Shown here in pieces: positions 1-64,000 of a DNA stretch of 64,000 nt (positions are counted from its first letter, which is position 1; every line of letters begins with the position of its first letter). The notes beneath the pieces are model-generated. The model did not search any database. It saw only the letters and a list, made by a program, of their open reading frames with translations, and had not been told where the DNA came from. The stretch is from Methanohalophilus sp. (GTDB lineage: Archaea > Halobacteriota > Methanosarcinia > Methanosarcinales > Methanosarcinaceae), in the NCBI RefSeq assembly GCF_030156785.1, contig NZ_JASGLW010000001.1, forward strand, positions 62,001 to 126,000, given 5' to 3'. Position numbers and translations under genes: made by a program.

Positions 1-102
1 TAGCCCGCAAAAGAACATTCTGCATACTTCTCTGTTACAATAAAATCCGATAACAGGCTTACTGCTGCAATCGATAAAAAAATGGACTTGTCGCTTGATT
101 AA
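1..102 (+). other. Open frame running in from the left edge, ends TAA
   Basis: Frame 1 is open from codon 2 to a TAA at 100-102, giving a 32-residue tail ending in KMDLSLD. It faces the CobN-like gene and stops just before a shared hairpin, so it could be the 3' end of a convergent gene. The first triplet of the window is TAG. If the fragment is genuine, that codon would have to be read through as pyrrolysine or belong to a gene in another frame. I recognise no family, and chance is a good alternative. Confidence 0.2.
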
Positions 103-110
103 AAAATAAA

Positions 111-128
111 ACTGCCTATAGAGGCAGT
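111..128. terminator. Hairpin between convergent ends
   Basis: ACTGCCT and AGGCAGT form a perfect 7-bp stem around a 4-nt ATAG loop. The hairpin directly abuts the TGA of the CobN-like gene on the minus strand and lies a few bases after the TAA of the left-edge frame. There is no long T-tract in either direction, so its role as a bidirectional terminator is inferred. Confidence 0.5.
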
Positions 129-3100
129 TCATTTCATTTTTCTATGGTATCCGTACATAATGACAACTGCGGCTGCCAGAATAAAGACGGTGCCAAAAAC
201 ATCAGCTGCCGAAAAAGCAGAGGAAACGCCTTCACCGCTTGAAGGTGTTTCACGGTTCATCTCATAGCCCTCCACATAAGTATCTCCTTTCTTTGACTGC
301 TGACTGGCAGGAGTATTTTCCTCACCGGCACCCGTGACACTTACAACTTCTGATGTCTGATTACCCGAAGCCCCGGTGATAACACGTGCTTCCCCCCTTC
401 CAGAAAATGAAGGATTGTTATCCTTGGAAGGAAGACTACCTGACATGCCTGTAGCGGTCTCCATGAGCTGCAGGTAATCGCTGGCTGCCTGTTTGCTGAC
501 ATGCGTGGTGGGAGCTGAAATATAACCATGCACATACTCATGGAGCAAGGGGTTGCCACAGGTATGGTGACAGCAGGTCACGCCATTCTCAGCAACGGAT
601 TCCACATACTCTTCTACAAGACGTTCCACAACTTCCTCAGGGGCATCCCAGTAATCTTTGCGCACAGCCTCCAGCATGCGTGCAACTGCAGACTGGTATG
701 CATATGGGTTTTGTGTGTTGAATGCTTCCTTGATGCCGATTTCATTGCGATCAAGCACAAGAGTTTCGTAAAGATCGTTCCACATGTAGTCCTTCACAAG
801 TTCCGGTGACACCACCTGCCATCCCCAGAGGTTGTCCACGATCTCGGCGATTTCCTTCATACCGGAGTATCCTGAGCCCATCATACCTTCAAGGTATAGA
901 GGATTAAGGGCACGACTTCTCAATTCCCTTGCGAGGAAAACCTCTAAAGGCTCCACAACCGGATCGCCCCGTAAATTTACGACTTTGATCTCAGGCGAAG
1001 TTCCTGAAACGTGTTCAATCGCCACGGCAAGCCCTCCCACATACTGGAAGAAATCATCATTATCCAGCACGCCGTACAGGCTTGTGGAACGGCTGTTGAA
1101 AATAACGTCTGTTCCCTTGAGATTTTCGCTGAAGATATCCTCATAGTTCCCGAGGTAATGCACATTACCGCCTTCATCACTGGTGTAGAGATTGGCCATA
1201 CGGAAGATATACATCGAACCAATGGCTTCCGTGGAATTGGAGGCATCCCATGCCGTACCACCTGCTTCAATCTCTTTTTCAATGCCCACACCATAACCGC
1301 CGGGCGGAGGTCCGAATATCCTGTGCCTGGAGAGTTTGGCTGCAAGTTCAGGGAAATCCCCGGCAAACCCGGGATCAGCCTGCAGGTAGTATTCCATCAG
1401 ATCCCGTTTCTGGCTTTCATTAAATCCCAGAAGATGTTGTTCGATCTCCTGACTGTGCTTGCGGACATAATTCTCCTCAACAGATTCATTCAGTCCCGAG
1501 ATCTCCCAGACGGCTACATCCAGCATCCTCATCTGGTACTGGAGAGTGTCACGGTAAAGACCCGAAGTTGTGATGACGACATCTATCCGCGGGCGCTGCA
1601 CCACAGTACCATTTGAAAGGGTTAATGTCAGCTCATCGAGAGGCGTCACTGTTACCCGATCATTGTAGACTTTGGAAAAAGCACCGCTTCTGGTATAATA
1701 AAAAGACGGTTCTGCACCCATCAGCCGTAGCACCATGGATTCCACGACACCGTTATGCCGCAGTGTTTCCACAGACCACATGGATACACCCATCTTATCC
1801 GGAAAATGCCCGTGTAGCTCATAGTAATCCACCAGCATGTCATCTGCCAGGTCCTTTCCGATCTCCCATGTAGTGGGATCAGGGACTTTTTTGGAATTGA
1901 AACCGTAGTAATTACAGCCGGTTGGGAGAGCTGACGGGTTACTGACCGGATCGCCCTGCTCTCCGGGTATCACGTAACCACCATCAAGGGCATGGATTAA
2001 AGAATTCATCTCAATTGAAGGATCTAACAAACCTTCTGTTCTATTTAGTTCTTCATAGGTCTGGTTGAGCCTTTCACTGAGGGATGCATCAATGGTGATA
2101 TTGAAGTACTCTGAAACTGTTTCCCTGAAATCATCGTTTCCGCTGCTATTGAAGAAAGCACCGAGTAGCCATTTGCTTGTATTTTCAGCATCAGTTCTGT
2201 TTTCCAGATTTCCAAGGCCGCCCTGCGAAACATCCGAATAATTATATCCAAGGATTGTACAGGAAGTGTTCATGAGGAGATCTGTATGCATGGTCTCAAG
2301 GAACATCGAAACATGTGAATCTGGCAACGCTATCCCGAATGTGTGTGTCCCGTAAGGAATTGTCTCGGAAGCTACCTGTTCCATATACTCCACGATTTCT
2401 TCGGCACTTTCGGCAAAATTGCTGTCATTTATCTCGACGCCGATCTCCTCGTCCAGTGTGGTATTCCCCAGAATGGCAATTACCTTCTCCTTTGTCTTGT
2501 TCATACCTTCGGTAGAACCGGTTTGTGAATACCGTTCATATTGCATGAGGTAATATTTCAGGTCACGGAGTTCACCGTATGTTCCGCCATATGCGATAGG
2601 GGGTGTCAGGTGGCTGATAAGGGTTGCATAACCACGCCTTTTTGCCTGTATACCTTCCCCGCCTCCGTCCATGATGTAAGGATATATGTTTGGCAGATCT
2701 CCGAGTAGGACATCGGAATAACTGGTATTGTCCAGGCATAACATCTTGCCAGGAAGCCATTCGTGGGTTCCGTGCCTTCCGACATGCACTATTGCATCTG
2801 CCCCAAAACCACCTTCGGCAGGAGAATGCTGCAGCCACAGATAGAACGCAAGGTACTGGTGCGGTACCGGAATGTTCAGGTCATGATAAAGCCTTTCCAC
2901 ATCCTCCTCCCAGCCCCTGGCAGGCTGTGGCGTGAGGATGACGTTGCCGTCCTTTATCGCAGGAATAACAATGTACCTGTTGCCGTCGCGTTCCAACACC
3001 ATCATGTCCCCCGGTGGCTCCCCCCATGTCGCAACAACTTCATCGCGGATAGGAGACGGCAGTTCGGCAAACCATTCCTCGTAGGTTGCAACATCCAGCA

Positions 3101-4946
3101 GGACAATGGAATTATTTGCAAGCCCTGCATCCACAAGCTCTTCAAGTTCACCCGGAGCCCATGTTCCGACATTGCGACCTTCACATAAGATCATTCGCTG
3201 CAGCACTGAGGCATTCAGGTGCTGTGTGGAATATCCTTCATTTTCAAGGGCTGCAAGCATTCCGTCAAGTGACTCAAAAAGGTTCAGATAGCTTGCTCCT
3301 ACATCCTGCTTACCCGGCGGATGATTGAAGTAGATCAGGGCTATCCTGCGATCTGCAGGAGATGTATTGCGCAAATCCGCATAGGATTCTGCAGTACCCA
3401 CCAGTTTATCCACCCTGTCCATTATGGGATAGCGGGTATAATCGTCTTCTGTGAACTGTGCCTCCACGGGGATAGGAGCTATTACCCCATCCATTTCGGG
3501 TTGGTCAAGTTTCCAGGTTATTGCGGTACCGTGCATTCCATAGGGGTTTGCCTGCCACTCCGCATATGTCTGGTAGGAAAGACTCACGGCTTTTAAGACC
3601 GGTACATCACTCTGGCTTAGAATATCCGCCGGCCCTGTGGCACCGAAGAAAAGGAAACTTATTATGGCATCCACACAATGGTTTTCATCGGAATTGTTGT
3701 AAAAAGTATTAATGGGACTCCCCCATGGGACATAACTGGCTATGACATTGTAGCCGTCCTCTTCCAGCATCCGTATCATGACATCCTCGGTATGCAGCTT
3801 ACCCTCCTGATAATCCCTGTAATACATTGCAATTCCGATCCATGGAGCACCCTCCGTATAATGCCCGCTCTGCTCATACCAGCTGTTGTATTCTGTCCGG
3901 TTTGTGAAAAGATGCTCAAAACTATCCCCTTCATAGTTGCATGGGGGAGCATCCGGATGATAGATCGCCGCCGGTGGTACAATCATTGTGGGTTTGACAT
4001 AGGGAGCAAGATCTTCCCGTTCATCTACCTCATTTGAAACATAAACAAACATCCTTATAAGGTTTTCAGGGAGAACAGTACGCCAATACCCTGGCCTGTA
4101 TTTGTCAAACAAAGTTTTAAGCACCTCAGAACCATCGTCTACGTTGTAGTAATAGGAATGTGCGGAACTAAAACCTCCAATCCCAAGCACGCTGATCCCT
4201 CTATCACCCGCAGCTTGAAGACTATCTTTATAGAGATCATACTGCGAGTCTGCTACATATTCTAGGATTATATCCCCATCGAAATCATCTATCTCCGCAT
4301 TGACATAGGGTGCAAGGGAAGTATCCCGGGCCATCATGGACATTGCAGTGAGGTTGGCAAAACGTATGTCAATTCCGTACTCTTCAAGTTCATCCTCTAC
4401 ACTGAGTATCGTCGCATGGTTGGGAAGCACCACCAGCAGAATAGAAGTGCGTAAAGGGGGTTTTGGTGATAAGTCCACCCTGCCTGCAACTTCATGGGCG
4501 GAATATACAAGTAACCGTTCCAGATTCTCTTCCGTCCATGTCCAGTAAAGTGAGGCGTTCTGCTGCACGTCTTCAGAGACGGTTGCAAGGAATGCGGAAC
4601 TATTCGTAAAACTGATAATTTCTCCGCTAATATTCCCGTTGCCGATTTCTTGTGATAGGTAGGTAATGTTTGCTTCAGCGCTTACATCCACAAATACGAT
4701 ATCCGCTTCAATCGACATCCCTCCGGGGATACAGTCATATTTGCTTACATTAAGCCCAAGTGTTGCATTTCCGATAATATTGTGTGGCACATCAGAATCT
4801 GTTACATATGCAAATTCTGTCATTGCGCTTGCTGTAGCTGTGTTTATTAATAGCATAACAAACAGGAAAAAAAACGCTGAAGAGGCGATTGATACCTGTT
4901 TCCACCGTACATCAGAATTATTTTCAGTAATATTTATTTTGATCAT
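129..4946 (-). CDS. Membrane-anchored CobN-like chelatase family protein (solo paralogue)
   Basis: A 1605-residue homologue of CobN/BchH, the large subunit of cobalt and magnesium chelatases. A hydrophobic N-terminal segment (residues about 20-45) followed by many NxS/T sequons, and a C-terminal membrane helix with a basic end (YHRKMK), place the body outside the cytoplasm, unlike classical cytosolic CobN. CobN core motifs are visible: HVGRHGTHEW from residue 721 and a CCHHTCGN cluster from residue 1458. A YVEGYEM motif precedes the C-terminal helix. I chose the ATG at 4946; a TTG seven codons upstream also fits, and neither has a clear ribosome site. There are no CobS/CobT or ChlI/ChlD partners nearby. 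It is paralogous to the gene at 27166, which sits with ExbB-type genes. The substrate (corrinoid, heme, F430 or free metal) is unknown. Confidence 0.85.
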   Translation of the reverse strand: MIKINITENNSDVRWKQVSIASSAFFFLFVMLLINTATASAMTEFAYVTDSDVPHNIIGNATLGLNVSKYDCIPGGMSIEADIVFVDVSAEANITYLSQEIGNGNISGEIISFTNSSAFLATVSEDVQQNASLYWTWTEENLERLLVYSAHEVAGRVDLSPKPPLRTSILLVVLPNHATILSVEDELEEYGIDIRFANLTAMSMMARDTSLAPYVNAEIDDFDGDIILEYVADSQYDLYKDSLQAAGDRGISVLGIGGFSSAHSYYYNVDDGSEVLKTLFDKYRPGYWRTVLPENLIRMFVYVSNEVDEREDLAPYVKPTMIVPPAAIYHPDAPPCNYEGDSFEHLFTNRTEYNSWYEQSGHYTEGAPWIGIAMYYRDYQEGKLHTEDVMIRMLEEDGYNVIASYVPWGSPINTFYNNSDENHCVDAIISFLFFGATGPADILSQSDVPVLKAVSLSYQTYAEWQANPYGMHGTAITWKLDQPEMDGVIAPIPVEAQFTEDDYTRYPIMDRVDKLVGTAESYADLRNTSPADRRIALIYFNHPPGKQDVGASYLNLFESLDGMLAALENEGYSTQHLNASVLQRMILCEGRNVGTWAPGELEELVDAGLANNSIVLLDVATYEEWFAELPSPIRDEVVATWGEPPGDMMVLERDGNRYIVIPAIKDGNVILTPQPARGWEEDVERLYHDLNIPVPHQYLAFYLWLQHSPAEGGFGADAIVHVGRHGTHEWLPGKMLCLDNTSYSDVLLGDLPNIYPYIMDGGGEGIQAKRRGYATLISHLTPPIAYGGTYGELRDLKYYLMQYERYSQTGSTEGMNKTKEKVIAILGNTTLDEEIGVEINDSNFAESAEEIVEYMEQVASETIPYGTHTFGIALPDSHVSMFLETMHTDLLMNTSCTILGYNYSDVSQGGLGNLENRTDAENTSKWLLGAFFNSSGNDDFRETVSEYFNITIDASLSERLNQTYEELNRTEGLLDPSIEMNSLIHALDGGYVIPGEQGDPVSNPSALPTGCNYYGFNSKKVPDPTTWEIGKDLADDMLVDYYELHGHFPDKMGVSMWSVETLRHNGVVESMVLRLMGAEPSFYYTRSGAFSKVYNDRVTVTPLDELTLTLSNGTVVQRPRIDVVITTSGLYRDTLQYQMRMLDVAVWEISGLNESVEENYVRKHSQEIEQHLLGFNESQKRDLMEYYLQADPGFAGDFPELAAKLSRHRIFGPPPGGYGVGIEKEIEAGGTAWDASNSTEAIGSMYIFRMANLYTSDEGGNVHYLGNYEDIFSENLKGTDVIFNSRSTSLYGVLDNDDFFQYVGGLAVAIEHVSGTSPEIKVVNLRGDPVVEPLEVFLARELRSRALNPLYLEGMMGSGYSGMKEIAEIVDNLWGWQVVSPELVKDYMWNDLYETLVLDRNEIGIKEAFNTQNPYAYQSAVARMLEAVRKDYWDAPEEVVERLVEEYVESVAENGVTCCHHTCGNPLLHEYVHGYISAPTTHVSKQAASDYLQLMETATGMSGSLPSKDNNPSFSGRGEARVITGASGNQTSEVVSVTGAGEENTPASQQSKKGDTYVEGYEMNRETPSSGEGVSSAFSAADVFGTVFILAAAVVIMYGYHRKMK

Positions 4947-5059
4947 AGTAATACCAAAATCAGACAATAATAATTATTAGTTATAAAGTTATTGATATTT
5001 ATAACATTAAATATTAATTTATATCTATTTGGTGTTACCAGATGTGAAGACAGCTTATT

Positions 5060-5420
5060 AAAACAAAAAACTACTGCTGGATATGGATTGCTGTTGATAG
5101 ATATGGGAAGAAATTCATCAAATTCTCTTTTGACAGCAAAAAAGCATAAAAAGTAAAAACCTCTGGAAGAAGTTAAAGACAAAAGTGGTGGATAATTAAT
5201 GACAGATTACTGAGGAAATATATGCAGAGTCCCTCCCTATAAAGATATATACCCGCTCAAAAGCAGAAACGTATACTGTTGAAGGCTATAAAACTATATT
5301 TAGGCACTTTCTACCAAGACTGAAGATAAAGTCAAAGGGTTATAGAAAAGTCTTGAAATGCTTAAATATTCTATTTTGCTCTTGATGAAATATGAAAATA
5401 AAGAACTAACTATTAATTAA
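5060..5420 (+). pseudogene. IS1-family transposase relic (C-terminal part)
   Basis: Three reading frames joined end to end recall an IS1-type transposase. A CWIWIAVDRYGKKF stretch near 5070 looks like the first catalytic Asp region. It is followed by EEIYAESLP and a YTVEGYK..FRHFLPRLK segment. After a further frameshift the sequence ends LLLMKYENKELTIN and TAA at 5418-5420. In-frame stops at 5148-5152 and near 5385 break it. The N-terminal half and the inverted repeats are not evident, so the element is dead. The family assignment is from remembered IS1 C-termini of Methanosarcina. Confidence 0.6.
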
Positions 5421-5434
5421 CAATGCCCTTTGAT

Positions 5435-5605
5435 TTATTCTTTTAATCGGCCGTGCCTTCTGTCCACATCATCCATCATATTAAGAAGTTTGCGGATAGC
5501 CGTCCTGATTGCATCTGCCTGGCTAATAAATTTTTTATCCACACCTACGTGTGCATTAAGATCATCCAGAAGTTCTTGAGGGATATCCACACTTACCTTG
5601 GGCAT
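5435..5605 (-). CDS. Small ribbon-helix-helix (CopG/NikR-N type) DNA-binding protein
   Basis: A 56-residue protein, MPKVSVDIPQELLDDL at the start, with the pattern of a ribbon-helix-helix fold: a short beta strand (KVSVDIP), helix A (ELLDDLNAHV), a turn, and helix B (ADAIRTAIRKLL). The C-terminus is charged (DDVDRRHGRLKE). The start is fixed by a strong AGGAGATG ribosome site just upstream of the ATG at 5605. It stands alone between element relics, downstream of the CobN-like gene's promoter region. NikR-like proteins share this N-terminal fold but also carry a metal-binding ACT domain, which is absent here, so metal sensing cannot be claimed. It may act as a local repressor or be the antitoxin of a lost toxin pair. 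Confidence 0.75.
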   Translation of the reverse strand: MPKVSVDIPQELLDDLNAHVGVDKKFISQADAIRTAIRKLLNMMDDVDRRHGRLKE

Positions 5606-5710
5606 TCAAACATCTCCTGTAACTATGTAAGGTAAGGGAATATAACATATATAAGATATAAAGCAAAAGATAGGCTTCTTAAGAGCCGTTTGTATTTTGT
5701 CTTCATTGAC

Positions 5711-5935
5711 TTAATAATTTTTTGATTCAATTACAGGAACCGTGTAGATGTAACCTACATCCAACAACGGAAGATTGAATACCCCGAAAGTTTTTCGCGT
5801 CATCGAATTCATAATTAGCGACAACCGGTAAGATATTTCCACTTAACAATTTTGATACCCGGTGGCATCTTTAATTCCATGAAATGTTCGACGACCATGT
5901 CCCTGTTTTCAGGTTCCCATTTACTTATTTAACAG
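5711..5935 (-). pseudogene. Decayed small gene, possibly DUF3303-like
   Basis: On the minus strand an upstream frame reads KWEPENRDMVVEHFMELK and continues to a stop after KYLTGCR. A second frame supplies NYEFDDAKNF, and a third gives VFNLPLLDVGYIYTVPVIES and TAA at 5711-5713. Together they resemble a single small protein of about 75 residues of the DUF3303 kind, with at least two frameshifts and no good start codon. The family name is from memory and uncertain; the disrupted coding character is clear. Confidence 0.45.
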
Positions 5936-6042
5936 CATTTTCTATCCCATTTAACGAAATAAACTTTCAGTAACCCATTACGCAATGCAATATAATATGG
6001 AATGCAACATTCTAAAATTATTAGAGGTGCAAAAAAGTTAGA

Positions 6043-6119
6043 TGGCGGGCCGGAAGGGATTTGAACCCTCGGCCGATGGATTAAGAGTCCATCGCTCTGC
6101 CTGACTAAGCTACCGGCCC
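6043..6119 (-). tRNA. tRNA-Lys (anticodon CTT)
   Basis: The reverse complement folds as a complete cloverleaf. The acceptor stem is GGGCCGG paired with CCGGCCC. There is a D arm, a 5-bp anticodon stem ATGGA/TCCAT with loop CTCTTAA (anticodon CTT), and a T arm with loop TTCAAAT. The 3' CCA is encoded (6043-6045) after a G discriminator base. Confidence 0.95.
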
Positions 6120-6410
6120 ATACTACTGAAACTGGCTCTCATACGTATTTTCATAATATATAGGTTTCGGATGGAAATTATGTTTAATCACAATATTGCA
6201 ATAATTTGCCATTAATGAGATCATCCTCCTTCTCGTTTTGGTCCACTTAAGTGTGCTTATAGGGGGCTGATTATAAGGTAATGATATGATTAGTAAACTG
6301 CTGAACTTGATGTTCTCTCATTTTGCTTTCGGACTTCTCCGGATATGTGAAAAAGCTATTATAGTTTTGCAGGAATTTCATAATTGGCTGAAAATGTGGA
6401 GATTGGTTTG
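6120..6410. other. Gene-free region between tRNA-Lys and cdc6
   Basis: About 290 bases of AT-rich sequence. Apart from the tRNA promoter I see no ORF. Orc1/Cdc6 genes often lie beside replication origins, so I looked for repeated origin-recognition boxes with G-runs. There is one GGGGG run near 6260, but no convincing repeated box on both strands, so no origin is called. Confidence 0.4.
6154..6164 (-). promoter_or_regulatory. TATA box of tRNA-Lys
   Basis: On the minus strand CCTATATATTA lies about 35-45 bases before the tRNA 5' end, preceded by a purine-rich GAAA that suits a BRE. This is the expected position for an archaeal tRNA promoter with a short leader. Confidence 0.5.
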
Positions 6411-7526
6411 ATGAGCCGTGATATGCTTTTGTGGGATGAGACACTTTTCCGTGATCCTCAGGTACTTGAAATCGATTATGTTCCTGAAGATCTTCTTCAT
6501 CGTGAAAACCAGATGCAATCTCTAGTCTATTGTATCAAGCCTGCACTGGGAGGTATGAGACCTGTAAACTGTCTGTTGACAGGTCCGCCGGGTACCGGGA
6601 AGACTTCCGCAGTCCTCAAAATATTTGAGGAAGTGGAAAAACGCTCTGATGATGTGGTTGTGCTTAAAATAAACTGCCAGATTGATTCCACACGGTTTGC
6701 AGTTGCTTCCAGGATATACAGAAAATTGTTCAATGTGGAGCCTCCTTCTTCAGGTGTCGCCTTCAGGAAACTTTTTGAGAAAATAGTGCAACGACTTATC
6801 GAGAAGGATAAAGTAATGGTTGTATGCCTTGACGATATCAACTATCTTTTTCACGAAGGTCATGCGGATGAGGTTATGTACTCCATTCTCCGTGCTCACG
6901 AGCTTTTCCTCGGTGCAAAAATTGGAGTAATAGCTGTTGTAAGTGATACGGGCAAGCTCTATAGATTTGATCCGAAAGTCAGTTCAGTTTTTCTTCCAGA
7001 GGAAATTGAATTCTTACGCTACAATTACCATGAAATAAAAGATATTATAGCTTCTAGGGTCCGGCTGGCATTTTATCCCGATGTGTTTTCTAAAGATGCA
7101 CAGGAGCTTGTAGTAGATTATGTTGACAGTATTGGTGATTTGCGTATAGGTATCGATCTCCTCAAACGGTCAGCTCTTAATGCGGAAAAAAGGGCTAGCA
7201 GGACTGTTGAGATCGAAGACGTAGAGAAAGCGTATGAATCTTCCAGGCTCCTTAACCTGAAAAGGGTGATAATGCCTCTCTCGGCTGATGAGAAAAAATT
7301 GCTTGCTATCATAGCCGGTATGGGCCGGTCAAAAGCAGGGGACATTTACGAGCAATTCCATGAAGTTACAGGACTCGGATACACAAGATTTTATGAAATT
7401 GTAAATAAGCTTGCTGAATTGCAGCATCTGGATGCTACTTTTTCCGGTGAGGGTATGCGTGGGCGCACTCGTTTGATCGGATTATCCTATCCTCCCGAAG
7501 ACGTTCTTAAGTGCCTGAAGGGGTGA
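6411..7526 (+). CDS. cdc6: Orc1/Cdc6-family AAA+ replication initiator
   Basis: A 371-residue AAA+ ATPase that, in this family, binds origins and helps load the MCM helicase. The Walker A motif GPPGTGKT lies at about residue 60, Walker B is the VVCLDDINYL segment near residue 140, and a C-terminal winged-helix region (after about residue 290) ends the protein. I use the ATG at 6411 (MSRDMLLWDE), which has GGAG upstream; a TTG nine codons earlier is also open. The modE-like gene follows after 6 bases, suggesting co-transcription with modE and xthA. Such genomes usually carry two cdc6 paralogues; which one this is cannot be told here. Confidence 0.9.
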   Translation: MSRDMLLWDETLFRDPQVLEIDYVPEDLLHRENQMQSLVYCIKPALGGMRPVNCLLTGPPGTGKTSAVLKIFEEVEKRSDDVVVLKINCQIDSTRFAVASRIYRKLFNVEPPSSGVAFRKLFEKIVQRLIEKDKVMVVCLDDINYLFHEGHADEVMYSILRAHELFLGAKIGVIAVVSDTGKLYRFDPKVSSVFLPEEIEFLRYNYHEIKDIIASRVRLAFYPDVFSKDAQELVVDYVDSIGDLRIGIDLLKRSALNAEKRASRTVEIEDVEKAYESSRLLNLKRVIMPLSADEKKLLAIIAGMGRSKAGDIYEQFHEVTGLGYTRFYEIVNKLAELQHLDATFSGEGMRGRTRLIGLSYPPEDVLKCLKG

Positions 7527-7532
7527 AGTATT

Positions 7533-8093
7533 GTGGAAAGAAAGAGCAAAGTATGGCTTTCGCATGAAGGCAAGCCCGTTCTTGGTGCGGGCAAGGTTGA
7601 AATCCTGCGTGCAATAGATGAAGAGGGATCTTTGCAGAAAGCTTGCAAAAAGCTTGACATTTCGTATAAGCACGCCTGGAAAATCATCAAAAGCATAAAT
7701 GAAAGGCTAGGGTAGGATGTCGTGAGGACTGTAAGGGGTGGCAAGAAGCAGGGTACTTTCCTTACGGATTGTGGAAGGAAACTTATTGCGGAATACGAAA
7801 TAAACAAGAGTTATCTGGATGAACTCATGGCCGATGAAGTTTCATGGGAAAATCTTGGAGTAAAATTATCAGCTCGAAATCGGCTTTTAGGAAAAATCGT
7901 GGAAATTGAAAAAGGGGATGTCGCCTGTAAGATAAAGATCGAAGTGGAACCTTCTGTACTTACATCCCTGATAACGGCTGAAGCAGCCGAAAGCCTTGAT
8001 CTTTCTGAAGGTGATAAGGTATTTGCCATAATCAAGTCAACCGAAGTGCTTGTGGGAAAACCTTCAGGTACGGTGGAAAGTAAAAATGAGTGA
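7533..8093 (+). CDS. ModE-like molybdate/tungstate regulator with in-frame TAG (putative pyrrolysine)
   Basis: Two open stretches in the same frame, 7533-7712 and 7716-8093, are separated only by a TAG at 7713-7715. Read through, they give 186 residues with ordinary ModE architecture. An N-terminal winged HTH covers residues 1-100 ([17 protein letters not shown], codon 61 TAG, then [11 protein letters not shown]). A single Mop/TOBE oxyanion-binding domain follows from about residue 115 ([13 protein letters not shown]..). The TAG lies where ModE proteins have an unconserved residue between the recognition helix and the wing, and no bases are gained or lost there. The start is GTG with GGGGTGA upstream, and the end overlaps xthA. 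Readthrough as pyrrolysine is my preferred reading; a nonsense mutation or regulated truncation to the HTH half are the alternatives. Confidence 0.75.
7713..7715 (+). other. In-frame TAG codon 61 of the ModE-like gene
   Basis: The amber codon sits between the ERLG and DVVRTVRGG segments. These are normally contiguous in ModE-type HTH domains apart from one or two variable residues. The downstream half has no ribosome site or good start of its own apart from a GTG at 7722, and cutting there would break the wing. Confidence 0.7.
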
Positions 8094-8859
8094 TATGCGT
8101 TTATTGTCATGGAATGTGAACGGCATTCGTTCAATGGTTAAAAAAGGATTTGTAGAATGGCTTCAGGAAGACTCTCCTGACATATTGTGTATTCAGGAAA
8201 CCAAGGCAAACCCTAATCAACTTTCCAGATCCATAAAACACATCGATGGCTATTATTCCTATTTTTCGGCAGCTGAAAGAAAAGGCTATAGCGGGGTTGC
8301 TATCTATAGCAAAATTGCACCGGAACGTGTGGAATATGGTTTTGGGAATCCACGTTTTGATCATGAAGGCAGGATCCTGATTGCCTGGTATGAGAACTTT
8401 GTCCTTTTCAACATATATTTCCCCAACGGTAATTCTTCAAAGGAGAGGCTGGATTACAAGATGGCTTTCTATGATGTTTTCCTTGAATATGTGGATGATG
8501 TCAAGGATAAGGGTCACAATGTAGTCATTTGTGGTGATGTAAACACGGCTCACAAAGAAATCGATCTTGCACGACCCAAACAGAATGAGAAACATTCGGG
8601 TTTTCTTCCTGAGGAGAGGGCATGGATAGATACTTTCCTTTCCCATGGTTATGTTGATACTTTCCGCATGTTCAATGAAGAAGGTGGTCACTATAGCTGG
8701 TGGGATTTAAAAACGCGTTCCAGGGAACGCAATGTAGGCTGGAGAATCGACTACTTTTTTGTTAATGAAGAGTTTAAGAGTAATGTAAAATCTTCTTTCA
8801 TGCTCAGTAATGTTATGGGTTCTGATCATTGTCCGATATGCATAGTTCTTAAGAATTAA
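8086..8859 (+). CDS. xthA: Exodeoxyribonuclease III / AP endonuclease
   Basis: A 257-residue enzyme of the Mg-dependent exonuclease III family, which cuts at abasic sites in base excision repair. Motifs in order: [16 protein letters not shown] (metal-binding Glu), [18 protein letters not shown], the [20 protein letters not shown] region, and the terminal GSDHCPI with the catalytic His. The ATG at 8086 overlaps the end of the modE-like gene by 8 bases; a second ATG at 8095 (MRLLSW) is equally family-like. Last gene of the cdc6-modE-xthA run. Confidence 0.95.
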
Positions 8860-8949
8860 GACTCATAATAAGGTTATTTTTATCTTTAACATCTTGTGGG
8901 TAAATGGAGTTTTCCTGCCACCAAGAATGTAATTGTATTTCTTCACTTC

Positions 8950-9275
8950 TCAGTTCTTCAATCCATATACTCTCTTAATTGCTACAGTCTTAATCTTGTT
9001 GTTCAATCCTTCAACAAAGCCATTAATAATGCTTTTTAATTGATTCCAAAATTCTCTGAAAAATCCTTTTTACCATCTTTGCTAATGTCAGTAGTTCGCT
9101 AATTTTTCTCCACGAACCTGTTTCATTATCCTTATTATCCTTTTTACCAGCATTAAATGAAACTCGCAATATTCAGCAATCCCTTGAAAACTACATTGAG
9201 CCATTCATATATGGCTTAGTACTTCTAAATCCCATCTTCAACAATCGTTCAATACTGATTCATTTGTCATCCCTG
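8950..9275 (-). pseudogene. ISL3-like transposase relic
   Basis: The minus strand encodes the typical ISL3 transposase C-terminal signature, NGFVEGLNNKIKTV, followed by KRVYGLKN and a TGA at 8950. About 150 bases upstream are remnants reading FHLMLVKRIIRIMKQVRGEK in another frame. Stops and frame changes separate them and the catalytic middle is missing. The stretch GATAATAAGGATAATGAAAC and its surroundings recur near 56770, marking a second copy of the same dead element. Confidence 0.6.
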
Positions 9276-9373
9276 AATCGATTTGGACTTAAAAACTATC
9301 GTTTACACGCGAAAAAATATCGCGCAAAATAATAAATAATATGGTACGTAGGGTGAAATAATATGGAATGAAA

Positions 9374-9383
9374 TTTATAAATA
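9374..9383 (+). promoter_or_regulatory. TATA box of the DUF1724 regulator
   Basis: TTTATAAATA follows a purine-rich AATGAAA (BRE-like) and lies about 35-40 bases before the ATG at 9417. It would give a short leader containing the AGGTG ribosome site. Confidence 0.55.
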
Positions 9384-9416
9384 TTGCTCCCCATACTTAT
9401 AACTAGGTGTGCTTGC

Positions 9417-10232
9417 ATGGATATCCTCAAAATATATGATGATGTGCAAAAGGATGTACAGGCTATATACAGATCGAGGTTGCAGGTTCAGGTACTTCTT
9501 TCACTTTTAGAAGGTAGGAAATTACTCAGTGACTTGAGGGATGTCACTGGTAGCACTTCACAGGCGCTGCTTCCAAAAATACGTGTTCTTGAGTCAAATA
9601 AATTGATTGAATCAGTTGACCATGAATACAGGTTAACTCCTCTTGGAAGAATTATTTCTTCAAAAATAGCTGATTCCATAAAAACAATGGGTTCCATACT
9701 TAAACACAAAAATTTCTTTTACACTCATTATCTGGAAGGTATTCCTGATGAGCTTCTGCAGGATATTGGCTCGCTTTACAATTCAACCTTGATCAGTGAC
9801 ACCAAAGTGGAAATATTCACTGTATATAACAATTATCTGAAAATGCTGCAGGAAGCAGATGAAATCTATGGCATTTCCACCATAATGACCGGTGGTCTGG
9901 CAGATGCACTTGCTTCCAGAATACTTGAAGGGATTCCCGTAGAATTGATTATTAGTGCTGATGTGATGAATGAGCTTGGTCAACAGGTATATGCCGAACA
10001 GATCAATGCTTTGTTACAAAACGAAAATTTTAAGATTTATGTAGTGCAGGAAAATATAAAACTTGGATTCACAGTAACAGACAAGTGTATATCTATTGGT
10101 CTTTATAAGAATGATGGTATTACTTATGATCCTACCATGGATCTTTTCAGCTATGATGATATGGCAATTAACTGGGGTAAGAAACTATTTGCTTACTATC
10201 ATTCAAAAGCAGAAGAATTCAAAGGCTACTGA
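9417..10232 (+). CDS. DUF1724 winged-helix transcriptional regulator (Msr-like)
   Basis: A 271-residue protein with an N-terminal winged HTH (residues about 10-90, including LLSDLRDVTGSTSQALLPKI and the wing YRLTPLGRI). It is joined to a C-terminal DUF1724-type sensory domain (about 110-265). Methanosarcina proteins of this architecture (Msr regulators) control methyltransferase genes in response to methylated substrates. That is family knowledge, and the target here is not visible in the sequence. I start at ATG 9417, which has AGGTG before it, rather than at an upstream TTG at 9384. Its end overlaps the convergent response regulator by 14 bases. Confidence 0.75.
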   Translation: MDILKIYDDVQKDVQAIYRSRLQVQVLLSLLEGRKLLSDLRDVTGSTSQALLPKIRVLESNKLIESVDHEYRLTPLGRIISSKIADSIKTMGSILKHKNFFYTHYLEGIPDELLQDIGSLYNSTLISDTKVEIFTVYNNYLKMLQEADEIYGISTIMTGGLADALASRILEGIPVELIISADVMNELGQQVYAEQINALLQNENFKIYVVQENIKLGFTVTDKCISIGLYKNDGITYDPTMDLFSYDDMAINWGKKLFAYYHSKAEEFKGY

Positions 10233-10671
10233 TCTGATCTACAGAAAGCTCCTTCATAGCCTCCATAGCAGGGGGATTACTTTTTTTAAAAACTAATTCA
10301 GCAACAGTGTTGAGTAATTCCTTCGGATTAATAGGTTTGGTTAAATAAGCACTTGCTCCTGCTTCAAATCCTTTTTTCCTGTCAGAAGTATCTGTCAGTG
10401 CAGAGAACATCATTACCGGAATGTTTCTTGTTGATATATCATCCTTTAAAATCCTGCATGCTTCCAATCCGTTTATACCAGGCATCATAACGTCAAGAAT
10501 AATGAGATCCGGATTGTAATGTTTCGCTTTTTTCAGCCCTTCTGTTGCATTAAGTGCACTGATTGTAGAATAATCATCTTCAAGGAATATTTCAAGCAAT
10601 TCCACTACGTCAGGTTCATCATCGACAACAAGGATCAAGGGCTTATCTTCTGAATTCATGATTGGGAACAT
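10219..10671 (-). CDS. Stand-alone response regulator receiver (CheY-like)
   Basis: A 150-residue receiver domain with no output domain. The acidic pair is in VVDDEPD near residue 17, the phosphoacceptor Asp in LIILDVMMPG at about residue 60, the switch Ser/Thr in MMFSALTD, and the Lys in LTKPINP. The start could be ATG 10671 or ATG 10659 (MNSEDKP); neither has a strong ribosome site. There is no histidine kinase gene beside it, only a decayed kinase fragment at 11779-11950. An 11-bp perfect inverted repeat lies 23 bases before the start. Confidence 0.85.
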   Translation of the reverse strand: MFPIMNSEDKPLILVVDDEPDVVELLEIFLEDDYSTISALNATEGLKKAKHYNPDLIILDVMMPGINGLEACRILKDDISTRNIPVMMFSALTDTSDRKKGFEAGASAYLTKPINPKELLNTVAELVFKKSNPPAMEAMKELSVDQISSL

Positions 10672-10693
10672 CCGTCGTTTTTGGAAGGGACCA

Positions 10694-10724
10694 TGAGAGT
10701 TGCAAGGGATTTATGCAACTCTCA
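10694..10724. promoter_or_regulatory. Perfect 11-bp inverted repeat upstream of the response regulator
   Basis: TGAGAGTTGCA and TGCAACTCTCA are exact inverted copies separated by 9 bases (AGGGATTTA). The centre is about 38 bases upstream of the minus-strand start at 10671. It could be an operator for a dimeric regulator or a hairpin in the leader RNA. Confidence 0.55.
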
Positions 10725-10854
10725 GGGCAATATTGCTTTCATTGATGTATTATAATTTGAAAACTATACATATATTGCTGTAAGCAATGTTAATCGATCC
10801 GATTAATATTTTCCATAGGAATTAATGTTAGTTTTTTCTGCATAAGTTAATCCT

Positions 10855-11760
10855 ATGGGTGAATATACACAATTATCCAGATACAGTGATGGTACAGCAG
10901 TCAAACAAGTCCTTGATGCCATTATTTTCAGTTCGGTTTTTCTTGCATTTACCGGTGTTGGAATGGCATATATTTCCTGTTCATTTCAGGGTTTTCCAGT
11001 TATATGGGAAACACTGGGAATTATGTTCCTTGTCACATATTCCGTTTATAATATTGATCGGAAAGCAGACGAAGAAGAAGATTCAATAAATCACTCTGCC
11101 AGGTATTCTTTTACTTCACGTCATGCTAAATTTCTTTTCATATCCTCAATTTTTGCATACTTGCTCGCATTTGTAATTGCTGGATTCCACGGTATAAATG
11201 CAGTAATTGTGACATCTATTCCACTTGTTTGTGGTTTATTATATAGTTTTCCTTGGCTTCCAAAGGGTTTCAAGTATAGAAGGCTAAAAGAAATACCATC
11301 TGTAAAAAATCTCGTTATAAGTTTTGCATGGTCTTCTATCCTTGCTCTTCTCCCGGCATTGATATATGAAGTATCATACGATATCACAATGCTTGTAACA
11401 CTGATTTATTTCTTCCTTCTTGTCTTCGTCAATACAGTTGTTTTTGACATGCGGGACATTGATGGTGATAGTCTTTCAGGAATCAATACAATTCCGGTAA
11501 TGTTAGGTGCAGAAAAAACCAGATTTATGTTGCTCAGTATGTCAATTGTTCTTGGTACAGGAATGTCTTTAATTGGTATTTTCCGTCTGAGCATTCCTGC
11601 GATCGTTGTTTTGGTTGTAGGATTCATTTATACATTGATTTACGTCCTGTTTTCTGACAGGATAGGAGGAAACAATGCTATTTGTGATGTTGTGGCAGAT
11701 GGACAATTCATCATTCTGGGATGTGTATTGTTTGTTGTCTCCGGGCTTATAGATGGCTGA
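10855..11760 (+). CDS. UbiA-family prenyltransferase
   Basis: A 301-residue polytopic membrane protein with the two Asp-rich motifs of UbiA enzymes: YNIDRKADEEED near residue 67 and DMRDIDGDSLSGINTIPV near residue 198. The first is a variant of NxxxDxxxD. About eight or nine hydrophobic segments are visible. The family transfers polyprenyl chains to aromatic or glycerol acceptors. In Methanosarcinales candidate products include methanophenazine or archaeal ether lipid precursors, but nothing here selects a substrate. No operon partner is seen. Confidence 0.8.
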   Translation: MGEYTQLSRYSDGTAVKQVLDAIIFSSVFLAFTGVGMAYISCSFQGFPVIWETLGIMFLVTYSVYNIDRKADEEEDSINHSARYSFTSRHAKFLFISSIFAYLLAFVIAGFHGINAVIVTSIPLVCGLLYSFPWLPKGFKYRRLKEIPSVKNLVISFAWSSILALLPALIYEVSYDITMLVTLIYFFLLVFVNTVVFDMRDIDGDSLSGINTIPVMLGAEKTRFMLLSMSIVLGTGMSLIGIFRLSIPAIVVLVVGFIYTLIYVLFSDRIGGNNAICDVVADGQFIILGCVLFVVSGLIDG

Positions 11761-11778
11761 TTATTTATTTTATTCAAA

Positions 11779-11950
11779 TTACTGAAATAAAATTGTGAAG
11801 GAAAACCTGTTTCCTTTACCCTATTCACTTTCCTCCCATATTTCCACCATCGATTTCCACAAAATTTTGACCTATACCAAGCCCATGGGATGTTCCTCAA
11901 TATTTTTGTAAAGTAGGCAAATCTCATTAAGATCTTACAATAGATCTTTC
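11779..11950 (-). pseudogene. Histidine kinase HATPase fragment
   Basis: On the minus strand, frames recall the C-terminal end of a sensor kinase. LYKNIEEHPMG is followed by GLGIGQNFVEIDGGN (the G2 box region). A frame change then gives VEIWEESE, a TAG, GKGNRFSFTILFQ and TAA at 11779. The G1/G2-like order and the ending match HATPase domains. Frameshifts and the lack of upstream kinase sequence make it a relic. The remaining interval up to uvrA (to 12195) holds no other feature. Confidence 0.5.
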
Positions 11951-12195
11951 TCAAATTATTATATGCTCAAATCCCGGGCTGAATATCGAGGATTTCTAGA
12001 TAGTCAATTTAGAATAATACATTTTTTCGCTAAAGCAGGAAAAGTCAAGAGAAGAAACTGCAAACAGAAATGTTGATCTCAGACTTGCTAAAATACCCTT
12101 CCAAATTTCAACTCAGCAGCAAACCTTTAATCTTCTTATTCAAATATTCCCCCTATTCGATCTACCCTAAAACACAAAACTTAACAAGCAAAACC

Positions 12196-15024
12196 ATGTC
12201 GCTGAAAAATATAGTTGTCAAAGGAGCCAAAGAGCACAATCTCAAGAACCTTGACGTAGTGTTACCCAGGGACAAGCTTATTGTCATCACCGGGTTGAGT
12301 GGCTCTGGTAAATCCTCTCTTGCTTTTGATACTATATATGCAGAAGGGCAGAGGCGTTATGTCGAATCACTCTCTGCCTATGCCCGGCAGTTTCTCGGGC
12401 TGATGGAAAAGCCGGATGTTGAGTACATCGAAGGGCTTTCCCCTGCCATATCCATCGAGCAGAAGACCACTAGCAAGAACCCCCGTTCCACTGTGGGCAC
12501 AGTTACCGAGATTTACGATTACTTGAGGTTGCTCTTTGCCCGCATCGGTGTTCGTCACTGCCCGGACTGTGGTAGGGTTATAGAGCCGCTGAGTGTTGAC
12601 CAGATTGTTGACAACATTATGAAAATCCCAGAAGGAACAAAAGTGAACATCCTTTCTCCCCTTGTCAGGGAGCGTAAAGGAGAATACCGAAAACTGCTCA
12701 TCGATTTGCAGGCAGAAGGCTTCTCAAGGGTTCGGATTGACGGGAGAATCATGCGAATTGAGGATGCTCAGGAAGTGGAACTTGAGCGCTACAAAAAACA
12801 CAATATTGAGATTGTTGTGGACAGAGTACAGATCAAACCGGATATCGCAGAACGTCTCTCAGAATCAGTGGAACAGGCACTTACAAGGAGCGGTGGACTT
12901 GTTATTGCAGATGTTGTTGATGGTAAGGAACTTGTTTTCAGCGAGAAACTTGCCTGTCCCAATTGTGGAACAGGTTTTGAGGAACTTGAACCAGCCATGT
13001 TCTCATTCAACAGTCCACAGGGAGCATGTGAGGAATGCCATGGTCTCGGGACTTCAATGGAATTTGATCCTGATTTAATCGTGCCAGATCCAACCCTAAG
13101 CTTGCGGGAAGGTGCTATTGAACCATGGGGTAAACGGCAAGACGGCTATTACATACAATCCCTTCTATCCATGGCCAACTACTTTGGCTTTTCAATGGAT
13201 GTTCCTTTTGAAGATCTCAAACCCGAATACCAGCACATGATCCTGTATGGGACATCGGCCAAAATACCTTTGGTTCATGTGGGGAAAAATGGTGGTGTAT
13301 GGAAACACACCGGTCGCTTCAAGGGAGTCATTCACAATCTTTCGCGCATCTATGAAAAAACAGAATCCGAAAGCACCAAGGAACGGATGCGCAAGTACAT
13401 AAGCACAAATCCTTGCCATGTGTGCGGTGGGGACAGACTCAAGCCGGCCAGTTTGGCGGTACTCATAGCTGACAATAACATAATTGAAGTAACTAAGATG
13501 TCCATCGAGGAAGCACTGCATTTTTTCGAAAAACTGGAACAAAATCTCGGGCACAGGGAATACACAATTGCACGCCTGATCCTTAAGGAAATCAAAGCCC
13601 GTCTGGGCTTCCTTGTGGATGTTGGGCTTGATTATCTCTCTCTCGACCGCTCGGCTGCGACTCTTTCAGGTGGAGAGGCCCAGCGTATCCGGCTTGCCAC
13701 ACAGATTGGTTCAAGTCTTATGGGTGTGCTGTACATCCTTGATGAACCCAGCATCGGATTGCACCAGCGTGACAATTTGAGGCTAATCAATACTCTTAAA
13801 CACCTGAGGGATATCGGCAACACTGTGCTTGTTGTGGAACATGATGAGGAAACCATCATGAATGCCGATCATGTGGTGGACATGGGTCCAGGTGCCGGTA
13901 TTCACGGGGGTGAGATTGTTGCCCAAGGATCCCCTCTTGACATAATGGCAGATCCCCACTCACTTACAGGACGGTATCTCAGCCGGAAAGTTGAAATCGG
14001 TATTCCTGAAAAACGCCGTTCTCCACAGGGTTTTATCCGTCTAATTGGTGCCGCAGAGAACAATCTGAAATCCATTGATGTGGATTTTCCCATTGGTGTC
14101 ATGGTATGCGTAACTGGTGTTTCTGGATCAGGCAAAAGCACTCTAGTCAATGAAACCCTGAACAAAGTGCTCGCCCAGAAGCTCAACCGTGCCAGAGAGC
14201 GTCCCGGGAAGTACAATTCCATTGAAGGGTTGGAAGCGGTTGATAAGGTAATTACCATCGATCAATCCCCAATTGGCAGGACTCCACGTTCCAACCCCGC
14301 AACCTATACCAATCTTTTTACTCCAATCAGAGAACTTTTTGCCCAGACTAAGTTATCCAAAACCCGGGGGTACAAACCCGGCAGATTCAGTTTCAATGTA
14401 AAGGGAGGCAGATGTGAAACCTGTAACGGAGATGGGACAATTACTATTGAGATGCATTTCCTTCCCGACGTCTATGTTCCATGTGAAGTATGTCACGGAA
14501 AACGATATAACAGGGAAACTCTTGAAGTCACTTACAAGGGCAGGAACATAGCCGAAGTTCTTGACATGACTGTAGAGGAAGCTCTTGAATTCTTTGAAAA
14601 TGTGCCCAAGATAAAACGCAAATTACAGACTTTGTTTGATGTCGGTTTGGGTTATATCAAATTGGGACAGTCTTCCACAACCCTTTCTGGTGGTGAAGCC
14701 CAGCGGGTAAAACTTGCCACGGAACTCAGCAAGAAATCCACGGGCAAAACCGTTTACATTCTTGATGAACCAACCACAGGACTTCATTTTGCGGATGTGA
14801 AAAAACTGCTTGAAGTCCTCCAGCGGCTCGTTGATGCCGGAAATACTGTCATCGTCATAGAGCACAATCTTGATGTTATTAAGGTTGCAGACTGGATAAT
14901 TGATCTGGGCCCGGAAGGGGGGGAGCGCGGAGGTTTTCTTATTGCCGAAGGCACTCCTGAAGATGTGGCGAAAGTGGAAAATTCCTATACAGGTGAATTC
15001 CTGCATAGATTGTTCCATGAGTAA
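12196..15024 (+). CDS. uvrA: Excinuclease ABC subunit A (UvrA)
   Basis: A 942-residue UvrA, the damage-sensing ATPase of nucleotide excision repair. The first Walker [10 protein letters not shown] is at about residue 33. Zinc-type Cys motifs occur near residue 120 (CPDC), near residue 255 ([12 protein letters not shown]) and near residue 735 ([17 protein letters not shown]). The second Walker A is GVSGSGKST, and two ABC signatures (LSGGEAQR) are present. I start at ATG 12196 ([10 protein letters not shown]), where similarity begins; the frame is open to an ATG at 12070, but that 42-residue extension is not family-like. There is no ribosome site, so it is probably leaderless. UvrB and UvrC are not in the window. 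Bacterial-type uvr genes in archaea are generally regarded as transferred. Confidence 0.97.
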
Positions 15025-15098
15025 CCCACCGTAAGGTTTATTGTTGAGACCTTCAAAAAACTATCATGTAAATCTACCTTTGGAGTAAGAGGGACTGT

Positions 15099-15290
15099 AT
15101 GGTAAGAAAAATTAAGTGTAAAAATATCAAGAATGATCTTGAATACCTTAGTAATATCATGGTAAAACAGGATCGTTCCGAACCGACTCCTGATGTTGCC
15201 AGATTCAAGACTCAGGTGGAATTCAAAAAAACCCTGTGCAAAATAATCAGGGAAGAGAATGAAATGGAAAGGCAGACGAGCCAATCCTGA
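15099..15290 (+). CDS. Small basic protein of unknown function
   Basis: A 63-residue charged protein (MVRKIKCKNIKNDLEY.. to ..MERQTSQS) with no membrane segment and one helical, Lys/Glu-rich C-terminal half. GAGGG upstream of the ATG and the free-standing position between uvrA and the convergent FmdE gene argue for a real gene. I do not recognise a family. Confidence 0.45.
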   Translation: MVRKIKCKNIKNDLEYLSNIMVKQDRSEPTPDVARFKTQVEFKKTLCKIIREENEMERQTSQS

Positions 15291-15292
15291 TT

Positions 15293-15877
15293 TCAGACGT
15301 CGTATTTCTCAAAGCAAGGGAGACAGAAATACTTTCCATGGGCAATACGTGCACGGCTTTCCATCATGCCTTCGCCACACTCACTACAGGTCAGAGTCTG
15401 GAAAATCACCGCCTTTTTTGGTGGCTCGGCTTTAATTTCTTCTATCTTGAATAATTCGTCTGCAGGAGCTTCCAGTATCATTTTAATTCTCTCTTCACGC
15501 TCTTTTTTGAACTCTGTCATTTCTTCTGGTGTAGCAGTTTTTGCACGAATTTTTTCAAACAGATTATTTCCGTTATTATCTCTTTCGAAAACATTCTGTT
15601 TTCGGACTATACGGAGTGCTTTTTCGTTCCCTCGTTTAAAAAATGTGTAAACGTGTTTCCCGTAATCTCTGAAGATCAGATTACCTTTTCCAAAAGTACA
15701 ACTGTTGATAACCTGTATGGCATCTACTGAGCATGATTTGTTTTCTACAATAGCAACAAGTTCTTCATCTTTTGAACGCATCCCAAAATGCTCCTCTGCC
15801 AGTTTTGCAACCCTGAATCCAATTGCAAGACCGGGACACATGTGTCCGTGGAATTTCACGGCATCCTCGATTTCCAT
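15293..15877 (-). CDS. FmdE-family protein with C-terminal zinc ribbon
   Basis: A 194-residue protein. Residues 1-135 form an FmdE domain (HGHMCPGLAIGFR near residue 10, then INSCTFGKGNLIF with a conserved Cys). Residues 150-194 form a zinc ribbon (TCSECGEGM..YFCLPCFEKYDV). The family is named after a subunit co-purifying with molybdenum formylmethanofuran dehydrogenase, but FmdE is not catalytic and its role is unclear; metal handling is plausible. The fwd/fmd catalytic genes are not nearby. It lies 18 bases downstream of purB on the same strand, so the two may be co-transcribed. Confidence 0.85.
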   Translation of the reverse strand: MEIEDAVKFHGHMCPGLAIGFRVAKLAEEHFGMRSKDEELVAIVENKSCSVDAIQVINSCTFGKGNLIFRDYGKHVYTFFKRGNEKALRIVRKQNVFERDNNGNNLFEKIRAKTATPEEMTEFKKEREERIKMILEAPADELFKIEEIKAEPPKKAVIFQTLTCSECGEGMMESRARIAHGKYFCLPCFEKYDV

Positions 15878-15895
15878 TACTTATCAACTCCACAA

Positions 15896-17239
15896 TTAAA
15901 GGTATAATTTTCTCAGTTTATCAGTCACAGCATCAACCTGCTCAACGGCTGTGCCAATGTATTTGTAAGGGTCTACAAGGGCCTCAATTTCGCTCTCTGT
16001 CAGCACATCCTTCACAGCTTCGTTTTCAAGGAGTGTTTCCTTGAGGTGTTTTCCTTCTTCGTGTGCCTGCATGGCAGCGATTCGCACAATCTCGTGGGCC
16101 TCCTGCCTACCGACTCCTCTTTTTGCAAGCTCGATCATGACAGCTTCTCCCATATTTAGTCCTCTGAGAAGCTCAAGATTACGTTTTATGTTTTCAGGAT
16201 AGAATCTGAGGTTATCAAGTACCCGGATTCCAAGATTTATAATATGATCTGTAAGGATGCAGCTTTCTGGGAACACCACACGTTCACATGATGAGTTGGT
16301 GAGATCCCTCTCATCCCAGAGTGTGTTGTTTAGTAATTCTGGTTCTACCATTGAACGAATAATCCTTGCAAGACCGCAAATCTGTTCGGATTTGATGGGG
16401 TTTCGCTTGTGGGGCATGGTGGATGATCCTACCTGTTTTTTGCCAAAGCTTTCCTCCACCTCTGCAAGTTCACTTCTTTGGAGGGTACGTAATTCAACAC
16501 CTATTTTATCAAGTGTTGTTGCAACGTTTGCCATCCACATAATGAATTCAGCATGCCTATCTCTTTGGATAATCTGATTTGAAACATCAACACTTCCAAG
16601 TTCGAGGAATTCCATTGCCTTTTTCTGGATATCTATTCCTTTTGACCCGAAGGCTGCCTGAGTGCCCACAGCACCGGTCATCTGTCCCACGATCACCCGG
16701 GGTTTGAGTTGGTTCAACCTTTCGATGTGTCTTCCTACTTCAGAAGCCCATATTGCAAAGCGAAGCCCGTAGGTTGTGGGAACGCCAATCTGCCCGTGTG
16801 TTCTTCCTGCACAGACAGTTTCTCTATGTTTTTCCGCCTGCCTGACAAGTACAGCAAGCAAACCCTTCATTTTGGGTTCTAGAACTTCGATGGCCTCTTT
16901 AAGCTGCAAACCGGTTGCAGTATCCAGCATGTCATTAGAAGTAGCTCCAAAATGAACCCATTTGGCAGCTTCCTCATCACATTTTTCGGATATAGCAAGG
17001 ACAACTGCCATCATATCGTGATGGATTTCATCCTCAATTTCCTTAACTCTGGCAATTTCGACTTTTGATATCCCTTCCTCTATCAATCTGGCTGCATCTT
17101 CAGGGATAAGCCCGACATAGGCTTCGGCTTTTGCAAGTGCAGCTTCTGCTTTGAGGATACACCGCAGCCGGTTGTCTTCACTCCATACCTGCTTCATCTC
17201 CTCAGTGCCATAACGAAATTCTATGGGGTGTATTGCCAT
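15896..17239 (-). CDS. purB: Adenylosuccinate lyase
   Basis: A 447-residue fumarase/aspartase-superfamily enzyme. It acts twice in purine synthesis, releasing fumarate from SAICAR and from adenylosuccinate. The family signature SSTMPHKRNPIKSEQ is present near residue 265, and RTHGQIGVPTTYG carries the catalytic His region near residue 140. Length and ends match archaeal PurB. The FmdE-like gene follows 18 bases after its stop. Confidence 0.97.
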   Translation of the reverse strand: MAIHPIEFRYGTEEMKQVWSEDNRLRCILKAEAALAKAEAYVGLIPEDAARLIEEGISKVEIARVKEIEDEIHHDMMAVVLAISEKCDEEAAKWVHFGATSNDMLDTATGLQLKEAIEVLEPKMKGLLAVLVRQAEKHRETVCAGRTHGQIGVPTTYGLRFAIWASEVGRHIERLNQLKPRVIVGQMTGAVGTQAAFGSKGIDIQKKAMEFLELGSVDVSNQIIQRDRHAEFIMWMANVATTLDKIGVELRTLQRSELAEVEESFGKKQVGSSTMPHKRNPIKSEQICGLARIIRSMVEPELLNNTLWDERDLTNSSCERVVFPESCILTDHIINLGIRVLDNLRFYPENIKRNLELLRGLNMGEAVMIELAKRGVGRQEAHEIVRIAAMQAHEEGKHLKETLLENEAVKDVLTESEIEALVDPYKYIGTAVEQVDAVTDKLRKLYL

Positions 17240-17412
17240 TATAAATCACCTGATTATAATAAATTGATTTAGTATTCCTGAAGCCTTTAGAGCTTTTCAA
17301 CCAATAAATAAGCTTTTGTAATCCATGAGTTTTGTACGGTTATCCCATAAGCATTAAATATCATTTACATTATATTCTAATATACAGTAAGTTTACTCTG
17401 GAGAGTATTTCT

Positions 17413-20400
17413 ATGTCACAAAATGTTTTCGAGTTATCTGAAAGCCAGAAAAAAGAGCTTTCTGACATCTTTGGGGAACGTGTGAACTTTTCGAAGAGGG
17501 AGCGCCATTTTTACAATCATGATGTAGGTGCTCTTCCTTCAATGGTGCGCAGGTTTCTTGGTAAAGCAGAACCGGCCGCAATTGTAAAGTTAAATGATGA
17601 GGATGATGCTAAAAAACTGCTGAAATTTGCAGCGAACTATTCCATCCCCATTGTTCCAAGGGCAGGTGCAACATCCGGGTACGGAGGTGTAATTCCAACA
17701 AAAGGGGGAATTATTGCAGATGTTGGCCTGCTTAACAAAATCTATGATATTGATCATGAAGCTATGGAAGCCACCGTTGGTGCAGGTATAGTCTGGGAAC
17801 GTCTCGAACAGAAGCTGAACCATGTGGATCTTTCCGTTTGTGCCATGCCTTCAAGTGCACCTGCTGCCACAGTGGGTGGTTGGCTTGCCCAAAACGGTGT
17901 AGGCTACGGAAGTTATGAATACGGCTGGTCACAGGATACTTTTGTAGGTGCAAGGATTGTGCTCCCGAATGGCGAAGTCAGGGAGTTTGAAGGAAACGAA
18001 CTTGCTGATATTGTTGGCAATTACGGCAGTCTTGGTATAATCACACAGGTTACGATCAAGATTCGCAAACATGAAAGGACAATTGCTGTTTCTGCTGCTT
18101 TTAAGGATGCTGCCTCTCTGCAAAAGGCCATTGAGCTAATCGGGGAACGCAAGATTCCGCTGTGGTCAATCTCTTTTATAAATCCAGATTTTGCCGAGAT
18201 GAAAAATAATGCTCCTGCGAGGTTGCATCATGGTGAACCTGTGAAAGAAGATCGTATTAATCTACCGAAGTCTTTTATCTGCAATTTCTTCTATCCCATA
18301 AACAGGAATATAATTGGTCTCGAAGATGCCATTAAGGATGCTGGAGGCGAAGTCCTGCCTGCAGAAATTTCCGAGCACGAGTCTGGTGAATGGTTCAGGA
18401 CAATGAAAGTCAAGCGACTTGGCCCTTCATTTATTCCTGCAGAAGTAGTAATTCCTGCTGACAAACTCAGCAAGGTAATTGCCGAGATCAACAAAACCGT
18501 CTCCTTGCCGGTACTCATGGAAGGAATGGTGGCAAAGGGAGATGATATAGTTCTTCTCTGTTTCATTCCACATTCAGAAAGATCATTCAAATTCAATCTG
18601 GCCTTCCCGCTGGCTCTGAGCATCAACCGCATTGCAGAAGAGAACGGCGGAAGGATGTATGCTACCGGACTGTACTTCGCAAAGGATTCTCCTAAAGTCT
18701 ATGGCGAACACTTTAGAAAGCTCATGGAGCTAAAGAAGAAATTTGATCCAAAGGACGTGATGAATCCCGAAACCCTTACTGGAAGGGGAAGTTTCAGTAC
18801 GGCAATTTCCATGTCAAGGACTTTTGAACCCATTATGCGTGTTGTGGGCAACATGTCCGGCGTAGGGGAGACAAAGTTCAGCACGCAGAAGGGTATCCCT
18901 GCAGACGTAATTTCTCATGCTTACACATGTGCCCAGTGCGGTTATTGTGTAAACGAGTGTGACCAGTATTACGGTCGTGGATGGGAATCACAGTCTCCCC
19001 GCGGAAAGTGGTTCTTTATCAAGGAATACCTTGCCGGCAGGGACAAAATGGTACAGGAGCAGGTTGATACTTTCCTGGCCTGTACGACATGTGAACTCTG
19101 TGATTTCAGATGTCAGCTTGATCTTCCCATCAATGATTCATGGATGACTATGAGGAATGAACTGGTTGTGAAACAGGGCAAGATGACTATTCCGCCATTT
19201 GAGATCATGGCTTCAAGCCTGCTCAAGGAAAGGAACATCTGGGGAGAGTACCTGAAGAAGAGGGAAAACTGGATGCCTGAGGATCTTAAACCAAAGATCA
19301 AAGACAAGGCAGAGTATGCTTACTTTGCAGGCTGTACCGCTTCCTTTGTCGAGAAGGATATTGCTGAAGCTTCAGTACGTTTGCTGACGGATGCAGGAAT
19401 GGATATTACATATCTTGGCAAGGAAGAATCATGTTGTGGTATTCCTATGCTTACAGCCGGTAAGTGGGATGTTTTCGAAAAAATTATGAGAATGAATATC
19501 GAGAACATGAGGAAGAAAGGCGTCAAAACCGTTATAACATCTTGTCCTGCATGCTGGCTGGTATGGGATACATTCTATAGACAGTGGGCAGAGAAACTTG
19601 GAATTGAATATAATTTCGAAGCAAAGCACTACTCACAAGTTCTTCAGGACAAGCTCGATGTTCTTTCAAAGAAATTCGTCAAACCACTGGACAGGGTAGT
19701 TACCCTCCATGATGCATGCCACATGGGTCGTGCAGGCGGCATATACGAACCGCCAAGGGATCTTATCAAATCAGTTCCGGGAGTTAAGTTCCGTGAGATG
19801 GAACACAACAGGGAAAATGGTCATTGTTGTGGTTCAGTACTGACACTTGTTTCTGACCCTGAAGTTGCGAATGTTGTTGGTAACATAAGACTTAAAGAAG
19901 CTGAAAATGCAGGTGCTGACTTGATGGTTGCAGCATGTCCGTGTTGTCAGGTACAGCTCAGGATTGCTGCAGATAAAAGTGGCAGTCCGGTGGAAGTGCA
20001 GGACTTGTCTGCAACTGTTGCCCGCAGTCTTGGGTATGATATTCCTGACACTACAAATACTGCACTGACGGCATGGGTAACCTTTGATCAGATGATACAT
20101 CTGCTAAGACCAGAGAATATGACTGATCTAATGGTAGAGTTACTTCCGCAGATGATGGATGCAATGCCGGCTCCCCTGAAACCCATGATGAAGATGGTAA
20201 AATATGTTCCTGGTATGGATCGGGTGATGAAGCCAATGATGCCTATCATGATGCCAAAACTCCTGCCTGGAATGATGCCAAAGGTCATGCCGGATATGCT
20301 TGAAGCTGTCGGAAGGCGTGTGCAGATGTCTGATGACCTGAGGGAGCAGATGCCTGATCTTATGCCAAAAGCAATGGAGAATCTGATGCCTAATATGCTT

Positions 20401-20457
20401 CCGCAGATTATCCCGCTATTGACACCTAAGATGATAGAATATATCAAGACACACTGA
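17413..20457 (+). CDS. FAD-linked oxidase/Fe-S/CCG-domain fusion, D-lactate-dehydrogenase-like
   Basis: A 1014-residue fusion. Residues about 45-465 are a GlcD-type FAD-binding oxidase (PRAGATSGYGGV). Residues about 500-580 carry two 4Fe-4S motifs (CAQCGYCVNECD and CTTCELCDFRC). Residues about 635-850 hold two cysteine-rich CCG domains (ESCCGIP..CPACW, HDACHMGR..HCCGS..CPCCQ), as in GlpC and HdrB. The family oxidises 2-hydroxy acids such as lactate and passes electrons to quinone or heterodisulfide-type acceptors. Residues about 897-1014 form an unusual Met/Pro-rich tail with roughly 25 methionines. The start is ATG 17413 with GGAGAG upstream; the longer frame from 17332 is not supported. It stands alone with no transporter gene. 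Confidence 0.85.
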   Translation: MSQNVFELSESQKKELSDIFGERVNFSKRERHFYNHDVGALPSMVRRFLGKAEPAAIVKLNDEDDAKKLLKFAANYSIPIVPRAGATSGYGGVIPTKGGIIADVGLLNKIYDIDHEAMEATVGAGIVWERLEQKLNHVDLSVCAMPSSAPAATVGGWLAQNGVGYGSYEYGWSQDTFVGARIVLPNGEVREFEGNELADIVGNYGSLGIITQVTIKIRKHERTIAVSAAFKDAASLQKAIELIGERKIPLWSISFINPDFAEMKNNAPARLHHGEPVKEDRINLPKSFICNFFYPINRNIIGLEDAIKDAGGEVLPAEISEHESGEWFRTMKVKRLGPSFIPAEVVIPADKLSKVIAEINKTVSLPVLMEGMVAKGDDIVLLCFIPHSERSFKFNLAFPLALSINRIAEENGGRMYATGLYFAKDSPKVYGEHFRKLMELKKKFDPKDVMNPETLTGRGSFSTAISMSRTFEPIMRVVGNMSGVGETKFSTQKGIPADVISHAYTCAQCGYCVNECDQYYGRGWESQSPRGKWFFIKEYLAGRDKMVQEQVDTFLACTTCELCDFRCQLDLPINDSWMTMRNELVVKQGKMTIPPFEIMASSLLKERNIWGEYLKKRENWMPEDLKPKIKDKAEYAYFAGCTASFVEKDIAEASVRLLTDAGMDITYLGKEESCCGIPMLTAGKWDVFEKIMRMNIENMRKKGVKTVITSCPACWLVWDTFYRQWAEKLGIEYNFEAKHYSQVLQDKLDVLSKKFVKPLDRVVTLHDACHMGRAGGIYEPPRDLIKSVPGVKFREMEHNRENGHCCGSVLTLVSDPEVANVVGNIRLKEAENAGADLMVAACPCCQVQLRIAADKSGSPVEVQDLSATVARSLGYDIPDTTNTALTAWVTFDQMIHLLRPENMTDLMVELLPQMMDAMPAPLKPMMKMVKYVPGMDRVMKPMMPIMMPKLLPGMMPKVMPDMLEAVGRRVQMSDDLREQMPDLMPKAMENLMPNMLPQIIPLLTPKMIEYIKTH

Positions 20458-20617
20458 ACACCCCCCTCCTGCATACTGCATCCCATTTTTTTGGATGCAG
20501 TTTAATACTTTCTTTTTCCTTACAGAATGTTGGTGTTTTAAGAAATGGATTCTGGAATCCTATTATATGCAGTATTATTGGTAAAAATCTCAAATCCTGT
20601 TTTTGGGATCGAAAAAG

Positions 20618-20755
20618 TTATGTGCATTGGCAGCAGTCAAGTGAGGATGGGTCGAATTTGTATTCGTTTTCACGGAAGCACTTCCTGCATAACTGTTGTT
20701 TTCCACAACTGAATAGTTTTTCCATATATTCTCCACACTTTTCACATTGTGGCAT
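20618..20755 (-). CDS. 45-residue Cys-rich zinc-finger-like microprotein
   Basis: An uninterrupted frame, MPQCEKCGEYMEK at the start and ending CCQCT, contains Cys pairs CEKC, LCRKC and CCQC plus a lone Cys. That is enough for one treble-clef or zinc-ribbon site. GGTG precedes the ATG at 20755. A TATAAATAC sequence lies about 60 bases further upstream on the minus strand. The conserved-looking spacing (CxxC, then LCxxCF) suggests real coding rather than chance. I do not recognise a named family. It is convergent with the large FAD oxidase gene. Confidence 0.5.
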   Translation of the reverse strand: MPQCEKCGEYMEKLFSCGKQQLCRKCFRENEYKFDPSSLDCCQCT

Positions 20756-20857
20756 AAAAAGCACCATGTATTGTGGTTTACTGCTATTATATCTATTTTG
20801 TGCTTTTCCATTCAGTATTTATAGCATGGTTTTCTAACCTTCTATGGGGTGTATAAT

Positions 20858-21133
20858 ATGCTTTCAGAAATACCTGGGTCTTCGGTGGATATGGATCCTG
20901 AAAATATCAATAAGGAAGTCCTCAGAGCGGCAATGCTTGCGGAGCTTGATGCCGTAAATTTTTATGAGTAAAGAGAAATTGACATCTATGGCGATAAGCG
21001 AGGATCTCCGCCAGGATATTGCTCGACATCGCACGTGAGGAGAAAATCCATGTCGCTATGTTTCCAGTCGGTTTTTGTGGTATACGACGAAGAAATCCTT
21101 GACATAATGGCTGATTTTTCTGCCACGCAATAA
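20858..21133 (+). pseudogene. Broken ferritin-like/rubrerythrin-type gene
   Basis: The start MLSEIPGSSVDMDPENINKE is followed by LRAAMLAELDAVNFYE, a typical first iron-binding helix (AELDA.NxYE), then a TAA. The +1 frame continues EKLTSMAISEDLRQD, and another shift gives ILLDIAREEKIHVAMF (second iron-binding helix, EEKxHV). Later debris reads DEEILDIMADFSATQ and TAA at 21133. At least two frameshifts destroy a protein of about 90 residues. The family, small ferritin-like diiron proteins, is inferred from these two helices. Confidence 0.7.
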
Positions 21134-21159
21134 GATATTTTAAGAGTGGAGGTTCCTGA

Positions 21160-21561
21160 TTGCAGGTAAACACTTCGAAAAGAACAGAACTGATAGACAT
21201 TACTGAAATGGTCGCATCGGAAGTTAAGAACGCCGGAATTGATAATGGGATTTGTATTATCCGCACGGCTCATACTACCACTTCGATTGTGATTAATGAG
21301 AACGAAACGGGTTTGGTCTCTGACATTATCGGGATGCTGGAGAGATTTGTTCCTTCTCATGCAGGATATAACCATGATCGAATAGATAATAATGCAGATT
21401 CTCATCTTAGAAGCATAATACTTGGTAGCAGTGAAATTGTTCCTGTCAAAAATTCTCGCTTGTCACTTGGGACATGGCAAAGCATTTTTCTTGCAGAGTT
21501 TGATGGGCCACGAAAGCGCAATGTGGATGTAATTATTATTCCCGGTGGTATGTTTGGGTGA
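21160..21561 (+). CDS. YjbQ/UPF0047 family protein
   Basis: A 133-residue protein of the YjbQ family: ICIIRTAHTTTSIVINENE, then HLRSIILGSSEIVPV, and LGTWQSIFLAEFDGPRKRNV at the end. It carries the conserved His residues of the family's presumed active site. E. coli YjbQ has promiscuous thiamin phosphate synthase activity, but the true role is unsettled. The start is TTG 21160, backed by GGAGGT six bases upstream. It follows the broken ferritin-like gene. Confidence 0.9.
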   Translation: MQVNTSKRTELIDITEMVASEVKNAGIDNGICIIRTAHTTTSIVINENETGLVSDIIGMLERFVPSHAGYNHDRIDNNADSHLRSIILGSSEIVPVKNSRLSLGTWQSIFLAEFDGPRKRNVDVIIIPGGMFG

Positions 21562-21613
21562 ATATTTCCAGTCCATCAATTTTGATTAATAGTCTGATTT
21601 AGGGAGGTACAAA

Positions 21614-21745
21614 ATGGCTGAAGAAACAGAAATAAAGAAAAACGTAGAGAAAAAGGAAACAAAAAAAGTGTCTCATGTGGAACCTATCCATCCCGGGGAT
21701 GAAAGGGTAGGGAAGAGCCGGCATTTACTGGATACCTGCGAGTAA
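21614..21745 (+). CDS. 43-residue charged protein of unknown function
   Basis: A Lys/Glu-rich first half (EETEIKKNVEKKETKK) is followed by HVEPIHPGDERVGKSRHL and a terminal Cys (DTCE). A strong GGGAGGT ribosome site lies six bases before the ATG, which supports translation. No family recognised. It trails yjbQ by 52 bases and may share its transcript. Confidence 0.5.
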   Translation: MAEETEIKKNVEKKETKKVSHVEPIHPGDERVGKSRHLLDTCE

Positions 21746-21882
21746 ATTATACCGTATATGCCCGTGAAGAATGGTATTTTATCCATCAAATTGCAATTTT
21801 TAATCATTATTTTTGAAAATATTGGATTGAATATTTCGTATTTCTAAACATCATAACTCATAAAAAAAACAAAAGTGATAAA

Positions 21883-23505
21883 ATGTTCTGCTACCAGTGT
21901 GAAGAAACAATGAATTTTAAAGGCTGTACAAAAAACGGCATGTGTGGTAAGAAAGGGGAAGTCTCAGACCTTCAGGATGATCTCATCTATTTGCTTAAGA
22001 GCATTGCATTCTACAACCAGAAAGCAAGAGAGTCAGGTATTTCTGAGGAAAGCACTGATGAATTTATGTTTGATGCACTGTTTTCAACCATTACAAATAC
22101 AGAGTTCAGGGCTTCTGGAATTCAGGAACGCATTAGCAGAGGGTTCCAGATTCAGAATGAAATCAGGCAGAAACTTCTGGATAACGGTGCACTTGATGAG
22201 AACAATCTACCTGAGATTGCAACTCTGACCCCGGAAAATCTTAAGGATAGGAATACCGGAGTACTTGCAACTGAGGATGCTGATATTCGATCATTGAGAG
22301 CACTGATAATTTATTCTCTCAAAGGAATTGCAGCATATGCTTATCATGCTATGATGCTTGGAAATCACAATAAGAAGATAGTGAACTTCATAGAGAAGGC
22401 TCTTGTGGCAACCACGGATGACAGCCTGACTGTTAAGGATCTCATGTCATGGGCACTAAAATGTGGGGAACACGGTTTTGATGTAATGGCAGATCTTGAT
22501 AAGGCAAACACAGGTGCATTTGGCAACCCCGAACCCACACATGTCAATATTGGGACTAGAAGCAATCCCGGGATTCTTGTAAGCGGTCATGATCTTAAGG
22601 ATCTGAAAGAACTGCTGGATCAGACTGAAGGGACCGGTATAGATGTTTATACTCACGGCGAGATGCTTCCTGCACATGCATATCCTGAATTTAAAAAATA
22701 TGACAATCTGGCAGGAAATTACGGCGGAGCATGGTGGGAACAGAGAAAGGAATTTGAGAGTTTCAACGGACCAATATTATTGACAAGCAACTGTATAGTG
22801 CCACCAAAGGATACCTACATTGACAGGTTATACACCACAGGTTCCGTTGGTTATGAGGGAGCCACACATATCGTGGCTGAGGATGGTAAGAAAGACTTCT
22901 CGGCTATTATAGAGCAAGCAAAGGCATGTGAACCACCGGTGCAGATAGAAGAAGGTACAGTTCTGACAGGTTATGCTTACAACCACGTACTGTCCAATGC
23001 AGACAAGATCGTAGATGCCATTCAATCAGGCAAGATAAAAAGGCTCATGGTAATGGCAGGTTGTGATGGGCGCCATAAGGACAGGCAGTACTACACGGAT
23101 TTCGCAGAAGCCCTGCCAAAGGATACCATTATACTGACCGCCGGATGTGCAAAATATCGTTTCAACAAGCTTGATCTCGGGGACATTGACGGAATCCCGC
23201 GGCTCTGGGATGCAGGGCAGTGTAACGATTCGTTTTCACTGGTCATCATTGCACAGGGACTTATGGCACGGCTTGGCTTTATAGATGTTAATGAAGCACC
23301 GTTTTCGTACAATATCGCATGGTACGAACAAAAGGCAGTTCTTGTGTTGATGACCCTTTTGAGGCTTGGCGTAAATAATATCACGTTGGGGCCAAAGCTT
23401 TTCCCATTCGTCACACCGAATGTTTACAATGAACTGATGAAGGAGAAATACGGCATGGTGCCAAGTACCACGGTGGAAGAGGATATGGAAAGGCTTTTGA
23501 AATAA
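21883..23505 (+). CDS. hcp: Hybrid-cluster protein (prismane; hydroxylamine reductase)
   Basis: A 540-residue Hcp. The N-terminal cluster motif is C3, C6, C15, C21 (CX2CX8CX5C) in MFCYQCEETMNFKGC. Hybrid-cluster ligands appear in the later segments NYGGAWWEQRKEF, LLTSNCIVPP, TAGCAKYRFNK and DAGQCNDSFS. The family reduces NO or hydroxylamine in nitrosative or oxidative stress defence. The leader is AT-rich and lacks an obvious ribosome site. A hairpin terminator is built into the stop codon. A flavin or ferredoxin partner (Hcr) is absent, as is usual in anaerobes. Confidence 0.95.
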   Translation: MFCYQCEETMNFKGCTKNGMCGKKGEVSDLQDDLIYLLKSIAFYNQKARESGISEESTDEFMFDALFSTITNTEFRASGIQERISRGFQIQNEIRQKLLDNGALDENNLPEIATLTPENLKDRNTGVLATEDADIRSLRALIIYSLKGIAAYAYHAMMLGNHNKKIVNFIEKALVATTDDSLTVKDLMSWALKCGEHGFDVMADLDKANTGAFGNPEPTHVNIGTRSNPGILVSGHDLKDLKELLDQTEGTGIDVYTHGEMLPAHAYPEFKKYDNLAGNYGGAWWEQRKEFESFNGPILLTSNCIVPPKDTYIDRLYTTGSVGYEGATHIVAEDGKKDFSAIIEQAKACEPPVQIEEGTVLTGYAYNHVLSNADKIVDAIQSGKIKRLMVMAGCDGRHKDRQYYTDFAEALPKDTIILTAGCAKYRFNKLDLGDIDGIPRLWDAGQCNDSFSLVIIAQGLMARLGFIDVNEAPFSYNIAWYEQKAVLVLMTLLRLGVNNITLGPKLFPFVTPNVYNELMKEKYGMVPSTTVEEDMERLLK

Positions 23506-23520
23506 AGCCTTTGCTTTTTT
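23489..23520 (+). terminator. Terminator overlapping the hcp stop codon
   Basis: AAAGGCTTT and AAAGCCTTT form a perfect 9-bp stem around the loop TGAAAT, followed by GCTTTTTT. The stem begins inside the last codons of hcp and its TAA (23503-23505) spans the loop/stem junction. Confidence 0.75.
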
Positions 23521-23790
23521 GATTATCAGTTGATGGGAGACTATTTTTTGTTTTTCTGTACTTATCTATTCATAAAAAATCAAATAAGCAAAGATATTTG
23601 ATATATTAATTCAGATGATTAAATGTGGACAACTCTATATGAATAGTGGTATAAATTGGATTTCCATATAACTACTTATCAAGAGAAAAATTGCTTAAGC
23701 AATCTAACATTTTTTGGATAAAACAATTTCTTTGGTTTTATGGGAAACTGACTAAAATTTAAAATAAAACAACTTTATGGATACGAAAGT

Positions 23791-23814
23791 CTTGATTGCC
23801 GTTAAGCAATCAAG
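23791..23814 (-). terminator. Hairpin overlapping the cobW stop codon
   Basis: CTTGATTGC and GCAATCAAG form a perfect 9-bp stem around a 6-base loop that contains the TAA of the CobW-type gene. No long T-run follows on the minus strand, so termination is weakly supported. The geometry mirrors the hcp terminator 300 bases away. Between the two (23521-23790) I see only AT-rich sequence and a 12-base palindrome TTGCTTAAGCAA at 23691-23702. Confidence 0.5.
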
Positions 23815-24860
23815 TCCTCAATTTTTATTGTATGATGATGCTCAGAGGCATCGCCTTCTTTTGTGAAGTGTGTTCCATGTTCTTTCAATGATTTTTCTGT
23901 AAATTCTTTCATGAAAGATTGCAGTTTTTCCTGATCCACATTTGTGACAGCGCAAAGCAGAGCAAGAAACGGGCTCATTTTTGTCTGATTCTCCAATACC
24001 TGTATGCTGATTTCCGCTTCAGCTGATGTCACACTTGCACGAATCAGTTTATCGCCTGTACTAACAGCAATTTTCACATGTCCTACAAATTCAGGATTTA
24101 ATTCAAGGATAGCGTCTTTTAGGTTATTGAGGACACCAATTGCAACGTTTTCTGCCGTATCTTCATTGATTGTACCTTCTTCAATCTGATATTTGATTGA
24201 GTAGGCTGCAACCCCTGATTCTTCAATGGAGTTTCTGGAGTTTTCTTTTCCAACTCTTGTGCTGTTCTGTGCAAGAATCTCAATAAACTGTCGGAAACTC
24301 TTGTTTTCTTTGGTTGCTGAAGTCCTGAAAATAGTTGCATCAGGATTGAGCTCCTGCAACGCATTGAATACAGCCTCTACCTTTTCTTTAGGTGTAATAT
24401 CAGTCTTGTTTATAACAAGGATTTCCGCATCCTCAATCTGTGTCCGGATAAATGCTGGTGCCTGCTGGATTTCCGCACTAAAACGGCTGCCATCAATAAT
24501 GTTAACAAGCGGAGCAAAAGTAACCCCTTCAATATCCATTATCTCCAGATCTTTTCTGATTTGCTTTGGAAACGCCAGCCCCGTAGGTTCGATAATAATT
24601 ACATCGGGTTCGTATTCTTCTTTCAATTTCTGGAGAGTATATTCCATACTGATTTTAAGAGTACAGCAGATGCACCCGTTTGTAATCTCCCGGGTCTGAA
24701 TTCCGGATGTTGAGAGTATTGTTCCGTCAAGTCCAACCTCTCCAATTTCATTGACAATGATTGCGATCTTGTTCCCCTGCTCGGTAAGGATTTTTCCAAG
24801 ATTGAGCAACGTAGTTGTTTTCCCGCTGCCTAAAAATCCACCAATGATTATGATTTGCAT
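23802..24860 (-). CDS. CobW-type (COG0523) metal-chaperone GTPase
   Basis: A 352-residue G3E-family GTPase. Walker A is GGFLGSGKTT at residue 7, the metal-binding CICCTL motif (CxCC) lies near residue 63, followed by IIEPTGLAFP, and the NKTD base-specificity motif is near residue 152. The C-terminus ends in a His-rich ASEHHHTIKIEDL tail. COG0523 proteins insert or deliver metals such as Zn, Co or Fe. It is divergent from the DUF2162-ExbB-DUF2149-CobN operon, with about 500 bases of shared regulatory space. A role in metal supply linked to that operon is plausible but inferred. Confidence 0.9.
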   Translation of the reverse strand: MQIIIIGGFLGSGKTTTLLNLGKILTEQGNKIAIIVNEIGEVGLDGTILSTSGIQTREITNGCICCTLKISMEYTLQKLKEEYEPDVIIIEPTGLAFPKQIRKDLEIMDIEGVTFAPLVNIIDGSRFSAEIQQAPAFIRTQIEDAEILVINKTDITPKEKVEAVFNALQELNPDATIFRTSATKENKSFRQFIEILAQNSTRVGKENSRNSIEESGVAAYSIKYQIEEGTINEDTAENVAIGVLNNLKDAILELNPEFVGHVKIAVSTGDKLIRASVTSAEAEISIQVLENQTKMSPFLALLCAVTNVDQEKLQSFMKEFTEKSLKEHGTHFTKEGDASEHHHTIKIEDLIA

Positions 24861-25357
24861 AAGTACACCTAATGATCTGAAGTGATGAGGAAAAGGGCCT
24901 CAATTATTTATTTGTTATGAGTGCTTTATGTCCTTGCATTTTTTTACAGGATGCAACTCATAAAGATGGAATCCCAGTGATCAGGCATCTGTATTTGAAC
25001 CACTAGCTGTCACAGTCATAAAACCCAATTGATGGCTCAGTAGGATTTACAAATAGGATTTCTACAGAGCCCTTTAACTCATCTTGAATATCTTAAAATC
25101 AACATCTTTTAGCAATATCAGTACCACCTCAGTACCAACTTGATAAATAGGAAATGTTCTTTTGGACATCATGTTAGCTTTTGGGCTAACATGCAGTATC
25201 CAACAGGATATCATGTATAATCCAGTTACCAATTCTTAAATATGATATCTTTTTTGTTAAAATGGATCAAGTTAACTTGCCTCTCATTTCAAAACGGAAA
25301 TAATGACTCATCATGAATCACCTATAGATATTATAAATTTTTCAGAGGTTATTATAA
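24861..25357. other. Divergent intergenic region, cobW / DUF2162 operon
   Basis: A long AT-rich region with no convincing ORF. It holds a perfect inverted repeat at 25170-25193 and a duplicated TAGGATTT near 25049 and 25056. A TATA-like TTATAAATTT at 25331-25340 lies just before the DUF2162 start. The TATA is so close to the ATG that transcripts from it would be nearly leaderless, so an upstream promoter may also exist. Confidence 0.45.
25170..25193. promoter_or_regulatory. Perfect 9-bp inverted repeat between cobW and the CobN operon
   Basis: CATGTTAGC and GCTAACATG are exact inverted copies flanking TTTTGG. Lying midway between divergent genes, it could be the operator for a dimeric metal- or tetrapyrrole-responsive regulator. 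It could also form an RNA hairpin. Confidence 0.55.
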
Positions 25358-26035
25358 ATGGATGTTGTTGCACTCACAGTTATTGGGATTATGACTTCTA
25401 TTCTGTTATTTGCAGTTAAGGCAGGCATAGGTTGTGGATGTTCTACAATCCACAATAGAAATATTTTTATAATTGCATCCACCTACCTTGTTATGTCAAC
25501 TATAATAGGGATAGTACTGACACGCGTGGATATTTCCTATCTTATGGAAATATCAAGTGCAGGTATTGTAATACATGCCTTAATGGCACTGTTGCTGATC
25601 GGTGTAGGGGTTTATACCACCAAGAACTGGTACACAGGCAAGGATGTTTCCCACCGCACTTTTGCTCTTATGTCCATACCGTGTCCGGTTTGCCTTGCAG
25701 CGCTTTTTATATCGATCATGCTTCTAGGTTCCTCGCTTGAAAGAAGTACTGCAATTCTGGGTTTTGTTGTGGGTGTTATATTCTTTATAGCCGTGGTTGT
25801 TTCCTCGCTAACTTTGAGGAAGCTGAAAAAAGGACCAGACACACTTGGCAACATCATGACATTCTTAGGTATTTTCTATTTGCTTGGAGCAATAATCGCT
25901 CCTGCATATATGAAAATAAAGCAAATGGGTCTGCCTGAATTTGTAGGTCCTGAAGTTGAGTTGATTCCCTTTGTAGGTTTCTCCTTATTGATTGCAATTG
26001 GATTTGGCTTAAACAGACTAAAAACCCAATCTTGA
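25358..26035 (+). CDS. DUF2162 membrane protein (HmuT-like position)
   Basis: A 225-residue integral membrane protein with about six or seven hydrophobic segments, of the DUF2162 family of predicted transporters. Two Cys pairs stand out: C26/C28 in AGIGCGCST and C109/C112 in IPCPVCLAAL, both at membrane segment ends. They could bind metal or undergo thiol redox. GAGGT precedes the ATG. It is followed after 21 bases by an ExbB-type gene, then DUF2149 and CobN. I recall the same four families together in bacterial hmuSTUV loci. A transport role is inferred. Confidence 0.8.
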   Translation: MDVVALTVIGIMTSILLFAVKAGIGCGCSTIHNRNIFIIASTYLVMSTIIGIVLTRVDISYLMEISSAGIVIHALMALLLIGVGVYTTKNWYTGKDVSHRTFALMSIPCPVCLAALFISIMLLGSSLERSTAILGFVVGVIFFIAVVVSSLTLRKLKKGPDTLGNIMTFLGIFYLLGAIIAPAYMKIKQMGLPEFVGPEVELIPFVGFSLLIAIGFGLNRLKTQS

Positions 26036-26056
26036 TTTTAGGAGTGAATAAATAAA

Positions 26057-26680
26057 ATGGCAATTGAATCATCGCTTTTCCAGATAATGTATACAGTATC
26101 TTCTTCTTTACTGTATCCTGTAGTTATCCTTCTTTTGCTTGCAGTAGTGTCCTCTTTAGGTCTGATAGGAGAATTTATTTCAGAATATTCCCGAAGACAT
26201 CGTAATGTCGCACAACTTGAGCAGATTGGGACGCAAGTTCAGCAAAGCATAACTAACTCTGATTTTAAATCTGCTGCGGCTTCACTTGAAAAAATTGACC
26301 AGAATCCTCTTGTTACTTCTTTTGCAAAGGATGCTGCACGGCATCTCGGGGAGGGAGTATCCACTTCAATAGACTGGCTTTCCGAGGAATATGAAGTCCG
26401 CATGACCAAGAATCTTGAATTCACAAAGATTCTTTCTACAGTATCCCCCATGCTTGGTCTCATGGGCACCCTGATCCCATTAGGTCCTGCTCTTATAGGT
26501 CTTGCGGAAGGAAACATTCTTCAGCTTGCCAACAACCTTATGGTTGCTTTTGCAACTACTGTGCTGGGTCTTTTTGCAGGTATCGTAGGATATGTTCTCA
26601 CACTGGTGCGTAAACGGTGGTACTGGCAGGATATGGCTGACATTAATTATTTACTTGATTGTATGGAGGCAGAGAAGTGA
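26057..26680 (+). CDS. MotA/TolQ/ExbB proton-channel family protein
   Basis: A 207-residue protein with three membrane helices: residues about 12-38, then a cytoplasmic loop (SEYSRRHRNVAQ.. to about residue 125), and two C-terminal helices. These contain the family signature VSPMLGLMGTLIPLGPALIGLAEG and NNLMVAFATTVLGLFAG. The family forms pentameric channels that use the ion-motive force to drive an attached protein, as ExbB drives TonB and MotA drives flagella. The next gene starts inside its stop codon (GTGA overlap), as expected for an ExbB/ExbD-type pair. Archaea lack an outer membrane and TonB, so the driven partner is presumably the CobN-like protein. Confidence 0.92.
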   Translation: MAIESSLFQIMYTVSSSLLYPVVILLLLAVVSSLGLIGEFISEYSRRHRNVAQLEQIGTQVQQSITNSDFKSAAASLEKIDQNPLVTSFAKDAARHLGEGVSTSIDWLSEEYEVRMTKNLEFTKILSTVSPMLGLMGTLIPLGPALIGLAEGNILQLANNLMVAFATTVLGLFAGIVGYVLTLVRKRWYWQDMADINYLLDCMEAEK

Positions 26681-27036
26681 GGAAACGCGACTTCCGCCGG
26701 AAAGGGCTGTTGTACGAAGGAGACGAGCAGAATCCCCTTACAGGGGTTGCAAATCTTTTTGACATAGCCATGGTGTTTTCCGTAGCGTTGCTGGTAGCCT
26801 TGGTAATGTCTTTCCAGCTTCCGGAACTCCTCTCGCCTACCGAGGATGTAACAATCGTCAAAAATCCCGGGCAGGACAACATGAAAATCATCATCAAGGA
26901 AGGGCAGGAGATTGAGGTGCTGAACATGACCGATCAGATAGGCGGCGGAACCGGCGAGGCACTTGGAACTGCTTACAAACTTGCTGACGGGCGTGTGATT
27001 TACGTGCCTGAGTCCGGTAATGAAACAGGAGGATAA
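26677..27036 (+). CDS. DUF2149 protein, ExbD-like partner
   Basis: A 119-residue protein with an N-terminal basic cytoplasmic segment (RKRDFRRKG), an NPLTGVANLFDIAMVF stretch leading into one membrane helix (residues about 28-50), and an external C-terminal domain. The layout, one helix with an Asp at its start and a soluble outer domain, is that of ExbD/TolR/MotB. I use the GTG at 26677, which overlaps the ExbB-type stop and has GGAGG upstream; the frame opens earlier at a TTG. It is translationally coupled to the ExbB-type gene. The family is DUF2149. Confidence 0.85.
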   Translation: MRKRDFRRKGLLYEGDEQNPLTGVANLFDIAMVFSVALLVALVMSFQLPELLSPTEDVTIVKNPGQDNMKIIIKEGQEIEVLNMTDQIGGGTGEALGTAYKLADGRVIYVPESGNETGG

Positions 27037-27165
27037 TTTTTTTCAGCAGTAGAGCAATTTAGTTTGTTATATAGAAATCCAATTTGAATTGGATTAATTT
27101 GTAGTGCATCCCGGCTGCTGGCTGGTAACCTTACCGGGATACACTGCATACCATCGGGTGATAAT

Positions 27166-30100
27166 ATGCATATGAAAAAAGGTGTCTTATTAGTTTTAAG
27201 CGTATTGTTTTTGCTGGCAATTTCAGTGTCAGCGGTATCGGCAGTAGAGAACAAGATTAATGTAACTTACATAGGTCTGGATGAGCCCGGTCAAATTCTC
27301 CTAAATGCATCGCTGAGTAATCCTTATTCTGATCAGATAAATTATACTTTTGTATCTGCTTATGATGGTTGGTCAGTCAGTGATGAAATTGTTAACGCTT
27401 CCACGAACGGTCTTCTGGAATTACTTGGTGATCAGGATGTGATTTTCTGTGACATGCTTTATTCAGCGGTTTATGATCCTTTAAATGATACCCTATATGA
27501 AGCTCATCTAAATGGAACTTCAATATTAGCTATCAGATCAGCTGATACTCCTTCATACTTTGATTACATTTCTGATGGTGACGATGAGGATAAAATATGT
27601 ACATATTTTAATAATATGGACAGTGCATCTTATTCCGGGAAAAAGAGTGCTGAGAATCTTTTAATCTACCTCAGCAGGAACTACGGGAATCATCCATCAA
27701 TAACAGACAGCTGGCCGATGATTAACATTACCTATGTAGCATATGATCCAAGTGCAGCTCTTGAAAAAGCAAGTAAAACCAATCCTTATGCTGAATTTAT
27801 CAGCTTCAATTACCTTCCTTCGTATAACAAAACCGATTTTATCATAAGTGACGAACTTATAACAGCTTCAGAATCAGGCTTCCTTTCCCAGCAGGATGTC
27901 ATTTTCTGTGATATGATATTTTATAATGAATTTTATAACAATACATTTTATCCTGCACACGAAAGTGGTGCATCTTTACTGGATGTCAACTCGTATGGAA
28001 CTCCTGAGTACTTTGATTATGTTTCCAACGGTTCTTTGAATGATAAAATCTGCACATATTATGGGAATGCAGAAGTTTCAGGTTCTGGTCTTAAAAGTGC
28101 AGAAAATTTCCTGATGTATCTTTCAAGAGATTTTGGAAATCACCCTGAAATCACTGATGAGTGGCCACAATTGAATTTCACTTACATTTATTACACGCAC
28201 AATATACCACTTGAGAATGCAGTTCTAACAAACCCTTACGCAGAATTTATTGATTTTACTTATCTACCTTCTTATTCACCAGATTGGTCGAATATGAGTG
28301 ATGAACTCATCAACGCATCAGAATCAGGTTTTCTCTCGCAACAGAATATTATTTTCTGTGATATGATTGGTTATAACGATGACTATAACAATACATTTCT
28401 GGCTGCCCACGACCATGGTTCGGCATTGCTTGATATAAATTCAGCGAACACGCCTTCCTTCTTTGATTATATTTCCAATGGCACTGAAAATGATACCATA
28501 TACCTCTACTACAGCAATATGGGCACGGACACTTCTGGGAAAGTTAATGCTGAGAATTTATTGATTTACTCATCCCGTGAATACGGAAATATGTCTTTTC
28601 TGACAGAAGGATGGGTACTTTCGGATGAAGGAAATATTATTCCTGCTGCTGGCCTGTACCATCCGGATTATGAAAATAGGTTCTTTGAAACCACAGAGGA
28701 ATATTTAGAATGGTATGAAAATGATACTGCAGACCACTATGTGTATGATCCTGAATTGCCAACGATAGGAATGTGGTTCCATCGTAATGATATTACTGAA
28801 GATCATCTGGATGTTGTGGACGCTTTAATTTCGGATATCGAAAGCAAAGGTTGCAACGTTATTGTCGGATTCGATACTTTTGATAATATTACCTATTACT
28901 ATTGCGACGAAAATGAAACACCACTTGTTCAATGTGTGATCTCTCTCAAGAGCTTCAGGTTGAACTACTGGGACAATGAACGTGGTATTCAGGAGCTTGA
29001 ACACCTGAATGTACCGGTTCTCAGGGGAATCGTTGCAGATGTACCTACAAATCCTGATCCGGCAGATGCCAACAGGGGAATTCCCAATTCCCAAATGGTG
29101 TACAAGACTCTTGCACCAAATGTTGATGGTATTTTTGAGTATATTTTAATTGGCAATGCAGTTTATGATCCGGATACTGAAAGTACTTCCTATGTACCAC
29201 TTTACTCGCAGATTGACTGGATCAGTAACCGTTCCATCAAGTGGGCAAACCTTAAACTGGAGGATAACAGTGACAAGAAAGTTGCTGTAATTTACTATAA
29301 TTATCCTTCAGGTAAGGATAACATTGGTGCCAGCTATCTTGACACAATAACAAGCATGAGACTCTTGCTTGAAGAAATGGATGCTGCAAACTATACAGTT
29401 TCTAACATTCCGAAAAACAATTCAGTGCTTCTGGAAATGTTACAGTCCCAAGGTCTAAATGCAGGTTCATGGGCTCCAGAGGTACTTGATGAGATGGTCG
29501 AGAACAGGAAAGAATGGGGACTGCAACTCATACCGATGGAACAGTATCACACATGGTTTGAGGAGGAAGTGCCTCAGGAGCTTCAGGATCAGGTTATTGA
29601 GGAATGGGGTGCTCCATGGGATGAAGATCTGCCGCAGAACAAGTCACTGATGATATGGGAAAACGAAAGCGGTAGATATCTTGTGATCCCTGCTGTTCAG
29701 TTTGATAATGTATGGCTCATGCCGCAACCTGCACGTGGATTCTTACAGAATGACGATACTCTTTATCACAGTAGTATTGTCCCTCCACCTCATCAGTATA
29801 TAGGTTTCTATCTGTGGCTGAACAAAGAATGGAAGCCTGATGCAATAATCCACGTTGGTACCCACGGAACTCATGAGTGGCTCCCTGGACAAACCTACGG
29901 GCTCAATAGGACTGCGGAATGGGCGCCCATATTGCTTCAGGATCTTCCCAACATATATCCCTACATAGTTGCGAATGTGGGAGAGGGTCTGACGGCTGAA
30001 TATCGTGGAAATGCATTAATAATTGATCACCTTACACCAACCCTTGAAAGATCCGGTAGCTATGGGGAAATTGCCAATCTTTCCCAGCTCATGCAGACGT

Positions 30101-32322
30101 ATTATGGACCTGAAATGAGTGAGCAAACCAAGCAGGCTTACCAGATGGAGATCATTGATGAAATGGTTAATTTAAATCTGGATGTTGATCTTGGAATCAA
30201 TGTCACAGAGCTATATTCATACAATACAACTCAGTTTGGTGATTTCATCAAGAATGTACTCCATGAATATATTGAAGAGGTAGAGGGTGAAAATATGCCC
30301 TATGGAATGCACATTCTTGGACAGGTTCCGTCCACAAACATGTCAGATCCAAGCAGGGATGAGCTTTCTGCCATGGTATATGCTATGCTTGGAAACAAAT
30401 TTGATGAAAATGTAACTCTTGCTTTCTATCCAGAAGATGACTATCCGTTAGGTATTCCTTTCAATGATACGAGAGTAACACAACTTGTCTGGGAAGTTGT
30501 AACTAATGAAACCGGTGTCAATGATTCCCAGATTATGGTATATGGTGAGATCAATGAGTCTGTTACTGCCGATCTGGAACGTGGTCTCATTTACCGTGAC
30601 CGTCTCCTTGCCTCTGCAATTGAGATGGATCGTGTGATGGGAGCCCTATCTGCAGAGTATATTTCTGCAGGTCCAGGCACAGATCCTGTCATGAACCCAG
30701 CAGCTGTACCAACAGGAAGGAATTTCTATGGAGTTGATCCGGAACTTTATCCATCCGAAGCAACATGGAGAATGGGAAAATATCTTGCAGAACAATTGCT
30801 TCAGGATTATTATGAAAAGTATGGTGAATATCCGAGAAAAGTTTCATTTTCAAGGTTTGGTACAGAATTTATCAGAGATCATGGAACTCTCGAGGCTGAA
30901 ATCCTGTATCTACTTGGAGTAGAGCCGGGGTGGGATGCTAATAATAAGATTGATCTTAATAAATTTGAGCTGATACCAGAGGAAGAACTTGGTCCAAGCT
31001 ATGGGGAGTATCCTGGCAGACCCAGAATTGATATTGTTTATACAACTGCAGGAATGAGGGATGCTTTCCCCGATAAGATCAAAATGATCGATTATGCGGT
31101 TCAGATGGCAAGTGAAGCTCCTTCAGGAAACTACACAAATTATGTGAATGAAAGCAGTTCAGCTATATATGATGAATTGTATGCCCAGTTTATTCAGGAG
31201 ATGAATGAAGAAGAGGCTTCAAAGCTTGCAAGGCAACTTTCAACCATGCGATGTTTTGCTGTAAAGGATGGTACATATGAAATAGGAACGGGTAACGCAA
31301 TTGAGGTAAGTAGCTCATGGGAGGACGAAAGTGAAATTGCTGAACTTTATCTTGACAAGATGGGTTATGTTTACGGCCAATCTCTCTGGGGTTTCAAGAG
31401 TTCAGAATTGTTGATTGGGAATCTTCGAAACGTGGATGCATCCGTTCATTCAGATTCATCGAATCTCTACGATACACTGGACAATGATGACTTCTTCCAG
31501 TACTATGGTGTATTAAATCTTGCAACAAGGTATGTATCAGGGAAGACCCCCGAAATGTACGTTTCCGATACCCGTGATCCAGATGCTGCCAAGATGGTGG
31601 GGATGCAGGAATATCTTATGAAAAATCTGCGATCCAGATACTGGAATCCCAAATGGGTAGAAGGAATGCAAGAATCCGGTTATGCTGGTGGCAGAATGAT
31701 GGCCGAATTTGTGGATAATCTCTGGGGATGGGAGGTATCAGATCCTGAGCTTGTTGATGACAGTGTCTGGCAGCAGACATATGAGATTTACACAAGTGAA
31801 GAAATGAAAGAGTGGTTCAATGAGAACAATCCACATGCATATCAATCAATTACTGGCAGAATGATCGAAGCCATAAGGAAAGGATACTGGACACCATCGG
31901 AAGAAGTAATTGAACAACTGGTTCAGGATTACTCTGAATCAGTTGAAGAATACGGAGTTGCATGCTGCCACCATACCTGTGGAAATCCACTTCTGAATGA
32001 ATATATGCAGGGATTACTCTCAGCTCCAACTGTGTTGCGCTCATCAAGTCATGGCAGTCTCACAGCAAAGGTCGTAAACTCGTCATCTATGAGTCCCGGT
32101 AATCAGACATCATCAACGGATGGAGGTTATGGTGAATCCCTTACCGAACCCACGCCTGAAGCAAATGATGATTATGTTGAAGGCTACGAAATGACCAAGG
32201 AATCACAGCAAGCTGAAGAATCCGGAGGTATGTCATTCTCGGGTGCTGATATTGTTGGTACAGTACTCGTACTGGCAGCAGTGGGTGCCATGTATGTCGG
32301 ATACAGGAGAAGAAGTCTCTAA
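27166..32322 (+). CDS. Extracytoplasmic, membrane-anchored CobN-like protein (HmuS-like)
   Basis: A 1718-residue protein. Residues 1-27 are a signal peptide or anchor (MKKGVLLVLSVLFLLAIS). Residues 31-483 are three tandem repeats of about 150 residues, and the CobN chelatase body runs from about 490 to 1640. It contains HVGTHGTHEW from residue 896 (H896, H900, H903) and CCHHTCGN from residue 1600. After a Ser/Thr/Gly-rich stalk come YVEGYEM, one membrane helix and the basic end YRRRSL. Many NxS/T sequons fit a glycosylated surface protein. GGTGAT precedes the ATG. It is the last gene of the DUF2162-ExbB-DUF2149 operon. Cytosolic CobN inserts cobalt with CobS/CobT and ATP; neither is here, so the ion-motive force could replace ATP. 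Whether it inserts or removes metal, and from which tetrapyrrole, is unknown. Confidence 0.88.
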   Translation: MHMKKGVLLVLSVLFLLAISVSAVSAVENKINVTYIGLDEPGQILLNASLSNPYSDQINYTFVSAYDGWSVSDEIVNASTNGLLELLGDQDVIFCDMLYSAVYDPLNDTLYEAHLNGTSILAIRSADTPSYFDYISDGDDEDKICTYFNNMDSASYSGKKSAENLLIYLSRNYGNHPSITDSWPMINITYVAYDPSAALEKASKTNPYAEFISFNYLPSYNKTDFIISDELITASESGFLSQQDVIFCDMIFYNEFYNNTFYPAHESGASLLDVNSYGTPEYFDYVSNGSLNDKICTYYGNAEVSGSGLKSAENFLMYLSRDFGNHPEITDEWPQLNFTYIYYTHNIPLENAVLTNPYAEFIDFTYLPSYSPDWSNMSDELINASESGFLSQQNIIFCDMIGYNDDYNNTFLAAHDHGSALLDINSANTPSFFDYISNGTENDTIYLYYSNMGTDTSGKVNAENLLIYSSREYGNMSFLTEGWVLSDEGNIIPAAGLYHPDYENRFFETTEEYLEWYENDTADHYVYDPELPTIGMWFHRNDITEDHLDVVDALISDIESKGCNVIVGFDTFDNITYYYCDENETPLVQCVISLKSFRLNYWDNERGIQELEHLNVPVLRGIVADVPTNPDPADANRGIPNSQMVYKTLAPNVDGIFEYILIGNAVYDPDTESTSYVPLYSQIDWISNRSIKWANLKLEDNSDKKVAVIYYNYPSGKDNIGASYLDTITSMRLLLEEMDAANYTVSNIPKNNSVLLEMLQSQGLNAGSWAPEVLDEMVENRKEWGLQLIPMEQYHTWFEEEVPQELQDQVIEEWGAPWDEDLPQNKSLMIWENESGRYLVIPAVQFDNVWLMPQPARGFLQNDDTLYHSSIVPPPHQYIGFYLWLNKEWKPDAIIHVGTHGTHEWLPGQTYGLNRTAEWAPILLQDLPNIYPYIVANVGEGLTAEYRGNALIIDHLTPTLERSGSYGEIANLSQLMQTYYGPEMSEQTKQAYQMEIIDEMVNLNLDVDLGINVTELYSYNTTQFGDFIKNVLHEYIEEVEGENMPYGMHILGQVPSTNMSDPSRDELSAMVYAMLGNKFDENVTLAFYPEDDYPLGIPFNDTRVTQLVWEVVTNETGVNDSQIMVYGEINESVTADLERGLIYRDRLLASAIEMDRVMGALSAEYISAGPGTDPVMNPAAVPTGRNFYGVDPELYPSEATWRMGKYLAEQLLQDYYEKYGEYPRKVSFSRFGTEFIRDHGTLEAEILYLLGVEPGWDANNKIDLNKFELIPEEELGPSYGEYPGRPRIDIVYTTAGMRDAFPDKIKMIDYAVQMASEAPSGNYTNYVNESSSAIYDELYAQFIQEMNEEEASKLARQLSTMRCFAVKDGTYEIGTGNAIEVSSSWEDESEIAELYLDKMGYVYGQSLWGFKSSELLIGNLRNVDASVHSDSSNLYDTLDNDDFFQYYGVLNLATRYVSGKTPEMYVSDTRDPDAAKMVGMQEYLMKNLRSRYWNPKWVEGMQESGYAGGRMMAEFVDNLWGWEVSDPELVDDSVWQQTYEIYTSEEMKEWFNENNPHAYQSITGRMIEAIRKGYWTPSEEVIEQLVQDYSESVEEYGVACCHHTCGNPLLNEYMQGLLSAPTVLRSSSHGSLTAKVVNSSSMSPGNQTSSTDGGYGESLTEPTPEANDDYVEGYEMTKESQQAEESGGMSFSGADIVGTVLVLAAVGAMYVGYRRRSL
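27256..28614 (+). repeat. Three tandem ~150-residue repeats in the CobN-like N-terminus
   Basis: Protein-level repeats begin at 27256, 27721 and 28171. Each opens with a strand such as INVTYIGLD, INITYVAYD or LNFTYIYYT. It continues NPY..I.FTYLPSY, then SDELI.AS..GFLSQQ, VIFCDMI.YN, and ends SAENLLIYLSR..GN. Repeats 2 and 3 are the most alike, suggesting recent duplication. Confidence 0.85.
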
Positions 32323-32332
32323 AACAGAAGAT

Positions 32333-32366
32333 GCCCGGAATTTCTGGGCTATTCTTTCTTTTTTAT
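32333..32366 (+). terminator. Terminator of the CobN operon
   Basis: GCCCGGA and TCTGGGC form a 7-bp stem (one G-T pair) with loop ATT, followed by a T-rich run (TATTCTTTCTTTTTT). It lies directly after the CobN-like stop and before the convergent DUF362 gene. Confidence 0.7.
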
Positions 32367-32367
32367 C

Positions 32368-33477
32368 TCAAATTTTAATCAATTCATAATCCCGGCTTCC
32401 AAGTCCTATCTTCTCCCCATAATCAAGCTGGTGATTTCCTGCGCTGTTTTCCCAGACACCTTTAAACTTATCTTCCCCAATTTCGAAATTGGAATGTAGT
32501 TTTGAATGAACAATACCATGCTGCTGGTTTACCAGATAGAGACTCGCAGCATCAATGGCTACCGGATCAATTGATGCAAGAATCCCGATATCCGGTACAA
32601 GTGGGATGTCGCTCCAAGGAGCACAATCACATTCAGGTGTAATATTGACAAGGAAATTCATGTAACCAACTTTTTTCTGCTTTCCGGTCACGGCCCCGAG
32701 GGCGTATTCCGTCATCATTTCGATAAATTTTTCAGCATCCCTTTCCTGGTTAAAATCGATTGCTTTTACAGGACACACCAGCATGCATTCCCCACAGCCG
32801 ATACATTTCTCATGCCTGACAGAAGCAATGCTCTCGGAAATTTCCAGTGCTTCATAAATACAGGTTTCAACACATCGTCCGCACCCTATGCAGGAGTCAG
32901 GATCGACTTCAGGGTGCAGTCCTGCATGCTGCTCCATCTTACCGGGAACTGCCGCACATCCCATCGCAAGGTTCTTGATAGCTCCTCCGAAACCTGCAAG
33001 TTCATGTCCCTTGAAGTGAGACATCACTATCATGCTATGGGAGTCTGCAATTGAGGATGCAATCTTTACCTTATCAAAATGGTTCCCTGCAATTGCAACT
33101 TCGTGAAAATTGTTTCCGTCAAGTCCGTCAGCAATAACAAGAGGTGCCCTTGTAACTTCGTAACCAAACCCATGTTCTATGGCAGTTGTCAGGTGATCCA
33201 CAGCATTCCTACGTGAACCCGAATATAGTGTGTTTGTATCAGTCAGGAAAGGATTTGCACCGCAATTCCTTGCTTTATCCACCACCTGCCGGACATGTAC
33301 CGGACTTATGAATCCCTCGTTGCCTCTTTCACCAAAATGTAGTTTTATGGCGGTTAGTTCATTCTTGTCAATTAAGGATTCAAAACCTGCCGCATCAAAA
33401 AGCCGCCTGATTTTGCTCAGGGTATTCTCAAAATCCTTTCGGACTTTCAAATCGGTAAAAAAGACCTTGCTTTTCAT
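32368..33477 (-). CDS. DUF362 protein with two 4Fe-4S clusters
   Basis: A 369-residue protein. DUF362 sequence flanks a ferredoxin insert with two CxxCxxCxxxC motifs (CIGCGRCVETC and CIGCGECMLVC) at about residues 195-235. The DUF362 core includes IKLHFGERGNEGF near residue 45 and MSHFKGHELAGFGGAIKNL near residue 155. The family is widespread in anaerobes and probably transfers electrons, but its substrate is unknown. It lies downstream of the cdh operon and separate from it, because a terminator at 33661-33709 intervenes. Confidence 0.88.
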   Translation of the reverse strand: MKSKVFFTDLKVRKDFENTLSKIRRLFDAAGFESLIDKNELTAIKLHFGERGNEGFISPVHVRQVVDKARNCGANPFLTDTNTLYSGSRRNAVDHLTTAIEHGFGYEVTRAPLVIADGLDGNNFHEVAIAGNHFDKVKIASSIADSHSMIVMSHFKGHELAGFGGAIKNLAMGCAAVPGKMEQHAGLHPEVDPDSCIGCGRCVETCIYEALEISESIASVRHEKCIGCGECMLVCPVKAIDFNQERDAEKFIEMMTEYALGAVTGKQKKVGYMNFLVNITPECDCAPWSDIPLVPDIGILASIDPVAIDAASLYLVNQQHGIVHSKLHSNFEIGEDKFKGVWENSAGNHQLDYGEKIGLGSRDYELIKI

Positions 33478-33660
33478 AGAGCCTAGTTTTGTCAGTATTG
33501 GAGTATAACTATGTTGGTTAGGAGTAGGGGGATGTTATTCCATTTCTCAAATACCTATGATCATCTTTCAAATATCCAGAATCCACTTCCAGAGGGGTAT
33601 GAAAGAGACACCATTTTCCTCTTTTACGATGTCTTTTGTGAAAAGCACCAGATTGGCATC

Positions 33661-33709
33661 AAAAATTCAAAAAAAAGAAAGAAAAGAATCCCGCCTCTTT
33701 CAGCAGGAT
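33661..33709 (-). terminator. Terminator of the cdh operon
   Basis: On the minus strand ATCCTGC and GCGGGAT (one T-G pair) form a 7-bp stem around TGAAAGAG. It is followed by a T-rich run of about 25 bases (33687 down to 33661), just after the cdhE stop. Confidence 0.75.
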
Positions 33710-33716
33710 CAATAAT

Positions 33717-35129
33717 TCACTTATTTTCAGGTGGCCAGTTAGTTTCCAGCCAGCCGGGAATTCTTCCTGAATCAGTAGGCCCTATAAGAACCTTTGAGCC
33801 AAGCTGATCTTCCACATCACCCTGCAACCTTGCGGCAAGTCCCGGAAGGATGACGGTGTTGAAAGTTGTCTTTTCTTTCAGGTCAAAGCCAGCATCATCA
33901 AGTGTCTTCTTGATCTTGGCAGCTGTAAGCTGTCCGCCTGCAACAGCTGCTTCCACACCGATACCGTCAGTATCAACCACTACAATATAGCAGTCCACCT
34001 TGTTGGATGAAACGTCACTCTCCACGGTATAGTATGTGAGAGCGAAGTTTGTGGTTATGATAACTGGTGAATCAGCAGTTGGTGACCCGATTTCCATGAT
34101 TCCCGGATCCACTGTCACAGGTTTACGTGGGTCGGTGTAAATGGTATCACGGATGTGAAGTTGTGGGAGCAAGGCGTGTGGCTGGATGCTGTGCATGATC
34201 ATGATGTCACCGTATTTGACGGTAAATACAGATGCAAGCACTGTTTCCCAGTATGAGGCACTGATCTCATCATCATATGCCATCCATGCGGTAAGGGGCA
34301 CTGCCATAATCGGGCATGCAATATCCCTGTCACCCTCGATTCCTGCTCTCCTGATTTTCAGGAAATTCTCAAAAGTGGTTTTTAGGTCTCTGCCAGTGGG
34401 AAAGGTTCCCGGATCAAGCACAAGGTTATTAATACTCATTTCACTGAAGGTCTTTGCCAGGGACTTGAGCATGTCAAGGTCATTGGGTGCAAAGAGGGTT
34501 ACAGGAACTTCGTAGTCCTTTGCAAGTTTTGCGACTTCCTGCCAGTTGTCTTTTGTTGCAGCATAAAGCAGGGGTTTTTTCTCTGCAGCCACTTCAAGGG
34601 AGGCTTTCAGGACTGCCGGATCAAAAGAACAGAGCACCATTGGGAGATCTGTGGCTTGCATTACCTTTTTCACAGCAGCGGTAAATGTTTCGGGATTACC
34701 GGAAACACAACGTACTGCAATCATGTCAAGGGTCAGAAAATCCCCTACGTAGAATTTCTTGAAATTCTGGATTGTGTTAACACGTTCCAGTAGTTCCTTC
34801 TCGTCCATGGTGTCAGTTACGTCATATGCATAGGCTGTCTTGTTGAAGAAAGTAAGCTTGTGACGGAAAAGGACATCGTCACCACCGATTTTCACGGCTT
34901 TCTCACCAACACCGATGACAACTTCCCTGATCTCGGGTGCAAGAAGTGCTTCAAGTTCCTTGAGCTTATTGGCAAACTTGTCTTCCTCAACCATAGGAAG
35001 GCAGTCCGTAGCCTTATGTGATCTATCAATGAGGTGGGATGCAAATGCCATACAGGTATCTTCGCCACATCTGCCGCAGTTTGTACCTGGCAGGAATTTG
35101 TAGGCTTCAAGTGGACTGTTAACTTTCAT
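33717..35129 (-). CDS. cdhE: Acetyl-CoA decarbonylase/synthase gamma subunit
   Basis: A 470-residue large subunit of the corrinoid iron-sulfur protein. With CdhD it carries the methyl group between tetrahydrosarcinapterin and the A-cluster of CdhC. The N-terminal 4Fe-4S site is CGRCGEDTCMAFA plus a later Cys (residues about 18-43). A TIM-barrel follows, and a C-terminal corrinoid-binding domain ends near PTDSGRIPGWLETNWPPENK-like sequence. It is the last gene of the operon, four bases after cdhD. Confidence 0.97.
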   Translation of the reverse strand: MKVNSPLEAYKFLPGTNCGRCGEDTCMAFASHLIDRSHKATDCLPMVEEDKFANKLKELEALLAPEIREVVIGVGEKAVKIGGDDVLFRHKLTFFNKTAYAYDVTDTMDEKELLERVNTIQNFKKFYVGDFLTLDMIAVRCVSGNPETFTAAVKKVMQATDLPMVLCSFDPAVLKASLEVAAEKKPLLYAATKDNWQEVAKLAKDYEVPVTLFAPNDLDMLKSLAKTFSEMSINNLVLDPGTFPTGRDLKTTFENFLKIRRAGIEGDRDIACPIMAVPLTAWMAYDDEISASYWETVLASVFTVKYGDIMIMHSIQPHALLPQLHIRDTIYTDPRKPVTVDPGIMEIGSPTADSPVIITTNFALTYYTVESDVSSNKVDCYIVVVDTDGIGVEAAVAGGQLTAAKIKKTLDDAGFDLKEKTTFNTVILPGLAARLQGDVEDQLGSKVLIGPTDSGRIPGWLETNWPPENK

Positions 35130-35133
35130 TCTT

Positions 35134-36450
35134 TCACACCTCCGCTGTTACCCAGCTGTTGATGTCTGTCGGTCTGGATTCGATGCTGCCGAACAGTGTC
35201 TGGGTAATTTCCTTGAGTACCTGTACGGATGTCGGGTGCATCATCATGAACAAATCGTTTCCTGCAAGGGACAGGGTAAGACCCGTGACAATTTCCCAGA
35301 TTGGGCCCCTGTATTCCCTAGGTCCCCAGTCGGAATCTTCCTTGAGGGGTGATTCTTTCATCCAGGATTCTCTTGCTCCCCAGGCATTGGTGGTACCTGA
35401 AGACATGGGGAAGTTAAGCTCTGTATCGCCCATCAGTGCGGAAAGCCTGATCCTCTCCATGTTGCTGTAGGCATAATCAAGGCCGTATCCCAGTGCTGCG
35501 GTGGTCGGGTCCATCACGATGCTGTCCCTGGGTACATTGCATTGTTTCATGAGCTTACGGTTAAGCTCCTTCTGGGCATTGATTTCAAGCTGTGTCCAGG
35601 ATAGCACTGCATGACCATGGTCAGTTGCCGCTTTTGCAACCCTTTCATAATCCAGATTCAGGCTGGCGGATGCAAGCAGGGCACGTTCGCCTTCTGCAAC
35701 TTCTGCTGCCCTTTCCAGCACTTCGGGGTCTTTTTGCGGATTACCAGATCCACCGATGACAATTGGTACATCTACGGCCTGAAGCACATCTTCCACAACC
35801 TTTGCAGCTTCCCTTGCAGGAGTGTCGTTGATAAGAGGATCTGTGGATATCAGGTGTATGGTTACCATGTCAGCATTGAAGTCCTTGACCACCTTTTTTG
35901 CCCACTCTGCCGGATCTTCCATGACATCTTCATAGTTGCTCTTAACTGTTTTTGCCATGGAAATTGGGATGTCAAAGACATCCATAGTAACATAATTGCG
36001 GTGAGGCATTTCTGCATCGAAATAGTAAGGCATTGCCTTTTCTCCACCAAGTGTGACTGTGCTTTTTCTGCTGCCGCCGTCTGCGGAAGTTGCACCGAGG
36101 GTAATTTCCTCTATCGGTGTGTTCCATTCGGCAATCTTTGCAACCTCGAATTTGCTTTCAATCAAATTCTGGATTGCAGGCTCTGCAACAGTTGCAGGTG
36201 AAGGTACAAGTCCCAGTCCTTCGGCAAAAAGCTGATCTACAGGATATCCCAGCATTCTGGAAATGTTGGCGATATGAAGTGAGATCTGGGCAGCTTCATG
36301 TCCAAGAGCATAGGCAAGGGCAGGGTTTAAGCCTCCTCCACCGCTGATATTTAATTCAATATCTCCTTCAATAGTAACCCCTTCAAGGGATTCCACATCG
36401 AGGTCTTTGAAAAGCTTGTTAATATCTGCAAGCTTGATCTTGTTCGACAT
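35134..36450 (-). CDS. cdhD: Acetyl-CoA decarbonylase/synthase delta subunit
   Basis: A 438-residue small subunit of the corrinoid Fe-S protein, with a TIM-barrel (for example [14 protein letters not shown] and [18 protein letters not shown]). It partners CdhE in methyl transfer. Its length matches the methanogen family. The 31-base gap from cooC and near-abutting cdhE indicate one transcript. Confidence 0.96.
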
Positions 36451-36481
36451 AATGATTCACCATTTACGGTTTTCTGGTTGT

Positions 36482-37243
36482 TTACAACCCCAGTCTCTCT
36501 GCGATTTTATTCACTTCAGTGACAGCGATAGATTCGTCAGGAAGATCAAAAAGGGGCATCCCCTTAAGATCCCTATCGACGATCATCTCATCTGCCGGCA
36601 CCAATCCAATAAGTGTAAGTCCCAAATCTTCCGCTGTCTGCTTGATGGTTTCCCGTGTTTCGTCAGTAACCTTGTTTGCAATCACGTAGATATTCCCGAC
36701 ATTGGTCTCGAGTTCTTTCACGAGTTCCCGAATACGTTCTGCGGTACGCAGTCCGCGACGTGATCCGTCGGTAACCACAATCAAATCATCAACATTTCTG
36801 ATTATCTTCCGGCTAAAATGCTCCAAGCCCGCTTCGGTATCCATTATTACCATGTCGTAATTTTCAACCATCTTGTCCATTATTCCGCGGAGCAGGTTGT
36901 TGATATAGCAGTAACATCCTGACCCTTCAGGCCTTCCCATGACTATAAGATCATATTTGGGCATTTCATTCAGGATTTCGTATATCTTGGATTCGAAAAT
37001 GGATTCCTTGTTGACATCAGGAGGGAGATTATCACGTTCGGTCATCATGAATTCTTTCATATCACCGATTGTTCTTTCCACTTCACATCCCAGAGTTTCC
37101 GGGAGGTTAGTATCAGGATCAGCATCAATAGCCAGAATTTCTTGGTTTGATGAGGCTAAATGGCGAATGAGAAGAGCCGTAATGGCAGTCTTCCCGGTTC
37201 CCCCCTTGCCAGTGATTGCAATCGTCCTTGTCACAGGAAACAC
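36482..37243 (-). CDS. cooC: CooC-type nickel-insertion ATPase of the cdh operon
   Basis: A 253-residue MinD/ArsA-like P-loop ATPase. The deviant Walker A is TGKGGTGKTA at about residue 10, and a CxC motif (GSGCYCYINNLLRG) near residue 110 is characteristic of CooC proteins that load nickel into CO dehydrogenase. Its position between cdhC and cdhD is the one classically seen in Methanosarcina cdh operons. It could be mistaken for NifH, but the CxC motif and the context favour CooC. Confidence 0.92.
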   Translation of the reverse strand: MFPVTRTIAITGKGGTGKTAITALLIRHLASSNQEILAIDADPDTNLPETLGCEVERTIGDMKEFMMTERDNLPPDVNKESIFESKIYEILNEMPKYDLIVMGRPEGSGCYCYINNLLRGIMDKMVENYDMVIMDTEAGLEHFSRKIIRNVDDLIVVTDGSRRGLRTAERIRELVKELETNVGNIYVIANKVTDETRETIKQTAEDLGLTLIGLVPADEMIVDRDLKGMPLFDLPDESIAVTEVNKIAERLGL

Positions 37244-37248
37244 CGGTT

Positions 37249-38649
37249 TTAGTCGTTCTTCTTGATTATTATTTTGTCAACCGATACCTTTGCATTCTTA
37301 AGAATAATTTTCACTCCACCGCCTTCTCCGGTCATTTGTGGCATTGTCGGGAAATTCATTGGCATGGTTGACTGCATCTGTGGCATTGTAGTAGCAGTTG
37401 TTTTTTCAGCGACTTCTTCAATTATCTCTTCTTCCTCGGACTCCCATCTGTCTACAACAGGGTGATTCTTCTCATTCAAGAAAGTCTTTAGGGATTCAAG
37501 GTCACTTACATCTTCTTCGGTTGCGATTTTGTCCACAATATCTGCTGGTATGTCACTGATGACTCTATCTTTGAGATTCTTGGGCATCCAGACTACACGG
37601 TTCCAGCCACCATCTGCCTGTATGAATTTCGGGGACCGGAAATAATTGATACCAATTCCAAGGAAACCAACAACCTGTTTCCCGCCACCTGTCTGTCCGG
37701 CCATTGTGGAGAAAGGCAAGCCGTTTGGTGCGGTTCCTGGGAAGTCCCTGTCAACCCATCCGATACCGTCAACTTCCGGAATGTAGAAACCGACTACTTC
37801 AAAACATCCGCAGGATGTGTGTGGATATTCAAAGAAAGAGTGGAGTTTGATCCGGTCATATTCACCACTTGAAAGGGTCTTGGCAATTTCGTTAACACCT
37901 GTGTATTCTCCGGACATGTCATCAATAACATCACCTTTCGGGATTGCGAACTGGGGACCCTCGGGGTCTACTTTTGCAGCTGCACGACCGTCAAACCAGT
38001 TGATAGCACCACAAAGGGAAACCCTGTCTGGAGTAATTACACAGACATTTGAAGGTGCAAATGACTGACAGAGTGTACATCCGTAGAATGTATCAACGTC
38101 CTCATCATGGAGGTTGCGGGTTCTGTCATCTCTGGATTTGTAGATTTCTTTTGCTTCGTCCAGTCTCTTCTCGATTTCATCCTTGTCTGTGATGTAAATG
38201 GCTTCTACCTTCTCAATAAAGGGAAGTTCGTTCTTAAAGAGCATCATGATTGCTTTGGCAATGGACTCAAAGGAAGTCATTCCTTTGCCAACCGCTTCCT
38301 TACTTATACGTACCCAGACGTCATAACGCTGGTTTAAGTGCATAAGTCCTTGGACATAGTTCTGGAAGTCATGGTTTCTTCTTTCCACAATGGATTCGAG
38401 GTCTTCTTCAACCAATTCACCCGCTATTTTGTAGATCATGGCAAAAGGATATCTTCCTCCCTCTTCCATTTCGGAAATGTCAGGACCAATAAGCGTGAAT
38501 TTACCATCTTCCACATTGTCCATTTCTGAAGCTCTCACAAGTTCAAAACCAACGGATTTAGGACCTGCAAGTTCAACATACATGTCATTTTTTCGTATCC
38601 TTTCTCCTTCAAACATCGGGGAAATTTCAAAAGGAAAATCTTCAGCCAT
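37249..38649 (-). CDS. cdhC: Acetyl-CoA decarbonylase/synthase beta subunit
   Basis: A 466-residue acetyl-CoA synthase subunit holding the Ni-Ni-4Fe4S A-cluster. A-cluster Cys residues are visible in FYGCTLCQSFAPSNVC and in HTSCGCFEVV. The C-terminal region (residues about 395-440) is Met/Pro/Thr-rich (TTATTMPQMQS.., MPMNFPTMPQM), a flexible linker, then an amphipathic end KIILKNAKVSVDKIIIKKND. It is followed five bases later by cooC. Confidence 0.96.
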   Translation of the reverse strand: MAEDFPFEISPMFEGERIRKNDMYVELAGPKSVGFELVRASEMDNVEDGKFTLIGPDISEMEEGGRYPFAMIYKIAGELVEEDLESIVERRNHDFQNYVQGLMHLNQRYDVWVRISKEAVGKGMTSFESIAKAIMMLFKNELPFIEKVEAIYITDKDEIEKRLDEAKEIYKSRDDRTRNLHDEDVDTFYGCTLCQSFAPSNVCVITPDRVSLCGAINWFDGRAAAKVDPEGPQFAIPKGDVIDDMSGEYTGVNEIAKTLSSGEYDRIKLHSFFEYPHTSCGCFEVVGFYIPEVDGIGWVDRDFPGTAPNGLPFSTMAGQTGGGKQVVGFLGIGINYFRSPKFIQADGGWNRVVWMPKNLKDRVISDIPADIVDKIATEEDVSDLESLKTFLNEKNHPVVDRWESEEEEIIEEVAEKTTATTMPQMQSTMPMNFPTMPQMTGEGGGVKIILKNAKVSVDKIIIKKND

Positions 38650-38673
38650 TCTTAAATCCTCTCTATAAAATGA

Positions 38674-39186
38674 TCAAAGCTCTGCGATAAGTTCATCTAA
38701 TGCTTCAAGGTGCGTTTCTGGTTTAATATTTCCGAAAGACATTGATGCATTCTGGATGAAATGTCTCTCTATTGCAATGGTCTTGAGGTTTGAAAAGTTT
38801 TTCAATCCTGAAAGTACCTGATTAATGTAGTACTTCTTGTGTCCGAGGAACAATATAAGATCATAGGGTCCTTTCCCGTCAAGCCCCTGCCAGTTCGCAT
38901 CACAAAGATAACTGCCGAGGAAATGGATATTGATGTACTTTGCATCGACACCTTCTGCATCCTTTAAGCCTTTCATGGTATGTCCCGTGGCAGCCACAGG
39001 AATGCCTTTCTGTGCAATCGCAATTGCTTTTTCAAGCTTTTCATCCTTTAAGATTTCCGCTCCAACAACAAGCAAAGGTCTCTTTGCCTTGGTGATCATT
39101 TTTGCAACGATAGCAGGTTGGGCAGGCTTTGCGTTCTTCGGACCGTATGTAGTGTATACTTTCAAGTTCTTGGTAACGTCTGCCAT
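38674..39186 (-). CDS. cdhB: Acetyl-CoA decarbonylase/synthase epsilon subunit
   Basis: A 170-residue subunit that binds CdhA to form the alpha2-epsilon2 CO dehydrogenase component, with a Rossmann-like fold ([24 protein letters not shown]). I choose the ATG at 39186 (MADVTKNL), which overlaps the cdhA stop as TAATG and has AGGAGG seven bases upstream; an ATG two codons earlier is too close to that site. Confidence 0.95.
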
Positions 39187-41594
39187 TAGCATGCCTCCTT
39201 ACAGAGTCTTTTGATGTTGGTTGGCTGGGCCGAAACATCCGACTTTGTAGTTGGTCCGGAAAGAATCTTCTTCTTGTTCCAGTCAATTTCCCATCCATGT
39301 TCTTTTTCGAGGATCTTAAGAAGCTCCTCACGCCGTGCTAGTGGAAGATCTGTTTCAGTTCTTACAAACTTATACCAGTCGTCAGGCATGATTCCAAGGT
39401 ATTTCTCACTGAGCTCGATGTAGTGAGTCAGTTTGATCATCCTTCCCATGTTGTTATCACTTGGACGGATGCAGCTCTTGGCAAGCATTGGCATAAGTTC
39501 TTCAACAGTTTCAGCAGATGTCAGAAGATATTCAGGTGCAGCAGGAGTGCTAATTTCGGAACCATCCCTTGCATCGTACACCTTCCATTTTTCCTCATCA
39601 TAGGGTTTACCTATCAGTGCCCTGCGGTATTTTGAACCGTGGGGTCCTACAATGACAGGTATTCCAAGACGGTTGCATCCGGTACCGATTGAAGCGGCTT
39701 TCTGGGAATATGCTCCCCATGCCACACCGACAGCACCTACACGGTTGAGGATGTAATCTGCAATCTCCTCGTAGTTTCCAGCGACATTGCGCTGTGCAAA
39801 AATGGCTGCAACTTTAATTGCAGCACCGGTAATGTGCGAGTTGGAGACACATGAACCGACGTTGATAAGATTTCCTTTGAGGAACCTTGCGGGATACCTC
39901 TCGTATAAGGTTTCACCATCTTCGTTTTTGTACATGCCTATATCCATTGCAGTACAACCTGAAACGATAACAATGTAGTTCCTTTTAAGCATCTCATCGC
40001 CTATGCGGTAAAGATCCTTTGTACCTTCAGGGTGATTGGAGCATCCTACAAGTGCGACAATACCCGGTGTTGTACCCATGACAAGATTTACACCTTCTTC
40101 ACGGATTTCAGGGTCACTGATCTGCCCTCTTCCGACACGTACTTTGCCCTTTTCTTCACGGATAACTTTCTGTGCCGCCTTCTCAATTACATTAAGGATT
40201 GGGATGTCCTTCGGGCATGCCTGTTCACATCTGCCACAGCCGATGCATTTATCGTGCAGTTCTTCAAATGGTGAAAGGTTACCTTCTGCAGCGGATGTCA
40301 TTGAATCACTGATGGGCAAGTTTGTCGGACAATCAAGCTCACATGCAAGACAGTGAACACATCTGGAAGTAAGTTCCTTGAATTCCTCATCGGTTGGAAG
40401 TGCTGTAACACCTTTTTCCTTGCGTATCTTTGACATTTCCTGTGCAAGTCTTGGTGCGACTTCCCCGAGCTTTTCAAAATCAAGAATCAGTGCACCATCC
40501 TGCTTGCCTTCCTTGAGATCATTGATAATATCTTCCACATCATCGTTCGAGCGGTTTGGAAGACCATACATGATTTTGTCGTTGGTAGTGATTACCGGCA
40601 TCATGAGTTTTCTTGCTTCCCTGAGTACATCGGCACGTACACACTGCTCATCCACAACAATAACATCAGGTACACCGGACCTGATCATTTTCAGTTCTTT
40701 TGCAAGGGTTCCGACTACCTTGGCTTTTGGTACGTCTCCACCTTCAGTCCTATACCTTGTCATATCAAGGGCGGTACAGCAGAGACCACATAGCTCGATC
40801 TTATCTGAAAGATTGTGCTCTTCCATATAATCGATAATGTTGGTAACTCCGGCTACGTTATGACCAATTACCAGCAGGACGGGTTTTTCGGGATCTATTG
40901 TTCCCATTCCAATTTCTGCCAGTGAAGTATTTTCCTTGGCTTTTGGCATGTCAAGGCAGGAAATCTGGGCAATATCCGATACTTCCATTCCCACATGGTC
41001 GAGCATTCCGCCGTGCAGTGCCTTGGATTCAAAGTCAATTGCTTCTCCTTCCTGCCCCATGTGGACGGTTGCTAGAAGCTGGACAAGCTGTTCTTCTACA
41101 TAATCCAGTGCATCATCAAGGTCTCCGAGGGTTTCCGGTTTCTTGCCGGTGACAAGCTGGACGTTGGGTGCGATGATGTTTGATGGTCCCACTTTCAGCG
41201 GATAATCTTTCCCGTAGAGATCAATCAGGTGATGCAGCAGGTGTCTGCCGTGACCGGAGTGTGCAGCTGCTCCTGTAATGACACGAAGCATGAATTCCCT
41301 TGCGTTGTGTCCTTCCATATTGATCCCACAGGCACCTTCCTTGTTTCCTGTAAGATCACAGGTACCGAAAGTACAGTAACAACACTGATCACACATGGGA
41401 GTATAAACCGGGTTGTATTTCTCGAGGAGTTTATAGTCCCAGTCCCTCAGATCGGAAATGCCGGGTTTTGCAGTTGGTCCCACATCTCCTTCTTCTTCTG
41501 CTGCTTTTTCGATAGCACCCACTATGCTACCGATGGTGATCTGGACGTTTTCCAGTTCCTCAATTGAGAAAGTGCCTGATTTCAGTTCACTCAT
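39186..41594 (-). CDS. cdhA: Acetyl-CoA decarbonylase/synthase alpha subunit (CO dehydrogenase)
   Basis: An 802-residue Ni-Fe CO dehydrogenase that interconverts CO2 and CO at the C-cluster. Cys-rich N-terminal cluster sites lie near residues 70-90 ([14 protein letters not shown]). Two ferredoxin motifs typical of the methanogen enzyme lie near residues 410-455 ([11 protein letters not shown] and [11 protein letters not shown]). C-cluster segments include [28 protein letters not shown] and [11 protein letters not shown]. It is the first gene of the operon; a TATA box lies about 130 bases upstream, leaving a long leader. Confidence 0.97.
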
Positions 41595-42036
41595 CTTAAT
41601 ATTATCCTCCTGAATGACCCCTGCGCATCACAATGCTGTAACCGCAAACGGGTGTTACAAATTGAATAAACTTAACGGTATTTACAGTATAGAAGACTGT
41701 CGAACCAAATACGGGAATTCTCTATATAAGTGTTTGGATATTTGTCATGATTATAATTGTAGAATTATTTGCGTTGTTTTCACTGTTTACATTTTGGATC
41801 AGGATCTAAATAAAGGAATTAATCCTATAAATGCAAAGAAGGCAAGTAATAGGGTGTTTTTCATTATTATTTATGGATTGATGGCTATTTCACTATTGTA
41901 TTATGTCCCGTTATCTATAGATAATGAGTATCGAGGTTTTATTTTCTTATGCAAGAAGAAGTTAATAGTGGGAAATATTCATACTGAGAAATGTCCATCT
42001 CCGATACCATTATAAGCATGGAGTCGGATTTCCTTA
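41595..42036. other. cdh leader and divergent promoter region
   Basis: No credible gene: a 133-codon plus-strand frame here has no family character and an unlikely composition. On the minus strand CTTATATAGA (41721-41730) is a good TATA box for cdh and would give a leader of roughly 100 bases. On the plus strand ATTATAAG at 42009-42016 is about 25 bases before the rhomboid ATG, fitting a leaderless transcript. Confidence 0.5.
41721..41730 (-). promoter_or_regulatory. TATA box of the cdh operon
   Basis: CTTATATAGA on the minus strand is the best TATA box in the interval. It predicts a start near 41697 and a leader of about 100 bases before cdhA. Long cdh leaders with regulatory function are known in Methanosarcina; I infer the same here. 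Confidence 0.55.
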
Positions 42037-42903
42037 ATGGAGGATAGCTTGGAAAGCGGTTGCTGGATCTGTGGTAAAGAGGACTATTTTATGACAAATT
42101 GTCCTTATTGTGGGCATACTTTTTGTGTAGAACACCGATTGCCACAGCAGCATGCTTGTCCGGGTATTGATTATTCATCACGCTTTGGACATCAGGCAGG
42201 AACCAGAAGGGTATACAACCAAGTTGGCAGTGATGATATTTTCAAGGTATTTTTCAGAAATGCGGCAAAAGGAGCAGCAACCGAGTTTGCATATAGAACT
42301 CATCGTTCCTTTTACAGCAGCCCTTCGATGGCGATCTTAATTATATGTGTTGCGGCATTCTTCATTCCACGCTTCATATCTCTATTGTTTCCGGGATTTT
42401 TAGGTCTGTTTTACGGTTTGTTCCAGCTTTACCCGAATGATATGTTATCCATGCCATGGACTATCATTACTCATATGTTCTTGCATGCGAGTTTCTCCCA
42501 TCTTTTCTTTAATATGATGGTTCTCTTTTTCTTTGGAAGGGAACTGGAAAGGAGAATAGGGAACAATAGGTTCCTTTATGTTTATTTTATTTCCGGGATA
42601 GTTGCAGCAATTGGTTTTTCCATTACTTCAAGCACTTCTCTGCCACTTGTAGGTGCCAGTGGTGCCATCATGGGAGTTTTTGCCACTCTTACGATCCTTG
42701 CTCCCGACCTGCCTGTCTATGTTTTCTTCTTCCCCATGCGCATCAAGCATGCTTTAATGTTGTTTGCAATTCTTGATTTTGCTTTGATAGGCACAAATGA
42801 TATGGTAGCCCATACGGCTCACTTAAGCGGGATTGCTGTCGGAATTTATATGGGTTTACGACTAAAAAATATGAAGAAAATGCGTAGCAGTTATCGGAGT
42901 TGA
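42037..42903 (+). CDS. AN1 zinc-finger / rhomboid intramembrane serine protease
   Basis: A 288-residue protein. The N-terminal zinc finger (residues 6-45) has Cys/His ligands CWICGKED..CPYCGHTFCVEH..HAC, as in AN1 fingers. A linker and six-helix rhomboid domain follow. Catalytic residues are Ser208 in VGASGAIMG and probably His262 in AHLSGIAVG, and the oxyanion-region His/Asn occur in HASFSHLFFNM. Rhomboids cleave membrane proteins within the bilayer. The finger may recruit cytosolic partners. Likely leaderless. The next gene follows after 4 bases. Confidence 0.9.
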   Translation: MEDSLESGCWICGKEDYFMTNCPYCGHTFCVEHRLPQQHACPGIDYSSRFGHQAGTRRVYNQVGSDDIFKVFFRNAAKGAATEFAYRTHRSFYSSPSMAILIICVAAFFIPRFISLLFPGFLGLFYGLFQLYPNDMLSMPWTIITHMFLHASFSHLFFNMMVLFFFGRELERRIGNNRFLYVYFISGIVAAIGFSITSSTSLPLVGASGAIMGVFATLTILAPDLPVYVFFFPMRIKHALMLFAILDFALIGTNDMVAHTAHLSGIAVGIYMGLRLKNMKKMRSSYRS

Positions 42904-42907
42904 CCTT

Positions 42908-43318
42908 ATGAAGAGTGAGCTTCGGCGCCTTTCCTCTTACAGACCAAGGCCACAGGAAGGCGAAGAAATTCCTATCAGCTTTATCGATCTTGAAAAAAAA
43001 ATCGCTGGCTGGTCTCCCAAATTAAAACAAACTGTATACGCGGATGATCTTAAAAACACACAGGGTCTCAAAAGAGTCAGAGAAATATTCCTGCTTAAGG
43101 TTTTCAACTGGTATCGAAATGGGGTGTCTATCATAGAACTTACTAACGATGAAAGGATGCACTTTGAGGACATCCTTAATGAATTTTTGCTTTATGGGGG
43201 TGAAATACTTTATTCAAGAAAGAAAAAAGGCAGGAAATACATCAATTCTTTCCGTCTGAATACAGCTGGAAACGGGAATGGTAATGTAAGGGAATGTTTG
43301 CTTGCCGAAAAGCTCTGA
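42908..43318 (+). CDS. Conserved-looking hypothetical protein
   Basis: A 136-residue soluble basic protein (RRLSSYRPRPQEGEEIPISF near the start, SRKKKGRKYINSFRLN near the end). I do not recognise a family. It starts 4 bases after the rhomboid gene, so it is probably co-expressed and could serve the protease. The following 230 bases to 43548 are AT-rich with no feature seen. Confidence 0.6.
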   Translation: MKSELRRLSSYRPRPQEGEEIPISFIDLEKKIAGWSPKLKQTVYADDLKNTQGLKRVREIFLLKVFNWYRNGVSIIELTNDERMHFEDILNEFLLYGGEILYSRKKKGRKYINSFRLNTAGNGNGNVRECLLAEKL

Positions 43319-43548
43319 CAATTATTTCCAAAATTAAAGGGATTAGCGGCAGGAATACTTTTTTAATCTGAAATCTGTTGAAAAATAATCTTTAGAAAAT
43401 AACTTTAGTTTTGTCATCTTTAATATCTTACAATAGAATAATATAAGATAACATCTAAAAACTAAATTGTCCCATCTCATGGTATTAAGTTTGTTATTAG
43501 TGGGATTATAAGTGTTATTTGAGTATACTTAATTTATCGTGAGGCACC

Positions 43549-44064
43549 ATGGCGAATGTGAAAACCGGTATTAATTCTATTGTGAAGTATTTGAGTACTA
43601 AAAAAGAAGGGGGACGGCGAAGCATTGGGCTTTTGGTTGATGGTCCAAACGTTCTCCGTAAGGAATTTGACGTAAATCTCGAGGTGATCCGAGATGTTCT
43701 TAAAGAATATGGGAATGTCAAAATTGGACGTGTTTTCCTCAATCAGTATGCTTCAAACAAACTGGTTGAAGCGGTTGAAAACAATGGATTTGAACCCATA
43801 ATATGTTCAAGTGATGTTGATGTAAGACTTGCTGTAGAAGGCATGGAACTCGTCTACAATAACAACATTGACACTATTGCCCTTGTAACAAGGGATGCTG
43901 ATTTTAAACCACTATTAAATAAGGCCAATGAACATGGCAAAGAGACTATAATTTTTGGAGTACAGCCCGGATTCTCTACGGCACTGAAAAATTCCTCTGA
44001 TTATGTCATAATGCTGAATGAAGCTTTGGAAGAAATTGGTGAAGACAAAACAGATGAAAAATGA
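43549..44064 (+). CDS. NYN-domain (LabA-like PIN) protein
   Basis: A 171-residue protein. The NYN/PIN nuclease-like fold has its acidic residues in GLLVDGPNVLRKEF (residue about 30), CSSDVDVRLAVEG and ALVTRDADFKPLL. These are the positions that bind Mg in the family, so RNase activity is plausible. It matches the archaeal TIGR00288 group as I remember it. It is convergent with the homocitrate synthase gene, with only 7 bases between stops. Confidence 0.85.
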   Translation: MANVKTGINSIVKYLSTKKEGGRRSIGLLVDGPNVLRKEFDVNLEVIRDVLKEYGNVKIGRVFLNQYASNKLVEAVENNGFEPIICSSDVDVRLAVEGMELVYNNNIDTIALVTRDADFKPLLNKANEHGKETIIFGVQPGFSTALKNSSDYVIMLNEALEEIGEDKTDEK

Positions 44065-44071
44065 AGGAATT

Positions 44072-45253
44072 TTACTGGCTTTCATGTCCTTCTAGTTCAA
44101 GAATCATCTCTTTAAGCCGAGATCTTGAGATTCCCTTCTTGAGATCTGTACAATTCTTAATCCTGCCAATAAGGGTACAGAGTTGGTCATGCTCTAGACT
44201 GTATCCCATGTCCTTGATAATTCCTTTGAGGGCTTTCATACCGGTATGTTTACCGACAATCAGGTTTCGTTCTCCTCCAACCATCTCCGGACTGAATAAT
44301 TCATATGTACGGGGTTCTTCAAGAATTGCCATAACATGGATGCCGGATTCATGGGTAAATGCATTCTTTCCGACGACTGCTTTGTTAACCGGTGTCTTAA
44401 GACCTGTATAATTTTCAACTTTTCTTGAAAGCCGGTTGAGATTAGATATGTCATATTTTTCCAATCCATACTGGACTCTCAGTGCAACAAGCACTTCTTC
44501 AAGGGCTGCATTTCCTGCTCTTTCGCCAATTCCGTTTACTGTGGTATGGAGTTGCTTTGCACCCGCTTCAGCTGCTGCCAATGTGTTTGCAGTGGCAAGC
44601 CCAAGATCGTCATGGCAATGTATACACACATCGGTTTTCACCTTTTCTTTGATTTTGCTCACAAGATAGTGAGTGGTACTGGGGTTAAGGATTCCAATTG
44701 TATCTGCAATGCTTACATATTCTACATTGTACTTTTCAGCTTCATGGAACACTTTCTGGAGAAGGTTTACATCTGTGCGTGTTGCATCTTCTGCTGCAAA
44801 CCTGACCTTTAAGCCATGATCTTTTGCGTATTCAATGGTGTTCATTGCACATGTAACAATGTCATGGCAACTCTTATGGTACTTATATCTTAGATGAAGA
44901 TCAGACATGGCAATGAAAATACTAACAATGTCTACATCACACTCAAGGGCAGCGTCCACATCTGTGACTATTGATCTTGAAAGGCAGCAAATGTTAGCAT
45001 CAAGTCCCATGTTGCTTATGGTTTTGACAATTTCTTTTTCAGAGCTTGAAACAACCGGAAATCCGGCTTCAATAACCTCAATTCCGATACTGTCAAGTTC
45101 AGAAGCAAGGTCCATTTTTTCTTCTTTTGTAAAAGCCACTCCCGGAGTCTGCTCACCATCTCTGAGGGTGACATCACAAATCTCAATGTCAATATGTCCA
45201 ATGCCCAGGTAATCCATGAGTTTGTTTCGGGAGTACATTTCATCTGAATGCAT
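44072..45253 (-). CDS. aksA: Homocitrate synthase family enzyme (AksA-like)
   Basis: A 393-residue DRE-TIM metallolyase: CDVTLRDGEQTPGVAF near residue 28 (catalytic Arg and metal Asp), the metal-binding HCHDDLGLATAN near residue 206, and NGIGERAGN. It lacks the C-terminal regulatory domain of 2-isopropylmalate and citramalate synthases, which favours the NifV/AksA homocitrate synthase group. In methanogens AksA starts the chain-elongation pathway to 7-mercaptoheptanoyl coenzyme B. Homocitrate for nitrogenase is an alternative, but no nif genes are seen. Confidence 0.8.
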   Translation of the reverse strand: MHSDEMYSRNKLMDYLGIGHIDIEICDVTLRDGEQTPGVAFTKEEKMDLASELDSIGIEVIEAGFPVVSSSEKEIVKTISNMGLDANICCLSRSIVTDVDAALECDVDIVSIFIAMSDLHLRYKYHKSCHDIVTCAMNTIEYAKDHGLKVRFAAEDATRTDVNLLQKVFHEAEKYNVEYVSIADTIGILNPSTTHYLVSKIKEKVKTDVCIHCHDDLGLATANTLAAAEAGAKQLHTTVNGIGERAGNAALEEVLVALRVQYGLEKYDISNLNRLSRKVENYTGLKTPVNKAVVGKNAFTHESGIHVMAILEEPRTYELFSPEMVGGERNLIVGKHTGMKALKGIIKDMGYSLEHDQLCTLIGRIKNCTDLKKGISRSRLKEMILELEGHESQ

Positions 45254-45313
45254 AGTAATTCGCTCTGTCAGAACGTAACTTAAGCTCTCATTTAAATAAG
45301 TATGTATTTGGTA

Positions 45314-46150
45314 TTATCGAAGCTTTGATTCTACTTTTTGGTAAAAGCCAGTGATACCCGTTGATACAAATCGTGCAGGGTTTGGTGCTTCTGTAAGAGT
45401 AATAACATCATTCATTTTCATGGTGAAGTTGTGCTGCCCGTCAATGACAATGGCCGCTTCCTTTTCGGGAACAATGATCTCAACCTGTATACTCCTGTCG
45501 GATGGCACTACCCAAGGTCTTGCAGAGAGCCTAAAAGGTGCCAATGGAACAATAAGTGTTGCATTCACGCGGGGGTCAATTAGTGGGCCGCCTGCACTCA
45601 TGGCATAAGCAGTTGAACCAGTTGGTGTGGCAATAACCACTCCGTCAGCTCTTATTTCTTCGATAATGCAGTGGTCGACGGTTATCCTGAAAGTTATTAT
45701 TTTTGCAGGTCTTGCAGTGGTCAGGACAACCTCGTTTGTAGCAGATGGTAATTCTTTCCTATTTAACATGACTTTGAGGCGCTTTCTTTCCTCGTATTCA
45801 AAACCATCCAGTATTTTTTCAATTGTGGGAATGGCATCTTCTGCAGCTGTATCCACAAGGAACCCAAGAGTTCCCATGTGGATGCCAAGCAAAGGCAGAG
45901 GATCTTCCATTTTTGAAATAGTGCGCAAAACAGTACCGTCTCCACCTATTGATACAATTAGATCAACACCTTCTTCTCTCATTTTTTCAACAGGAATTAT
46001 TTCGGCGTCAGTAATTTTGCAATAAGAAGCTGAGTTTGGGGTAACTGCAATGCTAATTTTATCCTTAAAGTGATCTACTAGTGTCTTAACCATTTCTCTG
46101 GCATCGGCTTTATCATATCGTGAGACGATACCGATTTTCCTAACTTTCAT
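45314..46150 (-). CDS. nadK: NAD kinase
   Basis: A 278-residue ATP-NAD kinase, which makes NADP+. The signature GGDGTVLRTI lies near residue 68, the NE motif (SATNEVVLT) near 137, and the glycine-rich ADGVVIATPTGSTAYAMSAGGP near 170. Its ATG overlaps the stop of the upstream inositol-phosphatase-like gene (TGA/ATG sharing four bases), indicating tight coupling. Confidence 0.95.
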   Translation of the reverse strand: MKVRKIGIVSRYDKADAREMVKTLVDHFKDKISIAVTPNSASYCKITDAEIIPVEKMREEGVDLIVSIGGDGTVLRTISKMEDPLPLLGIHMGTLGFLVDTAAEDAIPTIEKILDGFEYEERKRLKVMLNRKELPSATNEVVLTTARPAKIITFRITVDHCIIEEIRADGVVIATPTGSTAYAMSAGGPLIDPRVNATLIVPLAPFRLSARPWVVPSDRSIQVEIIVPEKEAAIVIDGQHNFTMKMNDVITLTEAPNPARFVSTGITGFYQKVESKLR

Positions 46151-46956
46151 TGATATTTTCCCCCAATACTCTCTAATATAGCTTTATGTACATATCCATT
46201 TGACGCCACCATTGAGAGCCGATTGATAATATTACATTCAAGCGATAATGGTTTTCCTGTACCATTAGTTATGGTACCACCTGCTTCTTCAAGAATAAGT
46301 TTGCCTGCAGCAACATCGATAAGTCTTAACGAGTTTCTTACATCTACAATTGCATCCATTTTTCCGGATGCTACGTAGCAAAGTTCAAGTGCGACACTTC
46401 CCAGAAGACGTACGCGCCGGATTTTCCTGGCAAGTCCCAGTGTCTGCTCGACATTTTTCTGATATCCATAAAGACTTGCACAGGCTTGCTTCAAGTTTTT
46501 GATCTTAGATGTGTGAATTCTTCTTCCATTTAAGTATGCACCTTTTTCTGCCATGGCATAGTAGGTATCATTATTTGCAAGATTCTTTACATACCCAAAA
46601 TCAATTTTTGAAAGATCAAGGCTTCCAATTGCTATGGAGATGCTGTAGAAAGGGATTCCCATTGAAGCATTATAGGTTCCATCAAGCGGATCCAATGCGA
46701 TGGTTATTTTCGGATCTTTTCCCAATACGATTTCCCCGATTTCTTCGCTGAGTATTCTCATGGGGATTCCGGTATTCTCAAATACTTCCAAGATCGCCTT
46801 TTCGGCAACATCATCGATTAATCGCGTAGGAGTTCCATCTGCTCCGGCATATACTTCTTTGTAGGCATTTGGTGTTCCTACAAGTGGGGTGATTGCCTCT
46901 ATAGCTTTTTCAGAAGCTTCCTCACAAATACTAAAATAATCTGTTTTGTCGTCCAT
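46147..46956 (-). CDS. Inositol monophosphatase-family phosphatase (FBPase/IMPase/NADP phosphatase)
   Basis: A 269-residue Mg/Li-sensitive phosphatase. Motifs are ILSEEIGEI (metal Glu), ALDPLDGTYNASMGIPFYSIS (metal Asp residues) and LIDVAAGKLILEEAGG. Archaeal members hydrolyse inositol-1-phosphate, fructose-1,6-bisphosphate or NADP+. In Methanocaldococcus MJ0917 an NAD kinase and an NADP phosphatase of this family are fused. The 4-base overlap with nadK here suggests the same NAD/NADP balancing job, though FBPase activity is equally possible. Confidence 0.88.
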   Translation of the reverse strand: MDDKTDYFSICEEASEKAIEAITPLVGTPNAYKEVYAGADGTPTRLIDDVAEKAILEVFENTGIPMRILSEEIGEIVLGKDPKITIALDPLDGTYNASMGIPFYSISIAIGSLDLSKIDFGYVKNLANNDTYYAMAEKGAYLNGRRIHTSKIKNLKQACASLYGYQKNVEQTLGLARKIRRVRLLGSVALELCYVASGKMDAIVDVRNSLRLIDVAAGKLILEEAGGTITNGTGKPLSLECNIINRLSMVASNGYVHKAILESIGGKYQ

Positions 46957-46972
46957 GAAAAAAGAATGGGCA

Positions 46973-47980
46973 TTAGATGCCCATATTTTTGTTTGTCATT
47001 GCAATGGATTTCAGTGGATCGTTTTCCAGCTCTGTGATCGCACGAATTGCATCTATGTTTTCAGGTATTACGTCGGATTCCTGATGTATTGCCTGGAAAA
47101 AGTATAATTCTCCTTCGTACATTGTGATGGATTCATCCCATACACAATTTTCCCACATGTCCCCGCGTGGTCTTCCGAGATCTTTTGCAAGCTCCATGAT
47201 TTCTGCAGTGGAGGTTATACCTTGCCCCACAAAACGAACTCTTGATTGTTGCTCGAAGATATCTTTAACATCCTCTACGTTGGAGTCTTTTTCAAGTTCG
47301 ATGTTCAGGGTATGCAGGTGCATAAGGGTAGTTGGTAACTTAACAGCAGTTGTTGCAATATCCATGTGTGGGATTACTGTCTTTACGTCTGGGCCATGGT
47401 GGGAAGGCAGCCTTATGGGATTTGGTACGATTGCATTAATGGGTCCTTTCTTGACGTCATTTGGATCAGCGGCCCTGCGCATGAGAGTAACTCTTGCTTT
47501 CTTTACTCCGAATTCCTTGTCCAGTGGGGTTAATACCCTGCAAAGGCCTGTGGTATTGCATGAAACGACTCTGACAAAATCCCTTCCCAAAGCCTCGGTA
47601 TAATTACTGGCGGCATTAAATGAGCATCCTGCAAGATCGTGATCTTCTCCGCCCTGCCAGATAGCTTTGGTGCCAGCTTTCTCGTAAATCGCTTTGTTGC
47701 TTTTTCCTAATCCTCCGGGAGTACAATCCACGACAACATCAGCATTTGCAGCCATGTCCTCAATGTTGCCTGCAACTTCAATTCCGGCTTTTTCCATACC
47801 ACTGATCTTCTCAGCAGGGGTATAGACATCAAAGCCTTTTTCAACAGCCATTTGTGTTTCAAAGTTTGGTCTTGTCTTTGAGACGCCGATTATTTCCATG
47901 TCTTTCTGAAGCATTACTGCGTCCGCAACACGCTTCCCAATGGTTCCATATCCATTTATAGCAACTTTGATTTTTGCCAT
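46973..47980 (-). CDS. gap: Type II glyceraldehyde-3-phosphate dehydrogenase
   Basis: A 335-residue archaeal-type phosphorylating GAPDH, working in gluconeogenesis and glycolysis. The Rossmann motif INGYGTIGKRVADA is at residue 8 and the catalytic Cys lies in VVSCNTTGLCR near residue 140. The stop is 16 bases before the phosphatase gene, so gap, phosphatase and nadK probably form one operon. Confidence 0.96.
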   Translation of the reverse strand: MAKIKVAINGYGTIGKRVADAVMLQKDMEIIGVSKTRPNFETQMAVEKGFDVYTPAEKISGMEKAGIEVAGNIEDMAANADVVVDCTPGGLGKSNKAIYEKAGTKAIWQGGEDHDLAGCSFNAASNYTEALGRDFVRVVSCNTTGLCRVLTPLDKEFGVKKARVTLMRRAADPNDVKKGPINAIVPNPIRLPSHHGPDVKTVIPHMDIATTAVKLPTTLMHLHTLNIELEKDSNVEDVKDIFEQQSRVRFVGQGITSTAEIMELAKDLGRPRGDMWENCVWDESITMYEGELYFFQAIHQESDVIPENIDAIRAITELENDPLKSIAMTNKNMGI

Positions 47981-48063
47981 TTTAGTACCGTCCTAATTTA
48001 AATGAAGTTCCACTTAGTTAATATTAACAAAATACCCCGATCATGTATACTGAAAGGCACTAT

Positions 48064-48258
48064 TTAGTCGTTTGCAACAATTACGAGTATTCCTTTTGAG
48101 AAGTCTATTTCACGTATTTTGCCTTCAATTATTTCCTTTTCACCAAAGATACCGGTCATTTCGATAAGGGAATCGTTTACTATTACTTTCATAACAGATT
48201 CCATTATGTCACGACTTTTGTTATCCTCGGTTTTGAAGATAGCTTTTAGTTCGCACAT
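48064..48258 (-). CDS. cooT: CooT-family nickel-binding protein
   Basis: A 64-residue protein, MCELKAIFKTEDN to ..GKILVIVAND-like end. The Cys directly after the start Met, a small beta-barrel pattern (LIEMTGIFGEKEIIEGKIREIDF) and the size match CooT, a dimeric Ni(II)-binding protein of CO dehydrogenase maturation in Rhodospirillum. I set the start at ATG 48258 (GTGAT upstream), because the Met-Cys start is the family hallmark. It follows the DUF89 gene by 5 bases and is 6 kb from the cdh operon. Confidence 0.75.
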   Translation of the reverse strand: MCELKAIFKTEDNKSRDIMESVMKVIVNDSLIEMTGIFGEKEIIEGKIREIDFSKGILVIVAND

Positions 48259-48263
48259 GTGTA

Positions 48264-49142
48264 TCACTTCATGAAAAGCTTCGCAACGGAGCAATCTTTT
48301 TCCAATCTCATATCATTTGCTACAGCATCACATTTTGTTCTCAGCAGGTATGCAATTGGACGAAGTTTCTTTTCAGAGAGGGTTTCGTAATTTGCCATTC
48401 CTTTACTAATAATAAGGCTGGCATTGTCAAATGCTTCAAGTAGTTCATCAGGTGCCTCCTCAAAGGATACTCCCACAGCATTACATCCTGTTGTTATTAT
48501 TTTATCTACATGTTCTTCTATTTCAAGTGCCTTAACATCTTCCATTGTAACGTCAGTTAGCATTGGTTCACCACGAATAACAAGGGTTACTTTTCCTCCA
48601 TGTTCTCGGATGATGTCGAATACGAGGGTATCAAGAATTATCTCACCGCAGTTGTCCGCTACATATACAGTATTGGAGGTTAGGTCGAACATTCTGTCAG
48701 TATCATCGACGTCAAGTCCTTTTTCAAAAGTGCTTGTGAATATTGCTTCAAAATTGTTTTCTCCAACTTCCAGTCCCATGACACCAAAGTCAAAGAAATT
48801 CCCGATAACTGCTGCAAGAACAGCTCTTCTAAAAATCTCTTTTGAATCGGGATTTCCTTTATAAATAAGTGCCTTTGCAAGAGGATATACTCCCAAAGCT
48901 GCATGGTTGCTGACTTGCTTTAAATCGTAGTAAGGGTCAGGATCATTGAGAATTTCGTAAGCTTTTCTGTGAACGGCTGTTGATACATGACCTGCAGCAA
49001 CACCAGGTACATATTGTTCTTTGATGACATCCATGCATGAAATAAGAGTTTTGTGAATAAGTTGCTCATCTTGTGTTGAGAGCTTTGATTCATAATGTAC
49101 CCGTGAGAGTAAACAGTAGATACAACGTGGATCCATTTTCAT
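48264..49142 (-). CDS. DUF89/ARMT1-family metal-dependent phosphatase
   Basis: A 292-residue DUF89 protein. The N-terminal CIYCLLSR Cys pair typical of the archaeal group is at residue 6. GNFFDFGVMG and ADNCGEIILD contribute the metal and phosphate site, followed by TTGCNAVGVSFEEAP and SKGMANYETLSE. DUF89 enzymes are thought to be damage-control phosphatases of sugar phosphates and are strongly activated by Ni2+ or Co2+ in vitro. The immediately downstream CooT-like gene suggests nickel is its physiological metal; that link is an inference. Confidence 0.85.
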   Translation of the reverse strand: MKMDPRCIYCLLSRVHYESKLSTQDEQLIHKTLISCMDVIKEQYVPGVAAGHVSTAVHRKAYEILNDPDPYYDLKQVSNHAALGVYPLAKALIYKGNPDSKEIFRRAVLAAVIGNFFDFGVMGLEVGENNFEAIFTSTFEKGLDVDDTDRMFDLTSNTVYVADNCGEIILDTLVFDIIREHGGKVTLVIRGEPMLTDVTMEDVKALEIEEHVDKIITTGCNAVGVSFEEAPDELLEAFDNASLIISKGMANYETLSEKKLRPIAYLLRTKCDAVANDMRLEKDCSVAKLFMK

Positions 49143-49338
49143 AAATTTGTTTTCCGCTTTTGTTTTCTGAAATTATTGGTTAACTATAAACTACAGTATT
49201 TTAAAATTTCGATTAATCGAGTTTAAAAAAGAATAGAATTATTTTCGGTTTGTTGTTACTCTGCCAGATTAAAGAATTTATACATGTATATGCTGTGTAT
49301 ATTTTCTTACACACTTGTGTACTTATTTGATTATACTT

Positions 49339-49782
49339 TTAACCAAGCATTTTGATTATAAGTCTTACTTGTTTTAATGAATAGTCAACACCAAACTCTT
49401 CTTCAATATATTCTTTAATCTGTTGCGTTGTTAATTTCTTATTCTGCACAAGGTATTGCTTAAGTTCGGCCTTTTGCTCAAGGTTTAATTTGGGTGGTCT
49501 ACCACCTTTATACCGTGGCAATAATCCAGGGTAACCATCTCGGTTCCAGCGTCTTTGCCAGATGTATCCCGTGCGTTTTGTAACTCCAACCTTTCTTGCT
49601 GCTTCCTCGACTGAATCCCCCATGTACCTGTACCTGACAAAATAAAGTCGATCCAGTATTTTGATAAGTGTCTCGATGTATTTGATTCGTTTATTAAGTT
49701 CTTTTAAACTCACCTTTTCTTGGATTGGATATACTTCTTTTTTTACCATGCCTGATGATTGTGTTTTATATGTATAAAACAT
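49339..49782 (-). CDS. Solitary IS630-type HTH protein next to mtmC
   Basis: A 147-residue protein. A leading helix region is followed by a first HTH (GDSVEEAARKVGVTKRTGYIWQRRW, residues about 55-85), the GLLPRYKGGRPPKL linker, and a second winged HTH (LTTQQIKEYIEEEFGVDYS). This is the N-terminal DNA-binding part of IS630-family transposases. The DDE catalytic domain is absent, and the 200 bases after its stop show no trace of one. It is either a truncated orfA or a recruited regulator. Its start at 49782 lies about 25 bases from a near-palindromic TATA shared with mtmC, suiting leaderless expression. Confidence 0.7.
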   Translation of the reverse strand: MFYTYKTQSSGMVKKEVYPIQEKVSLKELNKRIKYIETLIKILDRLYFVRYRYMGDSVEEAARKVGVTKRTGYIWQRRWNRDGYPGLLPRYKGGRPPKLNLEQKAELKQYLVQNKKLTTQQIKEYIEEEFGVDYSLKQVRLIIKMLG

Positions 49783-49802
49783 TTGGTTCTCTGCAGAAAA
49801 TC

Positions 49803-49812
49803 TTTATATAAG
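49803..49812. promoter_or_regulatory. Shared TATA box, mtmC and divergent HTH gene
   Basis: TTTATATAAG contains the palindrome TTATATAA. For mtmC it lies about 95 bases upstream of the ATG and would leave a leader of about 65 bases. For the divergent HTH gene it lies about 25 bases from its ATG. No other strong TATA is seen between the genes. Confidence 0.5.
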
Positions 49813-49900
49813 ATAACTCGATACCTTTTCTTAACAGCTTACCACCCTACATTTTTCAAGGGTCGGTTTGCTTTGTTACATCTAAAATATAGGTGATGAA

Positions 49901-50548
49901 ATGGGAAATCAGGAAATTTTCGATAAACTTAAGGAAACTATCGTAACCCAGGATGTTGCTGGCTGTACAGCAGCAGTTAAGGAAGCTCTCGACGCAGGTA
50001 TCAGTGCACTTGATGTAGTTAATGCACTTTCTGCTGGCATGAAGATTGTTGGTGATAAATTTGAAGCTGCAGAGCTTTACCTTCCACAGATTATGATGTC
50101 TGCAAAAGCAATGAAAAGTGCAATGGAAATTCTTGAGCCACTTCTCGCAGAAGAAGCAGGTGAGAGGGTTGGCACTGTCATCAAATTCGTCCAGGAAGGT
50201 GACATTCACGATATTGGTCACAGGCTTGTCGCAACCCTTCTTGCAGCAAACGGTTTTGAAGTAATTGATCTCGGTGTTGATGTACCTAACGAAAAGGTCG
50301 TTGAGGAAGTTGCAAAGCATAAGGGTGAGAAATTGATGATTGCTGGTTCAGCTCTTATGACTACCTCCATGCTCGGTCAGAAAGACGTTGTCCGTCTCAT
50401 TAAGGAAGAAGGTCTCCGTGATTCGGTCAAGATCATGTTCGGTGGCGCACCTGTTACCGATAAATGGATTGAAGAAATTGGTGCAGATGCAACTGCAGAA
50501 AATGCAGCAGAAGCAGCAACAGTTGCACTTGAACTGATGAAAGAATAA
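49901..50548 (+). CDS. mtmC: Monomethylamine corrinoid protein
   Basis: A 215-residue corrinoid carrier that accepts the methyl group from monomethylamine via MtmB and hands it to MtbA for coenzyme M methylation. Residues about 1-90 are a four-helix cap. The B12 domain follows, with the lower-ligand motif GDIHDIGHRLV (His103), then GSALMTTSM and GGAPV. The stop is 17 bases before mtmB. mtbA and the activase ramA are not in the window. Confidence 0.97.
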   Translation: MGNQEIFDKLKETIVTQDVAGCTAAVKEALDAGISALDVVNALSAGMKIVGDKFEAAELYLPQIMMSAKAMKSAMEILEPLLAEEAGERVGTVIKFVQEGDIHDIGHRLVATLLAANGFEVIDLGVDVPNEKVVEEVAKHKGEKLMIAGSALMTTSMLGQKDVVRLIKEEGLRDSVKIMFGGAPVTDKWIEEIGADATAENAAEAATVALELMKE

Positions 50549-50565
50549 AAGGGGAGGCGATTAAA

Positions 50566-51942
50566 TTGACATTCACAAAATCAGTTACTTGCTATGATTT
50601 TTATGACCGTGCCCAGACCGGTGAGAAATGCAGTCAGGATGACTGGGATCTGATGACCATTCCAATGAAGGCAATGGAACTCAAGCAGAAATACAACCTT
50701 GACTTTGGTAAAGAGTTCATTCCAACTGACAAGGATCAGATGGAGAGACTTTTCAAGGCAGGTTTTGAGATGCTTCTTGAGTGTGGTGTATGGTGTACCG
50801 ACACTCATAGAATCGTCAAATACACAGAAGACGAAATCTGGGATGCAATCAACAACCCACACAAGGAATTCCAGCTTGGTACTGGCAGGGATGCTGTCTA
50901 CTGCAGAAAGAGGTCTGTTGGAGACAAAGCCAAACCAATCGTACAGGGTGGTCCAACAGGTTCCCCTATTTCCGAAGATGTCTTTGTTCCTGTTCACATG
51001 AGCTATGCTCTGGAGAAAGAAGTTGACACCATTGTGAACGGTGTTATGACGTCAGTTCGTGGCAAACCACCAATCCCCGGCAGTCCATATGAAGTACTCG
51101 CTGCCAAGACCGAGACACGTCTGATCAAGGACGCATGCTCCATGGCAGGTCGTCCGGGTATGGGAGTTTAGGGTCCAGAGACTTCCCTGTCAGCTCAGGG
51201 TAACATTTCTGCCGATTGTGTCGGCGGTATGGGTTGCAATGACAGTCACGAAGTTTCACAGCTTAACGAACTCAAGATCGATCTGGATGCAATTGCCGTC
51301 ATTGCTCACTACAAATCCAACAGTGACATAATCATGGACGAACAGATGCCAATCTTCGGCGGATACGCCGGTGGTGTCGAGGAAACCACCATTGTTGACG
51401 TGGCAACCCACATTAACTCCATGGTCATGAGCAGTGCCAGCTGGCACCTTGACGGTCCTGTCCACATCAGATGGGGATCCACCAACACCCGTGAGACACT
51501 CATGATTGCCGGCTGGACATGTGCCACCATCAGTGAATTCACTGACCTGCTTTCTGGTAACCAGTATTACCCATGTGCCGGTCCATGTACCGAGATGTGC
51601 TTGCTTGAAGCAGCTGCCCAGTCCATCACAGACACCGCATCCGGTCGCGAAATCCTGTCCGGTGTTGCATCTGCAAAGGGTGTCATCACTGACAAGACAA
51701 CCGGTATGGAAGCACGTATGATGGGTGAAGCAGCCCGCGCAACCGCAGGTGTTGAGATCGAAACAGTTAACGAGATTCTAGACAAACTCGTAGCAAGCTA
51801 TGAGAATAACTATGCAAATGCACCTGCAGGCAAGACGTTCCAGGAATGCTATGATGTTGCAACCGTTACACCGACTGACGAATATGTCAAGGTTTACGAC
51901 GGTGCAAAGAAGAAACTCGAAGACCTCGGTCTTTCATTCTAA
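50566..51942 (+). CDS. mtmB: Monomethylamine methyltransferase with pyrrolysine
   Basis: A 458-residue TIM-barrel methyltransferase when the in-frame TAG at 51169-51171 (codon 202) is read as pyrrolysine. Its reactive ring binds the amine for transfer to MtmC. Sequence on both sides is unmistakably MtmB: YDFYDRAQTGEKC at the start, GRPGMGV just before the TAG, and GPETSLSAQGNISADC just after. The start is TTG at 50566, with GGGGAGG eight bases upstream. The end is TAA, followed by a strong terminator. PylS, PylT and PylBCD are not in the window but must exist in the genome. Confidence 0.98.
51169..51171 (+). other. Pyrrolysine UAG codon 202 of mtmB
   Basis: The amber codon sits at the canonical active-site position. 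The downstream 100 bases are the region described as the PYLIS stem-loop in Methanosarcina; it encodes the conserved active-site segment, so structure and coding constraint cannot be separated here. Confidence 0.97.
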
Positions 51943-51951
51943 ATTTAAATT

Positions 51952-51990
51952 AAGAAAAGCCGGCAAATATGCCTGCTTTTCTTTTTTTTT
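51952..51990 (+). terminator. Terminator after mtmB
   Basis: AAGAAAAGC pairs with GCTTTTCTT (9 bp), with an additional GGC/GCC inner pairing, followed by a run of ten T. It separates mtmCB from the transporter genes, which would then need partial readthrough or their own promoter. Confidence 0.8.
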
Positions 51991-52040
51991 AATGAGAATA
52001 GAATATAAAAAAATTATGTATCAAAATTGGAGGCATCAAA

Positions 52041-52139
52041 TTGGACACTTGGACAATTGTTAATGGTGTACTTTATCTCGTAAGCTTTGCCATAATAGGC
52101 TATATGTTACTTGATGCCGCAAGGGTCTCAAAGAAATAA
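52041..52139 (+). CDS. 32-residue single-pass membrane microprotein
   Basis: A TTG-initiated frame encodes a short polar start (MDTWTIVNG), one hydrophobic helix (VLYLVSFAIIGYMLL) and a charged end (DAARVSKK). A textbook GGAGG lies seven bases before the TTG, and mtmP begins 15 bases after its TAA. The strong ribosome site and spacing argue for real translation. It probably acts as an accessory subunit of the amine permease; that is inferred from position only. Confidence 0.65.
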   Translation: MDTWTIVNGVLYLVSFAIIGYMLLDAARVSKK

Positions 52140-52154
52140 TGGGGGGGACAATAA

Positions 52155-53549
52155 ATGGAAGGTCAAGAATCTCCAGATCTAGTTAAAACATTACGTCCGT
52201 ACCATGTTTGGGCTCTGGGTGTCGGTATCGTGCTTGTGGGCGAGTACATGGGTTGGAACTTTACTGTTGCTAAAGGTGGTGTTCTAGGTTCGCTTTTTGC
52301 TTTGCTAGTAGCAGGTACTATGTATGTCATGGTTTCTCTCTGTGCCAGTGAACTGGGATCATCTACAAAATTGGCCGGAGGACCTTATGACTGGGCCAGG
52401 TTATTTGTAGGTCCGGGCGCAGCCGCACTTGTAGGTCTGGGAGTATATATGGAATATATAGCTCTTGAAGCTGCAGATGCAATTGTGGTGGCATCGGTAA
52501 TCCAGGCGATATTCCCGTCGGCGAATATAGCAGTATTCCCCATGACATTGATTGTTATAGCTTTCTTAACGTTCATGAACTATAGAGGAGTAGTGGCGGC
52601 GCTAAACCTTAACTTTGCACTAACTTTCACAGCACTGATTGCAATTATTGTCTTCTTCTTTACGAATATAGCTGGATTCGGTGGGCAATGGCATCCTGAA
52701 TACCTGATATCTGGTGCAATGCCTAACGGCTTTGTGGGTATTTTTGCGGCGTTGCAGTTTGGTCCGTGGTTTTATCTCGGGATCGAAGGAGCTGCAATGT
52801 GTGCGGAAGAATGTAAACACCCCACAAGGGCTATCCCACTGGGTCAGCAGGCCGGTATGATTACCCTTCTACTTGCAGCAGGTATGACCCTGTATGTCTG
52901 TTCAGGTCTGGTACCAGATAACGTTCTTGGTGTATCAGCATATCCGCTCTTTGAAGCAGCAAGTAACAGTGGTGTAGGAATACTGATAGCATTGCTTGCA
53001 GTAGGTACACTCTTTACCTGTCTTGCAAGTGCGAACGGTACGGTTTGTGACTCTTCACGGTCATGGTACGCTCTGTCAAGGGATCACTTCCTGACTCCCT
53101 GGTTCTCTGCGATTCACCCGAGATACAACACTCCGTACAGAGCTGTAATCTTCACAATGCCAATCGCAATCGCCTTTGCATTCAGTGGTTACCTTGATCA
53201 GGTTATTACATTCTCAATTACATCAGGATTGGTTTGTTATGTTCTGATCCCATTCTCACTGATACGCTTCAGGAAGATGTTCCCAGAAAGCCACTTGAAA
53301 GCCAAGGGTGCAGAAAGGGCTGTACGTCCATTTGCGGGACCATTGCAACCTTACCTTGCATGGTTTACAATTCTGCTTGCGATAGTCATCATGTCCACTC
53401 TGAATTGGGGATATAACTACAACCTTGTCTTCGGACTGGTGTTCTATGTGATAGCATATTTCTACTTCACGTGGAGATATCGTTCACTTGAAGTCCATCA
53501 TGACTGGGGTGAGGACATGGGATGGCCAGATCCTGTGGGAGTTGAATAA
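52155..53549 (+). CDS. mtmP: APC-family methylamine permease
   Basis: A 464-residue transporter with about twelve membrane helices and the APC fold: GVGIVLVGEYMGWNF in the first helix, LAGGPYDWARLFVG, and ALQFGPWFYLGIEGAAMCAEECKHPTRAIP. It resembles ethanolamine permeases, and its place beside mtmCB marks it as the monomethylamine uptake permease MtmP. GGGGGG precedes the ATG. Two small membrane proteins follow in tight succession. Confidence 0.92.
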   Translation: MEGQESPDLVKTLRPYHVWALGVGIVLVGEYMGWNFTVAKGGVLGSLFALLVAGTMYVMVSLCASELGSSTKLAGGPYDWARLFVGPGAAALVGLGVYMEYIALEAADAIVVASVIQAIFPSANIAVFPMTLIVIAFLTFMNYRGVVAALNLNFALTFTALIAIIVFFFTNIAGFGGQWHPEYLISGAMPNGFVGIFAALQFGPWFYLGIEGAAMCAEECKHPTRAIPLGQQAGMITLLLAAGMTLYVCSGLVPDNVLGVSAYPLFEAASNSGVGILIALLAVGTLFTCLASANGTVCDSSRSWYALSRDHFLTPWFSAIHPRYNTPYRAVIFTMPIAIAFAFSGYLDQVITFSITSGLVCYVLIPFSLIRFRKMFPESHLKAKGAERAVRPFAGPLQPYLAWFTILLAIVIMSTLNWGYNYNLVFGLVFYVIAYFYFTWRYRSLEVHHDWGEDMGWPDPVGVE

Positions 53550-53562
53550 GGAGGTGTACTCG

Positions 53563-53844
53563 ATGGAAGAAAACAATACAAATATTGATCCCGTAAGATA
53601 TGCGAGTAAGCTGAAAGCTGATGCAGGTGTTGTTATACTGTTGCTTGCTATCCTGTACTTCTCAGAGAGTTTCATCACCTACAACATACTCTCCACGGTG
53701 TTGGCGGAGGTACCGGAAGCTGCAAAGCTACTCCCAGTTTACATACTCTTCTTTGTGCTGCTAATTGGTATTGAGACAGCAGGATGCTTGAGGGTGTATG
53801 GTTCGATCAAAGAGCACATGTACTCATTTGAGTACTATGATTAA
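53563..53844 (+). CDS. 93-residue two-helix membrane protein of the mtmP cluster
   Basis: A soluble N-terminus (MEENNTNIDPVRYASKLK) is followed by hydrophobic segments at residues about 22-42 and 55-78, and an acidic/aromatic end (SFEYYD). GGAGGTG lies before the ATG, 13 bases after the mtmP stop. I recognise no family. Its position suggests an accessory subunit of methylamine uptake. Confidence 0.7.
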   Translation: MEENNTNIDPVRYASKLKADAGVVILLLAILYFSESFITYNILSTVLAEVPEAAKLLPVYILFFVLLIGIETAGCLRVYGSIKEHMYSFEYYD

Positions 53845-53856
53845 AGGAGGATTAAG

Positions 53857-54108
53857 ATGGGAGTTACTAGTAAAAATGGAGAGCGCAGTCTCTTCATGCA
53901 GATCTTCGATATCCTGTTCATATTCATAGTAGCAGGAGTATGTGTGGTTACGCCGGTTCTCCTGCAAGGTACCGTTCTTGTGGGATGGGGTGAAAAAGGA
54001 GGCATGCAATTTGTATGGGACCCGTCGGCATATTTCAGTCTGCTGGCCATAATTATTGTCTTCTTCATTGTGATCCTGTATCACTCGGTAAAGAATTATA
54101 AATTCTAA
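53857..54108 (+). CDS. 83-residue two-helix membrane protein of the mtmP cluster
   Basis: Hydrophobic helices at residues about 15-42 and 58-78 flank an external loop (GWGEKGGMQFVWDP). GGAGG precedes the ATG, and the gap to the preceding small membrane gene is 12 bases. No family recognised. With the 32- and 93-residue proteins it makes three small membrane proteins around MtmP, all translated from strong ribosome sites. Confidence 0.7.
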   Translation: MGVTSKNGERSLFMQIFDILFIFIVAGVCVVTPVLLQGTVLVGWGEKGGMQFVWDPSAYFSLLAIIIVFFIVILYHSVKNYKF

Positions 54109-54169
54109 AATCTGGAAGTATGCCTTGAAGTTTCAAGGTATTTTCCATTTATTCGAGCAGGTGATTAAT

Positions 54170-54598
54170 ATGTCAGATGATATCAATTGGATAGAAATTG
54201 ATGAGGAACGAACGGACGTCGAAGAGAGGCACGTGCCGGTTATTACTTCGCCGGATGTTATGACTGCAGGCGAGTCCTACGAAGTAAAAGTAACTGTTGG
54301 CATTTCGCCTCATGTGATGGAAACAGATCATTACATAGAATGGATTGAGCTATGGTTGGCTGACCGCAAAATCGGAAGGTTTGATCTTGGTCCATCGGAA
54401 AAAATGGCAGAAGCAGTATTTTCAGTTATGCCGGAAAAGGACATTATTGAAGCAACTGAATATGAAGTTTGTAATATTCATGGTGTAAATGTTTGTGCTG
54501 AGGATCTTAAATCGGCTTTTACACATCTTCGGGCAGTTGTAAGCTGCAATGTTCATGGTCTATGGGGCAGTAGCAAGAAAGTAGAAGTGAAAGAGTGA
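54170..54598 (+). CDS. Superoxide reductase (neelaredoxin type)
   Basis: A 142-residue class II superoxide reductase-like protein. All five iron ligands of the catalytic centre are present: His21 in ERHVPVI, His48, His54 (DHYIEWI), Cys126 and His129 (CNVHGLW). The Glu in EERHVP also matches the family. The N-terminal desulforedoxin domain is absent. A CNIHGVNVC insertion near residue 101 duplicates the ligand-like motif. It reduces superoxide to peroxide in anaerobes. I start at ATG 54170, with GGTGAT upstream. Confidence 0.9.
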   Translation: MSDDINWIEIDEERTDVEERHVPVITSPDVMTAGESYEVKVTVGISPHVMETDHYIEWIELWLADRKIGRFDLGPSEKMAEAVFSVMPEKDIIEATEYEVCNIHGVNVCAEDLKSAFTHLRAVVSCNVHGLWGSSKKVEVKE

Positions 54599-54741
54599 AA
54601 GAACAGAAGTAAATTTTTAAGCATTATCTGTTCTTCAAAGACAAATTAAATACCATACAATACCGATTTATGGGGATCGGTATTGCTTTCATTTTTTCAC
54701 AAATTACTTATTGATTTTAGCTTGAAATAACAAATGGGGGA

Positions 54742-55161
54742 GTGCATATATCGGAACATCCACGTATAGTTATTGTTGAAGATGAGATGATAGTGGCCAT
54801 GGGGATCAAGTTAAAACTTGAAAGTATGGGTTATGTTTGTAGTATGGTTTCTAACGGGTTGAGTGCACTAAAGGTTGTAAGAAAACAGAATCCTGATGTA
54901 ATACTTATGGACATAATACTCAAAGGGGAAATTGATGGGGTGGAAACAGCTGCTTTAATTAAGAAAAATTATGATATACCATTAATTTTTCTTACGGGAG
55001 ACAGTAGCGCAGAAACCCGGGAAAGAGCACTTGCTGTTTCTCCTGCCGCTTTTATCGAAAAGCCCTTCATGGATATTGAACTAAAGGATGCTATCGAAAA
55101 TGCTCTTTATTCCAGGATGATAAAGCCAAATATAAGAAGAAAATATTCTATACGGCTTTGA
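54742..55161 (+). CDS. Stand-alone response regulator receiver
   Basis: A 139-residue receiver domain: acidic pocket VIVEDEM near residue 14, phosphoacceptor in VILMDIILKGEIDGVE near residue 57, Thr in FLTGDSS, and Lys in IEKPFMD. A basic tail follows (NIRRKYSIRL) with no output domain. The start is GTG 54742; the G-run lies right against it, so the start is less certain. Methanogens often carry such receivers beside PAS-type kinases, but none is adjacent. Confidence 0.85.
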   Translation: MHISEHPRIVIVEDEMIVAMGIKLKLESMGYVCSMVSNGLSALKVVRKQNPDVILMDIILKGEIDGVETAALIKKNYDIPLIFLTGDSSAETRERALAVSPAAFIEKPFMDIELKDAIENALYSRMIKPNIRRKYSIRL

Positions 55162-55216
55162 GAAGTCCACATCATAATCTTTATATTCAATCCTACCTTT
55201 AAAGAAACCGATTCCG

Positions 55217-56152
55217 ATGATCTATATCCCCATTCTTTTCATTTTGAGTTTTGTTCTTATCACAAAAGGTGCGGATTGGTTTGTGGAATCAGCAGTTGAG
55301 ATTTCTACGAAAAGTGGAATACCGAAGGTAGTTATTGGTGCAACAATTGTTAGCTTTGCGACAACATCTCCTGAATTCACGGTTTCTGCCTACGCTGCGT
55401 ATTTGGGACAAACTGATATGACAGTCGGAAATGCTGTAGGTTCTGCAATCTGTAATATTGGATTGATATTGGGTGCAGTTATTTCCCTGAAAGCGATTGA
55501 AGTTACGGATGCTTCTTTTTTGCAGAGAGGGGCTTTCATGCTTGTTTCAGGTATCATTCTGTTGATAACTTCTTTGGATGGGAATATTTCATGGATTGAT
55601 GGTCTGATTATGCTTCTTTACTTTGCCATTTTCTTGTATTTTAATTACAGATCCCAATCGTCAATTTTTATTCAGTCTGTTCAGTGTGAAGATTGTGGAA
55701 GCATAAGAAAAGATGTAGTGTATTTCCTTGGAGGTGCAATTTCAGTCGTGGTTGGAAGTCGTATCCTTATTTATTCAGGTACGGAAATTGCTTATTGGCT
55801 TGGTATCCCGGAAATGATTATTGCATTAACTCTTGTGGCATTTGGGACATCCCTACCGGAACTCATTACTGCAATTTCTGCAACAATGAAAAACCATCAG
55901 GAATTAACAATTGGTAATATTTTTGGTGCAAATACAATGGATATTGTAATGATACTGGGTTTCTCATCCCAGCTTACCGATCTCCCGATTGGCAGTCAAT
56001 CTTTGCAATATGATTTTCCGGTAATGCTGGTAATTATGGCTGCAATTGTTGCTTTCGGATTAACAAAACACCGTTTTGATCGATGGGAAGGTTTTCTCAT
56101 CCTAGGTTTTTATCTTGCTTATGTGTTTGGCTTATTGTTCCTCTACAATTAA
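55217..56152 (+). CDS. CaCA-family Na+/Ca2+ (cation) antiporter
   Basis: A 311-residue membrane protein with about ten helices and the two inverted alpha-repeats: GATIVSFATTSPEFTVS near residue 42 and ALTLVAFGTSLPELITA near residue 208, each carrying the ion-binding Glu. It exchanges Ca2+ or other cations for Na+ or H+. A TATA-like TCTTTATATTC about 30 bases before the ATG suggests a very short leader. Confidence 0.92.
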   Translation: MIYIPILFILSFVLITKGADWFVESAVEISTKSGIPKVVIGATIVSFATTSPEFTVSAYAAYLGQTDMTVGNAVGSAICNIGLILGAVISLKAIEVTDASFLQRGAFMLVSGIILLITSLDGNISWIDGLIMLLYFAIFLYFNYRSQSSIFIQSVQCEDCGSIRKDVVYFLGGAISVVVGSRILIYSGTEIAYWLGIPEMIIALTLVAFGTSLPELITAISATMKNHQELTIGNIFGANTMDIVMILGFSSQLTDLPIGSQSLQYDFPVMLVIMAAIVAFGLTKHRFDRWEGFLILGFYLAYVFGLLFLYN

Positions 56153-56327
56153 AAATTGGGCTTTGCTATTAACATTGTTCTATATTTATAAATTCTTAAA
56201 TGCATGAATTACCTCTTCCTATTTTTAATTAACAATGTAACTACTAAAATTACCACTTAATTTTGAGGAGATCCATAAAAATGAAACAAAACATGTATAT
56301 ACAATAAATTCCTCTCATCTAAGGAAA

Positions 56328-56377
56328 TGAGCGGGTTAAAAAACCTTTTTTAGTACCCCCACTCCCCAACCCGCTCA
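56328..56377. repeat. Hairpin with 10-bp perfect arms
   Basis: TGAGCGGGTT and AACCCGCTCA are perfect inverted copies enclosing 30 bases that contain an internal AAAAAACCTTTTTT hairpin and a C-rich strand. The GC-rich arms in AT-rich surroundings suggest a folded RNA or a terminator of the antiporter gene. Confidence 0.55.
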
Positions 56378-56533
56378 TACCACCCCATTTTTAGAAATTC
56401 GTATTGGAGAAGTGTAACTAGTACTTTTGAATTTTATGCAATAACTGTTTCAAAAATATAAATACTATTTCTCCTAATTGTAGTTTGAGGAGTGTTGAAT
56501 AGAATTACAAAAGTTCTTAGAGATTCTAGAAAG

Positions 56534-56607
56534 GTAAGCTATCACTTAAAAATAGTTTATGTGGACAATATTTTCATTAAAACTAAAAAAGGGCAGGGAT
56601 AGCTTAC
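56534..56607. repeat. Inverted repeat GTAAGCTATC / GATAGCTTAC
   Basis: Exact 10-bp inverted copies 54 bases apart, just before the transposase relic. They could be one end structure of the decayed element, a small non-autonomous element, or the stem of an RNA. Confidence 0.5.
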
Positions 56608-56639
56608 AATGAATATAAGGAAACTATAAAGATAAACAG

Positions 56640-56815
56640 AGACATTATTAAACGATTCTTTACATCTGGTTGAAGATGGGGAGAAGATTCGCAAGCAGAT
56701 ATTAAAGGTTCAATGTACTTTTCAAGGATTTGCTTGGATATTAAATGTTTCATGTTCTGCTGGAAAAAAAGATAATAAGGATAATGAAACAGGTCCATGG
56801 TTTAATGCGGTATCC
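56640..56815 (+). pseudogene. Transposase relic related to the 9-kb fragment
   Basis: Two frames in turn read HLVEDGEKIRKQILK and then FHVLLEKKIIRIMKQV. The second matches FHLMLVKRIIRIMKQV in the minus-strand relic near 9.15 kb. About 130 bases are recognisably shared at the nucleotide level. No catalytic region or start remains. Confidence 0.5.
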
Positions 56816-56822
56816 ATCCTGT

Positions 56823-57356
56823 TCAATCAGGAAGATGACGCATGATGTGTCCTGCTTCAGGGAGAATTATCTCATCCATTGCAAGTTCCACTGCTTTTGG
56901 TGATCCTGGAAGGCAGAATATTACAGTTCCTTCTAATATCCCGGCAGCAGCTCTTGTAAGAATTACAGCGGAACCGATTTGATCAATGCTCTTATATCGG
57001 AATAATTCTCCAAATCCCGGCAGCGACTTCTTGAAAAGAGGTGCGAGGGCTTCTATTGTTACATCAGATGAAGCAAGTCCGGTTCCTCCGCTTGTTACAA
57101 TCACATCTGCAGAGTCAAGATATTTCTTCACAGCATTCTGGATTAAATCCATATCATCTGGTACAAGAGAATAACCTACCACATCGTTTCCTTCTTTTTC
57201 GACACATTCAATCATTTTTTCTCCGGAAAAATCTTCAGCATCTGCAGGAGATGAAACTGATCCGTATTTCTGGTAGCGAGAAGTAGAAATCGTGATTAGT
57301 GCAAATCGGTAGGCGTTTTCAGTTCCTTTTTTGTGTTCTTCGACAACTGAAGTCAT
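56823..57356 (-). CDS. moaB: MoaB/MogA-family molybdopterin biosynthesis protein
   Basis: A 177-residue MoaB-type enzyme that adenylylates molybdopterin in molybdenum/tungsten cofactor assembly, needed by formylmethanofuran dehydrogenase. Motifs: FALITISTSR at the start, VIVTSGGTGLASSDVTIEAL near residue 85, and FCLPGSPKAVELA near residue 148. I use the ATG at 57356; an in-frame start 12 codons earlier adds a hydrophobic stretch that overlaps the likely promoter. No other moa or moe genes are adjacent. Confidence 0.92.
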   Translation of the reverse strand: MTSVVEEHKKGTENAYRFALITISTSRYQKYGSVSSPADAEDFSGEKMIECVEKEGNDVVGYSLVPDDMDLIQNAVKKYLDSADVIVTSGGTGLASSDVTIEALAPLFKKSLPGFGELFRYKSIDQIGSAVILTRAAAGILEGTVIFCLPGSPKAVELAMDEIILPEAGHIMRHLPD

Positions 57357-57423
57357 GGATACAAATAATTGTATTGAAAATATTAAAGTCATTTGTCATA
57401 GGTACATGCCATGCATCAATAAG

Positions 57424-57433
57424 GCTTATAAAC
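57424..57433 (+). promoter_or_regulatory. TATA box of the L10e cluster
   Basis: GCTTATAAAC lies about 130 bases before the L10e start and implies a leader of roughly 100 bases. The leader contains the duplicated GGTAGCA, at 57459 and 57500. Confidence 0.5.
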
Positions 57434-57559
57434 CCCTACGTAATAACGAAGCTCTAAAGGTAGCAAACCACCAAATTAAAATATTAAAATCATAATAAGG
57501 TAGCAGACCCTTTCAAAGAAGTCTGTTATACCAATTATCCAAGGAGGCCTATATTAACT

Positions 57560-58078
57560 ATGGTAAGAAAACCAGCAAGCATGTACAGGAACATTAAGCA
57601 GCGCTCATACACACGCAGGAAATACATGGGTGGTGTTCCTGGAAGTCATATCATTCACTATGACATGGGTAACAAGACAGCCGAGTTTCCAATTAAGGTA
57701 TCACTTTTAGTTGAAGAAAAATGCCAGATCAGGCACACGGCACTTGAAGCTGCACGTATTACATCTAACAGATACATGATATCAGTGGCAGGTCGTATGG
57801 GTTACCACTTAAAACTCCGAGTATATCCACACGAAGTACTCAGGGAGAACAAGCAGGCAACAGGTGCAGGTGCAGACCGTGTTTCAAGTGGAATGAGAGG
57901 CGCATTCGGAAAGGCTGTTGGAACCGCTGCAAGAGTATCTGTAGGTCAGAAAATCTTCACAGTTTCAGTTAATAAGAACCACTTCAAAGAAGCAAAGGAT
58001 GCGCTCCGCAGGGCAGGACAGAAGCTCCCGACACCTGTAAGGATTGTTGTTGATCAGGGCGCTGAACTTGTACAGTAA
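57560..58078 (+). CDS. rpl10e: 50S ribosomal protein L10e (uL16)
   Basis: A 172-residue archaeal/eukaryotic L10e. The N-terminus [20 protein letters not shown] and [15 protein letters not shown] are diagnostic. The protein organises the tRNA-binding region near the peptidyl transferase centre. GGAGG lies 13 bases before the ATG. It is the first gene of a translation cluster with aIF2-beta 18 bases downstream. Confidence 0.98.
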
Positions 58079-58096
58079 ATGCACGAAGGAATTTAA

Positions 58097-58708
58097 ATGG
58101 AAGATTATGAAGCCCTCCTTGACAGGGCAATCAAAAACTTGCCTGACATAGAAACGACTGATGTGAGGTTTGTAATCCCTGATCCAAAAGTATTCATAGA
58201 AGGGAAAACCACGGTCCTTGATAACTTCGGTCAGATAGCTAGTGTACTTAACAGGGACCCTGAACACATCATGAAATACCTCACCCGTGAAATGGGTACT
58301 GCTGGTAAAATAGAAGGAACAAGAGCAATCTTCCAGGGCAAATTCCCTTCAAATGTAATTAAATCCAATATTAATGCCTATGCTGACGAGTATGTGATTT
58401 GTTCAGAGTGTAACCGCCCTGATACACAACTCGTGAAGATTGACCGCGTCATGATGATGAAATGTGCGGCATGCGGTGCCCACAGGCCTTTTAAGAAGAG
58501 GAAAGCCACTGCTGCAGCTCCTGTAGCCGCTCTTGAAGAGGGGAAGGAGTATGAAGTTAAAATCGAGGCAGTTGGTTCCAAGGGTGATGGGATTGCCAAG
58601 CTGGCAAAATTCACTATATTTGTACCCCGTGCTGTAAAGGGTGATGTGGTAAAGATTCGCATCAAAAAGATCAGTGGAAACATTGCTTTTTCCGAAATCG
58701 TACAATGA
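58097..58708 (+). CDS. eif2b: Translation initiation factor aIF2-beta with TRAM domain
   Basis: A 203-residue protein. Residues 1-135 are aIF2-beta with its C2-C2 zinc ribbon ([16 protein letters not shown]), the subunit that helps deliver initiator tRNA. Residues 145-203 form a TRAM RNA-binding domain ([22 protein letters not shown]). The beta-TRAM fusion is known from Methanosarcinales and halophiles, which helps place the organism. The Ala/Lys-rich linker is short. Confidence 0.96.
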
Positions 58709-58741
58709 TAATACCAGGGGATTATCAAATCTCGGTACAGG

Positions 58742-59941
58742 ATGAAATATATGGAAAATACGGATAGCGGGAAGGCAATTCCTGTAGTTTTGCTCCCGGG
58801 CCTTTCCATAGAGCTGGACAGTACCGGCAGTTTCTCCCAACTTCAGGCAGAAGGGAAGCTCAGTGCTGTCTGCAAACCTTTTTTAAAACGTATCAACGAT
58901 CGCTTAAAAGAAGAAAAGCCTGCTCTTGTAAAGGAAGATTGTGTAATTGCTTCCACATGGTTGCCTCCAATACCAAGCGGTCCATTCAAAAGACTTGTTT
59001 CCGCAGAAGTACAGATAGCACTTGGAAAACGAATACCTGAAACGGTTTCCTTTGAAATAACGCGAAAATGCGGCTGCAAATGCGATCATTGTTTTATGAG
59101 CAATGGAGAAGGAGAGCTGGCTACTCCTGCCCTCAAACAAGCAATTGATGAAGTAATCGAAATGGGTGCAGTCGTGATCGTCTTTACAGAGGGGGACCCG
59201 CTCCTCAGAAAAGATATTTTTGAACTCATTAAACATGTTAATCCAGAAAGAGCAGTTGTAAATATGTATACTCCTGGAACCGAAATGACTCCGGAAGTTG
59301 CACATAAGCTCAAGGAGTCCGGTCTCCACAATATTCTGATCAGTATTTACTCTACTGATCCTGCAAAACACGATTCTATCCGCAAACTTGAAGGTGCACA
59401 CCGGATGGCAATCGATGCTATGAAGATGTGCCTTGATGCAGGATTGCTAGTCACAATGTGTACGCACACGTCACCTTCCAGTTTCCACGAACTTCCCGGA
59501 CTTTACAAACTTGCAAAGGAAATTGGGGTTCACGAATTTTCAATATGGGAGGCAATCCCCAAGAAGAAAGGTGATCCGGTGATAAGTGAAGCTCAGAGGG
59601 AAAGTATTCTTGAAATGTACCATCAAATCAATGCAGATCCGGATGGGCCGCGCATTTTTGCAAACAGTTATTTCGAAGGTGAAATGCTTGGTTGCATGGC
59701 GGGAGAACGTTGGATGCATGTTTGTGTAGATGGGGATGTCAAACCCTGCCCGTATATTCCATTTAGTTTCGGTAATGTAAGGGACAGATCAGTAAGGGAT
59801 ATCTGGAAGGATATGAAAGTGCTTACACACCCCAGACAGGGAACAGGGTTTTGTGTGATGCAGCACCCATATTATCTTGATCTCGCAGCAAAAATACCTG
59901 ATGATGCACCGCTTCCTTATCCATTCGATATGATAAAATAA
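58742..59941 (+). CDS. Radical SAM/SPASM-like protein in a translation cluster
   Basis: A 399-residue protein. An N-terminal extension of about 100 residues precedes the radical SAM core with CGCKCDHC (CxxxCxxC) near residue 110. The SAM-binding Gly/Glu segment is VIVFTEGDPLLR. The C-terminal region contains SPASM-like Cys residues (CMAGERWMHVCVDGDVKPCPY and a later CVMQHPY), suggesting extra Fe-S clusters. The substrate is unknown; the family includes peptide and tetrapyrrole modifying enzymes. The start may be 58742 or the ATG three codons later. It lies between aIF2-beta and trpS on the same strand. Confidence 0.82.
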   Translation: MKYMENTDSGKAIPVVLLPGLSIELDSTGSFSQLQAEGKLSAVCKPFLKRINDRLKEEKPALVKEDCVIASTWLPPIPSGPFKRLVSAEVQIALGKRIPETVSFEITRKCGCKCDHCFMSNGEGELATPALKQAIDEVIEMGAVVIVFTEGDPLLRKDIFELIKHVNPERAVVNMYTPGTEMTPEVAHKLKESGLHNILISIYSTDPAKHDSIRKLEGAHRMAIDAMKMCLDAGLLVTMCTHTSPSSFHELPGLYKLAKEIGVHEFSIWEAIPKKKGDPVISEAQRESILEMYHQINADPDGPRIFANSYFEGEMLGCMAGERWMHVCVDGDVKPCPYIPFSFGNVRDRSVRDIWKDMKVLTHPRQGTGFCVMQHPYYLDLAAKIPDDAPLPYPFDMIK

Positions 59942-59994
59942 CAGGATTGCCATAACGGGCAGGGAAGCAATGAATAAGGAACAAGAGGCTACCT

Positions 59995-61293
59995 ATGAAT
60001 TCAAAACTTGATCCATGGGGTTCATCAAACATCGATGATTATTCAAAACTGTTTGATGAATTCGGAATTCTCCCGTTTGACGATATTTACAGCAGTATAC
60101 CTGAACCAAACCACTACATGCGCCGCAAGATAATTTTTGGTCACCGCGGGTATGACAGAGTGGTAGAAGCAATGACAGAAGGCAAACCATTTTCGGTAAT
60201 GAGTGGATTCATGCCTTCCGGTATGGTTCACTTAGGTCACAAGATGGTTATGGAGGAAATTATCTGGCACCAGAATATGGGAGGATGTGCCTTTGTAGGC
60301 ATTGCTGACATGGAAGCTCATGCCGTAAGAGGGTTTTCATGGGAAAAATGTCGGGAAATCGGTGTTGAACAATATATAATAAGTCTGATAGCACTTGGTT
60401 TTGAGCCGAAAGGGCACATTTATTTCCAGTCTGAATCAGATAATGTTAAAGATCTTGCCTTTGAACTTGGAGTCAAGGCAAACTTTTCCGAACTCAGTGC
60501 AATTTACGGATTCAACGGTCAAACAAATGTGGCACATATGGTTAGTGCTCTGACACAAAGTGCCGATATATTACAACCACAACTTGCGGAATTCAGCGGA
60601 CCTAAGCCCACAGTAATTCCAGTGGGTTCGGATCAGGATCCACATATCCGTCTCACACGGGATCTTGCAAATAGCATGAACATGTTCCGTATCGAGAAAC
60701 GGGAAGATCAGAAAGGAAACTCATACATGAGTATCCGTAGCAAGGCTGCACCTGAAGGAGCACTTGAGGAAGTGGCAAAGAGGATGCCATGGAAAACAAA
60801 AGTATTCGAGGGACATGTTGATGTTTTTGGAGTTGATGACAAACTAAAACTTAGGGAAATTGCCAGACAGACTGAGCTTGATCTTGGAGGATATGCATTT
60901 CTTCCGCCAGCGTCCACTTACCACAGATTCATGTCTGGATTGCAGGGAGGTAAAATGTCCAGCAGCATACCAGACAGCGTGATCTCTCTTACCGAAGACC
61001 CAAAGGCAGCTGCCAAGAAAGTCAAGCGTGCAAAAACCGGTGGACGCATGACTTTGGAAGAGCAGAAAAAGCTTGGCGGCGAAACCACTAAATGCTCAAT
61101 TTACGAATTATTCATGTTCCATCTTATTGATGACGACAGGGAACTGGAGGAAATCCATTCCGAATGCGTTGAAGGTAGGCGTATGTGTGGACAGTGTAAG
61201 GTATATGCTGCCGAGCTTATGGCTGATTTCCTCAAGGAACATCAGGAACTCAGGGAACAGGCGCGGGACAAACTTGACGAATATGGACTCTGA
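59995..61293 (+). CDS. trpS: Tryptophanyl-tRNA synthetase
   Basis: A 432-residue class I synthetase of the archaeal/eukaryotic type. The HIGH motif appears as SGMVHLGHK near residue 79, and [11 protein letters not shown] (KMSKS) lies near residue 318. [16 protein letters not shown] is typical of the family. GAGG precedes the ATG. It is followed by pheS after 11 bases, so they are probably co-transcribed. Confidence 0.97.
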
Positions 61294-61304
61294 AGGTAAT
61301 ATCC

Positions 61305-62777
61305 ATGAATACTAATCTCACACTCAATGAAAAGAAGGTTTTACTTGCACTTGCAGAGCTCAAGGAAACAAACCCTGAAGTTCTGGCAGAAAAAGTATCA
61401 CTGAAAGTGGAAAATGCAACACAGGCAGCGTTTCTACTTGAGGAAAAGGGGCTTGCCGGATTAAAAGATGATGTCACAGAAAGCTTTAGTTTAACAGATG
61501 AAGGTAAAATATATGCTTCTGAAGGACTGCCTGAAAGGCAGGTGCTAAACGCTATCGACGGGCCCACCCAGATCCAAGAATTGCAGCAGAAACTTTCTCC
61601 TCGTTTGGTGGGAATTGCGACTGGATGGCTCAAGAAAAAGGGATGGGCAACCATCGAGCAGGGGAAGATTGTACCAAATGTCGATGTTCCTGAAGGCGAG
61701 GATGAGACATTACTGAAAAATGCAGGGGAAGGCGAGTTTTCGGCGGAAGATATAGGTGTTTCTAAGAAAACAATCGATGATTTGCTCAAACGAAAACTTA
61801 TCGAAAAAACCGAAACAAAGGAGCGTACAATCTATATCACAGAAGAGGGTCAGGCTCTTGCCACAGAGGGCATAAGTCTTGAGGAAGACATTACCCAACT
61901 TACTAGCCAGATGCTGAAAAGTGGAGAATGGATACGCAAGTCATTCCGCCCTTATAACATCGAGAAACCTCCGAGAAAGATTTATCCCGCCAAGGTACAT
62001 CCTTACAGACGTCTGATTGACGAGATGAGACAGATTTTTCTGGAAATGGGATTCACTGAAATCAAAGGTGATATTATCCAGAGTTCATTCTGGAACTTTG
62101 ATGCTCTTTTCCAGCCACAGGATCATCCGGCAAGGGAAATGCAGGATACGTTCCACCTTGACACGACGTCCGAACTTCCGGAAGAGTATGTTAAAGCAGT
62201 GTGTTCCATGCACGAGAGCGGTGGGGATATTGATTCCATTGGGTGGGGAGGCAAATGGAAGCAGGAAATTGCAGAGCGTAATGTCCTGCGTACACATACT
62301 ACCGCCATCACAATCAAATATCTTTCAGAGCACACAGAACCTCCAGTGAAAGCATTCTGTATTGACAGGGCATACCGCAGGGAAACAATTGATCCTACAC
62401 ATACTCCTGAATTCGAGCAGCTTGAAGGAATTGTAATGGATAGGAACATGTCATTTGCAAATCTTCTGGGCTGTCTTAAAGAATTCTACCGCCGCATGGG
62501 ATTTGAGAATGTCCGTTTTAGACCTGGGTATTTCCCATACACCGAACCCAGTGTGGAACCTGAAGTATACGTAGAGGGTCTTGGATGGATCGAACTCGGT
62601 GGTGCGGGCATATTCAGGAAGGAAGTTACAGAGCCTCTGGGAATTGATTATCCGGTTCTTGCCTGGGGTCTTGGTGTAAGCAGAGTTGCTATGCTTAAAA
62701 TAGGTCTAAAAGACCTTCGGGATCTTTACCAGTCTGATATTGAATGGCTTCGCACAAGTCCTATCTGCAAGTTTTAA
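61305..62777 (+). CDS. pheS: Phenylalanyl-tRNA synthetase alpha subunit
   Basis: A 490-residue class II catalytic subunit. The N-terminal half (residues 1-200) contains repeated winged-helix DNA/tRNA-binding modules, as in archaeal PheS. The catalytic core starts near [19 protein letters not shown]. Motif 2 is [20 protein letters not shown] and motif 3 is [14 protein letters not shown]. pheT does not follow, so the beta subunit must be encoded elsewhere. Confidence 0.97.
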
Positions 62778-63163
62778 TCTCAATTGATAGCAATTTAGCA
62801 AGCATGGACTGTTTGATGTAGACTGCCCCATAGGGAATATCTCACGGAAGCATTAGCAGAGGATAAACTTGCATTCATCCAAGAGGTAACAAACAAAGAA
62901 CATCCTTGGAGGCTGTGTGAATTTTATTGCCACATCCTCAACAGGATTTCATGTAACTTCTGGTTCTGTATTCAAACCCATTCTGGGAGCAAACCGATTG
63001 GTCGAATCCAATTATCTTTGCTGCAACCGCAACGAAAGCTACGGAATTGATAGAAACAATAATTGTATCTGTTTACCTGGAAACCCTCAGTATAGGTCAT
63101 GGCCTTCTATGCACAAAAACTGTATTCAAAATTGAAAGCAAGGGCCAGCCTGTTAATCGTTCA
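62778..63163. other. Intergenic region, possibly with a decayed membrane-protein gene
   Basis: A plus-strand stretch from about 62920 reads in successive frames VNFIATSSTGFHVTSGSVF, PILGANRL and NPIIFAATATKATELIET. It looks like transporter sequence broken by at least one frameshift. I cannot name the family. No promoter or complete ORF is convincing. Confidence 0.25.
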
Positions 63164-63733
63164 TCAAAAACAATCTCTTTCACATCTGTTAAAAGTGTTT
63201 TGAGAACTCTGCTTTGCATAAACGATGCCCATCAGATGGGCTGGAATTGCACTAATTGCCGTACATGTTTCGCAGGAAATTCCTTCATTGGTAATATCAA
63301 GATGCAGAGAGGCACGTTTTATCAGGTTTCTGGGAAGGCCTTTGCGTCCAAGTCCCACAAGGAAAAGGAACGATTTGCACATCAGGATCTCATCTGCCAT
63401 TTCAAATGGAGTTATTTTGAATGAAGGTTCAGGTCTTGAAGTAGTTGCCACAAGCTTGCCGAAATGGGACGGGAAACCTTTTTTAGGGAGTTCATGCACG
63501 AAAAAATGCCCTTTTTCATTGAGCTGCTGAAGATAATATCCGGATTCTCCAATTGTTGTTTTTTCCACTACATATTCCACCAGTTCATCCTTCTTCATCT
63601 TGAACGGAAAATCAAAAAGTGCAAGGCTGAAACCATAAGCTTTGCAGATGGGGGCAGCCCTTGCGACGGCACGATAGTGGGCGTCCAGAATCTTTATCTT
63701 ATCATAAGTGTTGACAATACCAAGCGTCAGCAT
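63164..63733 (-). CDS. DUF531 family protein
   Basis: A 189-residue archaeal protein of the DUF531 family as I remember it (MLTLGIVNTYDKIKILDAHYRAVARAAP at the start is characteristic, stated here only in part). Later segments include FLFLVGLGRKGLPRNL and a C-terminal CETCTAISAIPAHLMG. The fold suggests an SPOUT-like or nucleotide-binding protein, but the function is unknown. Its start overlaps the end of the upstream GNAT gene by 7 bases, indicating an operon. Confidence 0.75.
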   Translation of the reverse strand: MLTLGIVNTYDKIKILDAHYRAVARAAPICKAYGFSLALFDFPFKMKKDELVEYVVEKTTIGESGYYLQQLNEKGHFFVHELPKKGFPSHFGKLVATTSRPEPSFKITPFEMADEILMCKSFLFLVGLGRKGLPRNLIKRASLHLDITNEGISCETCTAISAIPAHLMGIVYAKQSSQNTFNRCERDCF

Positions 63734-64000
63734 TCATTATTCTCCGTGGTTTTGAAGTAAAGGAAATGTTGCCTGCATGAATCGAGTAGGTTGCAATTGG
63801 CACAATCTTCCCATAAATCCTCTTTTCCAATGTTTTCAGCTTTCTTAAATCCCTCCTTCAGAAAAAAACCCGGAGCAGTTGTCCTTACGTATACAATACC
63901 ATTAAATCGGTTTAATGCATGCATTAAAAGGGATTTTCCGACTCCTTTTCCCCGGTATGAAGCATGAACAGCTATGGAATGGATTTCGTTGAATGGTTCT
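63727..64000 (-). CDS. GNAT N-acetyltransferase, truncated by the window edge
   Basis: The visible C-terminal 90 residues contain the acetyl-CoA-binding motif A of GNAT enzymes (EIHSIAVHASYRGKGVGKSL, with the R/QxxGxG/A loop RGKGVG). They then read VRTTAPGFFLKEGFKKAE (motif B) and a Cys-bearing tail (CANCNLLDSCRQHF). The reading frame is open to the window end, so the start lies beyond 64000. The substrate is unknown. It overlaps DUF531 by 7 bases. Confidence 0.85.
   Translation of the reverse strand, partial: EPFNEIHSIAVHASYRGKGVGKSLLMHALNRFNGIVYVRTTAPGFFLKEGFKKAENIGKEDLWEDCANCNLLDSCRQHFLYFKTTENNEC

Follow-up and report, generated by a model that had tools for sequence, protein, structure and literature searches.

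A candidate ion-driven surface chelatase unit of archaea: linkage of ExbB and DUF2149 to a membrane-anchored CobN-like protein

Gene content of the locus

The window, that is, the whole stretch of 64,000 nucleotides of Methanohalophilus DNA analyzed here, is part of a 252-kb contig from a genome of 1.55 Mb. On its plus strand, a block at 25358-32322 contains genes for a DUF2162 protein, an ExbB-type protein, a DUF2149 protein and a CobN-like protein in a tight array, and a second CobN-like gene lies on the minus strand. The features discussed below are as follows:

25358-26035, plus strand: DUF2162 membrane protein of 225 aa, a putative metal permease (Pfam PF09930, E=4e-62)
26057-26680, plus strand: ExbB/TolQ-type ion channel subunit (Pfam PF01618, MotA_ExbB, E=8e-12, above the cut-off)
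26677-27036, plus strand: DUF2149 protein with one membrane helix and a small extracellular tail (Pfam PF09919, E=2e-36)
27166-32322, plus strand: CobN-like protein of 1718 aa, predicted to be secreted and C-terminally anchored (PF02514 over residues 457-1581, E=2e-292)
27256-28614, plus strand: three tandem head-type domains of CobN (residues 31-183, 186-333 and 337-483; 48-56% identical)
29863-29865, plus strand: His900 of the window CobN in the motif HVGTHG, equivalent of the catalytic His538 of B. theta HmuS
31489-31491, plus strand: Asp1442 of the window CobN (within LDNDDFFQYYG), aligned with HmuS His1209; cobaltochelatase CobN likewise has Asp here
32176-32193, plus strand: juxtamembrane motif VEGYEM of the window CobN, a candidate docking peptide for DUF2149/ExbB
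32242-32304, plus strand: C-terminal membrane anchor of the window CobN by hydropathy, followed by RRR
129-4967, minus strand: second anchored CobN-like protein (1612 aa), which also has a VEGYEM-TM tail (motif at 258-275)

The Pfam profiles bear out both the positions and the family assignments of the four-gene operon described in a first-pass annotation of this DNA. The likeliest start of the DUF2149 gene is GTG 26677, which overlaps the stop codon of ExbB, rather than TTG 26659. The CobN at 129-4967, which that annotation did not include, is of the same class as the CobN of the array. The host genome has one ExbB, one DUF2149 and these two CobNs, and the second CobN is probably a client of the same single motor. 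A CobW-type GTPase gene divergent from the block (Pfam GTPase match, E=5e-44) had been counted as part of the system, a view that has to be dropped: the gene is not syntenic with the unit, its sole close orthologue among nine related genomes lying elsewhere, and other copies of CobW occur in genomes without the unit. The lack of CobS/CobT noted at the same time holds genome-wide as far as tested, in that a PF01078 search of the host genome found no AAA+ ATPase partner of the CobS/CobT (or ChlI/ChlD) type, giving only partial and weak matches inside larger ORFs of 476-718 aa. Among the RNA elements within the window, none is close to the DUF2162-ExbB-DUF2149-CobN unit.

Topology and tail of the anchored CobN

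On which side of the membrane does the CobN body reside? The window CobN has hydrophobic segments at both its N- and C-termini, as judged by hydropathy, and 39 N-glycosylation sequons, 2.5 times the expected number. Likewise, a hydrophobic segment at the N-terminus and a membrane helix at the C-terminus are found in nearly all of the long CobNs (about 1400-2600 aa), and sequons in most of the archaeal long CobNs amount to 2-3 per 100 aa, about two to four times the composition-based expectation, whereas both segment and helix are missing from the short CobNs (1209-1310 aa) of related genomes, which have only 0-0.3 sequons per 100 aa. Since signal segment, C-terminal helix and sequon enrichment are all three missing from the soluble CobNs, the body of the anchored CobN is predicted to be extracellular and tethered to the membrane. 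Thus, the surface location initially proposed for it stands, and nothing in these features points to a cytosolic body. Relatives carry as few as one head-type domain and as many as seven or more, and the head-domain profile also matches the heads of HmuS.

The linker preceding the anchor helix is of low complexity apart from a short motif, [VI]xGxx[ML], situated 10-22 residues (median 18) before the helix. This motif is present in 76 of 87 anchored CobNs, with 1.6 expected by shuffling, and in one of 18 other CobNs. Its variants include VEGYEM in Methanosarcinaceae, VEGFEM in Trichlorobacter, VKGYKM in Runella, VQGQVM in Azospirillum, VEGLRL in a Comamonadaceae bacterium, VEGRRL in a planctomycete and KRGKVM in ANME-1, and Bacteroidota HmuS has a weak version at most. 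A DNA pattern coding for VEGYEM was found in 43 of 61 Methanosarcinaceae genomes and never in the reversed control; the matches checked are all in CobN tails or a relic, except for one chance match. (For the VxGxVM variant, a looser pattern was so degenerate as to be uninformative.) The relic is an orphan CobN tail (VEGYEM, helix and RRR) in a genome without the unit, and is what remains after loss of the unit. An S-layer-domain protein encoded beside ExbB-DUF2149 in several Methanolobus-type loci might be another client, but a shared tail motif does not support this.

The motif is new in this analysis, spans archaea to proteobacteria, and is a candidate for the point at which CobN is coupled to the ExbB-DUF2149 motor. 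C-terminal sorting signals have a layout of motif, helix and basic tail. The CobN tail resembles this layout, and the VxGxxM-TM-Arg arrangement might accordingly serve in sorting or processing instead of contacting a motor; this is unlikely, given that the exact motif is almost confined to CobNs, is separated from the helix by about 18 residues and is common to proteobacteria, Runella and Trichlorobacter.

Chelatase residues, gene contexts and metal

In a tree of the superfamily, a split with 100/100 support divides cytosolic CobN, ChlH and the short archaeal CobNs from the anchored class, to which HmuS belongs; placements further inside the tree are less firm, and a Marinobacter CobN from a cob operon, with a long branch and no nearby ExbB, falls on the anchored side. 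HVGTHG of the window CobN fits the consensus H[FV]G[TA]HG, and equivalents of both the catalytic His538 and Glu577 of HmuS are kept, although these are superfamily-wide rather than specific to HmuS. The catalytic His is gone from some anchored paralogues but is retained in the window protein and most relatives. The sites specific to HmuS are different: in place of LSLDHxxEFMGG (His1209 and Glu1212), the window CobN has LDNDDFFQYYG with Asp and Gln; Ser is aligned with His254, a head/neck heme ligand in HGR; and the Met-rich insertion of domain IV, which in three HmuS proteins is 75-264 residues long and contains 6-30 Met, is matched by 34 residues with one Met. As for the head ligand Met79, each head repeat has a Met one position off. 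Thus, His1209/Glu1212, His254 and the Met-rich insert, by which HmuS has been defined (PMC12583661), are absent, and the window CobN is not an HmuS, to which the first-pass annotation had likened it. That annotation had also seen the same families here as in hmuSTUV. This is right for ExbB, DUF2149 and the anchored CobN-like protein, the only counterparts of the six-gene hmuYRSTUV operon in the window, which has no HmuY or HmuR, but is not supported for the permease, as Bacteroidota HmuT has no detectable match to DUF2162.

DUF2162 has K21, C26, H73, D96 and P108-C109-P110-x-C112 invariant or nearly so among 38 sequences. Its AF2 model is all-helical (pLDDT 84.6); a fold search of the PDB with this model gave nothing significant, and profile comparison did not show kinship with HmuT or the Runella permease. 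DUF2162 would be the importer of the metal.

Which metal, then, is handled? The window itself has no cobalt or nickel context genes near the unit, and such contexts come from relatives. Archaeal units, in ANME-1 relatives and others, adjoin CbiM-CbiQ-CbiO at loci L154, L130 and L138 and cbi genes at L129 and L152; L138 has a BtuC-type permease together with CbiM and CbiO beside the unit. In Trichlorobacter lovleyi, a TonB receptor gene is followed by DUF2162-ExbB-DUF2149-CobN and then by a separate ExbB-ExbD-TonB set, the cluster being under two tandem cobalamin riboswitches. The cobN-exbB-exbD-tonB part of it has been described, with the role of CobN left open, in an organism that has CbiK and is without CobS/T (PMC3403914). 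The unit of Runella is inside a hyp cluster with a weakly NicO-like protein, and that of Azospirillum is near NikR; ABC importers are found in the Azospirillum and Diaphorobacter contexts. True hmu operons are those of Aureibacter, Prevotella and Bacteroides. These gene contexts favor cobalt or nickel over heme iron as the most likely metal in this archaeal branch, and heme, one of the substrates originally suggested, is not the best guess.

The host genome encodes cytosolic CbiX/CfbA and two CbiM proteins, so that insertion of cobalt or nickel at the surface is not needed and acquisition is favored. Cobalt is very tightly held in corrins, and demetallation of corrinoids is chemically hard. 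The substrate may therefore be another nickel or cobalt tetrapyrrole, or an intact corrinoid may be captured. In the latter case CobN might act at the surface as an energized receptor rather than as a chelatase, and pass intact corrinoids or metal chelates on to DUF2162 or to a BtuCDF/ECF importer. The importer genes beside the unit in L138, Azospirillum and Diaphorobacter, the multiplied head domains and the lost catalytic His of some anchored paralogues agree with such a receptor, but the retention of His900 and the Glu577 equivalent in the window protein and most relatives, together with a DUF2162 that seems small for a corrinoid importer, makes it doubtful.

Iron stripping from external heme in the manner of Bacteroides HmuS is improbable for the archaeal unit. 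It would fit the position of the anchored CobNs and HmuS on one side of the 100/100 split, the presence of HmuU/HmuV equivalents, the conserved His538 and Glu577 equivalents, and the response of M. barkeri CobN-like proteins to the iron/sulfur source, with a rise on Fe(II)/Cys and FeS2 (PMC10846266); it is at odds with the missing HmuS-specific residues and insertion, the lack of an HmuT homologue and the cobalt, nickel and corrinoid contexts.

The presumed ExbB-DUF2149 motor and the proposed unit

A profile of ExbB matches ExbB/TolQ in the PDB (E=1.6e-4), and T138 and T168 of the window protein align with the pore threonines T148 and T181 of E. coli ExbB, which, with the PF01618 match, upholds its original description as a channel. 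The case of DUF2149 is less simple. Its membrane Asp, at the start of the helix, is D in 47 of 48 sequences and E in one (Runella), and this residue in the window protein, D35 (TTG numbering; codon 26761-26763), is placed on D25 of ExbD by hhalign with a probability of only 7-13%. ExbD is not among the matches of the DUF2149 profile in the PDB, and the AF2 model, which has a helix at 26-51, is too poor for a fold search. Thus, of the ExbD-like nature first ascribed to DUF2149, the single N-terminal helix and the invariant membrane Asp, apparently in the ExbD position, remain, whereas sequence homology is not established by profile comparison.

DUF2149 is present in 132 of 200 genomes of the host's class. 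Methanosarcina acetivorans, a genetically tractable species, has DUF2149, ExbB and CobN. The first-pass annotation had suggested searching genomes for co-occurrence of the four families. From 40 DUF2149 loci fetched by place and 80 obtained by a scan of the genome collection, linkage was counted in 69 non-redundant loci with at least 6.5 kb of flank on both sides: ExbB adjoins DUF2149 in all 69, DUF2162 is present at 63, and CobN lies within reach at 50, including 44 where it is the immediate neighbor on the same strand, and out of reach at 19. The DUF2162-ExbB-DUF2149 triad is without CobN within reach at 13 loci, and ExbB-DUF2149 is without either DUF2162 or CobN at 6. In a set of 40 genomes, CobN occurs in 24/24 with DUF2149 versus 1/16 without it (p=4e-10, Fisher, phylogeny not corrected). 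The one exception, G177, has short CobNs only, with scores identical to those of the ANME-2-like genome G114, and these may come from a mis-binned contig. Another genome, G120, has DUF2149 and only a short, soluble CobN. Bacterial loci keep ExbB-DUF2149-CobN together with differing permeases (DUF2162, a NicO-like protein, HmuT or none); as receptor and permease vary, ExbB-DUF2149-CobN is the constant core. That ExbB-DUF2149 powers DUF2162 or some other process, CobN being a neighbor with shared regulation only, would suit the 13 triads lacking CobN within reach and G120 lacking an anchored one, but the constancy of the bacterial trio under changing permeases, the co-occurrence of CobN with DUF2149 and the tail motif make this improbable. 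The motor also probably serves CobN rather than a TonB receptor, since archaea have no outer membrane and since the second, dedicated ExbB-ExbD pair of Trichlorobacter argues that ExbB-DUF2149 is not for the receptor.

We consider, with roughly even confidence, that the unit is a surface chelatase driven by the ion-motive force, in which ExbB-DUF2149 drives the CobN ectodomain and DUF2162 imports the metal. The coupling of the motor to CobN, as we infer it, is well supported; contact between the two, energy transfer, removal rather than insertion of the metal and its transport by DUF2162 would follow the scheme below. Entry of H+ or Na+ through an ExbB ring and DUF2149 (in the role of ExbD), via D35 and the pore threonines, would be turned into movement, which would reach the CobN ectodomain through its C-terminal membrane helix and the VxGxxM juxtamembrane peptide. 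In cytosolic class I chelatases this part is played by AAA+ partners that use ATP (ChlI/D, CobS/T), which the ion motor would replace here. Outside the cell, a metal-tetrapyrrole or a comparable chelate would be bound by the ectodomain, whose head or heads would be the loading sites, and DUF2162 would let the metal into the cell interior. HmuS chemistry does not strictly require a motor, as HmuS truncated of its anchors removes heme iron in vitro without ATP (PMC12583661); an inner membrane fraction stimulates HmuS of P. gingivalis (PMC13227078).

More broadly, and more tentatively, ExbB-DUF2149 pulling a VxGxxM peptide may be a third mode of powering class I chelatases, besides AAA+ ATPases and the ATP-free chemistry of HmuS, its core being constant across archaea and bacteria and its receptors and permeases being exchanged to suit cobalt, nickel or heme iron. 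If so, HmuU/HmuV of Bacteroides energize HmuS and not the TonB receptor, and their assignment to that receptor is called into question. The use made by archaea of HmuS/CobN/ChlH homologues has been called unclear for want of complete hmu operons (PMC12583661), and the authors of M. barkeri proteomics have commented similarly (PMC10846266). The half of the operon that encodes the motor does occur, however, and is nearly universal around DUF2149 in Methanosarcinales. An ion motor in an archaeon that has no outer membrane is thereby given a role that can be tested, and the unit may explain the acquisition of cobalt and nickel by methanogens and methane oxidizers, both of which have a high demand.

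How does the unit compare with known systems? With hmuYRSTUV of Bacteroidota (PMC12583661, PMC13227078) it has in common an anchored CobN-like ectodomain with the His538 equivalent, ExbB (HmuU) and DUF2149, the family to which HmuV belongs (PMC10434189); it differs in lacking HmuY/HmuR, in having DUF2162 for HmuT and Asp for His1209, and in its tandem heads, many N-glycosylation sequons and cobalt/nickel contexts. TonB-ExbB-ExbD and Tol-Pal share with it the ExbB family and a membrane Asp in the partner subunit, but here there is no TonB/TolA, DUF2149 takes the place of the partner subunit, and CobN itself would be the client. The CobNST cobaltochelatase and the ChlHID magnesium chelatase have the same class I chelatase body, CobN of the former also having Asp at the position of HmuS His1209, but they are cytosolic and AAA+ driven, whereas the window CobN is predicted to be extracellular and no AAA+ partner was found. 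The corrinoid-linked CobN cluster on the plasmid of Trichlorobacter (Geobacter) lovleyi (PMC3403914) has the identical DUF2162-ExbB-DUF2149-CobN order and VEGFEM, to which it adds TonB receptors, its own ExbB-ExbD-TonB and cobalamin riboswitches.

A second CobN-like protein and an RNA element in the window

Apart from the CobN encoded together with the motor genes (ExbB and DUF2149), the window contains a second anchored CobN-like protein, which also carries the juxtamembrane VEGYEM motif in its tail and from which the motor genes are distant.

129-4967, minus strand: second anchored CobN-like protein, VEGYEM tail

An RNA element was also found with Rfam; in a methylotrophic methanogen, one of this kind is expected close to the gene of a pyrrolysine-containing methyltransferase.

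51169-51268, plus strand: PYLIS_1, pyrrolysine insertion element

Partial systems and neighboring genes in related genomes

Among the fetched loci of related genomes, six (L056, L059, L097, L111, L116, and L121) have an ExbB-DUF2149 pair without DUF2162 or CobN, and in several of these a large S-layer-domain protein adjoins the pair. In L214, a CobN tail stands alone (about 5668-5922; VEGYEM, helix and RRR) in a genome lacking CobN and DUF2149; this orphan tail is a remnant of a lost system. An ArsR-type regulator gene is divergent to DUF2162 in L107 (1806-2444), L122 (8149-8664), and L128 (8233-8757), and its family has members in 13 fetched loci.

Variation among CobN proteins

The CobN genes of contig C14 of genome G177 and contig C6 of G114 are identical in lengths and scores, with the genomes belonging to different families; perhaps a mis-binned contig lies behind this identity. 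The CobN at L057 16700-19901 has at least seven tandem head-type domains. The catalytic His is replaced by Phe in two anchored paralogues (L043 15070-19626 and L135 10485-15200). Short cytosolic archaeal CobNs (L170-L176) are rich in Cys, and the place of His1209 of HmuS, the heme de-chelatase of Bacteroidota, is often occupied in them by CC[CH].
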